From: Opitutales bacterium
GTDB lineage: Bacteria > Verrucomicrobiota > Verrucomicrobiia > Opitutales > Coraliomargaritaceae
Length of the DNA: 55,716 nt
Direction: 5' to 3'
Assembly (NCBI GenBank): GCA_030729385.1
Contig: JANQXM010000063.1
Location: 1 to 55,716, forward strand
Shown: positions 1 through 55,716 of the stretch, one piece after another
How the letters are laid out: every line of letters begins with the position of its first letter
Position numbering within the stretch: position 1 is the stretch's first letter
Made by a program: the position numbers and the translations under genes
The notes under the pieces: model-generated
What the model was told of the DNA's origin: nothing
Database searches by the model: none
The model's input: only the letters and a program-made list of their open reading frames with translations

Positions 1-55
1 TTCTAGGGATCCAGACTAACTTTTCAAGTGGTCCATTTCAGGTAACCTCGACCAA
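1..55. repeat. 55-bp terminal inverted repeat, left copy (probable adaptor)
   Basis: Bases 1-55 are the exact reverse complement of bases 55662-55716, and contain a BamHI site (GGATCC at 8-13). The copies stop matching at base 56. The nucleotidase gene on this side and a ferredoxin gene on the other side are both cut exactly at the edge. Identical ends on unrelated flanking genes fit a ligated linker or amplification adaptor better than a transposon end. A true linear element with terminal repeats is the less likely alternative. Confidence 0.85.
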
Positions 56-712
56 GAGGAGGATTATTTTTGGTGTATCGATCCGCTGGATGGAACCTTG
101 CCCTTTACGCAGCAAAAGCCCGGCTATGCCGTTTCGATTGCGCTGATCCGGCACGATGGGAAGCCAATGCTGGGGGTGGTATTTGACCCGGTGGCTGGCA
201 CATTGTATCGAGCGGTTGCAGGGCAAGGCATCATGCGAGATGGTCGTGCCTGGGAAGCGCGGACCATGAGTGACGATCGCTCACAGCAGTGCTTACGCTT
301 TTACTGTGATTGCACTTTTGAGACACAGTCCAATCGCGAGGAGATGGTGGCGCGCATGGAAGCCTTTGCCGTTCAATTTGGTTTTAGCGGGTTGGATGTG
401 GTGATCGGCGGCGGCGCGGTCATGAACGCTTGCAGTGTGTTGGAATGCCCACCGGCGTGTTACTTTAAATTGCCTAAGATGAAGGCGGGTGGCGGCTCGA
501 TCTGGGATTTTGCGGCAACTGCTTGTTTGTTTCAAGAGGCTGGCGGGGCCGTCGCGACAGATTTTGCGAGTGGGGCGCTGGACCTGAATCGTGCGGATTC
601 GACTTTTATGAATCATCAAGGAGTTTGCTTTGCCTCGAACAGTGAATTGCAGGCTGGTTTGGCTGCTTTTTTTAATATGCCTGCGGATGGGGTGTCAGGT
701 CCGAAACTATAG
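56..712 (+). CDS. Inositol monophosphatase family phosphatase (3'(2'),5'-bisphosphate nucleotidase-like), 5' truncated
   Basis: About 218 C-terminal residues of an IMPase/CysQ-type, metal-dependent sugar-phosphate or nucleotide phosphatase. The first readable codons give an acidic EED followed by WCIDPLDGT, the metal-binding DPxDGT motif. Near the C-terminus IWDFAAT and the following EAGG match the second conserved WDxAA block that closes the active site. The family is usually about 260 residues, so some 40 N-terminal residues are lost at the window edge. The true start is not in the window; a TTG at 98 is internal, because the motif begins upstream of it. Whether the substrate is PAP, inositol phosphate or another phosphate cannot be told. 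OppF follows 71 bases downstream on the same strand. Confidence 0.85.
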   Translation, partial: EEDYFWCIDPLDGTLPFTQQKPGYAVSIALIRHDGKPMLGVVFDPVAGTLYRAVAGQGIMRDGRAWEARTMSDDRSQQCLRFYCDCTFETQSNREEMVARMEAFAVQFGFSGLDVVIGGGAVMNACSVLECPPACYFKLPKMKAGGGSIWDFAATACLFQEAGGAVATDFASGALDLNRADSTFMNHQGVCFASNSELQAGLAAFFNMPADGVSGPKL

Positions 713-783
713 TCTCGGATAATTATTGAATCAAAGCGAACGGCAGTTGCGCTTCAGTAAATTCAACTTATACCTCTTTTTAT

Positions 784-1593
<810 letters not shown>

Positions 1594-1623
1594 CTTTCAC
1601 TTGATCCTTGAGCGAGTTGAGCT

Positions 1624-1773
1624 ATGTTTAGTTTTATGAAATCTATGATACAAAAACTACTCGCTGTCTCGTTGATCTTTTCTTTCATGCTGCTCACGGG
1701 CTGCAACACGATGAAGGGTCTCGGGCAAGATGTGGAATCGCTCGGTGAGTCGATGCAAAAAGCCGGCGATTGA
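1624..1773 (+). CDS. Entericidin A/B family small lipoprotein
   Basis: A 49-residue open frame too short for usual gene calling. After a short basic start comes a hydrophobic signal segment and the lipobox LLTGC (24-27 region, Cys at 27), then NTMKGLGQDVESLGESMQKA, which is the conserved entericidin pattern of a short amphipathic helix after the acylated cysteine. Known entericidins are small membrane lipoproteins linked to envelope stress and stationary phase. A second ATG at 1636 (residue 5) is an equally possible start. It lies 30 bases after oppF on the same strand and is followed directly by a pair of REP-like hairpins. Confidence 0.8.
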   Translation: MFSFMKSMIQKLLAVSLIFSFMLLTGCNTMKGLGQDVESLGESMQKAGD

Positions 1774-1822
1774 TTTATTTTGGAGGGTGGTGCTCTGTCA
1801 CCGCCGTGCGAATGTTTTTATT

Positions 1823-1891
1823 GTAGGGTTCGTTATCCTTAACGAACCGAAAGCTAATGCAGTGCGGCGCGATGCGGAAATCGCGCCCTAC
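1823..1891. repeat. REP-like hairpin pair (GTAG class), inverted orientation
   Basis: Two short hairpins, each introduced by GTAG. On the plus strand GTAG (1823-1826) is followed by stem GGTTCGTTA, loop TCCT and TAACGAACC (1827-1848). On the minus strand GTAG (1891-1888) is followed by stem GGCGCGAT, loop TTCCGC, ATCGCGCC (1887-1866). GTAG at the foot of a stem is the recognised form of REP sequences mobilised by REP-associated tyrosine transposases, and paired inverted copies form a BIME/REPIN. The second hairpin recurs at 55557-55582 with 30 identical bases around it. The first recurs at 53982-54007 with compensating stem changes. Confidence 0.8.
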
Positions 1892-1913
1892 CGTGATAGA
1901 TGTAAAACGTGCA

Positions 1914-2963
1914 CTATATCCCGAGCTCCAGTTGCTCTGGGCTGCTGTCAGTTTCGGCGAAACGCACGCCAAGTCCGAGGAGACGCACGGGTTGTCCACT
2001 GCGGCCCCATGCTTCGCGTAGTAATTGACGATAGAGCTTAGGCTCGGCTTGCTGTGCCGGCATCTCTGCGGTGGTGCGCTGGAAGTCGCTGAACTTCAAT
2101 TTGACTAAGACCTTGGCGATTTTTCGGTCGGGTGCGCTGCTTCGTAAGTCTTCCATGAGCTCGCCATGTTGACGCATCAATGCCTCTTCACAGTCTTCCA
2201 ACGACTCTAAGTTCTTAGAGAAAGTGCTTTCGTTGCTGAGTGACTTTCGCACGCGGTTGGCTTCGACGGGGCGTTCGTCGATCCCACGACAGAGCCGATA
2301 GAGTTCGAGGCCGAAGCTACCGAATTCGCTAGCTAGCTCGGTTTGGTTGAGGGCTTGCAGTTGGCCGCAGGTTTCAATGCCCATCTCGGTGAGGCGAGCG
2401 GCGCTCTTTGGCCCGACGCCCCAGATCCGCCGCACGGGTAGTGGGAGTATGAACGCATCAATCTGTGAAGGTGGGACGACGCATTGCCCATTCGGTTTGT
2501 TCCAATCGCTGGCGATCTTGGCGACTAGTTTATTGGGTGCGATGCCGGCGGATGCGGTGAGTCCGGTTTCGTGGTGAATGGCTTGGCGAATTTCTTCGGC
2601 GAGTTCAGCGCCGCTGCGTTTTTGGTGTGTGACGTCGAGATAGGCTTCATCCAGTGAAAGTGGCTCGATCAGATCGGTGTAACGTTTGAAAATTTCGCGT
2701 ATGGCTCGTGAGGCTTCACGGTAGAGTTCAAAGCGGACGGGGAGAATGACGAGCGAGGGGCACAGTTCGCGGGCTTTGAAAACCGGCATGGCAGAGCGGA
2801 TGCCAAATTCGCGGGCAGCGTAGTTGCAGGTGGTGAGCACACCGCGACCCGAGGCGCCGCCGACCGCGATCGGGCGATTTGCCAGCTCCGGATGCTCACG
2901 CATTTCCACCGCTGCATAAAAGCAGTCCATGTCGATGTGGATAATGCGTCGGAGTTTGGGCAT
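1914..2963 (-). CDS. dinB: DNA polymerase IV (Y-family translesion polymerase)
   Basis: A 349-residue Y-family polymerase that copies past damaged bases without proofreading. The N-terminal HIDMDCFYAAVEM carries the first catalytic Asp, and SLDEAYLDVT carries the catalytic Asp-Glu pair. TTCNYAAREFGIRSAMP is the finger region, the two helix-hairpin-helix motifs sit around residues 170-200 (RRIWGVGPKSAARL), and the little-finger domain fills the last 110 residues. Length and order match DinB. The C-terminus is short and has no clear beta-clamp motif beyond the final QLELGI, which resembles a QLxLF clamp-binding peptide. It is transcribed away from a stretch of heptamer-like repeats at 2970-3046. 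Confidence 0.95.
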   Translation of the reverse strand: MPKLRRIIHIDMDCFYAAVEMREHPELANRPIAVGGASGRGVLTTCNYAAREFGIRSAMPVFKARELCPSLVILPVRFELYREASRAIREIFKRYTDLIEPLSLDEAYLDVTHQKRSGAELAEEIRQAIHHETGLTASAGIAPNKLVAKIASDWNKPNGQCVVPPSQIDAFILPLPVRRIWGVGPKSAARLTEMGIETCGQLQALNQTELASEFGSFGLELYRLCRGIDERPVEANRVRKSLSNESTFSKNLESLEDCEEALMRQHGELMEDLRSSAPDRKIAKVLVKLKFSDFQRTTAEMPAQQAEPKLYRQLLREAWGRSGQPVRLLGLGVRFAETDSSPEQLELGI

Positions 2964-2969
2964 TTTATT

Positions 2970-3046
2970 TAAGGGGTAAGGGGTGAGGGGTGAGGGGTGT
3001 GAGGTGAGAGGTAAGAGGTAAGCGGTGAGAGGTGAGAGGTGAGTTG
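2970..3046. repeat. Degenerate G-rich heptamer tandem repeat
   Basis: About eleven imperfect copies of a GTGAGGG/GTGAGAG-type heptamer lie between dinB and the next gene. The unit drifts along the array (GGGGTAA, GGGGTGA, GAGGTGA, GAGGTAA). Purine-rich microrepeats of this kind are common between genes in this group. No spacer pattern is present, so it is not a CRISPR array. It occupies the upstream region of dinB and of the gene at 3093, so it may alter their promoter spacing. Confidence 0.7.
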
Positions 3047-3092
3047 GAAGTGTGTTGCCTCATCGGCTCTAATCTAGCTAGTGTTCAAAAAT

Positions 3093-3806
3093 ATGGCTGA
3101 AGCTACAACCTTTACGATTCGTTATTCTTTTCGTTTTCCGGACCAAACGGAGAAGGTGTTTGATGTTGAATTGGATAGTCAGACTGGAGCGTTGATTCAA
3201 CCGAAACGTGAGAGCTATCCGAGTTGGACGAAACTAGGGCTGCATCAATGCCGGCACTGTCCGCTGAATAAAGAAGAACATCCACAGTGCCCGGTGGCTG
3301 CGAGTTTGGTGGACGTTGTGGATTTCTTTTACGATTCACATTCGATCAATAAAGTGGATGTGACGGTGCAGACTCCGCATCGTGAGACCCACCGTAAAGA
3401 CATGCTCCTCTTTCCCGCAATTAGTTCCTTGATCGGGATTCACATGGCGAGTTCTGGATGTCCGCATTTAAACAAGTTGCGGCCGATGGTGCTGCACCAT
3501 CTTCCGTTTGCGGATTCCAACGAGACGATATATCGCGCGCTTTCGATGTATGTGTTGGCTCAGTATTTTCGTCGAAAGAAAGGGCTGACTCCAGACTGGG
3601 AATTGACTGGCTTGAGTGAGATTTACACGAACATCAATATCTTGAATCGTGACTTTAGCCACCGCTTGGCGAACGAAAGCGATAAGGAGGCGTCCAGAAA
3701 TGCCATCACTAGCTTGGACTGCTTTGCGCAGATGATTGAGTTTTCGATCACAGAAGAAATGCTCGAAGAACTGGAGTTACAGTTCGCGGGGTATTTGAGC
3801 GAGTAG
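3093..3806 (+). CDS. Conserved hypothetical protein with N-terminal CxxC-type cluster (DUF6901-like)
   Basis: A 237-residue protein. The N-terminal 45 residues look like a small beta domain (FTIRYSFRFPD). Then come QCRHCPLNKEEHPQCPVA, with three cysteines and a histidine that could bind a metal, and a mainly helical domain with conserved-looking blocks SSGCPHLNKLRPMVLHHLPF and YVLAQYFRRKKGLTPDWELT. I recall this block pattern from DUF6901-type proteins of Deltaproteobacteria and Verrucomicrobia, but I cannot search. No signal peptide or membrane segment, so cytoplasmic. A GTG at 3081 gives four more residues; ATG at 3093 is preferred. Function unknown. Confidence 0.75.
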   Translation: MAEATTFTIRYSFRFPDQTEKVFDVELDSQTGALIQPKRESYPSWTKLGLHQCRHCPLNKEEHPQCPVAASLVDVVDFFYDSHSINKVDVTVQTPHRETHRKDMLLFPAISSLIGIHMASSGCPHLNKLRPMVLHHLPFADSNETIYRALSMYVLAQYFRRKKGLTPDWELTGLSEIYTNINILNRDFSHRLANESDKEASRNAITSLDCFAQMIEFSITEEMLEELELQFAGYLSE

Positions 3807-3852
3807 AGGTGAGTGATCGCAAAATTGTAGGGGCTGTGCTTGGGAATCAGCT

Positions 3853-4233
3853 TCAACTAATCGGTTGCGCTAAAACGAAGGGACGCACGATCATAGCGTT
3901 GAAGTGGGTGTCGTTTTTCTTCCAGTGTTCGACGTGAAGGTCGCAGGGTTGAACCAAATCACCGGACTTGAGCCAGGCTTGGACTTGGTCGGAGTCGTCG
4001 TTGGTGAAAGCGAGCCCTGCAGTTTTTAAATCGAGGGCTGGGTCGACGTAGATCATTGAGCCGCTTTCGTAGTGAGGGCGCAAATAACTCCAATCGACAT
4101 CACCGGAATACTTTTCCAGCTTTTCGAGATCGCTTAGATTGTCTTCGGCTGGGTTGTAGTCACTCAGCTTCGACGGAATATCGGACTTTGAACGTCCAAC
4201 ATTGAACTCTGAATTGGAAGGACCCTCGATCAT
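3853..4233 (-). CDS. DUF2288-like protein, start uncertain
   Basis: 126 residues as called. The part after residue 45 matches the DUF2288 pattern: VDWSYLRPHYESGSMIYVD, then LDLKTAGLAFTNDDSDQVQAWL and a final FNAMIVRPFVLAQ. Family function unknown; probably cytoplasmic. The first 25-30 residues are encoded inside an intergenic repeat whose GAACGTCCAAC core is repeated inverted at 4258-4268, so the N-terminus may not be real. No other ATG exists before the domain, so the true start may be a rare codon or the gene may have acquired a repeat-derived extension. clpP lies immediately upstream on the same strand, about 50 bases away. Confidence 0.65.
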   Translation of the reverse strand: MIEGPSNSEFNVGRSKSDIPSKLSDYNPAEDNLSDLEKLEKYSGDVDWSYLRPHYESGSMIYVDPALDLKTAGLAFTNDDSDQVQAWLKSGDLVQPCDLHVEHWKKNDTHFNAMIVRPFVLAQPIS

Positions 4234-4286
4234 TGCCTCAGCACTTCATCATTCGAAGTTGGACGTTCGATGTTCAATAGCGTTCC

Positions 4287-4865
4287 CTAGATCTTCTCGA
4301 CGACTTTGTCGGCGAGGCCGTATGCGATGGCTTCGTCGGCAGTCATGTAGAAGTCGCGGTCGGTATCCTTTTGGATTTTCTCAAGTGGTTGACCGGAGCT
4401 TTCAGCAAGGATCGCGTTGAGTTCATCGCGGAGACGTTCCATTTCCATTGCTTGGATATGGATGTCGACAGCGACGGCGATCATTTGACCGGAAATCAGC
4501 GGTTGGTGGATCAAGACGCGAGAGTGTGGGTAAAGGAAGCGTTTGCCCTTATCGGCACCACATAGAAGGATCGAACCCATGCTCGCAGCCATACCTGTGA
4601 CAACCACGGTGATTGGAGAGCTGATAAGCTTCATGGTGTCGTAGATCGCCATGCCTGCTGTGATCGAACCACCCGGCGTGTTGATGTAGAAAGTGATTTC
4701 CTTGCCTGGCGCATCCATCTCCAAATAGAGGAGCTTTTCGGTGACTTCGCTGGCAGTCTTGTCGGTCACGCCGCCCCAGAGGAAGATTTTACGCTCCTTG
4801 AGAAAGGTTTCTTGAATCTTGATTCCGGACTTCTTGTCTTCGTCTTTTGATTTTTTGTCGGCCAT
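4287..4865 (-). CDS. clpP: ATP-dependent Clp protease proteolytic subunit
   Basis: A 192-residue ClpP serine peptidase, which forms the tetradecameric chamber that degrades proteins unfolded by ClpX or ClpC. The catalytic triad is visible: Ser95 in GMAASMG, His120 in HSRVLIHQP and Asp171 in DTDRDFYMTA. The N-terminus is an unusual charged stretch (ADKKSKDEDKKSG), in place of the short propeptide or axial loop seen in many homologues. The oligomer handle region (ISGQMIAVAVDIHIQA) is intact. ClpC, a likely partner, is encoded at 42481-44976 with the arginine kinase McsB. No clpX follows in the window. Confidence 0.95.
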   Translation of the reverse strand: MADKKSKDEDKKSGIKIQETFLKERKIFLWGGVTDKTASEVTEKLLYLEMDAPGKEITFYINTPGGSITAGMAIYDTMKLISSPITVVVTGMAASMGSILLCGADKGKRFLYPHSRVLIHQPLISGQMIAVAVDIHIQAMEMERLRDELNAILAESSGQPLEKIQKDTDRDFYMTADEAIAYGLADKVVEKI

Positions 4866-4922
4866 GAGTAAATGTGGTGTGTGTTTAATATTCCGCCGAG
4901 AGCGGACTATTAGAATTAAGGA

Positions 4923-5068
4923 GTCAGAATTCAGAAATTAGAATGATAATTTGAATGCTTCGTAGATAATAAAATTAAAAAGAGCATGTGTGGCTGATCT
5001 TTCAACCTAGAAAGCATATTCTATTACCAATAGGTGAGTAATACGCTTCAATGCTGCTGAATTCTGAC
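4923..5068. repeat. Inverted repeat in the clpP-rpiB gap
   Basis: GTCAGAATTCAG at 4923-4934 and its exact complement CTGAATTCTGAC at 5057-5068 bracket the AT-rich gap between rpiB and clpP. The flanks continue with looser similarity (GAAATTAGAAT, TTCTGTATTCT). No gene fits in the 224-base gap. The arms are too far apart for a simple terminator and look like one of the intergenic repeat families seen elsewhere in this window. Confidence 0.6.
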
Positions 5069-5089
5069 TACTGACTTCTGTATTCTATT

Positions 5090-5533
5090 TTATCCTTCGA
5101 TCTTATCGACGCGAGCGATGTGACGACCGCCTTCAAACTCGGTGTCGAGCCAGATGCCGACGAGTTTTAGAGCTAATTCTTCTGAGACTGGGCGAGCGCC
5201 CATGGCGATGCAGTTGGCGTTATTGTGTAGCTTGGTCATCTCGGCTGACCATTCGTCCCAGACTAAACCGCAACGCACGCCTTTTACCTTGTTGGCGACG
5301 ATCGCTTCACCGTTACCGCTGCCACCGAGGACGATCCCGAGGTCGGCTTTGCCTTCGGAGACAGCCTGAGCGGCTGGCCGGATGAAGTCTGGATAGTCAC
5401 AGGACTCAGTTGAGTGGCATCCACAATCGATGACGATATGTCCGCGATCTTGTAGGAGTTTGGTGATAGGTGCCTTCAGCGGGAAGCCCGCGTGGTCGGT
5501 GCCGATAGAAATAGTCAGGGAGTTTTGGCTCAT
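5090..5533 (-). CDS. rpiB: Ribose 5-phosphate isomerase B
   Basis: A 147-residue RpiB/LacAB-fold enzyme interconverting ribose 5-phosphate and ribulose 5-phosphate in the non-oxidative pentose phosphate pathway. Motifs: GTDHAGFPLK near the N-terminus and GGSGNGEAIVANK (70-82). The SGNGE form places Glu76 where the Mycobacterium-type enzymes carry their catalytic base, whereas the E. coli type uses a cysteine about ten residues earlier. The enzyme is therefore of the Glu type. HNNANCIAMGAR is the conserved phosphate and substrate loop. The gene reads toward clpP, 224 bases away, across an inverted repeat. Confidence 0.93.
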   Translation of the reverse strand: MSQNSLTISIGTDHAGFPLKAPITKLLQDRGHIVIDCGCHSTESCDYPDFIRPAAQAVSEGKADLGIVLGGSGNGEAIVANKVKGVRCGLVWDEWSAEMTKLHNNANCIAMGARPVSEELALKLVGIWLDTEFEGGRHIARVDKIEG

Positions 5534-5631
5534 GGCAGAAGTAAAAGAGCGAGTTTGCGACTAGGGCAATACGTAATCTTGGTTTGAGCCGGAATCTTCA
5601 CTGGATGGAGAATTCGGCCACATGTGTAAAG

Positions 5632-5695
5632 GTAGGGACGGCTGCCTTCAGCCGTCCGAAGTATCTGGCGGACGCTTGAGGGCAAGCGTCCCTAC
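5632..5695. repeat. REP-like hairpin pair (GTAG class), inverted orientation
   Basis: Plus-strand copy: GTAG (5632-5635), stem GGACGGCT, loop GCCTTC, AGCCGTCC (to 5657). Minus-strand copy: GTAG (5695-5692), stem GGACGCTT, loop GCCCTC, AAGCGTCC (5691-5670). The stems differ but each is fully self-complementary, and the loops differ by one base. The pair sits just past the end of the oppC-like gene and could also act as a terminator for that operon. Confidence 0.8.
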
Positions 5696-5729
5696 CGTAG
5701 GAAGTAATTCGGAAATCGTAGGAGACCGT

Positions 5730-6611
5730 CTACTTCGTCTCCTTCGGATCCAGCGCGTCGCGCAATCCATCGCCGATGAAATTGAGTGCGAAGAGTGTGA
5801 TTGAGAAAAACAGTGCGGGAAAAATCAATTGCCAGGGGTAGATATCGATTTTTTTGGCGCCTTCATTGATGAGCACGCCCCACGAGCTCATTGGCGGTTG
5901 CACGCCGAGCCCGAGGAAGCTGAGGACGGATTCGAGTAGAATCACTGAGGGGATCATCAGCGTGGTGAAGACGATGATTGGACCGAGGCAGTTTGGCAGG
6001 ATGTGGCGAATGAGGATTCTGAAGTGTGAGGCACCATAGACTTTTGCGGCGTCGATGAAGTTGAGCTTGCGTAAGGCTCTGGTTTGTCCGCGCACAATGC
6101 GGGCCATGGTCAACCATTCGACCGCGCCGATGGCCATGAAAATTAGGATGATGCTCTTTTTGTCGAAAGTCACCGTGAGGATGATGACGATCATGGTGAA
6201 AGGTAGCGCATAGACCGCATCGACGAAGCGCATCATCAGGTCTTCGACTTTACCGCCGACATAACCGGCAATGGAGCCGTATATGACGCCGATCACGAGT
6301 GCAATGAAGGTCGCCGCGAAGCCGACACCAATCGAAATGCGTCCACCGATGAGGATGCGGACAAAGAGGTCGCGACCGAGGTCGTCGGTGCCGAACCAGT
6401 GTTGCGCTGAGGGTGATTGAGCTCCGTAGGCGAGGTCCTGCTGGTTGAGGCTGTAGCTGCTGAGCCATGGACCGATCCAGCACATCAATGTAATGGTGAT
6501 AAACAGCACGCCGCCAATCTGGGCCATGCGGTTACGTTTGATGTGCTCCCATGCATCGCGCCCGAGGGAAGTCGCTTCAAGCGCGGCCTTTTCTCGTTCT
6601 TGTTTAGTCAT
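5730..6611 (-). CDS. oppC: Peptide ABC transporter permease (OppC/DppC type)
   Basis: A 293-residue inner-membrane permease. The N-terminal DAWEHIKRNRMAQIGGVLF is the OppC_N segment with the first transmembrane helix. HWFGTDDLGRDLFVRILIGGRISI is the typical periplasmic loop leading into the five-helix transport domain, and the EAA loop that docks to the ATPase is visible around YGASHFRILIRHILPN. It ends in GDGLRDALDP, a hallmark of DppC/OppC. Its start overlaps the 3' end of oppB by 8 bases, so the two are translationally coupled in an oppA-oppB-oppC order. Confidence 0.93.
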   Translation of the reverse strand: MTKQEREKAALEATSLGRDAWEHIKRNRMAQIGGVLFITITLMCWIGPWLSSYSLNQQDLAYGAQSPSAQHWFGTDDLGRDLFVRILIGGRISIGVGFAATFIALVIGVIYGSIAGYVGGKVEDLMMRFVDAVYALPFTMIVIILTVTFDKKSIILIFMAIGAVEWLTMARIVRGQTRALRKLNFIDAAKVYGASHFRILIRHILPNCLGPIIVFTTLMIPSVILLESVLSFLGLGVQPPMSSWGVLINEGAKKIDIYPWQLIFPALFFSITLFALNFIGDGLRDALDPKETK

Positions 6612-7521
6612 GGCGTGAGCGTGGATTCATCCACATTTGGATGAGGTCGACGATGAGGTTAAACAGGATGATGAGTGTGGCGTAGAAGAGGACGGTTCCC
6701 ATGACCATGGTGTAGTCTCGGTTCAACGCGGCATTTACAAAGAAGGGACCGAGACCGGGGATGAAGAAGATGGTTTCTACGACAAAGGAGCCGCTGATCA
6801 AGCCGGCGGCAGCGGGTCCTAGATAGGCAACCACTGGGTTGAGCGCGGTGCGTAGTGCGTGGCGGATGATGACTGTTTTCTCTGCCAAACCTTTGGCACG
6901 GGCGGTGCGTATATAATCGTCTTGCAGCACGTCCAACATCCCACTGCGTGCCAGTCGGGCGATCGACGCGGCATAGAGTAAGCCGAGCGTGATGGCTGGC
7001 AGCACCCGGTCGGTGGCGAAGGTCCAGCCCAACGGGTTGAACCAGTCTAGATGCAGGCTGAAGAACAACAGTAGGATGGGCCCGACCACGAAGGAGGGCA
7101 GGCAGATGCCGATCGTGGCAATACCCATAAGACCCGTTTCGGTGGGGGTGTTGTGCTTGATCGCGGCGATAGTGCCGATGGGGATGCCGACAGAGAGCGC
7201 AATGAGTAGCCCCCAGAGCCCGAGTTCGAGCGATACGGGAAATGCTTGAATGATGATTTCCTGCACGTCCCAGCCCGGATATTTATAAGAGGGACCTAAG
7301 TCGCCTTGGAGGATGTTGCCGAGGAACTCGAAATACTGCTCGTGGAGCGGAAGGTCTAATCCGTAGTGAGCCTCGATCTTTTCTTTGATTTCAGGAGGCA
7401 GCGGTTTTTCATCATCGAAGGGCCCGCCTGGAGCGAGTCGCAAGAGCAGAAACGTCGCCGTGGCCACGACCCACAATGTGGGAATGGCTTGTAGCAGGCG
7501 TCTGATGATTAAATTAAACAT
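6604..7521 (-). CDS. oppB: Peptide ABC transporter permease (OppB/DppB type)
   Basis: A 305-residue permease that pairs with OppC to form the membrane channel. It opens with NLIIRRLLQAIPTLWVVATA, the usual OppB first helix, followed by the long periplasmic region containing LHEQYFEFLGNILQGDLGPS. The EAA-type coupling loop is DYIRTARAKGLAEKTVIIRH, and the C-terminal YTMVMGTVLFYATLIILFN helix is standard. About six transmembrane segments. Length and order match the family. It overlaps oppC by 8 bases and starts 63 bases after oppA. Confidence 0.93.
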   Translation of the reverse strand: MFNLIIRRLLQAIPTLWVVATATFLLLRLAPGGPFDDEKPLPPEIKEKIEAHYGLDLPLHEQYFEFLGNILQGDLGPSYKYPGWDVQEIIIQAFPVSLELGLWGLLIALSVGIPIGTIAAIKHNTPTETGLMGIATIGICLPSFVVGPILLLFFSLHLDWFNPLGWTFATDRVLPAITLGLLYAASIARLARSGMLDVLQDDYIRTARAKGLAEKTVIIRHALRTALNPVVAYLGPAAAGLISGSFVVETIFFIPGLGPFFVNAALNRDYTMVMGTVLFYATLIILFNLIVDLIQMWMNPRSRHD

Positions 7522-7600
7522 TTAATTAATGAGTAATTGCTAATGGGTAATGGCTAAATGATCTGTGGAATGAGCTATTATTCATTACTCATTATCAATT
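7522..7600. repeat. AT-rich imperfect inverted repeat between oppA and oppB
   Basis: TAATGAGTAATTGCTAATGGGTAATG-like sequence after the oppB start is repeated inverted as CATTACTCATTATCAATTAA around 7581-7600. The last codons and stop of oppA lie inside the right arm. It separates oppA from oppB in what is otherwise an operon, so it may lower expression of the permeases relative to the binding protein. It resembles the AT-rich repeat at 30620-30701. Confidence 0.5.
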
Positions 7601-9207
7601 AACTTGATCGCTTGGTAGGGATGGTTGTCGAGGATACTGGGATACCAGCCTTGCACGGCATCGTCGATCAGGCGACTGGTGACGTAAAAGTAGATGGGGA
7701 TCACCGGCATTTCATCGAGTAGAATGGCTTCGGCTTTTTGGAAAATCGCTTTGCGAGCTTCGGGGTCGAGGGTGACCGCGGCTTGCTTGATCAGTGCGTC
7801 GTATTCGGGGCTGCTCCACTCGGTGTGGTTGTTGCCGTTGTTGGTTTCGCCGAGGCTGAGAAAAGTGTTGGGGTCGTCGTAGTCGCCAAACCAAGAAGCG
7901 CGGAGGATGTCGAACTCGCCGGCTTCGCGCGTGGAGAGGTAGGCTTTCCACTCTTGGTTGTGTAGCTCGATGTTGATGCCGAGTTCTTTTTTCCACATTT
8001 GCTGTATCGCGACGGCGATCGTGCGGTGCGACTCGCTGGTGTTGTAGAGCAGTTCGAAAGCGGGGAAGCCTTTGCCGTCAGGGAAACCGGCTTCGGCGAG
8101 GAGTTGGCGGGCGAGATCAGGATCGTAGGGGAAGCGGGCTTCGGCGTTATAGCCACCGGCGTTGGGCGGTGTGAAATGGTAGGCGGGTTGTTGTCCGGCT
8201 TTGAGGACGTGTTTGGTCAACTCTTCCCGATTGATCGTGTAGGCGAGCGCTTTGCGCACGCGGGGGTCGGCGAGCGGACCGCGTGAAGTGTTGAGCATGT
8301 AGTAGTAAACCCCCAGCGATGTGGCGAAGTTGATGGTTTCGGGGCGGTGCTCGCGATACCAATCGATCCGATGGATCGGCACGGTGGCGGTGATGTGCAA
8401 ATGCCCGGAGCGAAAGGCGCGCTCTTCGGTATCGATCTCAATCGGGAGGAAATGTATGCCGTTTAAATTGACGGATTCGATATCGCGGAAGTGTGGGTTT
8501 TTGACTGCGTAAACTTCTGTATTGAGCCGCCACTTTTTTAGCAGATATGGACCATTGCCTACATAGTTGCCCGCTTTGGTCCATTTAGAGATGCGTTCCG
8601 TCATGCTGCCATGTTTCAGGATCGTGGGCGGGTGAACAGGGAACCATGTATTATGAGCGAGCAAGCTGAGGAAATAGGGGGTGGCTTGCTCCAGTTCGAT
8701 TTGCAGGGTGTGGTCGTCGATCGCTGTAGCGCCAACTTTCGAGAAGTCGGTGAGTTTGCCGGTATGAAACGCTTCTGCGTCGCGCATCGGATACAGCATG
8801 TAGGCATACGGGGCACCTAACAGTGGTGTGAGGATGCGCTCGAATGAAAACAGAAAATCCTCCGGAGTGACGCGGTCACCATTTGACCAACATGCATTTG
8901 GATCGAAATGAAAGGTGTAGAGTAGACCGTCTTCGGAGATATCCCAAGATTTGGCGACGCCCGGTAGCACGCGCATGGTCTCTGCGTCGAGCGTGGTGAG
9001 CCCTTCGAGGAAGGCCATCATGATCGAATACTCAGTTAAGCCAGTTGAAAGGTGTGGGTCGAGTGTCGCTGGTTCGGCGCCGATGCCGAGATAGAGTTCT
9101 TGGGTGGTATTTCCGAGCTCAACGTTGGTCTTCTTCTTTGTGCAGCCGACCGTCATCCAAAGCAAGCAGCTCAGGCAGAGGGTGGTAATGAAATAACGGC
9201 GATGCAT
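7585..9207 (-). CDS. oppA: Peptide ABC transporter substrate-binding lipoprotein (OppA/DppA, SBP family 5)
   Basis: A 540-residue extracytoplasmic solute-binding protein. The N-terminus is a lipoprotein signal with lipobox MTVGC (Cys22). The mature part begins LGIGAEPATLDPHLSTG, the classic SBP_bac_5 opening, and contains TFHFDPNACWSNGDRVTPEDF, KNPHFRD and the C-terminal EKAEAILLDEMPVIPIYF block. All match OppA-like proteins in order and length. It should bind peptides in the periplasm and deliver them to OppBC. It is the first gene of the oppABC group; its final residues are encoded inside an AT-rich repeat. Several long frames on the other strand in this gene are shadows. Confidence 0.93.
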   Translation of the reverse strand: MHRRYFITTLCLSCLLWMTVGCTKKKTNVELGNTTQELYLGIGAEPATLDPHLSTGLTEYSIMMAFLEGLTTLDAETMRVLPGVAKSWDISEDGLLYTFHFDPNACWSNGDRVTPEDFLFSFERILTPLLGAPYAYMLYPMRDAEAFHTGKLTDFSKVGATAIDDHTLQIELEQATPYFLSLLAHNTWFPVHPPTILKHGSMTERISKWTKAGNYVGNGPYLLKKWRLNTEVYAVKNPHFRDIESVNLNGIHFLPIEIDTEERAFRSGHLHITATVPIHRIDWYREHRPETINFATSLGVYYYMLNTSRGPLADPRVRKALAYTINREELTKHVLKAGQQPAYHFTPPNAGGYNAEARFPYDPDLARQLLAEAGFPDGKGFPAFELLYNTSESHRTIAVAIQQMWKKELGINIELHNQEWKAYLSTREAGEFDILRASWFGDYDDPNTFLSLGETNNGNNHTEWSSPEYDALIKQAAVTLDPEARKAIFQKAEAILLDEMPVIPIYFYVTSRLIDDAVQGWYPSILDNHPYQAIKLIDNE

Positions 9208-9517
9208 GTTGCACTATTCGGTAGTTGGCGAACCGCAGACGCGCAAGGGGAATTCAAAGGAATTGTGAGTTGCAAGCTGGCTCTGTAATTTGAAACCACG
9301 AAGGGCACGAAGATCACGAAGGCTATTCAGGCGTATTAATTATTACGCAGAGTTGTTTTATCGGATTCGTGACTATCTGTGTGGCTTCGTGGGAAATTTA
9401 CGTCGTATCAGCTTTGTGGCTCTGCGTCTTGAGTGGCGAAGGAGCGGGCGTGAGCTATCAGAGATTGGTTCTAGGGCTTGCTTCATCTTCGTGTCCTCCG
9501 TGCCCTTCGTGGTTTAA
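9208..9517. repeat. Gene-free gap with CCACGAAGGGCAC-type inverted repeat
   Basis: The 310-base gap holds a 16-base perfect inverted repeat, AAACCACGAAGGGCAC at 9293-9308 and its complement at 9500-9515. Between the arms are further degenerate pieces (ACGAAGATCACGAAGG, GTGGCTTCGTGGG, TTGTGGCTCTGCGTC). A 75-codon open frame across it (9290-9517) is rich in Arg because of the repeat and has no family features, so I do not call it a gene. Repeats of this CACGAAG type are widespread between genes in Verrucomicrobia and Lentisphaerae. Confidence 0.7.
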
Positions 9518-10408
9518 TTAGACCTTCAAGAGTCGTTCGATGTTCCCGTGGAGGATTGCTTCCAGTTCCTTCTCGCTCAATCCCGCCTCGTCGCGGATGG
9601 AATCTAGGAAGTGCTGCATCTGCGCTTGTTTTTGCTGGCGTGGATAGACGCGGAGTGGGAAGTCCGAGCCATACAGCACTTTGTCGCTGCCAACGGCATC
9701 TATTACCGAACGAAAAACCGTGGGCTCATAGAGTAGTGGGCTCGCGGCAGTATCGTAGTAAACGTTCTTCAGTGATTTGCGTAGTCGAGGATTGGCTTCA
9801 AAGAACGGGAGGCCGCCGCCCCAGTGGGCTAGGATGATCTTTAAGTCGGGGTGGGCTTCGGCTTTGCGGACGAAGTCTTTGAGTGGGGTTTCGATGCTGC
9901 CCGGATGATCGTGACCTGCCGCCTCGGTGGCGTGGAGATTGACGAGCCAGTTGTTTTTGACGCACCACTCGGCGAGCGCGAACCAAGCGGGACTGCTGGA
10001 GGCGAACTTCTGTGCGCCGTTGTGTAGCTCGCCCACACCACGGAGACCGAGGGCTTTGGCGGCTTCGAGTTGGTCGACGACATTCTCGTTGGGATAGATC
10101 GAAGCAAAGCCGATAAAGCGATCCGGTGCATGGCTGATCCAGTCGGCGATGACTTGATTGTGCCAGCGGCAGGTGGATTCGTGTTCCCAATACCAACCGA
10201 GGAGAACGGCTTTCGCGACGCCATTGGCATTCATCTCAGTGATCATGGATTCGGGGGTGCTCCAGTCTTGGATCGAAATTTTATCTTCCGGAGCCACGAG
10301 ATCGGCCCAATGCAATTCATTGCGCTGCTCCGCCCAAGCACGCGGGTGGGCCACTACCTCGGGAGGGTAGCAGTGCGTGTGGCAGTCAATGATTCCTGAA
10401 TAGGTCAT
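9518..10408 (-). CDS. Amidohydrolase family 2 (metal-dependent TIM-barrel hydrolase)
   Basis: A 296-residue amidohydrolase-2 protein. The metal-binding residues are visible in order: IDCHTHCYP (strand 1 HxH), LVNLHATEAAGHDHPG, IILAHWGGGLPFF and LYGSDFPLR (catalytic Asp). These proteins hydrolyse or decarboxylate small ring or acyl substrates; members include ACMSD and uncharacterised hydrolases, and the substrate here cannot be predicted. No signal peptide, so cytoplasmic. It stands alone, flanked by repeat-filled gaps on both sides. Confidence 0.88.
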   Translation of the reverse strand: MTYSGIIDCHTHCYPPEVVAHPRAWAEQRNELHWADLVAPEDKISIQDWSTPESMITEMNANGVAKAVLLGWYWEHESTCRWHNQVIADWISHAPDRFIGFASIYPNENVVDQLEAAKALGLRGVGELHNGAQKFASSSPAWFALAEWCVKNNWLVNLHATEAAGHDHPGSIETPLKDFVRKAEAHPDLKIILAHWGGGLPFFEANPRLRKSLKNVYYDTAASPLLYEPTVFRSVIDAVGSDKVLYGSDFPLRVYPRQQKQAQMQHFLDSIRDEAGLSEKELEAILHGNIERLLKV

Positions 10409-10460
10409 GGTCGTTATAACTATAATACGCTTGTTAGTGGGATTTTCCTAGGACGAATTC

Positions 10461-10499
10461 ATGGTCTTAATCTTAATCCTACTCTTAATCATAATCTGT
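10461..10499. repeat. TTAATC-type degenerate repeat
   Basis: GTCTTAATCTTAATCCTACTC and following bases form an imperfect 6-base repeat. The same sequence type appears reverse-complemented at 18990-19036 (GGATTAGGATTACGATTAGG). The two are about 75% alike by eye over roughly 35 bases. No coding signal. Confidence 0.5.
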
Positions 10500-10518
10500 C
10501 GCTGGGGGGGAGTAATCA

Positions 10519-10579
10519 GTAAGATAGACATTCTTGTCTGTCTGCATTTGGAAAACACAGACAGGAATGTCTGTGCTAC
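10519..10579. repeat. REP-like hairpin pair (GTAG class), left copy degenerate
   Basis: On the minus strand GTAG (10579-10576) precedes stem CACAGACA, loop TTCC, TGTCTGTG (10575-10556). On the plus strand a decayed copy (GTAAG, then AGACA, TTCT, TGTCT) starts at 10519. The two copies are 16-base inverted relatives with one mismatch (10526-10541 and 10557-10572). The right copy lies just upstream of the FKBP gene, and gene callers extend that gene falsely through it. Confidence 0.75.
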
Positions 10580-10635
10580 TTGGAGATTTATCTTTTCGGT
10601 TGACCGAGTTTCGATGCTTGCCCGATATCGTGCGC

Positions 10636-11391
10636 ATGTTAGAAACACCATCCGATGTAAATGCCGCACCAGCGGACGCCGAAGTCACAGCAACAGGCCT
10701 TGCCTCCAAAGTATTGGAAGCGGGTTCGGGAGCAGGTCATCCTGCCGCAGCCGATACCGTCACTGTCCATTACAGTGGTTGGACGACTGATGGCAAAATG
10801 TTCGATAGCTCGGTCAAGCGCGGTCAGCCAACTAGTTTTCCGCTCAATCGCGTGATCAAGGGCTGGACTGAAGGTTTGCAGCTCATGAGCATCGGTGAAA
10901 AGCGTCGTTTCTGGATCCCCGCGGACCTTGCTTATGGTGAAAAACCAGGCGGCGGTCGTCCAGGTGGTTTGTTGGTGTTTGATGTGGAGCTTATCTTGGT
11001 CGAGAAGGCACCCGAGCCACCAAAGACTCCTGAAGACGTTGCTGCGATTCCTGATTCTGCAGAAGTTCGCCTAAGTGGTTTGGCATCGCGTGTGTTGATT
11101 GCTGGCACTGGTAGTGTGCATCCGACAAAAGACGATATGGTCACTGTTCACTACAGTGGTTGGACAACAGACGGTCAGCTTTTTGATAGCTCTGTAGCTC
11201 GTGGCGAGCCTGCTAGTTTTGGACTCTTTCAAGTCATCGCCGGTTGGACAGAAGGTGTGCAATTGATGGTCGAAGGCGAAACTCGCCGCTTCTGGATCCC
11301 TGGTAAGTTAGCCTACGGTGAAAAGCCACAAGGCGGCGCACCCGGCGGCACATTGGTATTCGACGTGCAGCTGATTAAGATCGGTAAGTAG
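10636..11391 (+). CDS. Tandem FKBP-type peptidyl-prolyl cis-trans isomerase
   Basis: 251 residues containing two complete FKBP domains (about 15-123 and 145-251). Each has the pattern VTVHYSGWTTDG...FDSS, then GWTEG, the GE(K/T)RRFWIP strand, LAYGEKP and a closing V(E/Q)LI strand. FKBPs speed proline isomerisation during folding. Both domains keep the YSG, FDSS, W and AYG positions that line the pocket, so both may be active. No signal peptide follows the chosen ATG, so cytoplasmic. A longer frame reaches back to 10534, but its first 34 residues come from a REP hairpin, so 10636 is preferred. A strong terminator follows at 11415. Confidence 0.9.
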   Translation: MLETPSDVNAAPADAEVTATGLASKVLEAGSGAGHPAAADTVTVHYSGWTTDGKMFDSSVKRGQPTSFPLNRVIKGWTEGLQLMSIGEKRRFWIPADLAYGEKPGGGRPGGLLVFDVELILVEKAPEPPKTPEDVAAIPDSAEVRLSGLASRVLIAGTGSVHPTKDDMVTVHYSGWTTDGQLFDSSVARGEPASFGLFQVIAGWTEGVQLMVEGETRRFWIPGKLAYGEKPQGGAPGGTLVFDVQLIKIGK

Positions 11392-11414
11392 AACCAGACC
11401 TTAGATTTTTCGAG

Positions 11415-11444
11415 AGAGCCGCTTCGTCTGGAGCGGCTCTTTTT
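11415..11444 (+). terminator. Rho-independent terminator after the FKBP gene
   Basis: Perfect 9-base stem AGAGCCGCT (11415-11423) and AGCGGCTCT (11432-11440) with an 8-base loop, followed by a run of T (11438-11444 region TCTTTTTA). It lies 24 bases after the FKBP stop codon. Confidence 0.85.
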
Positions 11445-11571
11445 ATTTGGTGTGTGGAGACGTGGCCGACTGTGCGATGATTGATTTACAACCGCTGCGC
11501 TAGAGTGCCCTGCGGGCGAGATTAGGGAGGTAAAGATTGCCATGAAATCTCTTGGGGGACAGAAAGGTGTC

Positions 11572-11952
11572 ATGGATGATTACACTGAATTAACCGGAAC
11601 CATAATCGGTGCGGCAATGGAAGTGCACGACTACTGGGGTCCAGGACTTATCGAAAGTATTTATGAGAAAAGCTTACAACATGAGCTTGCGCTACGAAAC
11701 GTTGAGGTAAGGCGTCAGGTCAAGCTTCAGCTCAAATACAAAGATTTAGAATTAGATGACGACTATGCTCTGGACCTAATTGTGGATGGTAAAGTCATCG
11801 TTGAACTAAAAGTCGTGAAAGAACTCGCCCCCATACATGAGGCGCAACTAATGACCTATATGAAGCTAACAGGCTGCAAAGTTGGATTGTTGATTAATTT
11901 CAATGTAATCCGCCTTAAAGAGGGCATCCGGCGACTATCCCTTCCTGAATAA
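11572..11952 (+). CDS. GxxExxY family protein (PD-(D/E)XK nuclease fold)
   Basis: 126 residues. The name-giving motif appears as GPGLIESIYEKSL. YALDLIVDGKVIVELKVVKEL carries the Asp and the ExK pair of the PD-(D/E)XK fold, to which the family has been assigned; its biological role is not established. The C-terminus IEAQLMTYMKL-type helix (here HEAQLMTYMKLTG) and GLLINFNV strand are typical. An upstream ATG at 11542 would add ten residues. I prefer 11572, because AAAGG sits four bases before it and family members begin close to the LTG. Isolated gene downstream of a terminator. Confidence 0.85.
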   Translation: MDDYTELTGTIIGAAMEVHDYWGPGLIESIYEKSLQHELALRNVEVRRQVKLQLKYKDLELDDDYALDLIVDGKVIVELKVVKELAPIHEAQLMTYMKLTGCKVGLLINFNVIRLKEGIRRLSLPE

Positions 11953-12063
11953 CCGTCCTCATCGTCAAAACTTTCCCTCCGAAAACTCCCCTCTCTAGCG
12001 AAGCGGTTGTATCAAATTTAAGATGCAATGGCATTGACTCATGTGGACCCCTTACGGGCGGAG

Positions 12064-12456
12064 TCACGGTAGCAGTTGCTCGCGTTCCTGTGGCGTCGGC
12101 AGTTCGCAGGCTCCATTGGGTGATAAACGTTCACGATTTCGGGCGATCCAATTGTAGACCGCGTCTCGGAAGCCGTTGGGCAAGTAGAGCAACACGCGGG
12201 CGGTGAGACGCCATGCGCTGCCGGTGTCGATGAGGGCATACAAGACAGCTTCAGAGCGTAGATAGACTGCGCCTTCTCTTCGGCGATAGACCGCAGTGGA
12301 TAGTTCCTTGCGCAAGCCTTCGGGTAAGAGCGATTGCGCGGTCGTCCCTTGGAGTGGGGCAAAGTGCAAACGCCGCAGGCGATCTCGCTTCAACAAGAAG
12401 CGCACCGACCGCGTGCAAATCCCGCAATCACCATCGTAGAAGAGTATCCGGTCCAT
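12064..12456 (-). CDS. DCC family thiol-disulfide oxidoreductase-like protein (DUF393)
   Basis: 130 residues opening with DRILFYDGDCGICTRSVRFLL, the YDGDCGxC signature that names the DCC (DUF393) family. The CxxC-like pair in DGDCGIC suggests a redox function, but no reaction is established for the family. The middle FAPLQG and the C-terminal YNWIARNRERLS, corresponding to the usual YxxIARNRxR block, confirm membership. No signal peptide. It is the left neighbour of the putative cassette array and reads away from it. Confidence 0.88.
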   Translation of the reverse strand: MDRILFYDGDCGICTRSVRFLLKRDRLRRLHFAPLQGTTAQSLLPEGLRKELSTAVYRRREGAVYLRSEAVLYALIDTGSAWRLTARVLLYLPNGFRDAVYNWIARNRERLSPNGACELPTPQEREQLLP

Positions 12457-12565
12457 GAATCACTTATAATGAGATAAGTCTATCTGTCCATTCTTGTGAA
12501 TGTTTTGACCCACGAATGCCGCGTAAGAGCAAATGTCATGATATCTCAAAATTACATAATAACTT

Positions 12566-12572
12566 GTTCGTC
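12566..12572 (+). other. Putative left cassette boundary (R' box GTTCGTC)
   Basis: GTTCGTC here is the exact reverse complement of GACGAAC at 14209-14215, the R'' box of the first attC-like site. In integron cassettes the R'' box at the cassette end must match the R' bases at its own start, because both belong to one attC in the circular form. No attC fold is visible to the left of this box, so this edge may be an attI-like or secondary site. The crossover would be between G12566 and T12567. Confidence 0.55.
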
Positions 12573-12653
12573 CAAAAGCTGCGCTCTCAGCTGTCCTATG
12601 CCCTGTTGAAATATGCACCGCAACTTTCTCTTAGGCGTTGGGTTTATCCATTG

Positions 12654-14120
12654 ATGAAATTCCATCTCTTCACCTTCACCGCTACCCTCTGTGTTACCTC
12701 CTATATTTGCATCGGAGAATTACATGGGCAGTCCAGGAATTCGGAAAAGCAGGGTGGAAACGATTGGTCGGCGGAGGAGTATAGCGGTAGCCGGACTGAA
12801 AAGAATTTGAGAGCTGCTATGACCTCGAAGGGATTCGCTTGGTTGAGTGGTTCCCCAGCGGATAACGAGAAGCTGTCTATTGGCAAAAATGCTCAGTTCT
12901 TCGGCTTCGTCGCCCTTCGTTATCAGAGTGGTCGTGCTGCAAACCGAGGAGCATTGGGGCGGGGATTCTTTGCGATTTCTGATGAGACGCAAAGGGAGAT
13001 TCTGCCCAAAGCTGTCCTCGCTGAGGACGCGCCGCTCAAGAAATGGTGGGAGGTTCGTAAGGAGATATTACGCCTTTTCGAGAACCATCTCTACAACAGC
13101 GAGGAGATTGATGAAAAGTTGGCCTCGGAACTTGGAGTTGAGTGGTCCAAGCTGGGAGCGGCCATTGCGATTCATGAGGCCCGTGGATTTGCTGCTTTGG
13201 AAGACGCACTAAGTGACGAGCAACGGGCACAGCTAAAGGTCTGGCGCGAGAATCCTGAGAAATCACACAAGCTCGGTCAGAAGGGTCAGATTAGGTCGGA
13301 TGATCTGAACCGAGATCAGTTGAAGCAACTGGAGGACCTCTATGCGAAGGCATTTTCCTGGATCACGGGAACTTCGGAAGACAACGAAATCATTCCCTTG
13401 GGGCAGCCCGCCCAGTTTTTCGGCTTTGTCTCCATTCGGCACAAGAGTGGACATGCCGCCAACCGGGGTAAGATTTCCAAATCCTTTCTGGAGATCCTCG
13501 ATCGCGATCAATCGGATATCATTGACCATGCCATTGATGAACAGATGCCGGTAGTGAAGCGCTTTCTTGAGCAGCGTCACCGGTTTCTTGAGGAACTCGC
13601 CTTGCTTCGCACCGAGCCGAACGTATTTGACGAGGATCGTGCAATGGAGCTAGCTGCCAAAATGGGGGAGCTGGAGGTTAAGGCAGGATGGATTGAAGCG
13701 AAAGCCTATCGAAAGATTCGAGAAAGCATGACTGCCGAACAGACGTCCCAAATGATGAAGCTTCGAGGCGATTATGTTTTGGATGAAGCACAGGTTGCTT
13801 TGTTGTCGCCTGAGGAGCGTGGAGCGCAACTTGCTATTCTCTGTGCCGGTTGCCACGGCACACCAGGAAATTATCGCGCGGAGATGATAGGGCCGTCGCT
13901 GGAGGGTGTTTTCGACCGCCCGATCGCCTCACAAGTTGGCTTCCAGTATTCGGACGCCCTGCGGAAGCTCAATGACGGGAAACCTTGGACAGTGGAGAAA
14001 TTGGATGGGTATCTCGCTTCACCGAAAACCTATGCGCAGGGGACCAAGATGGAGTTTCAGGGCTTGCTCAAACCAGCGGACCGAAAAGACCTCATCAACT
14101 ACCTTAAACAGACGCGGTAA
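12654..14120 (+). CDS. Exported c-type cytochrome with a duplicated N-terminal helical domain
   Basis: 488 residues. A signal peptide (MKFHLFTFTATLCVTSYICI) supports ATG 12654 over an upstream frame opening at 12516. Two homologous units follow, about 48-200 and 230-395: each has FAWLSGS/FSWITGT, then DNE, AQFFGFV, a SG(R/H)AANRG block and a long helical part ending with L/MTxEQ-like helices (LSDEQRAQLKVWREN, MTAEQTSQMMKLR) reminiscent of Spy/CpxP. The C-terminal 95 residues are a class I cytochrome c domain: CAGCH, YSDALRKL and the KMEFQG stretch, whose Met may be the distal ligand. Probably periplasmic electron carrier or sensor. I know no named family with this layout. It lies inside a putative integron cassette. 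Confidence 0.75.
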   Translation: MKFHLFTFTATLCVTSYICIGELHGQSRNSEKQGGNDWSAEEYSGSRTEKNLRAAMTSKGFAWLSGSPADNEKLSIGKNAQFFGFVALRYQSGRAANRGALGRGFFAISDETQREILPKAVLAEDAPLKKWWEVRKEILRLFENHLYNSEEIDEKLASELGVEWSKLGAAIAIHEARGFAALEDALSDEQRAQLKVWRENPEKSHKLGQKGQIRSDDLNRDQLKQLEDLYAKAFSWITGTSEDNEIIPLGQPAQFFGFVSIRHKSGHAANRGKISKSFLEILDRDQSDIIDHAIDEQMPVVKRFLEQRHRFLEELALLRTEPNVFDEDRAMELAAKMGELEVKAGWIEAKAYRKIRESMTAEQTSQMMKLRGDYVLDEAQVALLSPEERGAQLAILCAGCHGTPGNYRAEMIGPSLEGVFDRPIASQVGFQYSDALRKLNDGKPWTVEKLDGYLASPKTYAQGTKMEFQGLLKPADRKDLINYLKQTR

Positions 14121-14208
14121 AACGCAATACCTAGTTTGCTCCTAGTTTGCTCCTTGTAATCCAAGATATTGCCACAAGCCCCAAGGCTAAACCGAAACAA
14201 ACAAAGAT

Positions 14209-14267
14209 GACGAACAAGTCGTGGCACATCAACGCGCTACGCGCGTGAGTGCACTCAATCGTTATGT
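14209..14267 (+). other. attC-like recombination site 1
   Basis: Read in order: R'' GACGAAC (14209-14215), 5-base spacer AAGTC, L'' GTGGCAC (14221-14227), a 6-base hairpin ACGCGC-TAC-GCGCGT (14232-14246), L' GTGCAC (14249-14254), 6-base spacer TCAATC, R' GTTATGT (14261-14267). L'' pairs with L' if one G is bulged out, which is the extrahelical base that marks the bottom strand in true attC sites. Spacers of 5 and 6 match the classical aadA attC layout. The AAC and GTT cores are present. Confidence 0.8.
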
Positions 14268-14280
14268 GTCTAAATAAAAT

Positions 14281-14691
14281 ATGATCTCAGTATCTAGTTA
14301 TTGGAAAGATGACCTGCTCAAAATCGCAGGCAGACTTGAGCGTAGATTAATTCAATGCCGGTGGGGAGAGAAGAATATATACACGCTAGAAACGGAAATA
14401 TTTTTAGGATTCTATGCCATCAGGAAGCTAGTCGAATCCAACAAAATATCTGACTCACTGAAAACAAAAAGCATAGACATCAAAGAGTTTCCATATCAGG
14501 GACATCCTGAATCAATTATTACTCACTTTAAAGAAAGTGACTATGATTTTAGTAGAGCTAAGGCCTCTAGAATCACAGTTACCCAACTATGCAATCAGTT
14601 CATCCATAGTCACCATTTCCTACCTTTTTTACCCAATGGTAAAAACTTAATTGGGTTCTTTTTTTGCTCTGATCACAAACGAACGTCTTGA
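14281..14691 (+). CDS. Hypothetical protein in an AT-rich putative integron cassette
   Basis: 136 residues, no family recognised. The start ATG lies 19 bases after the crossover point at G14261/T14262, the usual position of a cassette reading frame, and there is no clear ribosome-binding site. Base composition is visibly more AT-rich than the neighbours. The sequence is mixed alpha/beta with SVSSYWKDDLLKIAGRLERRL at the N-terminus and an aromatic, His-containing segment QFIHSHHFLPFLPNGKNLIG. No signal peptide or membrane helix. The whole unit would be the 607-base cassette 14262-14868. Confidence 0.65.
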   Translation: MISVSSYWKDDLLKIAGRLERRLIQCRWGEKNIYTLETEIFLGFYAIRKLVESNKISDSLKTKSIDIKEFPYQGHPESIITHFKESDYDFSRAKASRITVTQLCNQFIHSHHFLPFLPNGKNLIGFFFCSDHKRTS

Positions 14692-14813
14692 ATATATTTA
14701 ATTACCCTATTTGACATTGCCGGGATCTATCGAGCTGTAGGAAGTAATTATCCCATGAGTATGAGTTCGAGCCGGTTACCAAACGGAAAAACACTAAAAA
14801 CGATCGAATGAAT

Positions 14814-14874
14814 ACATAACCAGTCGATCGTGACAATGTCGCTAACGCGCCATCGTCACATCTCCACGTTCGCA
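14814..14874 (+). other. attC-like recombination site 2
   Basis: R'' ACATAAC (14814-14820), 5-base spacer CAGTC, L'' GATCGTGAC (14826-14834), variable hairpin (14836-14853, pairs ATG/CAT and CGC/GCG), L' GTCACATC (14855-14862), spacer to R' GTTCGCA (14868-14874). L'' and L' pair over eight bases with a single bulged C. R'' is the exact 7-base complement of R' GTTATGT at 14261, as required if 14262-14868 is one cassette. Confidence 0.8.
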
Positions 14875-14880
14875 GGAAAA

Positions 14881-15375
14881 ATGAAAGCCATTGCTATAGT
14901 TCCGCTCCTTTTATTTTTCACGCTGATAGCCAATGCAGATATTCGGGAGGTCGGCTACAAAGTAGGACCACAACTTTTCAGGGCTGGCGACAGCATCGAA
15001 ATTAAAGAAGTGAAGGCTTCATCATCGAGTTTCGAGATTGGTGAGACTGTTACAGTCAGAGGAATCTACACTCTAAAATCTTATCCAGATGCGAAAATAA
15101 GCATTTTTGTCACACAGACCGTAGGCGATGGAAAGAGTGAGGTTTTGCCCGGACAGCAGCTCAGAATAAAAGAAGGGACTGGAGAGTTTGAACTGAGCAT
15201 TGAGATTCGGCATGAAGGATATCTTCACGTCACCTTTTACCCCGCAGATGGAGGCAGTGGATTCGGCGGAGTCTACTTTGGGAAATCTAAGAAGATGGAA
15301 GAAATCAAAGACTGGACACTCGACTGGTATTTGGGCGAGCCGCTACCCGAAGGCAGGTCGGACTCAAACCTGTGA
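14881..15375 (+). CDS. Small secreted hypothetical protein, possible third cassette
   Basis: 164 residues. ATG 14881 is preceded at good distance by AGGAAAA and begins a signal peptide (MKAIAIVPLLLFFTLIANA), so the longer frame from 14830, which runs through attC-like site 2, is rejected. The mature part looks all-beta, with FEIGETVTVRGIYTL, AKISIFVTQT and EFELSIEIRHEGYLHVTFYP, suggesting an Ig-like or C2-like sandwich. No family recognised. The start is only 12 bases after the crossover point of site 2. I found no third attC after its stop, so it may be the last, decayed cassette or simply flanking sequence. Confidence 0.7.
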   Translation: MKAIAIVPLLLFFTLIANADIREVGYKVGPQLFRAGDSIEIKEVKASSSSFEIGETVTVRGIYTLKSYPDAKISIFVTQTVGDGKSEVLPGQQLRIKEGTGEFELSIEIRHEGYLHVTFYPADGGSGFGGVYFGKSKKMEEIKDWTLDWYLGEPLPEGRSDSNL

Positions 15376-15483
15376 CCCAGTCGCGGGAGTATCAGCTGGC
15401 AAAATCCTAGCTGCCAACCTCGCCAGCCTGCCTTTACGTTTTGGGCACTTGCGAAATGTGGATTCCTCGCTTTCTCTCTCGGT

Positions 15484-17544
15484 GTGGATTTTAAACTGAG
15501 CAGTGAGTATGCGCCGGAGGGCGATCAGCCGACGGCGATTCAATCGTTGGTGGATTCGCTGCGTGCGGGGAATTCTCGCCAGACGCTGCTGGGGGTGACG
15601 GGCTCGGGGAAGACTTTCTCGATGGCGAATGTCATTCAAGAGCTGCAACGCCCGGCGCTGATTATTTCGCATAACAAGACTCTGGCGGCACAGTTGTATT
15701 CGGAGTTCAAGGCTTTCTTCCCGGAGAATGCGGTCGAGTATTTTGTCAGTTACTACGACTACTATCAACCGGAGGCCTACATCCCGTCGACGGATACTTA
15801 CATAGAGAAAGACTCTTCGATTAATGAGGAAATTGAGCGGCTACGTATCTCGGCTTCGTCGTCGTTGATCAGCCGCAAGGATGTGATCGTGATCGCCAGT
15901 GTGTCGTGTATTTATGGTCTTGGTTCTCCAGAGGATTTTAAGGCGATGATGATGCCGCTGCAGGCAGGCATGGAGTTCTCGCGCGACGACTTTTTGGAGA
16001 ACCTTGTGACGATTCTTTATAATCGGAATGATGTGGAGTTTAAGCGCGGCACATTTCGTGTGCGGGGCGATGTGGTGGATATTTATCCAGCCTATATGGA
16101 GAGCGCGATACGTGTGGAGTTCTGGGGCGATGAACTGGAAAGTATCCGCGAACTCGATCCGCTGACTGGGAACACTGGCGAGGTGTTGCAGATGTTTAAT
16201 TTGTATCCAGCCACTCAATACGTGACGCCGAAGGATAAGATCGACGGCGCGATCGGTGGTATCCGCAAAGAACTCGATGAACAGATCGCGAAGTTTGAAG
16301 CAGAGGGGAAGTTGATCGAGGCGCAACGTATTCGGATGCGCACCGAATATGATATCGAGCTATTGCAAGAGATGGGCTTTTGCACGGGTATCGAGAATTA
16401 CTCGCGCTATCTCTCCGGTCGTAAGCCGGGGGAGCGACCGTTCTGTCTGATCGATTTCTTTCCGGATGATTTCATGGTGTTTATCGATGAGAGTCATGTC
16501 ACGCTGCCGCAGGTTCGGGCGATGTATAATGGCGACCGCGCACGTAAAGAGCGCTTGGTCGAGTTCGGCTTTCGTTTGCCTTCGGCGCTAGACAATCGAC
16601 CGCAGATGCTAGAGGAATTTGAAGAGATCACTGGGCAGACTGTCTACGTGTCGGCCACGCCGGCGGATCATGAAATCAATGTGTCCCAGGTCGTGGCGGA
16701 GCAGGTGATTCGTCCGACGGGATTGGTCGATCCAGAAATGGAAATTCGTCCGATCAAGGGACAGGTGGAGGATGTGATTGGCGAAGTGCGCAAGGCGGCG
16801 GATGAGAACGAGCGCACCTTGATTACGACGCTCACCAAACGCATGACGGAAGACCTTGCAGACTTCGTGCGCGAGGCGGGCTTGAAGGTGGAATATTTGC
16901 ACTCTGACATCGATGCGATTGAGCGCGTGGAGATCTTGCGGCGCTTGCGGAAGGGTGACTTTGATGTGTTGATCGGGGTGAATCTTTTACGTGAAGGCCT
17001 TGACTTGCCAGAGGTGGCACTGGTTGCGATTTTGGATGCAGATAAGGAAGGCTTTTTGCGTAGTGCGACGAGTCTGATTCAGACTGCAGGTCGCGCGGCG
17101 CGTCATGAAAAAGGGCGTGTTATTTTGTATGCCGACGTGATCACGAATTCGATCCAGAAGACTTTGGAGACGACTAGTTATCGCCGTGAAAAACAACTAG
17201 CGCATAACCTTGAGCACGGCATCACGCCGAGGGGAGTGAAGCGTGGGATCGATGAGAGTCTGCAGGCACCTGGCAAACGCTACGATGAGCCAGATGCCCA
17301 TGACTTGCTGGCGGCAGAAGATGGTGATCGCGACGTAGCCGAAGTGATCGCAGAGATGGAAGAAGAGATGCTCGAAGCGGCGCGTCAGTTGCAGTTTGAG
17401 AAGGCGGCGATGATCCGTGATCAGATTGAGATTCTACAAAGCGGTAAGCACGGCGGCGGTAGTTACGGTGGAGCGAAAGCCAAGCCGAAGAAAAAGCATA
17501 AAGCGGTTTATAACGCTATGGGGTTGCCGAAGAAGAAGCGCTGA
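15484..17544 (+). CDS. uvrB: Excinuclease ABC subunit B
   Basis: 686 residues, the damage-verifying helicase of nucleotide excision repair. Walker A GVTGSGKTFSMAN near the N-terminus, the damage-probing beta-hairpin region YYDYYQPEAYIP, the Walker B-type FIDESHVTLPQ, helicase motif V/VI IGVNLLREGLDLPEV and QTAGRAARHEKGRV, and a C-terminal UVR domain (EEMLEAARQLQFEKAAMIRDQI) for UvrC binding. Full length. Starts with GTG in the sequence TGTGGATTTTAAACTG, as homologues also begin with FKL or similar. A basic Lys-rich tail follows the UVR domain. Monocistronic here. Confidence 0.96.
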   Translation: MDFKLSSEYAPEGDQPTAIQSLVDSLRAGNSRQTLLGVTGSGKTFSMANVIQELQRPALIISHNKTLAAQLYSEFKAFFPENAVEYFVSYYDYYQPEAYIPSTDTYIEKDSSINEEIERLRISASSSLISRKDVIVIASVSCIYGLGSPEDFKAMMMPLQAGMEFSRDDFLENLVTILYNRNDVEFKRGTFRVRGDVVDIYPAYMESAIRVEFWGDELESIRELDPLTGNTGEVLQMFNLYPATQYVTPKDKIDGAIGGIRKELDEQIAKFEAEGKLIEAQRIRMRTEYDIELLQEMGFCTGIENYSRYLSGRKPGERPFCLIDFFPDDFMVFIDESHVTLPQVRAMYNGDRARKERLVEFGFRLPSALDNRPQMLEEFEEITGQTVYVSATPADHEINVSQVVAEQVIRPTGLVDPEMEIRPIKGQVEDVIGEVRKAADENERTLITTLTKRMTEDLADFVREAGLKVEYLHSDIDAIERVEILRRLRKGDFDVLIGVNLLREGLDLPEVALVAILDADKEGFLRSATSLIQTAGRAARHEKGRVILYADVITNSIQKTLETTSYRREKQLAHNLEHGITPRGVKRGIDESLQAPGKRYDEPDAHDLLAAEDGDRDVAEVIAEMEEEMLEAARQLQFEKAAMIRDQIEILQSGKHGGGSYGGAKAKPKKKHKAVYNAMGLPKKKR

Positions 17545-17577
17545 TTCTTTAATCGTGGTTGGATGCGAATAGGTCGG

Positions 17578-17612
17578 ATATGAGGTCCGCAGATTTCGCA
17601 GATTAGCGCTGA
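17578..17612. repeat. CGCAGATT-type intergenic repeat
   Basis: TCCGCAGATTTCGCAGATTA followed by GCGCTGATTT is a short direct-repeat motif (CGCAGATT twice). Elements of this wording are frequent between genes in Verrucomicrobia genomes, as I remember them. It fills the gap after uvrB; no terminator hairpin is visible there. Confidence 0.5.
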
Positions 17613-17705
17613 TTTATTCTAGTGTGACGTAGGTTGCCTCACGCAAAAGCGTAAAGCTGATATGAGGTAGATTTGAAATTGCCTTATTTATATGAAGTAA
17701 ATGTG

Positions 17706-18128
17706 ATGCGGTCTATGACTGATAAAGCATTAACAAAGAACGGCCTGGCATGGTTGGTGTCTCGATTTCTTGGTTGTTTGTTTGCTGTGATGGCATTGAA
17801 GAAGTTAGGGATGGTGGCGTATGCCGCCTATTTGCTTAACTCGGACAGGTATCTTTCGATGAAGGGCTCACTTTCGTCACGAATCAGTTGGGATGTCTCT
17901 TGGCCGCAGGCTTTGATTTTTTTCGTTTATGCTGGTCTCGCATTTTATCTCCTACGGCATGGTTCCAAGTTTGTCGCACTGATCTGCAATGAAGGACATA
18001 TGCCTGTTGGTAAAGAGGAGACGGGATCAGAGGGCATTGCCGCTTGGATCGCGAAAGATGAATCTAGGCGTTATCTATCGAAAGAGGTGCAGCGCCGAGA
18101 GTATCTGGCGAGTCAGCAAAAGCGGTAG
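17706..18128 (+). CDS. Hypothetical membrane protein
   Basis: 140 residues with two probable transmembrane segments (around WLVSRFLGCLFAVMALKKLG and WPQALIFFVYAGLAFYLL) and a charged C-terminal tail (KDESRRYLSKEVQRREYLAS). No family recognised. The frame opens at a TTG at 17673, but ATG 17706 or 17715 is more natural. The stop codon TAG is formed by the GTAG foot of a REP-like element, so the reading frame ends exactly where the repeat begins; the original C-terminus may have been longer. Confidence 0.6.
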   Translation: MRSMTDKALTKNGLAWLVSRFLGCLFAVMALKKLGMVAYAAYLLNSDRYLSMKGSLSSRISWDVSWPQALIFFVYAGLAFYLLRHGSKFVALICNEGHMPVGKEETGSEGIAAWIAKDESRRYLSKEVQRREYLASQQKR

Positions 18129-18211
18129 GGGCGGAGGCTGTCCCTATGGCCATTGGATTGCTGCTTTAGTTGCTGATGCTGATGGATGGCGCTTGGGACA
18201 AGCACCGCTAC
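18125..18211. repeat. REP-like pair (GTAG class)
   Basis: Minus strand: GTAG (18211-18208), then C, stem GGTGCTTG, loop TCC, CAAGCGCC (18206-18188), with one G-T pair. Plus strand: GTAGGGGCGGAGGCTGTCCC from 18125, a poorer hairpin. Orientation again is head to head. The plus copy supplies the stop codon of the upstream gene. Confidence 0.65.
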
Positions 18212-18243
18212 CTGCTTCTACACACGACGTGTGACGAAGGGAT

Positions 18244-18666
18244 TTAGATTCCGTCGGTATATTTCAAATAATCCGAAGGGGCTAGGATCGGAATCTCTAA
18301 GAAAGGGCTCAAGGTCAGCAGGTCTTTATCACCTGTTAGGATTGCATCGGCTTGTCCATTTGCTGCGACCGAAAGAAATTTATCATCCTTTGGATCTCGG
18401 CAGGCTTTGATCGTTTGAATGATTTCAATCTGTATGCAGATACGACCAAGATGTTCGAAGAATTCTAGGCGTTCCTTGGCTGAAATATATTTGTTGAATG
18501 TTGGACGTTGAAGGACTTCAGCAAGTTCTGCGAGCGTCTCGTTACTGACCAATAAATCCCCAGTTTGTAGGGCATGGTTCACCGCTTTTGCAGTGATTGA
18601 ATTGGGCAGTAAAAGACGGCTAATTAGGGCATTCGTGTCGACGACCCAGCGTTTGGTGTGCGTCAT
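18244..18666 (-). CDS. PIN-domain toxin (putative RNase, COG1569 type)
   Basis: 140 residues with the PIN-domain acidic residues: WVVDTNALISRLL (Asp at strand 1), ETLAEL (Glu), CRDPKDDKFL (Asp pair) and AILTGDKDLL (Asp). PIN toxins cleave RNA with Mg2+. The gene follows the antitoxin by six bases on the same strand, a typical toxin-antitoxin layout. The subtype is the CRDPKDDKFL group called 'putative toxin-antitoxin system toxin component, PIN family' rather than classical VapC. Confidence 0.9.
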   Translation of the reverse strand: MTHTKRWVVDTNALISRLLLPNSITAKAVNHALQTGDLLVSNETLAELAEVLQRPTFNKYISAKERLEFFEHLGRICIQIEIIQTIKACRDPKDDKFLSVAANGQADAILTGDKDLLTLSPFLEIPILAPSDYLKYTDGI

Positions 18667-18672
18667 TGGAAT

Positions 18673-18915
18673 CTAATCAAGTAGCTTTGAAAGCTTGGCT
18701 TCAGTGAGTCCGCTTGCTTCGGCACGTTGTCCGATCTGGTCACAAAATGCGCTGAATTGAGCGACATTCAAACCTCTCAGGCGGTCATACTCATCGGAAG
18801 AAATCATCACAGCAGCTGGGCGCTTATGCTTCTCAATCATGATGGGTTCGCGTTTGGCATCGTCCAGTAAGCGTCCAAAAGACTGTTTCGCTTCGTTTGC
18901 TGTAATCGTCTTCAT
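18673..18915 (-). CDS. Phd/YefM family antitoxin
   Basis: 80 residues. The N-terminal KTITANEAKQSFGRLLDDAK and PIMIEKHKRPAAVMISSDEY match the Phd/YefM DNA-binding fold, and the C-terminal helical tail (ASGLTEAKLSKLLD) is the usual toxin-neutralising segment. It precedes the PIN toxin by six bases. Antitoxins of this kind repress their own operon; an 8-base palindrome eight bases upstream of the start (18923-18945) is a fitting operator. Confidence 0.92.
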   Translation of the reverse strand: MKTITANEAKQSFGRLLDDAKREPIMIEKHKRPAAVMISSDEYDRLRGLNVAQFSAFCDQIGQRAEASGLTEAKLSKLLD

Positions 18916-18922
18916 TTCATCT

Positions 18923-18945
18923 ATTTCGTCTAAAACGGACGAAAT
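18923..18945 (-). promoter_or_regulatory. Probable operator of the toxin-antitoxin operon
   Basis: Perfect inverted repeat ATTTCGTC (18923-18930) and GACGAAAT (18938-18945) with a 7-base centre, ending eight bases before the antitoxin start. The position over the promoter and start region and the size fit autorepression by a Phd dimer. Inference from position and symmetry only. Confidence 0.65.
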
Positions 18946-18989
18946 GTCAAGTTTCGCAGCTAGAGGTGATTTGAATCGTTCGTTTTGGG

Positions 18990-19036
18990 GATTAAAATTC
19001 GGATTAGGATTACGATTAGGAGTAAGATTAAGACGG
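18990..19036. repeat. GATTAGG-type degenerate repeat
   Basis: GGATTAGGATTACGATTAGG and following bases, an imperfect 6-base repeat located after the 3' end of the gene at 19042-19506. It is the reverse-complement relative of 10461-10499. Confidence 0.5.
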
Positions 19037-19041
19037 TGATC

Positions 19042-19506
19042 TTACTCCACTGGTTCAAACCAGACGCCGATCATATTGTAGGCGGCGTAGGCGCCTTTTG
19101 CGAATTCGGCGTCGAGCGGGGGATTGAGCATGCGACCTTCGACGATGATCGGGACTTCGACCGTTTTATATTCTATCGCGGAGAGACGAGCCATGTAGGG
19201 GCCGTTCGGGATGTTTTCCAAGGGCATCAAGTTGCGACCGATTTTGAGGTGTTCAAAAGTAAACACGACGCTGCCGTCAGGGGCGACGAACTCGATCACT
19301 GCGCCGGGGCCAGACTTTGGGTATTTCGAAAAACTGATGTGCATCTCGTCGACGTAGCGAATGCCTACGTGGATGACGCCTGGGGTCTTTTCGGTCGCTT
19401 TTGGGCCGAGGTAGATGAAGAGCCCACCGACTATGCCAGTGAGCAAGACTAGGAGTATGGCTACGTATTTACCTGGAAGGCCTTTGCTTGTTTGTTCGGG
19501 AGGCAT
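19042..19506 (-). CDS. Membrane-anchored hypothetical protein
   Basis: 154 residues. One N-terminal transmembrane helix (YVAILLVLLTGIVGGLFIYLG) after a short charged leader, then about 115 residues predicted outside the cytoplasm, mostly beta (VIHVGIRYVDEMHISFS, AVIEFVAPDGSVVFTFEHL). No motif recognised. It is divergent from the copper ATPase at 19647 with a long inverted repeat between them, so it could belong to the same respiratory neighbourhood, but nothing in the sequence proves this. Confidence 0.65.
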   Translation of the reverse strand: MPPEQTSKGLPGKYVAILLVLLTGIVGGLFIYLGPKATEKTPGVIHVGIRYVDEMHISFSKYPKSGPGAVIEFVAPDGSVVFTFEHLKIGRNLMPLENIPNGPYMARLSAIEYKTVEVPIIVEGRMLNPPLDAEFAKGAYAAYNMIGVWFEPVE

Positions 19507-19532
19507 GATGCTCGGTTCTTTAAGAGAGAATG

Positions 19533-19598
19533 ATTTTTGACAGAATAATTATTCGATGCTGTCTATGAGGGCTTCTTTTTAATCATTCTGTCAAAAAT
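19533..19598. repeat. 14-bp inverted repeat between divergent genes
   Basis: ATTTTTGACAGAAT (19533-19546) and its exact complement ATTCTGTCAAAAAT (19585-19598) flank 38 bases. It lies in the divergent promoter region between the 19042-19506 gene and the P-type ATPase. It could be a regulator site acting on both, or the ends of a small mobile repeat. A short CAGAC-TTAC-GTCTG hairpin lies just to the right, at about 19619-19632. Confidence 0.6.
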
Positions 19599-19646
19599 AA
19601 TTGTTACCTCCTCTCCGGCAGACTTACGTCTGTCTAATTCATCAGT

Positions 19647-21638
19647 ATGTCTTCTGAGCCATCCATATCTAGTCCATCGAATCCGGTCGTTTGCACGACG
19701 GATGATCAGGATTGCGATGCTTTGGATGCCCAGTTGGCACGTTCTTGGTTGCGGATTGCGATTGCAGGGGTGTTTGCCGGGCAGGGAATGGTGTTTTCGT
19801 TGGCTTTGAATATGACACCGCCGCCCTTCGGTTCCACGCCGTATTGGGTGTTGCATGGGGGATTGATGTTTTCGGCCTTAGTGGTGATGGCGTTTTTGGG
19901 TGGACCGTTGTTTGGGTCGACATTTGGAATGCTGCGTTCGCGGCGGCTCTCGATTGAGGGCTTGTTCACGTTGAGCTTGGTCGGGGCGTTTGTGGGCTCG
20001 GTGGTGAGCTCGGTGACCGGCTCAGGGAGTGTTTACTACGAAGTGGTCTCGGTGGTGATCGCGATCTACACGGTGGGTCGGATGTTGAGCGAGCGCTCAC
20101 AGGCTCGGATCACTTTGGAGAGCGAGAAGCTGCGGGAACGTTACGATCGGGCGAATGTGGTTGGTAATGATGGTGTTGTGGAAGCGGTTTCGGTTGCTCT
20201 GGTCGCGGTGGGCGCGAGGGTGCGAGTCGATCCGGGCATGCCGTTTACGGTCGATGGCGTGGTGCTTTCGGGGCAGGGCTATGTGCGGGAGACGGCATTG
20301 ACGGGTGAGCCGTTGCCAGTGGTGCGGCGTGTGGGTGATCGAGTTCGTGCCGGGACTTGGTCGGTTGACGGTGCTTTTGAGCTCAAGGCGGAGGCGATCG
20401 GCGGGGCGCGTGAGTTGGATCAGATTTTACAAGTGGTGGAGGATGTCTCAGGGCAACCTTCGGAGATGCAGGCACAGGCGAATCGCTTGATACAGTTCTT
20501 TTTGCCGTTGGTGGCTTTGGTCAGTATCGGCACGGCGGTGTATTGGTCATTTGCGGGAACGTGGGTGCAGGCGGCTTTCAATAGTATGGCGGTTTTGCTT
20601 GTGGCCTGCCCGTGCGCGCTTGGCTTAGCGACTCCCGTGGCGATTTGGCAGGGGTTGTATCGTTTGGCTGGATTGGGTTTGGTCAGCCGTAATGGGACCT
20701 TGATTGATGCCTTGGCGCGGACAGAGCATGTGTTTTTCGACAAAACGGGGACTTTGAGTGAATCGCAGATGCGGGTGACGGAAACTTTGGTGGCAGATGC
20801 GTTTGGCGCGGAGCGTGAGGCGTTGTTGCCAGCTATTCGAGCGATTCAGGCTAGGGTGGCGCATCCGGTCGCGCGGACCTTGGTCGATGCATTGCCAGAA
20901 GCGGAAGCCCCAGTGGAGGTGGATTCGCTACATTTACTGGCAGGGCAGGGGGTCTCTGCGGAGGTTGTGACCAGCGGTGTGCGTCGTGTGGTGCAAATCG
21001 GTGAGGCGTCGTTGTCAGAGGCGGCTGCCGCGATTGAGGCGCTTTGTAGTCAATTGATCGAGACCGAGGGTAAGCGGATCTTTGTTTTTATCGATGGTGA
21101 ACCGGCGGTTATCTTTGTTTTGAAAGAGCGTGCCCGTGCTGGTGTGGCTGACCTGTGGGTCCGATTAGGCGAAATTCAGGTGCAAGCGACGGTGTTGACC
21201 GGCGATCCGAGCCCGCAGTTTGTCTTGCCAGAGGCTGTCGCGCTTGAATTCGGGCTGTCGGCGGCGGATAAGGCTGGGCGATTGGAGTCGTCGGCACAAT
21301 CAGGGCAGTTTCCAGTATTTGTTGGCGACGGTATCAACGATGCTTCTGCAATGGCGATGGCTGGCGCATCGATAGCCATGGGGACCGGGGCGGATTTCAC
21401 TCGTTCGGCAGCAACGGGGCAGTTGCGAGCGGATCAAGTCGAGGTCTTGCCTGAGGCGATCACGCTCTCCCGCAATATATACAGGCGTTTACGGGGGAAT
21501 TTAATCTATGCGGCTTGTTACAATGTGGTTGGGATGAGCTTGGCAGCAGCTGGGATGCTGCACCCTGTGGCGGCATCCGTGATCATGCTGGTTTCGAGTT
21601 TTGCGGTGACGGCACGCGCTTTGCGAAGTCGAATTTAA
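19647..21638 (+). CDS. ccoI: P1B-type copper-translocating ATPase (CcoI/FixI-like)
   Basis: 663 residues, a heavy-metal P-type ATPase of the inner membrane. The membrane metal site is CPC (321-323, in [11 protein letters not shown]), the phosphorylated Asp is 365 in DKTGT, the TGE(A/P) actuator loop is ETALTGEP, and the hinge is [13 protein letters not shown]. The HP locus is present as VAHPVA. It lacks an N-terminal HMA metal-binding domain; two cysteines near the N-terminus (in [10 protein letters not shown]) may replace it. CPC fits monovalent copper. Being just upstream of a cbb3 oxidase operon and a CcoS-like gene, it most likely delivers copper for oxidase assembly; that role is inference. 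Confidence 0.85.
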
Positions 21639-21869
21639 TTAGGTATCGTGATACAGGTTATGCGACGTGCTTATTTCTAGCACCTATAAGTTGGTTTACT
21701 AGATGATCTGACTGCTTTGAGGGAATGTCGTTTGTGGCTTAGATACACTAACTCTCAAGCATTACGAGCAACCTGTGATTATTAGAATTGTTCCATTTGT
21801 TTTCAAATTCTAGTTAAAAAACGGTTGCCATGAGTTAGCGTGGGACTTTTATCAGCGCCTTTTAAACCG

Positions 21870-22079
21870 ATGGACAGCGGAACTACTACTAATACTACTC
21901 GTAAGGGATTTTTGAAGCGTGCAGGCGTTGCACTAGCTGGGGCCTTGGCTCTGGGGGGCGTCGCACGTTCGAAATCTGCAACCACGCAACATGCAGCACA
22001 GGTGAAAACACCGAGTGCGATGTCGCGTATCCGCACTGCGAAAGGGGCAGTAGCCCGTAAGTCAGTGGATCTGGCGTAA
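21870..22079 (+). CDS. Small Tat-signal protein upstream of the alternative complex III genes
   Basis: 69 residues from ATG 21870 (an upstream frame start at 21840 adds ten). TRKGFLKRAGVALAGALAL is a twin-arginine-like signal, in which the second Arg is represented by Lys-Gly spacing (TRKGFLK), followed by a hydrophobic stretch. The C-terminal 20 residues, MSRIRTAKGAVARKSVDLA, are basic. It loosely recalls the small Tat-target proteins near formate dehydrogenases, which I cannot verify. It ends 32 bases before actA and is probably co-transcribed. Function unknown. Confidence 0.6.
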   Translation: MDSGTTTNTTRKGFLKRAGVALAGALALGGVARSKSATTQHAAQVKTPSAMSRIRTAKGAVARKSVDLA

Positions 22080-22111
22080 GTCCAACCGGCAAATTTTATA
22101 CACTAATTACA

Positions 22112-22765
22112 ATGGCGAATGTATTTCCAAGGTGGGTCAACACGATCCCTATTAAAGTAATTGTAGCAATTGTCTTGATCAAGACAGCGGTTGTTTTGGG
22201 GGTGACTTATTACGCCACACCAAAATACACACGTGTCGGCTATGCGCCGACGCAGCCGGTCGCTTTCAGCCACGCCCTGCACGCAGGTCAGTTGGAGATC
22301 GATTGCCGTTACTGCCACACTTTTGTTGATCGTTCCGAGCACTCCAATGTGCCTGGTTCGAATGTCTGTATGTCATGCCACAGCATGGTGCGTAAGGACG
22401 ACCCAATGCTCGCTCCTGTGCGCGAGAGCTATGAGTCGGGCGAGCCGATCCCATGGGTGCGTGTTCACAAGACACCAGACTACGTTTATTTCAATCACTC
22501 CGTCCACGTAAACCGCGGCATCAGTTGCGTCGAGTGTCACGGTCGTGTCGACGAGATGGATGTCGTGCAGCATGAGAAATCATTCAGTATGGCTTTCTGT
22601 TTAGAGTGTCACCGCAATCCGGAGGAATACATCCGCCCGGTAGAAGAAGTTTACAACCTTGATTGGGAACGCCCAGAAGGTGAAGCCGCTGAAGCTGAAT
22701 TCGAAGGCTTCGTTCACGACTGGAAAGTCAATCCGCCACAAAGCTGTTCTGGCTGCCACCGTTAA
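22112..22765 (+). CDS. actA: Alternative complex III subunit A, pentaheme cytochrome c
   Basis: 217 residues. One N-terminal membrane anchor (IPIKVIVAIVLIKTAVVLGVTYY) and five CxxCH heme sites in order: CRYCH (from residue 65), CMSCH, CVECH, CLECH and a C-terminal CSGCH. This pattern and the position before actB identify ActA, the periplasmic multiheme subunit of the quinol:cytochrome c oxidoreductase that replaces the bc1 complex. Starts the actABCDEF operon; actB follows after 18 bases. Confidence 0.95.
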   Translation: MANVFPRWVNTIPIKVIVAIVLIKTAVVLGVTYYATPKYTRVGYAPTQPVAFSHALHAGQLEIDCRYCHTFVDRSEHSNVPGSNVCMSCHSMVRKDDPMLAPVRESYESGEPIPWVRVHKTPDYVYFNHSVHVNRGISCVECHGRVDEMDVVQHEKSFSMAFCLECHRNPEEYIRPVEEVYNLDWERPEGEAAEAEFEGFVHDWKVNPPQSCSGCHR

Positions 22766-22783
22766 TCGATTTTTATTTGAGCA

Positions 22784-25700
22784 ATGAATAACTCTGAATT
22801 TTCAGGTCCTCGCTATTGGAAGAGCCTCGACAGCCTTGCGGAAACACCCGCATTCAAGGATTGGGTCGAACGTGAATTCCCTGCCGGCGCTTCCGAGATG
22901 GAAGGTGTCAATCGCCGTCAGTTCATGAAGGTCATGGCCGCATCGTTCGGTCTGGCTGGTCTAGGTATGGCAGGTTGCCGTCGCCCCGAGCAGACGATCC
23001 TTCCTTACTCCAAGCAGCCCGAGAACGTCATTCCCGGTATCCCAGTTTACTACACATCCTCACAGCCTGGTGCTCGTGATAATGTGCCGGTTATCGTTGA
23101 GACGCAAACAGGTCGTCCAACCAAGGTCGAAGGTAACCCTAGCTACAAGCCATACGGCGGTGCGACTTCGGTTTACACACAAGCCAGCATTTTGGATCTT
23201 TACGATCCTGACCGCGCAACGAAGAGCAGCATCACCGAGACAGCTGTCCGTGACCGCCTCGCTGCGATCCGCAAGACACATGGTGCCGACAAGGGTAAGG
23301 GACTCGTTTTCCTTGCAGAGCCAAGCACTTCGCCTAGCCGTGCCGCACTGGTTACTCAAATCAAGAAGGCATTCCCTGCCGCGACTTGGACTGAGTATAC
23401 ACCGATTGATCAAAGCACTTCCGAGCAAGCTGCCAAGGCAGTCTTCGGCAAGACGCTGCGCGCACTCCCTGATTTCTCCAAAGCAAAGCGCGTGCTTTCT
23501 CTGGATGCAGACTTCCTTCTAAATGCTGACGCATCGATCGGTCTTGCCCGCGATTTCGTTAAGACTCGTAAGGTTAAAGATTCTAAGGACGCCAAGAAGA
23601 TGAGCCGCCTCTATGCGGTTGAGAGCACATTGACATCGACTGGCTCTATGGCTGATCACCGTCTCCGCCTCAGCAGCAGCCAAATGGGTGCATTCATCGC
23701 TCAAGTTGGTGCCGCTTTTCTTGCTAAGAAGCACGTAGGTGGTCCTCTCGCTGGTGAATTGAAGAAGCTTGGTGCTTCGCTCCATGTTGACGCTAAGTGG
23801 GTCGACGAATGCGCGGCTGACCTCGCAGATCATGCTGGCCACGCTATCGTGGTTGCTGGTGAGCACTTGCCAAAGTCGGTTCACGCTATCGTGATCGCGA
23901 TCAACGAAGCACTTGCAGCACCAGTTAAATATGTTGCTGTCGCCGACGCCGAGAAGGGTATCGCAGCCGCTGCAGCCCGCCTCAATAAGGGCGACGTGCA
24001 GACACTCGTTATCATCGGTGGTAACCCAGTTTACGATGCACCTGTCGATCTCGATTGGGTATCTGCACAAGCCAAAGCTGCTGATAGCATCTACTTCGGT
24101 GGATCGGTCAACGAAACAGCCAAGCTCGCCAAGACTTTTATCGCACGCTCACACTACCTCGAAAGCTGGGGCGATGGTCGCACTTTCGACGGCACACTGG
24201 TTCCAGTGCAGCCGATGATCGAGCCGCTTTTCCCAACATTCAACGAGCTCGAAGTGCTCGCACGTTTGGCTGGCGCAGAAGTCACCGATGCTTACTCGAT
24301 CGCACAAGCGACATTCAAGAAGCTCGGCGGTAGCGATTACAATAAATTCCTCAGTGATGGTCTCCTCGAAGGTTCTGCATTCAACGCAGTTGCCGCGAAA
24401 TCCGAGCCTGCTAAGGTAGTTGCTGCGATTGACGCTACTGAACTCGAGGCTTTAGAACTCAGCGCTACCAAGCTCGAAGTTCGCTTCGCACCTAGCTCGC
24501 ACGCTGGTGACGGTCGTTTCGCCAATAATGGTTGGATGATGGAGTGCCCGGATCCAATGACCAAGTTGACTTGGGACAATGCGATCTTGATCAGCCCACG
24601 TTTGGCTAAGGAGCTCGAAGAGCAGCAAGGCGTCCAGATTTTCCCAAGCAAGAAGCCAATGAACCAGGATAGCGCGTTCTTCGAAGGCGCTAAGGGAACA
24701 CTTCAAAACAACAAGGCCGAGTTCAAACGCGGCCAAGAGCAAGCGGTTGTCGCTGAGCTCACCATCAACGGTCGCACAATTAAGGGTCCGATTCACGTCG
24801 TTCCTGGTATGGCGAACTACACAGTTGTCCTTCCGCTTGGAATGGGGCGCGAGGTCGGTCGTATTGCGACGGGTGTTGGTTTCAACGCATACACAGTGCG
24901 TAGCTCCGATGGTCTTGGTGTTGCACTTGGTGCAGCTCTGCAGCTGACCGAAGAGAAGTATGATCTCGCCAACACACAAGAGCACTGGTCGATGGAAGGT
25001 CGCGCGATTGTTCGTGAAGGTAACGCGGATTACTACGCGAAGCATCCTGATTTCGCTAACAAGGTCGGTGTTGAGTCACACGCACCCGCCAACTACGGCA
25101 AGGATGCAGACAAATCGCTTCAAGAGCAGGCTACCAGCCAGTTCCGCGGTAACTCTGCTTACGAGCACCCTGATTTCACAAAGCCAGCTCCCAACGTAAA
25201 AGTGTGGGAAGGCAACGAAGACAAGTTCCCTGCGGTTCAGCAGTGGGGCATGGCGATCGATTTGAACAGCTGCACAGGTTGCACCGCATGTGTGGTCGCC
25301 TGCCAAAGCGAAAATAACATTCCAATCGTCGGTAAGGAGCAAACGCTTCGCGGTCGCGAAATGCACTGGATGCGTATCGACCGCTACTTCTCTGCTGAGA
25401 AATACGACCAGACTGAAGTTCCGGAAGACGTTCAAGTTTCCTTCATGGGCATGATGTGCCAACACTGTGAAAATGCACCGTGTGAGCAAGTTTGCCCCGT
25501 CAATGCGACTGTCCACGACAGTCAAGGTCTGAACACGATGGCTTATAACCGCTGCGTTGGCACGCGTTACTGCGCGAATAACTGCCCGTATAAGGTTCGC
25601 CGTTTCAACTTCTTCGATTGGAATAAGCGCCAAATCGGTGAAGTTTACAAAGGCCCACTCGGTCCCGTCGACGAGCCAGAGCTTCAGAAGATGCAAAAGA

Positions 25701-26179
25701 ATCCAAACGTCACCGTTCGTATGCGTGGTGTGATGGAGAAGTGCACATTCTGCACGCAGCGTATTGAAGCAGCCAAGATTGAGCAGAAGCGCCTCGCAGG
25801 TGCTTCCGGCAACATCAAGATCGCGGACGGCAACATCAAGACAGCTTGTCAGCAAGTCTGCCCGACCGATGCGATTACCTTTGGTGATATTTCCGACGCA
25901 GAATCTGAAGTTTCCAAGATGAAGGCGAGTGATCGTAACTACTCTGTCTTGGGTTACCTCAATGCGCGTCCACGCACCACTTACTTGGCACGTCTTCGTA
26001 ATCCGAATCCTAAGATGCCTGACGCATACTCCAAACCATACGCCTATGCTCAATACGACGAGCGTTACGGACATGGCAGCGGTGGCGACCACGGCGAAGA
26101 TTCACATGGCGACGAACATGCTGCTCCAGCACACGACGACCATTCCACTCCTTCTAAAGAAGCGCAACCCGCTCACTAA
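22784..26179 (+). CDS. actB: Alternative complex III subunit B, molybdopterin-fold/iron-sulfur fusion protein
   Basis: 1131 residues. A Tat-type motif NRRQFMK (43-49) precedes a hydrophobic stretch ending in GMAGC (Cys65), so the protein is exported and may be lipid anchored. Residues about 70-800 resemble the molybdopterin oxidoreductase fold, though ACIII members lack the cofactor. The last 300 residues are a ferredoxin-like domain with four cysteine groups: [11 protein letters not shown] (from 830), [14 protein letters not shown] (from 892), [12 protein letters not shown], and CTFC with CQQVCP. These hold the Fe-S chain that feeds electrons to the hemes. The tail is rich in His and acidic residues. 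Confidence 0.95.
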
Positions 26180-26203
26180 TTTATAACTAGCGAACCTATT
26201 AAA

Positions 26204-27702
<1,499 letters not shown>

Positions 27703-27703
<1 letters not shown>

Positions 27704-28233
27704 TGTCTGAAACATACGGAATTATCGCAAGTTTCCCAGATACACCGTCTTTCTTCCACGCGGCAGAAAAGGTGAGGGATGCTGGTTACAAAAAATGGGA
27801 CACGTATTCATCGTTCCCCGTTCACGGTATGCCAGCCGCACAAGGTCAGCCGCGCTCCAAGGTGCCGGTCTTCACTTTCTGTGGTGGTATTTTAGGCTTC
27901 ACGGTCGGCACTCTGATCGTCTGGTTCATGAATGCTTACAACTATCCACTTATCGTGGGTGGTAAGCCATTCTTTAGCCCGGTCTTCCCGTTCCCGATCA
28001 TGTATGAGTTGACGATTCTGTTGTCAGCTTTCGGCACGCTCGGCGGGATGTTTATCACTAATTTGCTCCCACAGCACTACAACCCACTCTTTAACAGCGA
28101 AAAGTTTCTGGAAGTTTCCGGAGACCGTCTCGTTATCGCCATCGAAGCACGCGACGGTAAATTTGATCCCGTCGCGACACGTCAGTTCCTCGAAGAAATT
28201 GGCGGAACTGACATTGAGGAGGTCTCCAAGTAG
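27703..28233 (+). CDS. actD: Alternative complex III subunit D (DUF3341)
   Basis: 176 residues. DUF3341 pattern: [20 protein letters not shown] near the N-terminus, [14 protein letters not shown], then two transmembrane helices (around [20 protein letters not shown] and [18 protein letters not shown]) and a soluble C-terminal domain with RLVIAIEA. ActD is a structural membrane subunit that packs beside ActC. Overlaps actC by one base and is followed by actE after nine bases. Confidence 0.94.
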
Positions 28234-28242
28234 GACATCATC

Positions 28243-28875
28243 ATGCGTATCTTTTTAGCAATCTATGTATTTGTGGTCATCGCGGCCGTGTCGATTCTCG
28301 GCTTCCGCGGCACGACAAGCACGAAACCACCACTTGAAGTATTCCCCGATATGGACCGTCAGGCCCGTTACAAGCCACAGGCAGAAAACGAGTTTTTCGC
28401 CGATGGTCGTAACGATCGCCCCGTGCCTGCCGGCACAGTCGCTCGTGGTAACTACTTTAATCAAAAAGAAGTTTTCTCTGCCGACTTCGAAGACAAACGC
28501 CTAGGCGACACGGTTCTTCTTGAAGGTAAGAACGCCGACGGTTCCTTCGTTAAGAAGCTGCCACTCGAAGTCTCTTATGAGCTCATCGAGCAAGGGCGTC
28601 AAAAATACGACATCTTCTGTGGTGCTTGCCACGGTGCAGCCGGTGATGGCAAAGGAGTCGTCCAGCCATACATGGTTGGTGCGGTGCCTGCCAACTACCA
28701 CGACGATCGTCTTCGTTCTGTTGAGGACGGTTATATGTTCGATGTCATTTCAAATGGTTTCAATCAGATGCTCGGTTTGAAAGACCGTTTAAGCCCTGAA
28801 GAACGCTGGGCCATCGTGCTCTACATGCGCGCTTTGCAAAAGTCGCAAAACCCAGTAGCGGAGGCAGGAATTTAA
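28243..28875 (+). CDS. actE: Alternative complex III subunit E, monoheme cytochrome c
   Basis: 210 residues. N-terminal hydrophobic anchor (FLAIYVFVVIAAVSILGF), then a class I cytochrome c domain with one heme site CGACH (126-130) and a later GFNQML, where Met may be the distal ligand. PVPAGTVARG and the DGSFVKKLP region match other ActE proteins. It is the exit point for electrons from the complex to the terminal oxidase. Four bases before actF. Confidence 0.94.
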   Translation: MRIFLAIYVFVVIAAVSILGFRGTTSTKPPLEVFPDMDRQARYKPQAENEFFADGRNDRPVPAGTVARGNYFNQKEVFSADFEDKRLGDTVLLEGKNADGSFVKKLPLEVSYELIEQGRQKYDIFCGACHGAAGDGKGVVQPYMVGAVPANYHDDRLRSVEDGYMFDVISNGFNQMLGLKDRLSPEERWAIVLYMRALQKSQNPVAEAGI

Positions 28876-28879
28876 TACT

Positions 28880-30154
28880 ATGAGTTCGGACACATCTAAC
28901 TCCAAAGGTAGCAACGTAGGGCTTATCGCTCTCGTCGTCGGCATCGTCGGCATCGTTATCGCTCTATTCGGTTTCAAGCAAGGCTTGGATAACAACGACG
29001 CCCGCCCATTAATGAGCTGGCTCATCGGTATCGGCTTCTGGATCTCGATCGCGATCGGGATGCTCTTCTTGACCCAAATCTGGTATGTTTTCCATGCTCG
29101 CTGGCCGGTGATCATCCGCCGCCAATGTGAGCACTTCATGGCAGCCTTCCCATATTTGCTCGTGCTGTTCCTTCCATTGCTTGCAGTGGTCTTGTTCCAC
29201 GACAATCCAGGTATTCTCTGGAAGTGGATGAATGGCACCAACGCATTGCCCGGTCACGGCACTGTCGGTGAGGACGCAATCTACCAGTGGAAGCAGCCTT
29301 TCCTGAATATCGAGTTCTTCACCATCCGCGTTTTCATGATCTTTGGTGTGTTCATCTTGATCTCCGGTCTGCTTCGCAAGTTCTCTTTCGATACAGATAA
29401 GACAGGCGATATCAAAAACACACACAAAGCGCGTGTTCTTTCCTCGCTCGGTTTGTTCCTTTGCGCGGTTGCCATGACAATGGGTGCGATCGACTGGTTC
29501 AAGTCGCTTGAATACCACTGGTTCTCGACCATGTATGGTGTGTGGTTCTTCGCTGCATGTATGCGCGCAGCCCTAGCATCGATCATTATCCTGACCGTGA
29601 TTCTCGCAGCTAAGGGCTACCTCAAGGGTATCCTCAAGCAAGCGCACCGTTATGACATCGGTTGTATGATGCTGGCTTTCACAGTTTTCTGGGCCTACAT
29701 CAGCTTCTCTCAGTATTTCCTTATTTATAACGCCAATATCCCTGAAGAAACTTTCTGGTATAACCTGCGTGAGCAGAATTTCGATGGCACCACGAACAGC
29801 TGGTGGTGGGTGAGCATGGGCTTGATTTTCGGTCACTTCCTCACACCGTTCCTCTGCTTGCTCTGGTATAAGACGAAGGTCGTCATTTGGCGCACGGTTG
29901 CGATTTCGACTTGGATCCTCGCTTTCCATATTCTCGACCTTTACTGGAACATTGTTCCTGGCAAATTGGTGAATCCTGACCCACACGCAGCGGGCTATCT
30001 CGTTCGTCAGTTCTCGATTTCTCCATATGATATCGCCGCACTCGTTGGTATCGGTGGCATCTGCATCTTTGCAATGTGCCGTAGCATGAAGAAGGCTGAA
30101 CCGATTCCTATTCGCGACCCGAATATCCTCACATCCCTTAACTACACCGAGTAA
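28880..30154 (+). CDS. actF: Alternative complex III subunit F, second NrfD-like membrane protein
   Basis: 424 residues, ten or so transmembrane helices. It is a shorter paralogue of the ActC fold; GAIDWFKSLEYHWFSTMYGVW, FSQYFLIYNANIPEE and FHILDLYWNIVPG are characteristic of ActF. Whether it binds quinone itself differs between published models. The last of the six act genes; a small membrane-protein gene follows after six bases. Confidence 0.94.
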   Translation: MSSDTSNSKGSNVGLIALVVGIVGIVIALFGFKQGLDNNDARPLMSWLIGIGFWISIAIGMLFLTQIWYVFHARWPVIIRRQCEHFMAAFPYLLVLFLPLLAVVLFHDNPGILWKWMNGTNALPGHGTVGEDAIYQWKQPFLNIEFFTIRVFMIFGVFILISGLLRKFSFDTDKTGDIKNTHKARVLSSLGLFLCAVAMTMGAIDWFKSLEYHWFSTMYGVWFFAACMRAALASIIILTVILAAKGYLKGILKQAHRYDIGCMMLAFTVFWAYISFSQYFLIYNANIPEETFWYNLREQNFDGTTNSWWWVSMGLIFGHFLTPFLCLLWYKTKVVIWRTVAISTWILAFHILDLYWNIVPGKLVNPDPHAAGYLVRQFSISPYDIAALVGIGGICIFAMCRSMKKAEPIPIRDPNILTSLNYTE

Positions 30155-30160
30155 TTTACG

Positions 30161-30409
30161 ATGTCTGAACAAGAAGTATCCAAATGTAATTTTTTGCTGA
30201 CTTTCCTCGGCAGTCTCGGCGCGATTCTTATTTTCGCTCTGATCATCTTTGTCGCCTATCTGCCGAATCGTCCCGATGCGGTGGATGCGCAAGTGGTCGC
30301 GGACCGTCAGGCCAAAGTGGATGAGATCCGCGCACAGGGAGTTGCCAAGCTTGGCAACATCGACGCCGCCATGGAGCAAACTGTCAGCGCTTATCAAAAG
30401 AAGGATTAA
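30161..30409 (+). CDS. Small single-pass membrane protein between actF and ccoS
   Basis: 82 residues. One transmembrane helix (FLLTFLGSLGAILIFALIIFVAYL) then a charged helical tail (DAQVVADRQAKVDEIRAQG). No family recognised. It follows actF by six bases and precedes the CcoS-like gene by eight, so it is clearly part of the act-cco operon. The tail heptads suggest a short coiled coil. It may be an accessory subunit that joins the two complexes or helps assembly; that is inference. Confidence 0.75.
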   Translation: MSEQEVSKCNFLLTFLGSLGAILIFALIIFVAYLPNRPDAVDAQVVADRQAKVDEIRAQGVAKLGNIDAAMEQTVSAYQKKD

Positions 30410-30417
30410 TTTTTCCG

Positions 30418-30609
30418 ATGGACGCCGAAAGCTACACAGATTTGCTCCCTCTCATCCTTTTGGGTGTGGTCTTTTTTGTGTCAGCCATCGCGATGCTCTA
30501 CTGGTCTTCCAAGCGCGGGCAATTCCGCAACTTCGATAGCCAAGCTAGCACCATCTTTACCGATGAAGAACCCGAGGGTGAGATTTCCGACTCCTTTCCC
30601 AGTAAATAA
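30418..30609 (+). CDS. ccoS: CcoS-like cbb3 oxidase assembly protein
   Basis: 63 residues. One N-terminal transmembrane helix (LLPLILLGVVFFVSAIAMLYW) followed by SSKRGQFRNFDSQASTIFTD, closely matching the CcoS/FixS pattern W..(K/R)SGQF.D......IF.D(D/E). CcoS helps insert cofactors (heme/copper) into CcoN. Usually encoded next to ccoI; here it lies between actF and ccoN, which supports assignment of the P-type ATPase at 19647 to the same pathway. Confidence 0.8.
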   Translation: MDAESYTDLLPLILLGVVFFVSAIAMLYWSSKRGQFRNFDSQASTIFTDEEPEGEISDSFPSK

Positions 30610-30619
30610 CAACTTTTTC

Positions 30620-30701
30620 AATTAGGAATTATGAATAGCGGATTAGGAATGTTGATAAAGCACTCCGAACTTCAACTTAACCATACTTTTGATTCCTAAT
30701 T
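30620..30701. repeat. AT-rich inverted repeat between ccoS and ccoN
   Basis: AATTAGGAAT (30620-30629) and ATTCCTAATT (30692-30701) are exact complements; a further partial copy, GATTAGGAAT, is at 30641. The 119-base gap is the only sizeable break in the act-cco block, so ccoNOP may have its own promoter here. No gene seen. Confidence 0.55.
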
Positions 30702-30728
30702 TCCAATACTTAATTAAATTCTCTTTCA

Positions 30729-32210
30729 ATGAGCGAAGCTCCACAGATTAACAGCCAGTCAGCTAGCCCGTATTCGTCGAACGACGCTGAGGTGCGCGCC
30801 GAACTGAGCGAAATCGATGCATCCATTCGGACTTCGGCACTGTTCTTTACCGTGTCCGCGATCTTCTGGTTGCTGGCCGGCACGGTCTTTGCGCTGATCA
30901 CTGCGTATAAAGCGCATGAGCCTTCATTTATGGGAGACAGTGCACTCTCGACTTTCGGTCGTATGCGTTCGGCGCACTTGAATGCGATGGCACTCGGGTG
31001 GGGTAATAATATCATTTTCGCCGTTGGTCTCTGGATCATGGCACGCCTTTGCCGTTCGCCCATTCGTCATGGAGGATTGCTGCTGATCGCTGGGATATTT
31101 TGGAATATCGGTCTGACTGTTGGTATCGTCGGTATCATCATGGGCGACATCACTTCGGTGGAGTGGCTTGAAATCCCACACTACGCGACACCATTGCTCG
31201 CGCTGTCTTATGCCTTGATTGGTGTTTGGGGTGTCATGGCTTTCAAGTTCCGTAAAGGAGAGCACGTTTACGTTTCTCAGTGGTATATCCTAGCGGGACT
31301 TTTCTGGTTCCCATGGCTATATATTGTCGCGCAGATAATGATCATCTGGTTCCCCGCACGTGGCGTGGTTCAATCGGTCACGAATTGGTGGTTTGCGCAT
31401 AATGTGCTCGGTCTCTGGCTGACTCCGATGGCGCTGGCTACTGCATACTATTTGATTCCTAAGGTATTGGGACGCCCGATTTATTCTTACTATCTGTCCG
31501 TCCTTGGTTTCTGGGCACTGGCAATCTTCTACAACTGGGCCGGTGTGCACCACCTCATTGGTGGTCCGATCCCAGTCTGGTTGATTTCTGCCGGTATCGT
31601 GGCTTCGATCATGATGGTGATTCCAGTCATCGTGGTCGGTCTCAATCACCACATGTCGGTTGTCGGCTTACATAAGGAAGTGTGGCGTAGCCCGACGCTT
31701 CGATTTGTCGTCTTCGGTGCTATTTCTTATACGCTTGTCAGTTTGATCGGTTCATCGATGGCTGTGCGTTCAGTGAATGAGATCACACACTTCACACACT
31801 TTACAGTCGGTCACGCTCACCACGGTGTGTATGCCTTCTTCTCAATGATCATGTTTGGTGGTGTTTACTACATGATGCCTCGCTTGCTCAAGCGCGAGTG
31901 GCCATCCGCCGGATTGATCAAACTGCACTTCTGGGGTAGCGCGATCGGTATCTCCGTCATGTTGTTTGCCTTGCATGTCATTGGTTGGATACAAGGCGTG
32001 CAAATGAATGACGCTACGATCCCATTCCTTGAAATCGTGCAAAATACGATCCCATGGTTGAAGGCACGCACGATTTCAGGTGTCTTCCTGACTGTGGCTC
32101 ATATCGCTTTTGCGGTGAATTTCTTTTGGATGCTCTTTGCAGCCGGTGCGGTTCGCGCCAAGCAAGGTCCCACACTACTCGATTCTGCTAAAGAGGAGGG
32201 TGTAGCATAA
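30729..32210 (+). CDS. ccoN: cbb3-type cytochrome c oxidase subunit I
   Basis: 493 residues, about 12-13 transmembrane helices. Heme and copper ligand histidines are in [17 protein letters not shown] (low-spin heme), [15 protein letters not shown] and NHHMSVVG (CuB region) and [20 protein letters not shown] (heme ligands). This is the catalytic oxygen-reducing and proton-pumping subunit. It overlaps ccoO by one base (TAATG). Confidence 0.94.
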
Positions 32211-32860
32211 TGAAAAACTTACCTTTATTATTCTGCGGCATTTTCTTCGCGCTCGCATTCTCGTTCACTGGTCTGATCCTTTCCAGTAACATCCAACTCG
32301 GTAGCCTGACACAGACCACTGAGATGCAAGATGAGAACGGCAACAACATGGAGGGTGAAACGCTCTATCCATTGACTGCTCCCGGTCTCGCTCAGCAAGG
32401 CAAGCAAGTTTACATCGAGATGGGCTGTATCTACTGCCACACGCAACAAGTGCGTCGCGCCGGATTTGGTGCCGATGTGGAGCGTAACTGGGGCCCACGT
32501 GCTTCTGTCGCTCGCGACTACATTCTCCAAGATCGCGTGCTTCTCGGCACCATGCGCACTGGACCTGACCTCATGCACGTCGGCGGTCGTCCTTTGAATA
32601 AGGATTGGCACCACTTGCACCTCTACAATCCTCAAATCACTTCGCCTGGTTCTACCATGGCTCCCTTTGCCTTCCTTTACGAAACCCGTGAGATTGATGG
32701 AGCACCTTCTGCCAACGCACTTAAGTTTCCTCCCAATTCAGAGTATAGCCCTGAAGCAGGCTATGAAGTTGTGCCGACCCGCCGTGCGGACGCACTGGTC
32801 GAGTATATGCTGAGCCTTAAACTCGACTACAGCCTACCTGAAGCACCGATTGCCGAATAA
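32210..32860 (+). CDS. ccoO: cbb3-type cytochrome c oxidase subunit II, monoheme
   Basis: 216 residues. N-terminal membrane anchor ([21 protein letters not shown]), heme site [10 protein letters not shown] (Cys73, Cys76, His77) and the CcoO signature [30 protein letters not shown]. It passes electrons from CcoP or a soluble cytochrome to CcoN. Single-base overlaps at both ends (with ccoN and ccoP) show tight coupling. Confidence 0.95.
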
Positions 32861-33642
32861 TGAGCGAAGAGAATACAAATTCTGGGCCACACCCGAGCAA
32901 CAAAACGTCGCTCGAACAGGCTGCTATGCAAGATGAGCACATGCAGGATGTGCACGCGCAGCTCATGCGTGAAAAGGAAGAGCCACAAGAAGGTTTCTCT
33001 CCGGTGCCGATCTTTTTGATGTTCCTCTTTGCTGCCCTTTGTTTCTGGGGTGGGGTATATCTCGTGCATTATTCCGGCGGTTTCCGTTGGGATGCGTATG
33101 ATCCACATTTTAATCCGAATGCGGATAAGCCAGCTCCTGTGGAAATCCCACTATTCGAGCGCGGTCAAAAAGTTTTCAGTCAGCAATGTGCTGTCTGTCA
33201 CCAAGCAACTGGTGCCGGTGTTCCTGGTGTTTACCCACCAATTGCTGGTTCTGAATGGGTGACTGGCCACCCCCAAGTGTTGTCACGTATTTTGATCAAC
33301 GGTCTTAGTGGTCCTATTGAAGTAAAAGGAAATACATACAATGGTGCCATGCCTGCGTTCGGACCGAATGGTATGAATCTGAGCAATAAGGATCTTGCAG
33401 GCGTCATCACTTTCATTCGCCAAGAGTGGGGCAATGAAGCATCCGATGTGACTGAGAAAATGGTCGAAGATTATAAAGCGTTATACGCTGGTCGTTCCAC
33501 GACATGGTCGGCTGCAGAGCTGAAAGAGGGACTTGGTCCGATTCCAGAACCAGAAGTTGAAGAGGTTGTCGAAGAAGATGATGAATTTGCCGCAGAAGGT
33601 GAGCAAGCTGAAGAGGCGCACGCCGAACCAGCAGCGCACTAA
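32860..33642 (+). CDS. ccoP: cbb3-type oxidase cytochrome c subunit, single-heme CcoP
   Basis: 260 residues. A transmembrane helix near residues 48-68 ([20 protein letters not shown]) and one cytochrome c domain with CAVCH (110-114) and GAMPAF, in which Met is the likely distal ligand. Classical CcoP carries two heme domains and is about 290-310 residues; this one has only one, and ends in a 40-residue tail very rich in Glu and Ala. It may represent the short CcoP form that receives electrons directly from ActE. Overlaps ccoO by one base. Confidence 0.9.
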
Positions 33643-33999
33643 TAATTGGTAGCGCCGATGTGTCTCGCACCGCACCTTATTTAAAAAGGTTCAGCTGCCA
33701 CATCGTAGGTGCGGTGTAATTCGACTGCATTAAGTAGGAATTCGGTAAAACCCTGGAGGGTTGCGCTCCGTCGCAACCGCCGATGGTTCGATGCATTTAG
33801 ACGTTTCTGCGGCAATGACAGAGCATTGCCCTCCAAATGAAGTTTCGTTTATCTATGTTTGTATATACGCTGTAATTAGCGCCATTCGAGACGCGCCTGC
33901 GCTACCAGCTCAATCATTTGATTTCGTAGAAGTGCATTCGTGATTCCTGTTACATTTTTATAGTCTCGCATGAACGCTTTTTGGGCGATCTCATGCGGT
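33643..33999. repeat. Gene-free gap with interleaved inverted repeats
   Basis: The 357-base gap after ccoP starts with interleaved complementary arms: GATGTG (33657) with CACATC (33699), and ACCGCACC (33669-33676) with GGTGCGGT (33708-33715). The order A-B-A'-B' would make a pseudoknot if transcribed, or shows two overlapping repeat units. A GGAG-class REP pair follows at 33755-33834. The rest holds no gene I can support; a 60-codon frame at 33761 runs through the repeats. Confidence 0.55.
33755..33834. repeat. REP-like hairpin pair (GGAG class), inverted orientation
   Basis: Plus strand: GGAG (33755-33758), stem GGTTGCG, loop CTCCGT, CGCAACC (to 33778, sharing the G at the foot). Minus strand: GGAG (33834-33831), stem GGCAATG, loop CTCTGT, CATTGCC (33830-33811). 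The stems are unrelated in sequence but both perfect; flank and loop are shared. GGAG is the known alternative foot tetranucleotide of REP elements. Confidence 0.75.
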
Positions 34000-34941
34000 A
34001 TGTCTGAAATCGTCGAAACGCCGCCGCCGCTCCCTGAAACCGAAGTCCTACCAGCTGATCTGGTTTTATTCTACCCAACTTCACGCGCGAAATTCATCTT
34101 TCTATCAATCGTCACCTTTGGGCTATATGAGCTTTATTGGTGCTATAAGTGTTGGAAGTTCGTGCAGCAAAACGGTCGCCCCGAGATCAGTCCCTTTTGG
34201 CGCGGGTTCCTTGCTCCTTTTTGGCTCTATAGTCTGCAGAAAGCGATCGATCCGGACACGCCTAAGAATCGCATCATGCTGATTGCGGGTGCTTATTTCA
34301 TTCTCAATTTGATCGCCCAACTACCTGATCCGTATTGGTGGCTCTCATTTTTTAGTTTTGTGCCTCTTCTATCCGTGGTGTCGGTGGTGAATAATCTGAA
34401 TGCAGATCCACAGGTGCGACGTTCGTCGAACTATTCCCGCTTTGGTCTCAAGCATGTTGTCGTGTCCATCGCTTGCAGTGCACTACTGGCGATTACGTTC
34501 TTACCTGAGATTGGTTTGATGCCACCGACTTATGTAGTCGAGGGATCGAAGATATCTCAGAGTCACCGCCAGTTTATGACTGAACTGGATGTCTTATCAG
34601 AGGAGGAGGAATTGATCCTTCTCTACTCCTTAGGGATCTTTTCTTTCAAGGAAGACGGTAACTTTTTCACTGACAAGCGGGTGGGGTGTTATTGGGAGAG
34701 TTATTTCGAGGAAGGCTACGAAGCGGAGTCCGCGTTTTTCGAAGACATCAAGGACATCACCGTCGAATACAGTGATTCTGAGTGGATAGATACAACGCTC
34801 ACCGTGCTACGCCATGACGACACCGAGTTCTTGCTCAGTGTTTCGACTGAAAAGGGATTGGATCGAGACTTCGTCGATCAAGTTCTGGAGCGCTGGCGAG
34901 CCGTGCAGCCTCAAGCTGAAGCGACGACGAGTGCACCCTAG
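34000..34941 (+). CDS. DUF4234-like membrane protein
   Basis: 313 residues from ATG 34000 (a frame opening at 33970 adds ten). Residues about 25-180 hold four to five transmembrane helices with [19 protein letters not shown], which resembles the DUF4234 entry pattern (GxYxxYWxYK). After the last helix comes a soluble C-terminal domain of about 130 residues with [29 protein letters not shown], a strand-rich pattern like PH-type or YcxB domains. Function unknown. Its stop overlaps the stop of hisF on the other strand by four bases. Confidence 0.65.
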
Positions 34942-35702
34942 AGCCGAACTGGCAAGCCGCGTGACTGCAGGTGCTCTTTGGCTTGCTTGATGGTAAAAGT
35001 CCCAAAGTGGAAAATCGAAGCGGCGAGAACGGCGCTGGTTTTACCTTCGGTGATCGCGTCGGCAAGGTGATCGAGTGTGCCAGCACCACCGGAGGCGATG
35101 ACGGGCACTTCGACGGCTTCGCTGACGGCACGATTGAGCTCGTTGTCAAAGCCAGCTTTGGTGCCGTCGGAATCCATACTGGTGAGTAGGATCTCACCAG
35201 CACCGAGGGAGACGACTTTTTTTGCCCATTCAATGGCATCCAGTCCGGTATTGTTGCGGCCACCGTGTGTGTAGACCTGCCATTTGCCGGGTTGATCGGG
35301 CACGCGCTTGGCGTCGATCGCGACGACGATGCATTGATTGCCAAATTTTAAGGCGGCTTCGCGCACTAGTTCGGGATTGAGAATCGCGGCGGTGTTGAGG
35401 CTGATTTTATCTGCGCCTGCATTGAGCATATCGCGGATATTTTCAACGTTGCGCAGTCCGCCGCCAACGGTGAGTGGCATAAAGCACTCGGAGGCGGTGC
35501 GACGCACGACATCGATCATGGTGTTGCGCTCGTCGCTTGACGCAGTGATGTCGAGGAAAACGAGTTCGTCGGCACCTTGTAGTTCGTAGGCTTTGGCTTG
35601 TTCGACAGGATCACCCGCATCGATCAAGTTGACGAAGTTGACGCCTTTAACCACGCGGCCTTCGTGGACGTCGAGGCAAGGAATTATGCGAATCGATAAC
35701 AT
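34938..35702 (-). CDS. hisF: Imidazole glycerol phosphate synthase cyclase subunit
   Basis: 254 residues, the TIM-barrel half of IGP synthase in histidine biosynthesis; it joins ammonia from HisH to PRFAR and cyclises it. [19 protein letters not shown] carries catalytic Asp11, and [10 protein letters not shown] carries the second catalytic Asp near 130. LTVGGGLRN and [12 protein letters not shown] are the two phosphate-binding loops. ATG 35702 fits the family; a longer frame from 35750 adds 16 unrelated residues. HisH and the rest of the pathway are not in the window. Confidence 0.95.
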
Positions 35703-35777
35703 GGTTGCGGGTTGTTTGTTGTGGTTTGTTAGACTGCGAATATCTAGCAACTTTCAACCAACAACAATCAACTTCAA

Positions 35778-37553
35778 TTACTCGTCGGCGAAAGCGATAT
35801 CTGGCTCGAAGGAGAGGGATAGGCGATACTGTGTGCCCGGACGCATGATCAATGGGTGATCGCGCTCGAGGATTTGCAAGTAGTGCATGTTGCCGTAGTA
35901 AGTGCGGTAATCCGGATTATCGGTCACGACTTCAAGTTCTTTCCATTCTGCACTGAAATCATCTTTGATGACTTCGGTGCGGTGTCCGCCTTCACCTAGC
36001 GTGAAGGCTGTCGCGACGCGGTATTGGCTGTGTGGTGCTGCGATGGCTAGGACGTAGCGCATCTTGTCGAGCTGCACTTGTTGTTTGACTGTGAAACAGA
36101 ACTCACAGCCGATCTTACCGCCTTGGAAGGACCAAGTTACTTTACAACTGCCGAGACCTGGGACGATTTCTTCGTCTTTGGTGATGAGCTCGGGTTGATC
36201 GTATTTGAAATTCAGTGCGTTGCGCAGTCCCATGCTGGTAGTGCAGTTCTTTCCGTAGAAAGAGGGGACAATCACGTGATCGCCGAAGGTGAGTTCGGGC
36301 ATCATGATCGGCACATATTTGTCGACCGGCCAGTCAAACACACCCGGTGAGTGTGGAAATGCCAAGTAGTCGGAAGTGCCTTTGCCTGCTTGGCTGGATG
36401 CGATAAGAGGCAATTGAATGGCGAGACCGGAAGAAGGGTCTTGATAAACGAAGAGGCCTTGCTCCTTTTTGCTGCTCTTGTCGAAGCTGACATAGCGTGC
36501 CACTTTGCGTGGTGCGACGGGAGCGGCAGGTGCTGCATTGCCACCGGTTGCGCGTGCGAGACGTGCCCATTGGCAGAGGTAGCGAGCGGCGTCAAAGTTG
36601 GCCATGCGAGTCGTGTGGTATGGCACAGTATTGCGCTCATTATCACGAATGACGAGGTAGCCATGCTCTTGATCGAGGTAAGTCACGAAGAAGTTCATGA
36701 ACAAACGACGAACTGCATCTGTGTAGAGATCGCGTTGAGCCGGAGCCACCCAACCATCACGGAGGGCTTGAAGTGTGAGGCTGATGCAGTGCATCTGACC
36801 ATAGGCGCCGAGTGAACGACCATAAGCCCATCCTGTGCCATCTTGACGGGCGATGTCGGGGATCAGTTTAAGATATTTTTCCGAGTAGGTGCGTAGGCTT
36901 GGAAGCTTACGCTCACGTAAGTGCAGATTCGCGTGAAGTTGCAGCGCTTGACGGATGAATACGAAACTATGAACGCCGTAGATGTCGAAAGCGCCGTTGA
37001 GCTTGCCTTCGTTGGCTGAAGAATCGTCGAAGTAGCCAGTGGATGAGCTTGATTCGATGCGCTCAAGGAAGCGGTCGATCAAGCGACCGGTTTCGTCTTT
37101 CTTGGAAAGACCGAGGCTGAAACGAGTGACCGCCTTGGCGATGTTGAAACTTTGATAGTGGTTGTCGTAGTCGCTACGTTCAAGCAGGAGCTTGTCGAGT
37201 TGCTCGCGAGTCGGGTCCATCAGGCGTTCCCAAACTTGGTTGCGGTCTTTGGCAGGACCAAAAGAAAGCAAGCCGAGCGCAGCGTAAGCGAGTCCATTCT
37301 CATGCTCTTCTGTTGCGAACGCCTGTGCGGTGACGCAACGAGCTGTGAGATCAATCAAATCGTAGTCGCCGAGAGTCGTCTCATTGGTCGCACGATAATA
37401 CTCGCCCATAGCGAGTGCGGCGTGGCCTGGTTCGTCAAAGCGGCTGTTTTCTCCAGCAACAGGAGTGATCGCTCCCTGTTCGCTGATTGATTCTAAATTA
37501 TGTCCCAGAATTGACTGGGCCATATCGAGGCATTGTTCTGCAAAATTATCCAT
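35778..37553 (-). CDS. Conserved hypothetical protein with all-helical barrel and beta-sandwich layout
   Basis: 591 residues, no signal peptide, so probably cytoplasmic. The first 340 residues look like an alpha/alpha barrel (repeated helix pairs; DGTGWAYGRSLGAYGQMHC is the best-preserved block, and LDQEHGYLVIRDNER). The last 230 residues are strand-rich (GKIGCEFCFTVKQQVQL, YRLSLSFEPDIAF). This order is seen in heparinase II/III-like lyases and DUF2264-type proteins, so a carbohydrate-active role is possible, but I see no catalytic motif I can vouch for. An Ala-Pro linker (GGNAAPAAPVAPRK) joins the halves. Single gene between hisF and acs. Confidence 0.65.
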   Translation of the reverse strand: MDNFAEQCLDMAQSILGHNLESISEQGAITPVAGENSRFDEPGHAALAMGEYYRATNETTLGDYDLIDLTARCVTAQAFATEEHENGLAYAALGLLSFGPAKDRNQVWERLMDPTREQLDKLLLERSDYDNHYQSFNIAKAVTRFSLGLSKKDETGRLIDRFLERIESSSSTGYFDDSSANEGKLNGAFDIYGVHSFVFIRQALQLHANLHLRERKLPSLRTYSEKYLKLIPDIARQDGTGWAYGRSLGAYGQMHCISLTLQALRDGWVAPAQRDLYTDAVRRLFMNFFVTYLDQEHGYLVIRDNERNTVPYHTTRMANFDAARYLCQWARLARATGGNAAPAAPVAPRKVARYVSFDKSSKKEQGLFVYQDPSSGLAIQLPLIASSQAGKGTSDYLAFPHSPGVFDWPVDKYVPIMMPELTFGDHVIVPSFYGKNCTTSMGLRNALNFKYDQPELITKDEEIVPGLGSCKVTWSFQGGKIGCEFCFTVKQQVQLDKMRYVLAIAAPHSQYRVATAFTLGEGGHRTEVIKDDFSAEWKELEVVTDNPDYRTYYGNMHYLQILERDHPLIMRPGTQYRLSLSFEPDIAFADE

Positions 37554-37766
37554 TATTTATGTGCACCCCTTGTGGCGCGTAGAACAGGCTTTGATGCTTT
37601 TTTGAGAACGCGTTGTCAACAGCTTTTGAGTTAGACCATCTTTGCGGTTTGATTTTTGATTTACTTGTGTGAATGGCATTGACCTGTTTACTGCTGTGGA
37701 TTGGCTGTTTTGTCTATTAGACGCGCTGTTAGCAGCTATTAATACCTACTTTATAACCTGAAAATT

Positions 37767-39731
37767 ATGTCCAACGAATCCTCATCAATGGAGTCGGTTT
37801 CTCACGAGAATCGTCTTTTCCCGCCAACCTCAGAATTTGTCGAAAATGCCCACATCTCGGGTATGGATGCTTATAAGGCGATGTATGTTAAGAGTTTGGA
37901 AGACCCTGAGGGTTTTTGGGCTGAGGCCGCTCAGGACCTGCATTGGTTCAAACCGTGGGATTCGGTATTGGATGCTTCGAATGCGCCATTTTATAAATGG
38001 TATGATGGCAGTCGCACGAATTTGTCCTACAATTGCTTGGATCGAAATATCGAGGCAGGCCTTGGTAATAAAGTAGCCATCCATTGGGAAGGTGAGCCCG
38101 GCGATACCCGCGAACTGACTTACAAACAGCTGCATCTTGAAGTTTGCCGGTTCGCGAATGCCTTAAAGGCACGTGGTTTGCAAAAGGGTGACCGCGTGGC
38201 GATTTATCTGCCCATGATTCCGGAACTCGCCATTGCGGTGCTAGCATGTGCGAGAATTGGGGCGGTGCACTCGGTTATTTTTGCTGGGTTTTCGGCTGAT
38301 TCGATCCGTGACCGTGTGCTCGATAGTGAGACCTGCATGGTGATTACTGGTGACGGTGGTTATCGCCGCGGTAAAATGCTAGAGCTGAAGAAGATCGTCG
38401 ACGAAGGTGTGGCTAGCTGTGCTTGTGTGAAAGACGTGATCGTCGTGAAGCGCGGAGATGAACACCCTGTGGATTGTCCGATGCAGGACGGTCGTGATTC
38501 GTGGTATCATGAGCTCGTGGCTGACGTCAGCGATGATTGCACTGCCGAGGAAATGGAGGCGGAGGATTTGCTCTTCTTGCTCTACACTAGTGGCACGACT
38601 GGCAAGCCAAAGGGCATTATGCACACCACGGCTGGTTACCAAGTTTTCAGCTATCTGACTTCGAAGTATGTTTTCGATCTGAAGGCAGACGATGTTTACT
38701 GGTGCACGGCTGACGTGGGCTGGATCACTGGCCACACTTATATAGTGTATGGTATTTTACAGAATGGTGTCACGCAGGTGATGTATGAAGGCGCACCGAA
38801 CCATCCGGACGAGGGGCGTTTCTGGGAGATCATTGAGAAATACAAAGTTTCGATTTTTTATACCGCACCGACTGCGATTCGCGCGTTTATGAAGTGGGGT
38901 GACAAGTGGGTGACTGGGCGTGACCTTTCCTCGCTTCGTCTGCTTGGCACGGTGGGTGAGCCGATTAATCCGGAAGCTTGGATTTGGTATCACAAAATGA
39001 TTGGTGCGGAACGCTGCCCAATTGTGGATACCTGGTGGCAGACCGAGACTGGTGGGCACATGCTCACACCGATGCCCGGCGCAACACCGACGAAGCCCGG
39101 TTGTGCGACCACGCCATTTTTTGGTATCGAGCCAGCGATTTTGACGGATGATGGCAAGGAAGTCGAAGCTGGCATTCTGGCGATCAAGAAACCATGGCCT
39201 GGTATGCTTCGTGGTATTTATGGGGACCCGCAGCGTTTTAAGGATACTTATTGGTGCAAGTGGGGTGGTAAATACTACTTCCCTGGCGATGGTGCGCGCC
39301 GTGATGAACACGACTACATCTGGATCTTAGGTCGAGTGGATGACGTGGTGAATGTTTCTGGTCACCGCATTGGCACTGCAGAGCTCGAAAGTGTTTTTGT
39401 GGAGCATAAGGACGTTGCAGAATCCGCCGTTGTCGGTGTGCCGCACGAGATTAAGGGGCAGGGCTTGATCGCTTTTGTCACTGTGATTGAGGGGCGCGAC
39501 CATGATGACCATCTTCGCAAAGAGTTGATCGCGATGATTGATAAGAGCATTGGTAAGTTTGCTCGTCCTGAGCGCATCCTCTTTTCTTCGGATTTGCCGA
39601 AGACTCGATCCGGTAAAATCATGCGCCGTATCCTTCGTGACATCGCGGAAGGCAAGGAGTTGGGAAATACCACTACCTTGGCCGATCCTGGTGTTGTCGA
39701 GGAATTGCAGGAGCAGTTTTTAAAAAGCTAA
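37767..39731 (+). CDS. acs: Acetyl-coenzyme A synthetase
   Basis: 654 residues, the full length for AMP-forming acetate activation. Adenylation motifs YTSGTTGKPKGI (A3) and WWQTETGGHM (A5, acetate pocket Trp) are intact; LPKTRSGKIMRR near the C-terminus contains the lysine regulated by acetylation in other bacteria. The N-terminal FWAEAAQDLHWFKPWDSVLD block is typical of Acs. It allows growth on, or scavenging of, acetate. A 213-base leader upstream shows no repeat. ilvE follows after about 100 bases. Confidence 0.95.
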   Translation: MSNESSSMESVSHENRLFPPTSEFVENAHISGMDAYKAMYVKSLEDPEGFWAEAAQDLHWFKPWDSVLDASNAPFYKWYDGSRTNLSYNCLDRNIEAGLGNKVAIHWEGEPGDTRELTYKQLHLEVCRFANALKARGLQKGDRVAIYLPMIPELAIAVLACARIGAVHSVIFAGFSADSIRDRVLDSETCMVITGDGGYRRGKMLELKKIVDEGVASCACVKDVIVVKRGDEHPVDCPMQDGRDSWYHELVADVSDDCTAEEMEAEDLLFLLYTSGTTGKPKGIMHTTAGYQVFSYLTSKYVFDLKADDVYWCTADVGWITGHTYIVYGILQNGVTQVMYEGAPNHPDEGRFWEIIEKYKVSIFYTAPTAIRAFMKWGDKWVTGRDLSSLRLLGTVGEPINPEAWIWYHKMIGAERCPIVDTWWQTETGGHMLTPMPGATPTKPGCATTPFFGIEPAILTDDGKEVEAGILAIKKPWPGMLRGIYGDPQRFKDTYWCKWGGKYYFPGDGARRDEHDYIWILGRVDDVVNVSGHRIGTAELESVFVEHKDVAESAVVGVPHEIKGQGLIAFVTVIEGRDHDDHLRKELIAMIDKSIGKFARPERILFSSDLPKTRSGKIMRRILRDIAEGKELGNTTTLADPGVVEELQEQFLKS

Positions 39732-39834
39732 ATTCTTTAACCTTCTAGGCCTTTGAGGTCGTCACATTTTAGGGAAAATCCTTGGCTATGAAGACTAGAC
39801 AAAACGAAAAGAGCCTTCATCATCCACGCACTTT

Positions 39835-40701
39835 ATGAAAATTTACATGAATGATGGTTTGGTCGATCAGAGCGAGGCGAAGGTCTCGGTTTTCGATCAT
39901 GGTTTATTGTATGGTGACGGTATCTTTGAGGGGATTCGTCTCTACAACGGTTGTGTCTTTAAACTCGATGAGCACTTGGAGCGTTTGGAGTATTCTGCCA
40001 AGGCGATCATGCTGAAAATGCCATGGTCGCGTCAGGAGATTTCCGACGCGGTCTGTGAGACGTGTCGTGCGAATGGTTTGAAGAACGGCTATATTCGCTT
40101 GGTTATCACACGTGGCGTCGGTAGTCTTGGGCTTTCGATCAAGAATTGTGATACCCCTCAGATAATCATCATCGCGGATACGATCCAGCTCTACCCACAG
40201 GAATTCTACGAGAATGGCTTGAAGATCATCACGGTGCCCACACGTCGCTGCAATCCGGCGGCGTTACCGCCAACAGTGAAATCGTTGAATTATTTGAACA
40301 ACATCCTCGCGAAGATTGAGGCGCAGCATTTGGGCTATCATGAGGCGATCATGTTGAATGATCAGGGCTACGTGGCCGAGTGCACGGGCGACAATATATT
40401 TATCATTCACAAGGGTGAGTTGATCACTCCATCTGCCAGTGCGGGTGCCTTGAAGGGCATTACCCGCGATACGGCTTTGGCCATTGCCGACGAGCTCGGT
40501 ATTCCATGGCGCGAGGCGAATATGACTCGTTACGACGTCTGGGTCGCGGATGAGCTTTTCCTTACCGGGACGGCTGCTGAGATCGTGCCCATTGTGGAGG
40601 TCGACGCACGCCCGATTGGCGACGGGAAACCGGGACCAATTACAGCTAAATTCCTTGAGAGTTTCCGTCGTCGTGTTGTCAGCGAGGGCACCATGCTATA
40701 A
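39835..40701 (+). CDS. ilvE: Branched-chain amino acid aminotransferase (class IV PLP enzyme)
   Basis: 288 residues. FDHGLLYGDGIFEGIRLYNG is the class IV N-terminal signature; the PLP lysine lies in PPTVKSLNYLNNILAK, and the phosphate and substrate loops are ECTGDNIFIIHKG and LTGTAAEIVPI. It transfers amino groups to or from Val, Leu and Ile. D-amino acid and ADCL-lyase relatives share the fold, but YGDGIFEG with RRCNPAALPPTVKSLNY fits the branched-chain group best. Confidence 0.88.
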   Translation: MKIYMNDGLVDQSEAKVSVFDHGLLYGDGIFEGIRLYNGCVFKLDEHLERLEYSAKAIMLKMPWSRQEISDAVCETCRANGLKNGYIRLVITRGVGSLGLSIKNCDTPQIIIIADTIQLYPQEFYENGLKIITVPTRRCNPAALPPTVKSLNYLNNILAKIEAQHLGYHEAIMLNDQGYVAECTGDNIFIIHKGELITPSASAGALKGITRDTALAIADELGIPWREANMTRYDVWVADELFLTGTAAEIVPIVEVDARPIGDGKPGPITAKFLESFRRRVVSEGTML

Positions 40702-40859
40702 CTTGGAGTGGTCCACAGACTGGCAGCATCTGCCGGAATTGGCACATTATCTGCGAAGAAGTGTCAAAAAGACGTTAACCGCGCGTTGATTTGTCGTCGA
40801 GTGTGAGCAATTTATGCTTTTGCTTTGCGATCTATCCGTGCATTCATATTATAAAAACC

Positions 40860-41372
40860 ATGTCTGATCATCTGAAGTGCAGTAATTGTAACAAGGAAGC
40901 GACTGTTCACCTTACACAAATCGTTAATAACAAGATTCATAAGGTGGATCTTTGCGAATCTTGTGCGCAAAAGAAGGGAGTGACCGATCCTCAAGGGTTT
41001 TCACTCGCTGATTTGTTGTCGAAGACGACTTTCACGCCCGAGGGCAATGAAACACAGTTGACCTGTCCGAAGTGTGGTATGCAGACGGCGGACTTCCGCC
41101 GGACGGGACGTCTCGGCTGTGCCGCTTGTTTTGAGGTCTTTGCAGACGTCATTCGTCCTGTATTGGAAGATATGCACGTGGGCACCTCGCACCAAGGTAA
41201 GGTGCCTGAGATGGCTTTGACGCGGCAGAATGGCCAAGCGCAGTTGCAGGGTTTAAAAGATGCATTGGCCCGTGCCATTGCAGCAGAAGCCTACGAAGAC
41301 GCCGCCATGTATCGGGACCAAATTAAAGAGATGGAGCAAGCTGTAGCTGAGCTGGAGGTGTCCCAAGCATGA
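40860..41372 (+). CDS. mcsA: McsA-like zinc-finger/UVR domain activator
   Basis: 170 residues from ATG 40860. Two treble-clef-like zinc sites: CSNCNKEA with CESCAQKKG, and CPKCGMQTADF with CAACFEVF. A UVR motif closes the protein (ALARAIAAEAYEDAAMYRDQIKEME). McsA binds and activates the arginine kinase McsB. An upstream frame start at 40791 lacks support. It overlaps mcsB by four bases (ATGA). Confidence 0.93.
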   Translation: MSDHLKCSNCNKEATVHLTQIVNNKIHKVDLCESCAQKKGVTDPQGFSLADLLSKTTFTPEGNETQLTCPKCGMQTADFRRTGRLGCAACFEVFADVIRPVLEDMHVGTSHQGKVPEMALTRQNGQAQLQGLKDALARAIAAEAYEDAAMYRDQIKEMEQAVAELEVSQA

Positions 41373-42457
41373 TCGAATCCATCATCAAGAGTAACAGCGC
41401 GGAACTCACCCAAAACACAAAAAAAGGGGCTCCCGTAGTCTTGAGCACTCGCGTGAGATTGGCTCGAAACCTTGCGGACACACCTTTCCCAGAACGTGCC
41501 ACCCCCGCACAGCGCAGTGACATCATGTCTAGGTGCGTCGATCAAATTTGTGAACTGAAGCACATGAAAAACGGGGCTTTTTTTGAGGTTTCCGAACTTT
41601 CTGAGCTAGAAAAGCAAGTTTTGGTGGAGCGTCATTTGATCAGTCGCGAACTTTGCGAGAGTGAACAGGGCTCGGGAGTCTTTATCAATAAGGAGCAGAC
41701 TTGTTCCGTGATGATTAACGAAGAGGATCATCTGCGTATTCAATTTCTGAAGACGGGCTTTAATTTGAATTCGATTTGGAAACAGATTGATCATTTTGAC
41801 AGTGATTTGGAAAAAACCTTGGACGTGGCATTTTCGCCGGAATTTGGCTTTTTAACCGCATGCCCCACCAATCTAGGAACTGGGCTACGAGCTTCGGTTA
41901 TGATGCATTTGCCCGGTCTGGTGATCGCTGAGCACATGGAGCGCGTGATTCGTGCAGTCAATCAATTGGGCATCACGGTGCGTGGTCTATTCGGTGAAGG
42001 CTCCGATGCGACCGGGCACGTCTTTCAGATTTCGAATCAACAGACACTTGGCGAGTCAGAGGGGGAGATCATGAATCGTTTGGGCAACGTGCTAAAGACG
42101 ATCATCGATCATGAACTGAATGCGCGCTTTAAGTATTTGGAAAGCAACCGTGCGCAGATGTTGGACAAAATCGGGCGTGCATTTGGTGTTTTGCAGAATG
42201 TCCATGTGATTTCGTCGAATGAGGCAATGAACTTGCTGTCACTGATGCGTCTTGCTGTGGATTTCAAAATGTTGCCCGAATCGAACCGTTCCGATGTGGA
42301 CCGGCTCTTCATTGAATGTCAGCCCGGTCATATCCAATACGCAGCGAATGTGGACATTGATCCTGAGGCACGCGACTTGGCTCGCGCAGACAAACTACGC
42401 AAAGAATTTTCCAATCTTCCGCCTCTGTCTTTTGACAAGGTGGGTGAAAACGACTAG
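41369..42457 (+). CDS. mcsB: Protein arginine kinase McsB
   Basis: 362 residues of the guanido kinase fold. VVLSTRVRLARNL is the N-terminal nucleotide-binding STRVRxxRN motif, ACPTNLGTGLRASVMMHLP contains the conserved active-site CPTNxGTxxR block, and GLFGEGSDATGHVFQISNQ is the second signature. McsB phosphorylates arginines on misfolded proteins and marks them for ClpC-ClpP; an RDxxR-like pArg-binding region is not obvious by eye. Overlaps mcsA by four bases and precedes clpC by 23. No ctsR gene is present. Confidence 0.94.
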   Translation: MIESIIKSNSAELTQNTKKGAPVVLSTRVRLARNLADTPFPERATPAQRSDIMSRCVDQICELKHMKNGAFFEVSELSELEKQVLVERHLISRELCESEQGSGVFINKEQTCSVMINEEDHLRIQFLKTGFNLNSIWKQIDHFDSDLEKTLDVAFSPEFGFLTACPTNLGTGLRASVMMHLPGLVIAEHMERVIRAVNQLGITVRGLFGEGSDATGHVFQISNQQTLGESEGEIMNRLGNVLKTIIDHELNARFKYLESNRAQMLDKIGRAFGVLQNVHVISSNEAMNLLSLMRLAVDFKMLPESNRSDVDRLFIECQPGHIQYAANVDIDPEARDLARADKLRKEFSNLPPLSFDKVGEND

Positions 42458-42480
42458 CCCTATAAACTACTAATATATTT

Positions 42481-44976
42481 ATGGAACCGATGAACAATTT
42501 CACCCCCCGCGCCCAGCAGGTTCTCGCACTCGCCCGTAAAGAGGCGGATCGTTTTCACCACAACTACGTGGGCACCGAACACCTTTTACTTGGATTGATC
42601 AATCTCGGTCAAGGAGTTGCCGTGAACGTGCTCCAAAAGATGGGTCTCGATTTACAAACCGTGCGCACTGCCGTGGAAAAGCAGGTTGGCACAGGTCCGG
42701 AAAGTAAGCCTTCTGGGAACATTCCTTACACACCTCGTGTGAAGAAGGTTTTGGCGCTGGCTGGCAAAGAGGCTAAGTCGCTGAATCACTCTTATGTGGG
42801 CACTGAGCACATTCTCCTCGGTTTACTTCGCGAAGGCGAAGGTGTTGCTGCTCGTGTCTTAAAATCGCTGGATGTTGATATCGAGCGCTGCCGCAACGAA
42901 ATCCTTTCGGAGCTCGACCCTAACTTTTCCGGTGAACCGGAGGAAGCCTCTGCTGGCACGCCCGGGAACTCACCTGAAGATAAGAAGGATGCGAAAACAC
43001 CTGCGCTGAAAGCATTCGGACGTGATTTGACTGAGTTAGCGAAGAAGGGCGAACTCGACCCAGTCATCGGACGCAAACACGAGATTCGCCGTGTGGTTCA
43101 AATCTTATGCCGTCGCTCCAAGAATAACCCGGTTCTTATTGGGGAAGCCGGTGTCGGTAAGACTGCCATCGTCGAAGGACTTGCGCAGGAGATTGCTTCT
43201 GGAATCGTTCCAGAGATCCTAGCCGAAAAGCGTGTGATCACGCTCGACTTAGCGCTCATGGTGGCGGGCACGAAGTATCGCGGTCAATTTGAAGAGCGTA
43301 TCAAAGCGGTGATGGACGAGATTCGCCGCGCTAAGAACGTCATCATTTTTATCGATGAGCTGCACACCATTGTTGGTGCGGGTGCTGCCGAAGGTGCGAT
43401 GGATGCCTCAAATATTTTTAAACCCGCTCTGAGTCGTGGGGAGCTGCAATGTATCGGTGCAACAACATTAGCGGAGTATCGCAAATACATCGAAAAAGAC
43501 AGTGCGCTCGATCGTCGTTTCCAGCCGGTAAAAGTCGAAGCACCTTCGATTGCAGATACGATTCTCATCCTCAAAGGCATACGCAGCAAATACGAAGATC
43601 ACCACAAAGTGAACTTTACAGATGCTGCATTGGATGCCGCAGCGAAGCTCTCCGAGCGCTATATCACCGCGCGTTTCTTGCCCGATAAAGCAATCGACAT
43701 TCTCGACGAAGCCGGCGCTCGCGCACGCATCGAATCACTCAAGCGTCCGCCTGAGATCGAAGATATGAATACAACGATCGAGGAAGTCTGCGCGAAGAAA
43801 GAAGAAGCGATTGCAGAGCAACACTTCGAAGAAGCCGCGAAATTCCGCGACGAAGAAAAGCAATTGCGCAAGAAACAAGCCGATTTGATCGAAGCTTGGA
43901 AAATATCTCGTGAGGAAAATCGCCTGACTGTTGATGAAGACGAAATGCTTCAAGTTGTGGCTGATTGGACAGGTATTCCGCTTTCGCGCATGGAGGAGAA
44001 GGAGAGCAGGAAACTGCTCGAGCTCGAAAAGGAATTACAGGTGGAAGTGATTGGTCAGAACATGGCCACCCAAGTCATCTCTAAAGCTTTGCGCCGTTCG
44101 CGTGCGGATTTAAAAGATCCGAAACGTCCGATCGGTTCGTTCATGTTCTTGGGACCCACAGGTGTTGGTAAGACCTTGTTGGCCAAGGTGCTTGCGGATC
44201 AAATGTTTGGCGACAAAGATTCCATCATTCAGATCGATATGTCTGAATACATGGAGAAGTTTGCCGTCTCGCGCCTCGTTGGTTCGCCTCCGGGCTATGT
44301 GGGCTACGAAGAAGGTGGTCAGTTGACCGAGGCCGTGCGCCGCAAGCCATATTCCGTCGTGCTTTTCGATGAAATAGAGAAGGCGCACCCAGATGTTGTT
44401 CAGCTACTGTTGCAAGTTTTGGAAGAGGGTCGCTTGACCGATAGTTTGGGTCGCAAGATCGATTTCCGTAATACGATTTTGATTATGACTTCGAATGTGG
44501 GTGCCGATATTCTTCAGCGTAACACGTCGATGGGTTTCGGGGTGGAAAGCAATGCCGAGAACGAATACGAAAAGATTCGTGAAAAGATTTTGGATGAAAC
44601 GAAGCGCGTCTTTAAGCCGGAGTTTCTCAATCGCTTAAATGATTTGGTGATCTTCAAGTCACTTGCACGTGAAGACATGAAGGCAATTGTCGAGCTGGAG
44701 CTTCGCAACGTGTCGACACGTCTGAAGGAGCGCGAGTTCACCTTTGATTTCTCGGAAGCGGCTAAAGCATTCCTCATCGATAAGGGCTACGACGAAAAAT
44801 ATGGCGCACGTCCATTACGTCGCGCGATCGAGAGTCACTTGGAAGATGGCTTGGCTGAGGCGATCCTCGGTGGAGAAATCAAGCCAGGTGAACTGATTCG
44901 AGTCGATGTGAATGAAGGCGCGACCGCGCTCAGTTTTGAGCAAGATCAACCTGTCTCCGCTGCGACTGGTTCGTAA
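42481..44976 (+). CDS. clpC: ATP-dependent Clp protease ATP-binding subunit ClpC
   Basis: 831 residues. N-domain with two repeats ([19 protein letters not shown] and [19 protein letters not shown], each followed by YVGTEHxLLGL), AAA-1 Walker [10 protein letters not shown], a short UVR-bearing middle domain ([20 protein letters not shown]), AAA-2 Walker A GPTGVGKT, and a C-terminal small domain ending in acidic and neutral residues. The middle domain makes it ClpC rather than ClpA or ClpB. It unfolds substrates, including arginine-phosphorylated ones, and feeds them to ClpP (clpP at 4287-4865). Third gene of mcsA-mcsB-clpC. Confidence 0.96.
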
Positions 44977-44993
44977 GCGGGAATCCGCGAGGC

Positions 44994-45887
44994 TTACTTT
45001 AAAAAGTAGCCTTGTTGCTTTTCGCTGATCGGAAGGTCGACTTTGCCCATCACTGCCAAAAGATCCTCCCATGCCATGCGCTTGGTTTTGAGGGTGTCGT
45101 TACGCTGTAGATAGGAAGGATGGAAAGTGATCATGAGTGGGATATCATGAAAGGTGTCCCATTGCCCGCGAAGGCTCCCAAATTTGCGTTTAGTTTCTTC
45201 TCCGAGTAGACCGCCCACTGTATTGTTGCCCAGTGCTACGATTACCTTCGGTTGAATGATGTCGATTTGAGCCTCCAGATAGGGCAGGCAGAACGCCATC
45301 TCCTCTTGAGTGGGTGGACGGTTGCCGTAGGGCTTATCGTTTTTCGGGCGCCACTTTAAGAGATTGGTGCAATAGACCTTTTCGCGGTCTAAGCCCATCG
45401 CCTTGATGATTTTGTCTAGTAACTGTCCGGCAGCGCCTACGAATGGGAGTCCGCTCATGGCTTCGTCGGTGCCGGGTGCATCGCCGCAGAATAGAATGTC
45501 GGCATCAATGGCACCGTTGCCGAAGACGAGTTGCTCGTCCTCGTTTTTGCGTTCGTTGCAAGTGGCACATTTCTGGACGCTTTCCTCGAGCCATTTCAAT
45601 TGTGCGATGGGGGCGTCGTCCGGCAGCTGAATCGTCGGGGCCTCCGGCAAGGGTTCGATCTCGACCACGCTGATTGTCGGTTTGGCTGGTTCGGCGCGTG
45701 GAGTCGGCTTATCAATCAGATCTGCCAGGGCTGCAGTGTCTTGCGCGCTGATATGTTTGACTGGTATGACCTTAGGTTCGATGGGTTTGAGTAGCGAAGC
45801 GGTCGAATCGTTTATGTAGACGCGATCGAGCCCTTCCTTTTGTAGGCGCTTAAGCTCATCGTAAACCGCATCTAAACCCGTAGACAT
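44994..45887 (-). CDS. Family 4-type uracil-DNA glycosylase
   Basis: 297 residues. A 110-residue N-terminal extension rich in Pro and Glu precedes the glycosylase domain. Domain motifs: ILFCGDAPGTDEAMSGLPFV (motif A, in the usual GEAPG position), GAAGQLLDKI, NLLKWRPKNDKPYGNRPPT and ITFHPSYLQRN (motif B). Four cysteines (CATC, then one each in VYCTN and AFCLPYL) are placed to bind a 4Fe-4S cluster. It removes uracil from DNA. GDAPG in place of GEAPG is a mild change at the catalytic loop. Convergent with clpC, 17 bases apart. Confidence 0.9.
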   Translation of the reverse strand: MSTGLDAVYDELKRLQKEGLDRVYINDSTASLLKPIEPKVIPVKHISAQDTAALADLIDKPTPRAEPAKPTISVVEIEPLPEAPTIQLPDDAPIAQLKWLEESVQKCATCNERKNEDEQLVFGNGAIDADILFCGDAPGTDEAMSGLPFVGAAGQLLDKIIKAMGLDREKVYCTNLLKWRPKNDKPYGNRPPTQEEMAFCLPYLEAQIDIIQPKVIVALGNNTVGGLLGEETKRKFGSLRGQWDTFHDIPLMITFHPSYLQRNDTLKTKRMAWEDLLAVMGKVDLPISEKQQGYFLK

Positions 45888-45964
45888 ATGCCGACAGCTT
45901 GATCATGCGAGAGATGCCGTCCAGCTACTTTTCTATTTCGGCTAAGAATTGGCGGGATGTCGGC

Positions 45965-46507
45965 TTAAGCTTGAGCTTTTCTCAGTTTTACGAGGTTCAA
46001 TAATGCCGGTAACACCGTAAATAGAATAATGCAGAATGCAAAAGTGAGTAGTCCGAACAGGTCCACTTGTCGAAATAGCATGGAGGCGCCGAGCCACCAA
46101 CCGAAGGCACTGAAGATGTCGGTTAGACGTTTAGTCATCAGCCCTTGTGTGCAATAACTCAATCCAAGTAGCACTGCAAGGAACGAGGGGATTTGCATGA
46201 TGCTGAAATTTGGAAATGTGAAACTGCCGGCGACCATTAGGAGCATACCGATCAATGAAGCCACCCAGATGGCAAGGTGAGGGGGGAAGTTGTTCTTGAG
46301 CCCATCTTCTTCGATGCGAAGTCTTACATACACGATAGTCGCGATCGTAGCCATGAATATGGAGAGGGACCAAACATAGAGCATCGAATTGATGGGGACG
46401 GCATAGTAGTGCACGAGGAATTCGAGGACAAAGCACTTTGTGAAAAGTAGTCCCCAAAGGATGATGAGTAGGGTGTTTCGTTGCCTAGTAGATGTGCTTG
46501 GATACAT
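45965..46507 (-). CDS. Hypothetical integral membrane protein
   Basis: 180 residues, about five transmembrane segments (for example LLIILWGLLFTKCFVLEFLV, LAIWVASLIGMLLMVAGSF and LLTFAFCIILFTVLPALLN). No motif recognised. It reads divergently from the 46802 cluster across a 294-base AT-rich gap, so it might be co-regulated with it, but there is no direct evidence. Confidence 0.65.
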   Translation of the reverse strand: MYPSTSTRQRNTLLIILWGLLFTKCFVLEFLVHYYAVPINSMLYVWSLSIFMATIATIVYVRLRIEEDGLKNNFPPHLAIWVASLIGMLLMVAGSFTFPNFSIMQIPSFLAVLLGLSYCTQGLMTKRLTDIFSAFGWWLGASMLFRQVDLFGLLTFAFCIILFTVLPALLNLVKLRKAQA

Positions 46508-46801
46508 GGTATTGCCTACTTTCTATATATCTATGCCGTATTGTTTGTCGTGTTGTGACGTGTTTCGGGAATTTCGTGACCTTATTTTTATACAATTATA
46601 ACTTACAAAAGTCGATTCAATAGAAGTCATTTAACGTAAAACCCCTACGATTTGTCGATATAATCTATGTGATCTACGCAATCGCTTCAAGAAAGTGTAA
46701 AAAACGTATTTTGCGCTTTTTGCTACTTTACCGCCTGTTGGTAGATGCGTCATTGTGCGTGAGCTTCAATTCTTTAATTTCCTACTGCCATTTAACCTTT
46801 T
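46508..46801. promoter_or_regulatory. AT-rich divergent promoter region
   Basis: 294 gene-free bases between two divergent genes. TATAAT at 46659-46664 on the plus strand is a good -10 box; no convincing -35 lies 16-18 bases upstream. No REP or other repeat is present, unlike most gaps in this window. It probably drives the 46802-51760 cluster. Confidence 0.35.
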
Positions 46802-47943
46802 ATGTCTGAAAAAGCCTCACTGCTGACTCCGATACCACCTATTCGTAAGGCTGATCCTCAAAATCAGCCTGCACCGGAGTCATCGGTGGATGTTGCAAAC
46901 GCTAGCACTACTGTAGATGGAAGCGCAAGTTCTGTTGTCGCAGAGTCTCAATCCATCACGGTCTTTCAGGCAGTCAACTATGCATCGCTGGTGCTTTGTT
47001 TCTGTTTGGCTGGTTTTGCAGCGGTGGTGCTATTCCGCAAGGCTAGTAAAATTGCGGAGGCTAATTTGTTACCGGTGCGAAAGTTTTAGGGGGCGCCTTT
47101 GCTCTGACTGCATTGCACGGTGTCTTTACAACCTACCTGTATGCCAATTACTTGAACGAGCCGAGTGTTGGCACGCCATTGGTGGTGAGTATACTCATTT
47201 GGATTCCACTCGGCATTGTGGCAGGGGTGATTTTGAATCACTTGCTTGCACCTAGTAAGCAACCGGAAAGCAAAGATCTGGTTTTTGATTCGTTTGCATA
47301 TGCATTGATTTTTGGCTGCGCGATGCTGTCAGTTGTTTCTGGCATTACAACGAACGCAGCCCTCTTGATCAGTTTAGCGTCCGGGTTTTTGTTCATTATA
47401 CCGATTGCTCGATTTGCGACTGCTTTCAAGACGGCGAAGGCGCGTCATCCTGAGCTACGCGAAACCTCCGATCAGATATTGATCAACGCGTTGCTCTACC
47501 TTCCAGGGCTCATCCCGATCATTGCGTTCTTGAAAGTGATCAATGTGCTCAGTGCTGATGTCGCACTCTTTCTCTTTAGTTTTGTTACTTTTGACTTTGT
47601 TCTGATTGCCGGTTTGGCGATGATTGCCTCAGCGGATGAGATGATTAAAGAGCCTGCATCCGCAGCTGAAGGTGCAACGGCCCCTGCGGCCCCTGCGGCC
47701 CCTGCGGTGGATCCGATCATCGAGTTTTTAAATAGTGAAGAAGGTATGGAGAAAGTACCTGTCGATGTGGCACCGCCACCAAAGCCGGTTCGTGCAGTGC
47801 CACCACCGAAGCCTACCAAGCCGGGCTCAGGGATAGTCGCTCCTGAGCCTCCTAAAAAGCCTGGTATGACCAAACCCGAGACGGAGGTGCCTAATGCGCC
47901 CGCTCGATTCAAGGCGCCGTCCAAGCCCAAAAAACGATTCTAA
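46802..47943 (+). pseudogene. Membrane protein with an apparent frameshift (two overlapping frames)
   Basis: Frame 1 (46802-47089, 95 codons) gives a disordered N-terminus and a transmembrane helix (YASLVLCFCLAGFAAVVLF), then stops. Frame 2 is open from 47065 and gives VTGAKVLGGAFALTALHGVF, a second helix, and several more helices, ending in a Pro-rich tail at 47943. Frame 2 has no ATG or ribosome-binding site near its beginning; the first usable codon is TTG 47113, which would cut off half a helix. A -1 shift (or a lost/gained base) in the T-rich CTAATTTGTT at 47061-47070 would join them into one 380-residue, five- to six-helix protein. Sequencing error, mutation and programmed shifting are all possible. 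Confidence 0.6.
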
Positions 47944-47978
47944 TAACTCAACACCTCTTAAAATTCAGTATAACCAAA

Positions 47979-48932
47979 ATGATTATGGATATTTCCGGAA
48001 TGGGATTCACAGATGAGCTTAGCTCATTGCAGCCAGGCATGACGCTTGGTAATTTACACATTGTTAGTTTCGTTGGGAAGGGAGCGATTGGTGAAGTGTA
48101 TCTTGCGCAGCATGAGATCCTCGGTAAGCAGTTTGCAGTCAAAGTGATTCCTAAGGGGTTTTCTGGGACTGAAGCGAGCGAAGCCTTCAAGCAGGCAGCT
48201 CGCATTCAAACCAAATTGGAGCATCCGAATATTCTACGCATCGATGACTTGGGCGAAGAAGACATGTTTTACTGGCTTCGCATGGAGCTCATCGAAGGCG
48301 AAATGACTGCTGAAAGAAATTGCATTCGCACGCTGCATGACTTGATGAGCCACAATAAAGGACCATTGTCTCAGGACGAAATTTCTTACTACCTCTACTA
48401 CCTGCTGCTTGGAGTCGACCACGCGCATTCTCATGGAGTGATCCATGCTGACCTGAAGCCTGCAAATGTCATGATCGCTGAAGAAGGTGTCAAAGTCGCC
48501 GAATTTGGAGTCACTGAATTGATCGGTAACGCTTGGGATGACTTTCATCTCTCACGTAAGGATGCTCGCATGGAGCCAACACCGTTTGATCCCTTGCCCG
48601 GCTTTAGTCGTGCGCTTCCTGCATTGCTCAGCGCTTTTGAATATTACAGCCCCGAGCAACGTGCGGGCAATCGCCCCGATCATTTGAGTAATTTGTATTC
48701 AATCGGTCTGATTGTATACCGCATGCTTACTGGCCGTCATAGCCTTTCATTGGATATGCCAACCCAGGCAGTCAATGGAATCAATCCGCGCTGGGATGCA
48801 TGGATGGCGAAAGCCCTCGCATACAACCCCGAAGATCGATTCCAGAACGCAGCAGAAATGTTGCATGCTGTTCCCTGTCTGGAGGCTTCAGCTGAAGCTT
48901 CTGATGCTCAGGACGAACAAGCCGCCGGTTAA
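47979..48932 (+). CDS. Serine/threonine protein kinase homologue, probable pseudokinase
   Basis: 317 residues, one Hanks-type kinase domain with no membrane helix. Present: glycine loop GKGAIGEV (33-40), Lys55 in FAVKVI, HADLKPANVM (His156, Asp158, Lys160, Asn163) and SPEQ. Altered: the helix-C Glu position reads Gln72 (FKQAARIQ), the DFG motif reads EFG (Glu175), and the structural Asp of DxYSxG reads Asn (SNLYSIG). The DFG Asp binds Mg2+, so catalysis is doubtful, although ATP binding may persist. An acidic tail follows. Second gene of the cluster, 35 bases after the membrane protein. Confidence 0.85.
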   Translation: MIMDISGMGFTDELSSLQPGMTLGNLHIVSFVGKGAIGEVYLAQHEILGKQFAVKVIPKGFSGTEASEAFKQAARIQTKLEHPNILRIDDLGEEDMFYWLRMELIEGEMTAERNCIRTLHDLMSHNKGPLSQDEISYYLYYLLLGVDHAHSHGVIHADLKPANVMIAEEGVKVAEFGVTELIGNAWDDFHLSRKDARMEPTPFDPLPGFSRALPALLSAFEYYSPEQRAGNRPDHLSNLYSIGLIVYRMLTGRHSLSLDMPTQAVNGINPRWDAWMAKALAYNPEDRFQNAAEMLHAVPCLEASAEASDAQDEQAAG

Positions 48933-48982
48933 CCTCGACCGTTTCATTTACTTTACGTCAATCACCTCAACCAAACTGAACC

Positions 48983-49711
48983 ATGTCTATTCAACGTAAA
49001 TTCAAAGTCACAACTTCAATCACACAATTTATGTGGGCATCATCTCGTAATGATGCTGAGAAGTTTCAAGAAGATCTGATTAAGAAAGGTAAGCTCGATA
49101 TTCAGCGTCACGGCGAAACCGAAGTTAAGTTCTGTTTCACCGGCGGTAAGGACTTCCTCGAAGCCCCAGAGGATATTTCACAAACACGCAATCCGGTAGA
49201 AGAGCCACGTCGTGGTGACTGGCTGGAAATTGAGCATGGCGATGTGAAGGCCTGCGCCTTGGTTCGCCGTCTCAGCCGTCGTAAGATCTACTATTTCGAA
49301 GCACTGTCTAAGACCGAACGCTCCGTCGATCGTGAGCGCTGGCAGCGTTGGTCCACACAGCACACGATCCACCCATCATATGATGGTGTCGTGCCACCAT
49401 TTATTGTGGATGAAGCGATTTCCGCTCACGAAGATCGCGGCATGCTTTCCGGGTTCAGCGCGACCCCTGATTCATCACTGATCCTTGAGATTCTTGATAA
49501 GTATGGTTATGTGCCTGATGATTATGAGGTTGAGAATGGCTACTGGGCGGAAATCTACATCGACCGTGCGATCTCTGAAAAGATTCTTTCAAGCCAAGAG
49601 GAGCCGAGCGCCAAAACAGGCACACATGACGGTGTGGACGAATTTGGTGATTTTTCTGTCGGTTTTTCTGAAGAGTTGCCTACTATCGACGACTTCGAGA
49701 ATCAGTTCTAA
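48983..49711 (+). CDS. Conserved hypothetical protein with acidic C-terminal tail
   Basis: 242 residues. N-terminal FKVTTSITQFMWASSRNDAEKFQ could be a small alpha/beta domain. The centre RRGDWLEIEHGDVKACALVRRLSRRKIYYFEAL looks like a small beta-barrel, with the spacing seen in PilZ- or DUF1631-type barrels, but I cannot confirm membership. The C-terminal 40 residues are acidic and low complexity, ending in DFENQF. No signal peptide. Lies 51 bases after the kinase and 52 before ParA in the same direction. Confidence 0.7.
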   Translation: MSIQRKFKVTTSITQFMWASSRNDAEKFQEDLIKKGKLDIQRHGETEVKFCFTGGKDFLEAPEDISQTRNPVEEPRRGDWLEIEHGDVKACALVRRLSRRKIYYFEALSKTERSVDRERWQRWSTQHTIHPSYDGVVPPFIVDEAISAHEDRGMLSGFSATPDSSLILEILDKYGYVPDDYEVENGYWAEIYIDRAISEKILSSQEEPSAKTGTHDGVDEFGDFSVGFSEELPTIDDFENQF

Positions 49712-49762
49712 GAACGGATTCCACCCTTCATATCATATTTGTATATAAACCAAGGATTTAAC

Positions 49763-50692
49763 ATGGCTCGTAAACTAGCATTTATTAACTATAAAGGGGG
49801 TGTTGGTAAAACATCACTGATCGTCAATATTGCTGCGTGTCTTGCTCAAAAAGGGAAGAAAGTGCTTCTCTGCGATCTGGATACTCAATCGAATTCGAGC
49901 ATCTGGTTGCTGCGTATTGAGCGTTGGAATCGCATAAATATGGAAAAACGTGGATCGAGTTATTCGATCTTCGATCCAGGCGAGGACAGAATTAAGGACA
50001 TCATCGTGAAAGATGTGGTTCGTGATAATCAAGGCAACCTGCAGTTACCTGGGCTCGATTTGCTGCCCACAACTTTCAATCTCATCGATATCGAGAATGA
50101 ATATAAGATCAATCCGCAGAACCCGCACTATCTGATCTTTAATGAGCAGATTCGTGAAGTGGAGAAAGACTACGACTTCATCCTCTACGATTGCCCGCCA
50201 AACGTGCTCAATGCATCGCAGTGTGGTATTTTCAGTGCGGATGAGCTCTACGTGCCCTCCAATCCGGATGCCCTTTCATTGATCGGATTTACTCTGATGA
50301 TTGAAAAGCTACTCTTGTTCTATCGTCGCTCTGCTGGTTTCCGTATTCAAGAAATGGGAAATTTTGCGCGTGTTTCGGGGGTGATTTTCAACTCGATTAA
50401 AGCCAACGTCGATATCGGCGTGCCTAAGATGCGTATGCAATTGCGCTTGAACCAGTTTAAGAAGCAACGACTCGTTTCCAATGAGGCCAAAATCTATAAC
50501 GCCTGTGTTCGCGATGCGACGATTGTTCGCCGTGCCGTTACCTTAGGTCTGCCAGTCTGTCTCGTTGAAAGCCGTGATGTTGCCGATGGCGTGGGGAAGG
50601 ACTATGATGATTTGGCTGAGGAAATCCTCGCTCACAACGTCAATGACCCAGCTGCGAGTAGCGGTGGTGCACCGATGGCCAGTGCCTCTTAG
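49763..50692 (+). CDS. ParA-family ATPase (deviant Walker A)
   Basis: 309 residues. Deviant Walker A YKGGVGKTSL (Lys11, Lys16), CDLDTQSN (A'), YDFILYDCPPN (Walker B) and a Pro-linked C-terminal half. ParA/MinD ATPases cycle on DNA or membrane to position cargo. The genes around it are not parB or chromosome-partition genes, so it is likely an orphan positioning ATPase. MEKRGSSYSIFDPGEDRI is an insertion after A'. No C-terminal amphipathic MinD-type helix is visible, so nucleoid binding is likelier. ATG 49763 is preferred over 49739. Confidence 0.9.
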   Translation: MARKLAFINYKGGVGKTSLIVNIAACLAQKGKKVLLCDLDTQSNSSIWLLRIERWNRINMEKRGSSYSIFDPGEDRIKDIIVKDVVRDNQGNLQLPGLDLLPTTFNLIDIENEYKINPQNPHYLIFNEQIREVEKDYDFILYDCPPNVLNASQCGIFSADELYVPSNPDALSLIGFTLMIEKLLLFYRRSAGFRIQEMGNFARVSGVIFNSIKANVDIGVPKMRMQLRLNQFKKQRLVSNEAKIYNACVRDATIVRRAVTLGLPVCLVESRDVADGVGKDYDDLAEEILAHNVNDPAASSGGAPMASAS

Positions 50693-50713
50693 CAGTTTTT
50701 TTCTATCTACTTC

Positions 50714-51760
50714 ATGACTGACTCCGATTTCGGTTCGAGCAACCCTTGTGATACGGATGACTTATCCGCACGCTGGGATAAGGTCGCATTTCGCGCTCAA
50801 GGTTCTCCTTTCGAGAATTTGACGATCTCTGGATTGGCTAAAAATTCGGGTGTTCGCCAATGGTCACGTTCCGGAAGCAAAGTAAAGGGTGATACCGTCG
50901 CTCGTTATATTTATCTCACGTTCGATGAACTGTTAGAGGTCGAGAAGCTGGATATTAAAACCGCCACTCACTTGATCGAGATCTGCGAAACCACTTTTGT
51001 TTTTGAAGCTGAGTGCGACGATTTAGGATCGTTTGAGGAAATCGATTCACAGGCCAATGCCCAGCGCATGCGTTTCGTAGAGGAATACGGACTGTATCAA
51101 GACTTCCCGGTAAAATTGGCCAATCTAGATGTCGACCTTCGTGAGCTTTGTGTCGCCGAGGAAATCATTACCTTTGTGGACCTAATGGAGTTCTTAGACC
51201 GCTTGGCAGATAAAGCATGGATTGGTGGTTCATATAAGAATCTACAAAACGTTTTTGCTCATGGTGACGAGAAAGGGCTGACTAAGTTTTTCCCTTATCG
51301 ATTGGGGCATCGTGGTTTCCATTTAACCGAAACATTGTCGTTTTGCTTGAACCGTATTACTCGGAAGGAACTGCAAAGCGTGTATGAGTATCATGAGCGA
51401 CGCCGTCGTCGTAGCCGTTTATTGGGCAAGCGAATGGAGATGCCTAAAGTGGTGGAAGAGAAGCTTCTGCCTGAGGTCTTCGAGTGCTTGCATTATTATT
51501 CGAAGCGCCAGCCACGCTTGCCGATTCGTTTACATGACTCGGCTTATCAAGCTCGTGAGTTGATGTTTTTGAATGATCCGCAGACTGAGGGTGTGCTACA
51601 CTGGTTGATTCATCTCGCCTTGGGGATTTTTCAGCCGTCGAAAAACCATGATCCAGAGTTAGACGAAGATTTGAGCAACCTAAGTGTGCCGATCTCCCCA
51701 GAGATCGTTAAAGATCTGCGAGCGATGGTTCAATCAGAGGCGGCGACGGAGACACCATAA
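50714..51760 (+). CDS. Conserved hypothetical protein downstream of ParA
   Basis: 348 residues, mostly helical, no membrane segment. FENLTISGLAKNSGVRQWSRSG near the N-terminus resembles no known ParB or McdB feature. The middle has FVDLMEFLDRLADKAW, and a strongly basic patch EYHERRRRRSRLLGKRMEM that could bind nucleic acid or phospholipid. Starts 21 bases after parA, so probably the last gene of the cluster and possibly the ParA partner. Convergent with hflX. Confidence 0.7.
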   Translation: MTDSDFGSSNPCDTDDLSARWDKVAFRAQGSPFENLTISGLAKNSGVRQWSRSGSKVKGDTVARYIYLTFDELLEVEKLDIKTATHLIEICETTFVFEAECDDLGSFEEIDSQANAQRMRFVEEYGLYQDFPVKLANLDVDLRELCVAEEIITFVDLMEFLDRLADKAWIGGSYKNLQNVFAHGDEKGLTKFFPYRLGHRGFHLTETLSFCLNRITRKELQSVYEYHERRRRRSRLLGKRMEMPKVVEEKLLPEVFECLHYYSKRQPRLPIRLHDSAYQARELMFLNDPQTEGVLHWLIHLALGIFQPSKNHDPELDEDLSNLSVPISPEIVKDLRAMVQSEAATETP

Positions 51761-51781
51761 CTTAGGTGTCTTGCTGTAGGC

Positions 51782-53077
51782 TTAACTTTCCTCTGTCTTG
51801 AGGATATAAGGTTGTATGCTGGAGAGCAGTCGATCTGGAATCGAGCCTACTAGGTAGGTGCCCTCATCGCGTGCTTCTTCTTTACGCACGCCACCTTCGC
51901 GGTGGATGCGAGCCACGAGATCGTAGCGTTCGTGAGGGATGAGGAGTCGTAGTTGCTTAAATTCACTCTCCACAATGGCTTCCATCTTTTGGAGCAATTC
52001 GGGGAGACCTTCGCCTGTTTTGGCACTGATGAAGTGTGCGTCTGGGAATTGGAAAATGAGCCCGTTGCGAGTGCTTTCATCCCAGAGGTCATCCACCTTA
52101 TTGAATACGGTGATAATTTTTTTATCACCTGCACCCAGTTCGTTGAGCACCTTGAGTGTGGTTTCAGCGTGTGCTTCAAACTCGGGACTATTCACGTCGA
52201 GCACGTGGATGAGGAAGTTCGAAATGACAGCCTCTTCCAATGTCGCCTTGAAGGCATCTACTAGGCGGTGGGGGAGGTTGCGGACGAAACCGACGGTGTC
52301 GGTAACGACCATCGGTTGGCCATTTGGTAGTAGGCAACGCCTCGAAGTAGGGTCGAGCGTGGCGAAGAGTTTATCTTCCGCCAAAATATTTGAGTTCGTC
52401 AGCTTGTTGAGCAACGAGGATTTACCGGCATTGGTATAGCCCACGATCGCACAAGTGGGCACGGGCACGGTCATGCGTTTTTTACGCTGCACTTCACGGT
52501 GTTGGATGACGCCTTCGAGCTCGCGTTTCACGCGCGAGATTTGCGTGCGCACCATACGTTGGTCGAGCTCCAGCTGTGTTTCACCCGCGTCACGTTGCAT
52601 CGAGCCACCGCCGCGTTGACGACTGAGGTGTGTCCATGCGCTTTTTAAGCGTGGCAGGCTGTATTCCAAGCGTGCTAGCTCAACCTGTAGCACCGCTTCT
52701 TTGGTTTGTGCGCGCTTGCCGAAGATATCGAGAATCACTTCTTGTCGGTCGATGACTAAAATTTTGTCGTTGGCTGCTTTTTCCCAGTTTCTTTCTTGGG
52801 CGGGCGTCAGCTCGTTATCGATCACGATCACATCGCAGTTACGCTCTTGTGCCTCCTTGATCAATTCTTCTGCCTTGCCAGAGCCCACCAGGAACTTGGC
52901 ATGTGGCTTGCGGACTGGCACCAAGCGTTCGTGACAGAGCTCAATGCCGAGGGTAGTGACGAGTTCGCGCAATTCATCCAGCAGACTACGGGTTTGCGTG
53001 TCTGAATCTGGCGGCAGGGTGATGCCGATGAGCATGGCCCTTTCGACCATCTTTGGTTTCTCTTTTACGTCGTGCAC
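51782..53077 (-). CDS. hflX: GTPase HflX
   Basis: 431 residues. N-terminal HflX domain (AKFLVGSGKAEEL, VIDNELTPAQERNWE, RQEVILDIFGKRAQT), the linker SRQRGGGSMQRDAGETQLE, then the GTPase domain with G1 GYTNAGKSS, G3 DTVGFV, G4 NKVD and G5 SAKTG. HflX splits stalled or stressed ribosomes. A second ATG at residue 10 (KMVERAML) or 14 may be the start. C-terminal domain continues to ILKTEES. Confidence 0.95.
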   Translation of the reverse strand: MHDVKEKPKMVERAMLIGITLPPDSDTQTRSLLDELRELVTTLGIELCHERLVPVRKPHAKFLVGSGKAEELIKEAQERNCDVIVIDNELTPAQERNWEKAANDKILVIDRQEVILDIFGKRAQTKEAVLQVELARLEYSLPRLKSAWTHLSRQRGGGSMQRDAGETQLELDQRMVRTQISRVKRELEGVIQHREVQRKKRMTVPVPTCAIVGYTNAGKSSLLNKLTNSNILAEDKLFATLDPTSRRCLLPNGQPMVVTDTVGFVRNLPHRLVDAFKATLEEAVISNFLIHVLDVNSPEFEAHAETTLKVLNELGAGDKKIITVFNKVDDLWDESTRNGLIFQFPDAHFISAKTGEGLPELLQKMEAIVESEFKQLRLLIPHERYDLVARIHREGGVRKEEARDEGTYLVGSIPDRLLSSIQPYILKTEES

Positions 53078-53203
53078 AAGTTGTAGGAATAGTGTAAACG
53101 GAGGAAGGTAGGCTTATTGTCGGGCGAATCAAATACCAATAATTGAATTGCGCAGTCATTTTTAGGTTCGCCGCAGGTGATTGGTTTTGTTCAGACTCAT
53201 GTT

Positions 53204-53887
53204 ATGTTCAAAGCGAATGATTTGTTTACTTTCCCTGAGTCCCTTCCGTTTGCAGGTGTGTTTACCAGCGAACTCGCTCCATGGGAATGGGTCTCGCGCA
53301 TACGTATTGCGTTGGATGGGGCTGAGTTAGGCGCTTACCAGGGCGAAATCCCCGCCGGCTTTCAGATTGAGGGAGCGGTTTACATCCATCCGTCTGTGCA
53401 ATTGCCGGCTTTTGGCTCGATTCAAGGCCCCGCCTATATTGCCGAAGGCTGTGAGCTGCGCCCAGGCGTGTTTATTCGAGGAAATGTCATCGCCGGCGCT
53501 GGTTGTGTGTTGGGTAACTCCTGTGAGTTTAAGAACTGTCTATTGCTGGATAAGGTTCAGGTGCCACATTTTAGTTATGTCGGTGACAGTGTCTTGGGCA
53601 ATGGTGCCCATCTCGGCGCGGGCGTGATTTGTTCAAACCTGCGTCTCGATCAAACCGAGGTGCCTGTGCAGTTGCCCGACGGTTCACGCACAACATCTGG
53701 ATTGAGAAAGCTCGGCGCCTTGGTCGGCGATGCTGCAGAAGTTGGTTGCAATGCAGTCCTCAACCCCGGCTCTATTTTGGGCCGCCGTGCTTTAGTCATG
53801 CCGTCGATGGCTTTTCGTGGCACTCTGGGCGCAAACACCATCGCATTCACCAAAGATCCGATCCAGACCGCTCCGAGAATGGATTGA
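53204..53887 (+). CDS. Left-handed beta-helix (hexapeptide repeat) acyl/nucleotidyltransferase-like protein
   Basis: 227 residues. A short N-terminal region precedes repeats of the [LIV]-G-x4 type (EGAVYIHPSVQLPAFGSIQGPAYIAEGC and onward to GSILGRRALVMP). The order matches the C-terminal half of GlmU/UDP-GlcNAc diphosphorylase-like proteins. There is no nucleotidyltransferase domain, so acyl transfer or carrier-type function is more likely. ATG 53204 chosen; 53177 adds nine residues. Faces the start of hflX across 126 bases. Confidence 0.82.
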   Translation: MFKANDLFTFPESLPFAGVFTSELAPWEWVSRIRIALDGAELGAYQGEIPAGFQIEGAVYIHPSVQLPAFGSIQGPAYIAEGCELRPGVFIRGNVIAGAGCVLGNSCEFKNCLLLDKVQVPHFSYVGDSVLGNGAHLGAGVICSNLRLDQTEVPVQLPDGSRTTSGLRKLGALVGDAAEVGCNAVLNPGSILGRRALVMPSMAFRGTLGANTIAFTKDPIQTAPRMD

Positions 53888-54336
53888 GGGGCAGGCGTCT
53901 CTCGGGGTAGGGATCGTTATACCTTTTCACCATGAGCCTGTGTCGAATGGATCGATCCAAGAGGCGCAAAATCCAGTTTTGGTAGGGATCGTTATCCCTA
54001 ACGATCCGAGATGCTTTGAGAAGCTTGAAGTGATCAGTCGGCCTAGCAACGTGTTCACCGATGACGTTGGGTCCTCACCGCTTATGGACGCTCATGTCAC
54101 GCTAATTAATAATCCCAAATGCGCGCTTACTGCCCACGCCAGACATTCGTCCAGAAACCAATCTACGCGCCTTTAAAGCAAGCGAGGAATAATAGCGAAA
54201 AATGCGCTATCATCCCAAATCGAATAATAGCGCAATAGGGATGACGAGATTTCATTATCTATAATCCGTTTGACCTGAAGATGTGGGGAATGATATCGTA
54301 AAATGCACTAATAACTTGTTGGAAAAGTAAATATAA
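53888..54336. repeat. Gene-free gap with REP-like copies
   Basis: 449 bases. A half REP at 53907-53923 (GTAG then GGATCGTTATACC) and a full one at 53982-54007 (GTAG, stem GGATCGTTA, loop TCCC, TAACGATCC) lie in the same orientation. The full copy is the partner of the 1823-1848 copy. Further on, TAGCG...CGCTA pieces around 54192-54228 form small palindromes. A 119-codon frame from 53817 covers the first half but overlaps the previous gene and has no features. Confidence 0.65.
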
Positions 54337-55407
54337 ATGAAAATCAACATGAAACACATGGTCTTAGTGTTCGTTTCAGCACTCGTCGCTCTATCGACTG
54401 TGACTAGTGCATCTGAAGACTTAGACCCCAAGAACCATAAGGAGATTTACGTCGAAGCTTTTAAATTCTGGAAACAAAAAGTGAAGGTGGATCCGACACC
54501 AGCCAGTGATGAGCAGGTGATGATTACAGTTTCGGATACACCAACTCTGCAGACTCCCGAGTGGAAGCGACGAGATCCCAGTGATATCATTCGTGTGGGG
54601 GATACCTATTATGTGTGGTATGCGAAAATCCATAAGAGCGAGCTAGGCTTCCCCGGGGGGTGGAGTGCGAATACTTGGTATGCGACAAGTAAAGATGGTG
54701 TCGATTGGCAAGAGCAAGGAATCGCAATAGATAAGGGTGCCCCCGGAGCTTGGGATGAAGGCGGAGCCTATACGCCGAATATTTTAGCCTATAAGGGTAA
54801 ATATTACCTCGCTTACACTGGGGTGAAAGCACCTTTCAATATTCCTCATAATTTAGCTTCGATCGGTATGGCTGTTTCGGATACACCAGACGGCCCTTGG
54901 ACAAAATTGGGGGACAAGCCGATGATCTCGCCGACTGATTCTTACGATGCTCCGGATGGATTCCTTTGCGATGATACCGTATTTGTCGTTAGAGAGGATA
55001 AGATTTGGCTTTATTACAAAGGCTACCCGAAGACAATCGATGCGGAGGGTAAAGACATTCGTGTAAGGCAGAGGACTTTTCTCTTGGTTGCGGTCGCGGA
55101 TCAACCCGAGGGCCCCTATGTGAAGCACGGGGAAATCTTGCATGAAGGGCATGAGGCGGTGCTTTGGACAAATCCCGATGGCAGTGTCGGCTCCTTTTGC
55201 ACCTCACACGGGCCATCACTCTACTATGAGTCTACTGACGGCATCAACTTTAAGAGTATGAATCCGATTACCTCGCAAAAAGCACTTGGAATATATCGGG
55301 CTGATTTTGAAGAAGGCAATCGAGGGGCACGGCCCACCTGGGGAATTTCTGCAGAAAAGAACAAAGCGGGTCTCGGCTTGCGTCGTATTGAGATCAAGTG
55401 GCCATAA
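54337..55407 (+). CDS. Secreted glycoside hydrolase of the five-bladed beta-propeller type (GH117/GH43-like)
   Basis: 356 residues. Signal peptide KHMVLVFVSALVALSTVTSAS. The mature part starts with EIYVEAFKFWKQKVK, then RRDPSDIIRVGDTYYVWYAK, WYATSKDGVDWQEQG, YTPNILAYKGKYYLAYTGVK and DTPDGPWTK: blade-type repeats each with a Y-Y-(V/L)-(W/A)-Y strand. The RRDPS block and the following KxGxYYVWYxR-like strand resemble GH117, whose characterised members release 3,6-anhydro-L-galactose from agar oligosaccharides; GH43 is the alternative. Candidate catalytic Asp/Glu: DPSDI, DEGG and CDDTV. Activity on algal polysaccharide is inference. Confidence 0.75.
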   Translation: MKINMKHMVLVFVSALVALSTVTSASEDLDPKNHKEIYVEAFKFWKQKVKVDPTPASDEQVMITVSDTPTLQTPEWKRRDPSDIIRVGDTYYVWYAKIHKSELGFPGGWSANTWYATSKDGVDWQEQGIAIDKGAPGAWDEGGAYTPNILAYKGKYYLAYTGVKAPFNIPHNLASIGMAVSDTPDGPWTKLGDKPMISPTDSYDAPDGFLCDDTVFVVREDKIWLYYKGYPKTIDAEGKDIRVRQRTFLLVAVADQPEGPYVKHGEILHEGHEAVLWTNPDGSVGSFCTSHGPSLYYESTDGINFKSMNPITSQKALGIYRADFEEGNRGARPTWGISAEKNKAGLGLRRIEIKWP

Positions 55408-55554
55408 TGAATCTATTTTAACTTTAGCGCATCTAGCCAAGAGAATAGAAGCCCAACCAGTCGAGGATCACAACGGCTAAAGCCGCGCGATCTCTCCACG
55501 ATCCCTTTCGCGTTTAACTCTGTCGAATGGAACGGACAGAGAACTGATTCTGAC

Positions 55555-55587
<33 letters not shown>

Positions 55588-55597
55588 GCGGTGAGTT

Positions 55598-55661
55598 TTA
55601 GCCAATACGAATGATATTCACCGGGCAGCCTTCTTGAGCCTCGTTTAGTATCTCGCGGTCT
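55598..55661 (-). CDS. Ferredoxin, C-terminal fragment
   Basis: About 20 codons on the minus strand ending at TAA (55600-55598). The readable peptide REILNEAQEGCPVNIIRIG has the C-terminal CP motif and trailing strand of small bacterial 4Fe-4S or 3Fe-4S ferredoxins (AxExCPVxxIxI). The 5' part with the other cysteines is beyond the adaptor edge. Too short to classify further. Confidence 0.75.
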
Positions 55662-55716
55662 TTGGTCGAGGTTACCTGAAATGGACCACTTGAAAAGTTA
55701 GTCTGGATCCCTAGAA
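55662..55716. repeat. 55-bp terminal inverted repeat, right copy (probable adaptor)
   Basis: Exact reverse complement of bases 1-55. It truncates the ferredoxin gene. See the left copy for the reasoning. Confidence 0.85.

Follow-up and report, generated by a model that had tools for sequence, protein, structure and literature searches.

The attI1 site of class 1 integrons consists of two direct repeats and a simple site, with several repeated integrase-binding boxes ending at G|TT. Integrons typically carry one attI, located close to the integrase gene; outside class 1, attI sites are poorly described and IntegronFinder does not detect them (PMC9024848), so that systems with many scattered attI copies would be missed. 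For CALIN, the cassette clusters that have no integrase gene nearby, the origins proposed are off-target insertion, loss of intI and rearrangement, and the Verrucomicrobiota are known integron carriers (PMC8618304). A search of the open-access literature found no paper on dispersed or multiple attI sites. The DNA analysed here comes from an Opitutales bacterium (assembly GCA_030729385.1, contig JANQXM010000063.1) and is referred to as the window, a stretch of 55,716 nucleotides. Judging from its sequence, the region 12538–15438 (+ strand) is very probably an integron array of three cassettes whose attI-type site has no adjoining integrase gene. A preliminary description of this DNA had proposed an array of integron cassettes that lacks an integrase, a proposal supported by the attC scores, the exact R boxes, the empty sites in congeners, the lack of intI and the presence of a homologous cytochrome cassette elsewhere in a congener.

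Two attC sites and three cassettes

Rfam gave no attC-like match at the two candidate sites, and a covariance model (R1) was therefore built from array-confirmed sites. Integron integrases were searched for in 388 Verrucomicrobiota genomes, the DNA around them was examined and attC arrays were collected by pattern and by chaining of R boxes; the 29 array-confirmed attC sites used for training came from other Verrucomicrobiota genomes, with none from the window. When the whole window was searched on both strands without filters, the two best R1 matches were attC2 (14814–14874, + strand; 26.6 bits, E 8e-5) and attC1 (14209–14267, + strand; 25.4 bits, E 1.6e-4), at the positions where the preliminary description had placed two attC sites. 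The third-best match reached only 11.5 bits, and both scores are thus above background. A first pass with a regular-expression scanner had returned 13 + strand candidates in 55 kb and is weak by itself. Both sites have the attC layout R″-spacer-L″…L′-spacer-R′ with AAC/GTT and a bulge in L″, and their L arms pair with a single base bulged, as had been claimed (GTgGCAC/GTGCAC and GATcGTGA/TCACATC). Folding gave a divided answer: the bottom strand of attC2, at −12.8 kcal/mol (z −3.3), is far more stable than the top strand at −7.4 kcal/mol, in the direction expected of an attC site, whereas attC1 has no strand bias (−12.8 for the bottom and −13.4 kcal/mol for the top). The sequence of attC2 resembles attC sites at attI loci of two other genomes (G389, contig C35, and G173).

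The R boxes follow the same logic. The reverse complement of R″ of attC1 (GACGAAC, 14209) recurs exactly as GTTCGTC at 12566, and that of R″ of attC2 (ACATAAC, 14814) as GTTATGT at 14261. Real arrays have 59 exact pairs among 74 consecutive R″/R′ pairs, compared with 17 among 87 same-site controls; the two exact matches of the window, already pointed out in the preliminary description, are therefore what a true array is expected to show. GTTCGTC occurs seven times on the + strand and its match is weak by itself; it becomes strong because its G coincides with the crossover point of an attI core.

The boundaries originally drawn for the first two cassettes stand, but the array contains three cassettes rather than two and the insert runs to ~15438. 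Cassette 1 (12567–14261, + strand) extends from the R′-derived TTCGTC to the G of attC1 and carries a gene for a 488-aa cytochrome c protein (12654–14120, + strand; Pfam PF00034, E 4e-7); the gene is given with this start and not with the listed one at 12516, which falls inside attI. The protein has two similar N-terminal repeats (..WLSGSPADNEKLSIGKNAQFFGFVALRYQSGRAANRG.. / ..WITGTSEDNEIIPLGQPAQFFGFVSIRHKSGHAANRG..) that are covered by no Pfam family. Cassette 2 (14262–14868, + strand), with the exact ACATAAC/GTTATGT pair, contains a 136-aa ORF (14281–14691) for which the Pfam search found no match. Cassette 3 (14869–15438, + strand) contains a 164-aa ORF (14881–15375) whose product has an N terminus resembling a signal peptide and 52% aa identity (153 aa) to that of a G173 gene with a weak orphan attI ~1.9 kb before it. 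A decayed site, attC3 (15371–15444, + strand; R″ TGTGACC, spacer CAGTC, R′ GTTTTGG), was not detected by the R1 search of the window and takes its boundary from the alignment with locus L120; its R″ agrees with the expected TGCGAAC in five of seven bases, and the CAGTC spacer is kept.

Acquisition of the insert

Two other genomes of the genus (G388 and G389, with UvrB 91–92% identical) were compared, and empty sites were found in both. FKBP, DCC1 and uvrB are contiguous in these congeners, and the cytochrome gene and the ORFs starting at 14281 and 14881 are missing between DCC1 and uvrB. Since both congeners have DCC1 and uvrB without the insert, the comparison indicates that the insert was acquired and, since the 14881 ORF is absent as well, that it includes the third gene. 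In five more distant relatives (L126, L127 and L129–L131) DCC1 also adjoins uvrB and the three insert genes are missing; the gene order of the window without cassette boundaries was not seen across distant Verrucomicrobia. On the left flank, DNA homologous to G389 extends up to ~12542; on the right, host homology restarts at ~15449, just past the decayed attC3. Between FKBP and DCC1 the window has a gene of the PDDEXK_3 nuclease family (11542–11952) that is missing from the corresponding regions of the two congeners.

Among the eleven relatives searched, the cytochrome cassette gene is present in G389 and absent from the other ten, and a search of the GTDB contig collection with the cytochrome returned no relative. 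The G389 gene (contig C22), whose product is 62–63% identical in amino acids, occupies a different locus with different flanking genes. Its cassette lies at an attI, starts with GTTCGTC, has a sulfatase as second gene and has an attC (24.1 bits) with the exact R″ GACGAAC and a similar loop. On the comparison of these two sequences, the cytochrome cassette would be one that moves between loci. The two-gene cassette of G389 (L149, 1812–4862; cytochrome and sulfatase) is ~3 kb long, which is unusually large.

An attI-type core and its dispersed relatives

The preliminary description overlooked an attI core to the left of the first crossover. This core, ATGATATCTCAAAATTACATAATAACTTG|TT (12538–12568, + strand), has its crossover after G12566, where the first cassette begins, and no intI lies beside it. 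Its match to an attI model (R2; 12472–12569, 20.1 bits, E 0.0016) is weak, and attI is represented by no more than its last ~30 bp; because the bases up to ~12542 are host DNA, the window attI would be a truncated or short copy. An 11-mer, AATAACTTGTT, ends at the crossover at 12566, at 54318 and at four more places of the genome, and most of these loci have up to ~130 bp upstream in common and diverge exactly after the G. Fuller copies, found at five other loci of this genome and at about nine orphan places of the closed G173 chromosome, comprise an accessory dyad, a conserved GTTTGAC, a core dyad and the crossover, in this order and over ~130 bp. The arms of the accessory dyad covary (TGCGCTAT/ATAGCGCA, TGCACTAT/ATAGTGCA, TTACATAT/ATATGTAA, TGACATAT/ATATGTCA and TGTCATAT/ATATGACA), with a covariation score of 0.392 compared with 0.127 ± 0.040 in shuffles, none of 500 of which scored as high. 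The core dyad terminates in TAATAACTTG|TT, and at some sites the junction is G|AT in place of G|TT (window 55499, G389:C35, G388:C52 and G000:C67, the last in the genome of the window). GTTTGAC is conserved in most copies and may be the −35 box of a putative cassette promoter.

The attI identity of this family can be read from its position. A hidden Markov model made from five copies, all of them orphans without an adjoining intI, matched 440–480 bp from the start of a divergent intI in G173 (E 1.6e-6), in the congener G388 (0.0075) and in G399 (0.012). In all three genomes the first cassette ORF comes after the AATAACTTG| core. A copy between intI and the first cassette in three genomes is in the position of attI, and the core family of 12538–12568 is also found there beside intI. 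Model R2, trained on a set that included the window copy 54185–54320 and excluded most G173 copies and G000:C67, found six copies in the genome of the window. The closed G173 chromosome yielded ten, of which one lies next to intI and four are weak, two of the weak ones having degenerate cores. Copies from outside the training set scored E 3e-23 (G000:C67) and, in G173, 2e-19 (314k), 4e-16 (115k), 9e-15 (578k), 2e-13 (1478k) and 2e-13 (532k). The R2 search of fifteen other family genomes yielded no copies. On these matches, attI copies are dispersed over the chromosomes of the genus and of one relative.

Most copies are alike from near −130 up to precisely the crossover, and usually one or a few cassettes come after them. 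The attC matches at attI loci all lie downstream and on the strand of the attI (15 of 15), and at several loci the cassette start is matched by a downstream R″ (GTTCGGC/GCCGAAC, GTTCGCC/GGCGAAC, GTTGGAC/GTCCAAC and GTTATGT/ACATAAC). Next to trpA, where G173 has an orphan attI, ten relatives have no homologs of the attI or its cassettes in a region of unconserved gene order. A second attI subtype (ACACTAATAAAACTG|WT), taken for comparison, has 1–3 exact copies per genome, and four of six are at or near an IntI match. The sites of this subtype (G389:C22:323595, G048:C9 and C79, G048:C82, G039:C134 and G399:C34) are mostly at or near such matches and are not dispersed in the tested genomes.

The window contains a second unit of this kind. 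A full-length attI-like element (54185–54320, + strand) has its crossover after G54318, scores 94.7 bits with R2, in whose training set it was included, and is 75% identical to the non-training 314k copy of G173. Behind it lie a cassette gene for a glycoside hydrolase of family 43 (54337–55407, + strand; PF04616, E 4e-16) and an altered attC (55451–55506, + strand; R1 11.5 bits, E 0.43), in which R″ GCCCAAC, L″ GAGgATC and L′ GATCTC are followed by G|ATCCC and not by G|TT; the match of this R″ to GTTGGAA, the start of the cassette, is partial. The contig end (55620–55716) recurs at an apparent insertion-sequence end of contig C13 (L081, ~7140–7200), and the assembly probably broke at this repeat. 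Another decaying array is present on that contig (L081, G000:C13:12000–30000), where 7727–9783 has a strong attC of 46.9 bits after a ~273-aa ORF, with an exact GTTCGGC/GCCGAAC pair. Downstream come toxin-antitoxin genes of ParD/ParE-like type as well as remnants of decayed attC sites (GCCTAATAAGTCG… and GCATAATAAGTCGG…), and the attI model found no match in this array. The attC search of the genome scored 150 of 762 candidates, so that further attC sites may be missed.

The missing integrase

No integron integrase was found in the whole genome, a draft of 73 contigs and 99.6% completeness in which an intI in an assembly gap is conceivable. Matches to the integron integrase family (TIGR02249) are at the XerC/D level of control genomes, with none over the cut-off, and both congeners have integrases over it. 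The locus thus has at least two attC sites and no neighbouring integron integrase, as in CALIN, and the genome lacks the intI gene of a complete integron. Where integrases are linked to this type of attI, they carry an N-terminal extension, and their ORFs are ~455–480 aa long. In the phylum, an integron-integrase match exceeds the curated cut-off in 108 of the 388 genomes; many of the matches are in ORFs of 400–580 aa, compared with 315 positions in the family model, and some have no confirmed attC array nearby, for which reasons these counts are not taken as working integrons.

Origin of the array

In all likelihood, as far as sequence can tell, the array consists of integron cassettes on a dispersed, orphan attI platform. 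An IntI formerly present and now gone from the genome would have recombined single-stranded attC hairpins with the double-stranded attI core, the cut being placed at AATAACTTG|TT. The incoming cassettes would be circular, and the cytochrome c cassette, which adjoins attI, would be the newest. In relatives still having intI, one attI copy lies beside it; because the attI copies are dispersed and one is beside intI, a single integrase would load many platforms in trans, and cassettes could be exchanged among platforms. A broader model, with prospects just short of even, can be put forward tentatively: a distributed integron in which one integrase serves many scattered attI platforms, the ~130-bp attI multiplies as a mobile unit and many loci, rather than a single array, take up cassettes and express them.

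An unlikely but serious alternative is that the locus is the relic of a complete integron after deletion of intI, and that the other orphan attI sites are likewise relics of separate integrons. Relatives do contain several intI genes and fragments, and a relic would explain the 115k copy of G173, of which 279 bp are kept, extending into the 5′ end of intI. Most copies, however, stop near −130, and a search for intI remnants within 2.4 kb of seven orphan attI copies found nothing significant. Five of the G173 orphans are strong attI copies with no scored IntI next to them, and at the window locus host DNA reaches to within ~30 bp of the crossover, which leaves no room for intI.

It is improbable that the locus is an ordinary CALIN, with cassettes inserted off-target at a chance attG-type host site and attI not involved. 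Such insertion at attG has been published (Loot et al. 2024, as cited in PMC12444791), and at the window locus the homology with G389 up to ~12542 and the CATAACTTG|TGG that G389 carries nearby would agree with it. A chance host site would not be expected to have a 29-bp core identical, in 29 of 29 positions, at an unrelated locus of G389, nor to belong to a family found beside intI in three genomes; moreover, the attI core family was present at every cassette insertion tested. Still less probable is that the element is no attI but a small repeat (MITE or promoter repeat) of which integrases make fortuitous use: its bounded length of ~130 bp and its covarying dyads would suit such a repeat, but in three genomes it occupies the place next to intI and the first cassette begins at its G|, and this, together with the constant orientation of the attC sites downstream, speaks for attI. 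That terminator hairpins and chance R-box matches simulate an integron is next to inconceivable, the seven + strand copies of GTTCGTC notwithstanding, given that the two sites are the top matches of an independent model and that a cassette with matching R boxes exists elsewhere, in G389.

Comparison with known integron systems

Integron organisation with dispersed attI copies appears to be a novel variant. If a genome has many attI copies, the layout would be a different one: cassettes would be captured at several loci, every one of them with neighbours and probably a promoter of its own, and this would provide one concrete route to integrase-less cassette clusters. The ~17 natural attI sequences with compensatory changes are a resource for studies of IntI–attI recognition. 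Like CALIN (PMC9024848; PMC8618304), the window array combines two or more attC sites with co-oriented cassettes and has no intI in its vicinity; in contrast to CALIN, it has an attI-type core at its left end, and the origins stated for CALIN do not include dispersed attI copies. With the sedentary chromosomal integron it shares the attI crossover G|TT, the attC cassettes and an attI family that stands beside intI in relatives, but intI is absent here and there are many attI copies per genome instead of typically one near the integrase (PMC9024848). Insertion at attG, to the extent that it is outlined in PMC12444791 (Loot et al. 2024), likewise places cassettes at many chromosomal positions away from intI, and some G|AT junctions are common to both; the insertion points described here differ from the minimal site of that outline in having long attI-family sequence in common. 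The repeated, putatively integrase-binding boxes that lead up to the G|TT crossover recall attI1, from which the present element differs by combining, over ~130 bp, a core dyad with an accessory dyad whose arms covary.

Follow-up and report, generated by a model that had tools for sequence, protein, structure and literature searches.

A predicted exported cytochrome c with a tandem pair of Spy/CpxP-like units in an Opitutales bacterium

One gene in a 55,716-nucleotide stretch of DNA from a marine Opitutales bacterium (assembly GCA_030729385.1, contig JANQXM010000063.1, positions 1 to 55,716 of the forward strand; hereafter the window) encodes a putative exported heme protein, of probable periplasmic location, in which a duplicated helical front part precedes a cytochrome c domain. 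We tentatively read this protein, at somewhat below even odds, as a redox-linked, client-binding sensor or chaperone of the periplasm that joins in a single chain a pair of extended Spy/CpxP-type (LTXXQ) units and a class I cytochrome c. If the Spy dimer is a guide, the pair would act as a pseudo-dimer that presents one client-binding surface. A subfamily of secreted sulfatases would be the usual partner. A CopRS-like two-component system would join it in many lineages, and the protein would hold this system in check or signal to it, in the manner of CpxP towards CpxA. The heme might either make binding depend on the redox state of the periplasm or pass electrons.

Spy and CpxP are well-studied envelope-stress proteins. 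With a covalent Spy/CpxP-like pair that carries its own redox centre, one could ask directly if chaperones of this kind react to the redox state of the periplasm. The association with one sulfatase subfamily hints at how marine Verrucomicrobiota may control their secreted sulfatases. We found no heme-fused or tandem form of Spy or CpxP in the open-licence full text of PubMed Central; subscription papers may differ.

Layout of the gene and its product

The reading frame at positions 12516-14120 (+) is open throughout and contains in-frame ATG codons at 12516 and at 12654. The second of these, from which the initial annotation had counted, gives a 488-residue product whose start, judged by eye, resembles a signal peptide. 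The gene is present in a single copy in the window genome, and its features are collected in Table 1.

Table 1. Predicted features of the gene and of the DNA around it (window positions)
Feature	Position	Strand	Basis
Predicted exported tandem Spy/CpxP-like protein with C-terminal cytochrome c, 488 aa	12654..14120	+	ORF, unit self-alignment, Pfam
Signal-peptide-like N-terminus	12654..12722	+	By eye; AlphaFold2 helix 2-22
Unit 1, residues 46-204: signature part of ~60 residues, then LTxxQ-type helical hairpin	12789..13265	+	Alignment, AlphaFold2
Unit 2, residues 218-380, layout as unit 1	13305..13793	+	Alignment, AlphaFold2
Class I cytochrome c domain, residues 388-487	13815..14114	+	PF00034 above cut-off; PDB sequence matches; Foldseek
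CXXCH heme-binding motif, C397-H401	13842..13856	+	Invariant in 28/28 aligned sequences
M466, probable axial ligand	14049..14051	+	Invariant in 28/28 aligned sequences
Insertion relative to two genus-mates	12457..15449		DCC1-like gene and uvrB adjacent in G394 and G395
19-nt upstream element, identical upstream of the G395 copy; overlaps a weak -10-like CATAAT	12554..12572	+	Comparison of G000 with G395
Candidate attC-like palindromic stretch 3' of the gene	14213..14266	+	Folding z -1.8; no second site in the genome under the search pattern

Aligning unit 1 with unit 2 gave 48 identities (33%) and 82 positives over 145 positions (E 2e-25), and AQFFGFV, DNE and SG(R/H)AANRG are present in both, which confirms the two homologous units of about 150 residues and the shared motifs described in the initial annotation. 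AlphaFold2 predicted both units to be helical, each with a long hairpin (whole protein, 28 sequences: pLDDT 86.7, pTM 0.83; unit pair alone, 31 sequences: pLDDT 93.3, pTM 0.91). That annotation had also placed one helix resembling the LTxxQ helices of Spy/CpxP at the end of each unit. The resemblance is real, as the profile comparisons below show, but each unit has two such sites rather than one: in unit 1 they fall at residues 109-113 and 186-190, and in unit 2 at 282-286 and 359-363. The motifs flank the predicted helices 113-148/154-185 and 284-320/327-358.

Conservation follows the same plan in all 80 units that were aligned (56 of the heme type, 28 each of first and second units, and 24 of heme-free proteins): a front part, KxFxWxTGxxxDxxxxPxGKxxxYFGFxxxR, is followed by a back part whose two ends each have an LTxxQ-like site. 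Q113 and Q286 are invariant, and Q190 and Q363 occur in at least 90%, of an alignment of 28 sequences comprising the window protein and 27 of the 28 heme-fused loci (L057 was left out here and from alignments A2 and A5). Alignment A3, with 26 units and without the double-unit protein G161:C8, has G, F, G, Q, R and Q as its invariant residues. A tree of the units has long branches and was rooted at the midpoint.

At the C-terminus, Cytochrom_C (PF00034) was the only Pfam model over its cut-off in the window protein (31.7 bits against 21.3), and the CXXCH cysteines and histidine (C397, C400 and H401) are as invariant as the probable Met ligand. The best 60 of 103 matches in a PDB sequence search were exclusively cytochromes c, the best among the matches listed being a cytochrome c552 solved with arsenite oxidase, and Foldseek with the whole model gave only cytochrome c among the matches listed. 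Judged by its CXXCH, Met ligand, fold and sequence, the C-terminal domain is an ordinary class I cytochrome c, in agreement with the initial annotation; it departs from its class in being fused behind a tandem helical, sensor-like region.

An ordinary cytochrome domain with this best PDB match would suit a plain electron carrier that serves respiration, its helical units being only a spacer or docking platform. We regard such a carrier as very improbable: residues of the units are among the most conserved of the whole protein in the 28-sequence alignment, double-unit proteins without heme exist and have related neighbours, and no respiratory oxidase or reductase was found among the neighbour proteins scanned.

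The back part of each unit resembles Spy and CpxP

No Pfam or NCBIfam model was matched over its cut-off by the units of the window protein. Neither the whole protein nor unit 2 alone matched PF07813 (LTXXQ, the family of Spy and CpxP), and NCBIfam returned only sub-threshold cytochrome and CpxP matches. Of the heme-fused sequences, 6 of 28 match PF07813 at E<=1 (best 0.0083), and 9 of 26 units do so at E<=0.1. The heme-free relative L024 exceeds the cut-offs both of PF07813 (44.5 bits against 24.3) and of Metal_resist, PF13801 (32.3 bits against 29.2), which we take to be the CnrX type.

Profile comparisons point the same way. Columns 65-157 of the 26-unit profile behave as an LTXXQ (Spy/CpxP/CnrX-like) domain, and hhalign of the unit profile gave 84.4% for CpxP, 76.8% for Spy and 5.9% for ZraP, the last of these being no match. 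Spy and CpxP were among the best matches of a PDB profile search, though weakly (best Spy E 0.025). Searches by structure can overlook a helical hairpin. With the unit pair, Foldseek returned nothing from the PDB at E<=0.001 and a second look with VIA reached a Z of at most 4.6, neither Spy nor CpxP being among the matches listed; these outcomes fit the presence of a Spy fold as well as its absence.

We conclude that the back ~90 residues of the unit probably belong with the LTXXQ/Metal_resist group, as distant relations of Spy and CpxP. The earlier statement that the units match no known family is therefore only half right; it holds for the front ~60 residues, with their PxGKxxxYFGF signature, for which no model matched among those used. 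Like PF07813 domains, each unit has its two LTxxQ-like sites around a helical hairpin, and the profile matches are in register. The present units differ from that family in their ~60 extra conserved front residues, in being paired and fused to cytochrome c, and, for those of the window, in lying below Pfam detection. Spy itself is a cradle-shaped dimer that is inactivated by methionine oxidation (PMC12503329).

When 387 genomes were searched with the unit profile, 11 genomes beyond those with full-length units matched through columns 65-157 alone (46-154 in one). Ten of their single-LTXXQ proteins were scanned (L121 was left out), and all ten match PF07813 at E<=0.0022, seven of them over the cut-off. 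The full-length unit matches numbered 32 and were all paired, making up 16 proteins in 13 genomes; the single-unit versions that the initial annotation had envisaged were thus absent from the 387 genomes as far as the full unit is concerned. It appears that the back half of the unit also occurs alone, as ordinary Spy/CpxP-like proteins, and that the full unit is found only doubled. Since the duplication is present in every full-length relative examined, we do not attribute it to chance.

The overlapping Metal_resist matches in relatives and in the single-LTXXQ proteins raise the possibility, in our view quite improbable, that the units hold a metal ion in the manner of CnrX and that the heme senses or reduces the metal and so feeds the CopRS-like system. 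The window's own units do not match PF13801, however, and the residues invariant in A3 do not make up a conserved Cys/His/Met site.

Relatives of the protein

Relatives in named genomes emerged with a profile query, which found 28 heme-fused loci; the single window sequence as query had found none. Most of the loci belong to Verrucomicrobiota and Lentisphaerota and include those of Persicirhabdus sediminis, a Pelagicoccus isolate (L065) and Lentisphaera marina. Others come from the gammaproteobacterial isolate Catenovulum maritimum, from a Woeseiaceae MAG and from a single short contig that carries the label Chloroflexi, possibly through a binning error. L048 and L057 are from one MAG. In the 387-genome draw of the phylum, which gave 13 genomes with a match, the heme-fused type occurs in five (G000, which is the window genome, G378, G317, G211 and G339), and the other matching genomes encode heme-free proteins. 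The two samples appear to overlap: L047 (Persicirhabdus) matches G378, L067 (Lentisphaera) G211 and L068 G339. L045 appears to be the genus-mate G395.

Heme-free double-unit genes lie directly 3' of the heme-fused gene at L066, L068 and L069. Two further heme-free double-unit proteins (L029 and L031) have a C-terminus that, by eye, resembles a phosphatidylethanolamine-binding protein, and a neighbour protein similar to this part matches PF01161.

A sulfatase subfamily adjoins many of the relatives

In 11 of the 28 heme-type loci the immediate same-strand neighbour of the gene belongs to one sulfatase subfamily, lying upstream in nine and downstream in two. We compared 40 sulfatases, listed from those loci and four others, with the L045 sulfatase as reference. 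The 12 others that are at least 50% identical to it all directly adjoin a double-unit gene, and the remaining 27 matches are at most 39% identical, suggesting that the linked sulfatases form a distinct subfamily. A C-x-P/A-x-R active-site motif was found in 14 of 14 linked sulfatases examined. The window genome has its sulfatase ortholog on another contig (C71, 49% identity). With an ortholog in the 387-genome draw defined by a score above 450 bits (nine genomes; the next score is 384), it is present in four of the five heme-type genomes and in nine of 387 overall, two of the four being of one genus and relatedness being uncorrected.

These neighbours would also fit a protein devoted to the linked sulfatase, whether as its chaperone, as its activator or as its partner in electron transfer. 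It might, for example, help the active-site cysteine of the sulfatase to mature or act on what the sulfatase produces, and the two-component system would only regulate the operon. We consider this reading somewhat doubtful. It gains from the direct adjacency of a distinct subfamily carrying the active-site motif and from the persistence of the ortholog, unlinked, in the window genome and Persicirhabdus, where the kinase described below is absent. It loses from the four of nine ortholog genomes that have no unit match at E<=1e-5 in the 387-genome draw, from the heme-type genome G339, in which no sulfatase ortholog was found, and from the heme-free relatives, which adjoin metallophosphatases or other sulfatases.

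The sulfatase and the cytochrome protein co-diverge (r 0.84, 0 of 2000 permutations), and because relatedness was not controlled in this comparison we do not count it as evidence. In the window genome the closest relatives of the sulfatase differ from those of the cytochrome gene; as the two genes also lie on separate contigs, they were apparently not inherited there as a pair. At L087 and L088, which have a sulfatase ortholog but no unit protein, the ortholog is accompanied by another sulfatase and by an apparent anti-sigma/sigma factor pair, judged by eye.

A CopRS-like two-component system is linked to part of the relatives

A CopRS-like kinase is encoded within 10 kb of the gene in 11 of the 28 heme-fused loci. 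Because contig ends truncate some of the loci, the counts for both kinase and sulfatase are lower bounds; of the 12 loci with neither linkage, five are truncated in this way (L046, L051, L061, L063 and L070). Kinase and regulator are divergent from the gene at L064, L065, L066 and L068, and the regulator alone is so placed at L069. The same divergent layout is seen in control stretches from E. coli, for cpxP with cpxRA and for zraP with zraSR, which adds to the likeness of some relatives to the LTXXQ family. CpxP restrains its own kinase and is typically encoded divergently from it (PMC12802237). The sensor domains of the kinases are related between heme-type and heme-free loci.

Because of this kinase linkage, the sensor- or chaperone-like role that had been proposed for the front part is plausible. 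No such kinase was found at E<=1e-20 in the window genome or in Persicirhabdus (G378), and the gene in the window has no divergent two-component operon. Unless another kinase serves, control of a kinase would therefore not be the function of the protein in these two genomes. This absence, the unlinked sulfatase in the same genomes and the four sulfatase genomes without a unit protein weigh most heavily against our preferred reading of a redox-linked sensor or chaperone. Also counted against it are the separate inheritance of sulfatase and cytochrome gene in the window genome, the 12 loci with neither linkage and the lack of a Pfam match for the window's units.

The two-component system bears on metal sensing as well. 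The closest NCBIfam models of the linked kinases and regulators are copper/heavy-metal types (CztRS/SilRS/CopRS; TIGR01386, TIGR01387), and a YHYH protein is encoded nearby in 4 of the 28 loci, both of which speak for a metal sensor. The scores nevertheless remain below the cut-offs of these models (225 and 243 bits against 292.6 for kinases, 252 and 214 against 279.2 for regulators), and no metal pump was found among the scanned neighbour proteins of the relatives.

Taking our preferred reading further, the PxGKxxxYFGF-plus-LTXXQ unit could be a new, obligately duplicated domain that marks an as yet unrecognised heme-coupled envelope surveillance system, in which the oxidation state of the cytochrome would gate binding of client or kinase and so tie secreted sulfatase activity to periplasmic redox, the gene being exchanged between marine bacteria. 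We think this extended proposal unlikely.

Metallophosphatases and arylsulfotransferase-like proteins are also among the relatives' neighbours. No paper pairing YHYH and sulfatase was found in open-licence PubMed Central full text. In three MAGs (L050:11565-14867, also L052 and L058) a protein of one neighbour cluster stands beside the gene, and that of L050 combines DUF7133 and ThuA with a cytochrome c of its own. L020:4375-9148 encodes a cytochrome protein of planctomycete type (DUF1592/1588/1587) and a protein with DUF1552, directly upstream of the heme-fused gene.

The window's copy lies in an insertion

The neighbours of the gene in the window encode an FKBP, a PDDEXK_3 protein, a DCC1-like protein and UvrB (uvrB), and include neither a sulfatase nor a two-component system. 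The DCC1-like gene and uvrB are direct neighbours in two genus-mates, which implies an insertion of about 3 kb in the window. G395 has a copy elsewhere in its genome that is 63% identical to the window's, against 92% for uvrB. Given this difference and the absence of the insertion from the genus-mates, the gene was likely exchanged or replaced horizontally between genomes. Within the family of the window genome, the gene occurs in just 2 of 43 genomes.

The initial annotation had suggested an exchanged cassette, and of this the exchange part is upheld. An integron gene cassette is unsupported: the attC-like stretch is alone in the genome, and the IntI integrase model gave only matches below cut-off in the window genome, as it did in 14 of 14 control genomes. 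A search of the whole window against Rfam gave no match at gathering scores. The third-position G+C of the gene is ordinary (0.58); two ORFs behind it in the same insertion (14281-14691 and 14830-15375) have no Pfam match and lower values (0.38 and 0.49).

The 19-nt upstream element may be a promoter or operator shared by the G000 and G395 copies, and a promoter scan at the element and its CATAAT was not above chance. Elsewhere in its own genome the element has one site with two mismatches, at the start of an unrelated ORF. The idea that the unlinked sulfatase has the same operator was rejected, as the element does not occur in L092 within five mismatches.

Two kinds of inverted repeat were noticed upstream in the window. 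An imperfect CACGAA-type repeat of 29 nt, 90% complementary, occupies 9293-9321 and 9487-9515; a similar CACGAA stretch occurs at the empty DCC1-uvrB junction of G395 (L101), and such repeats may therefore mark insertion points. The PDDEXK_3 gene (11542-11952), for which the FKBP-DCC1 interval of G394 and G395 gave no match, is flanked by a 19-nt inverted repeat at 11487-11505 and 11993-12011.
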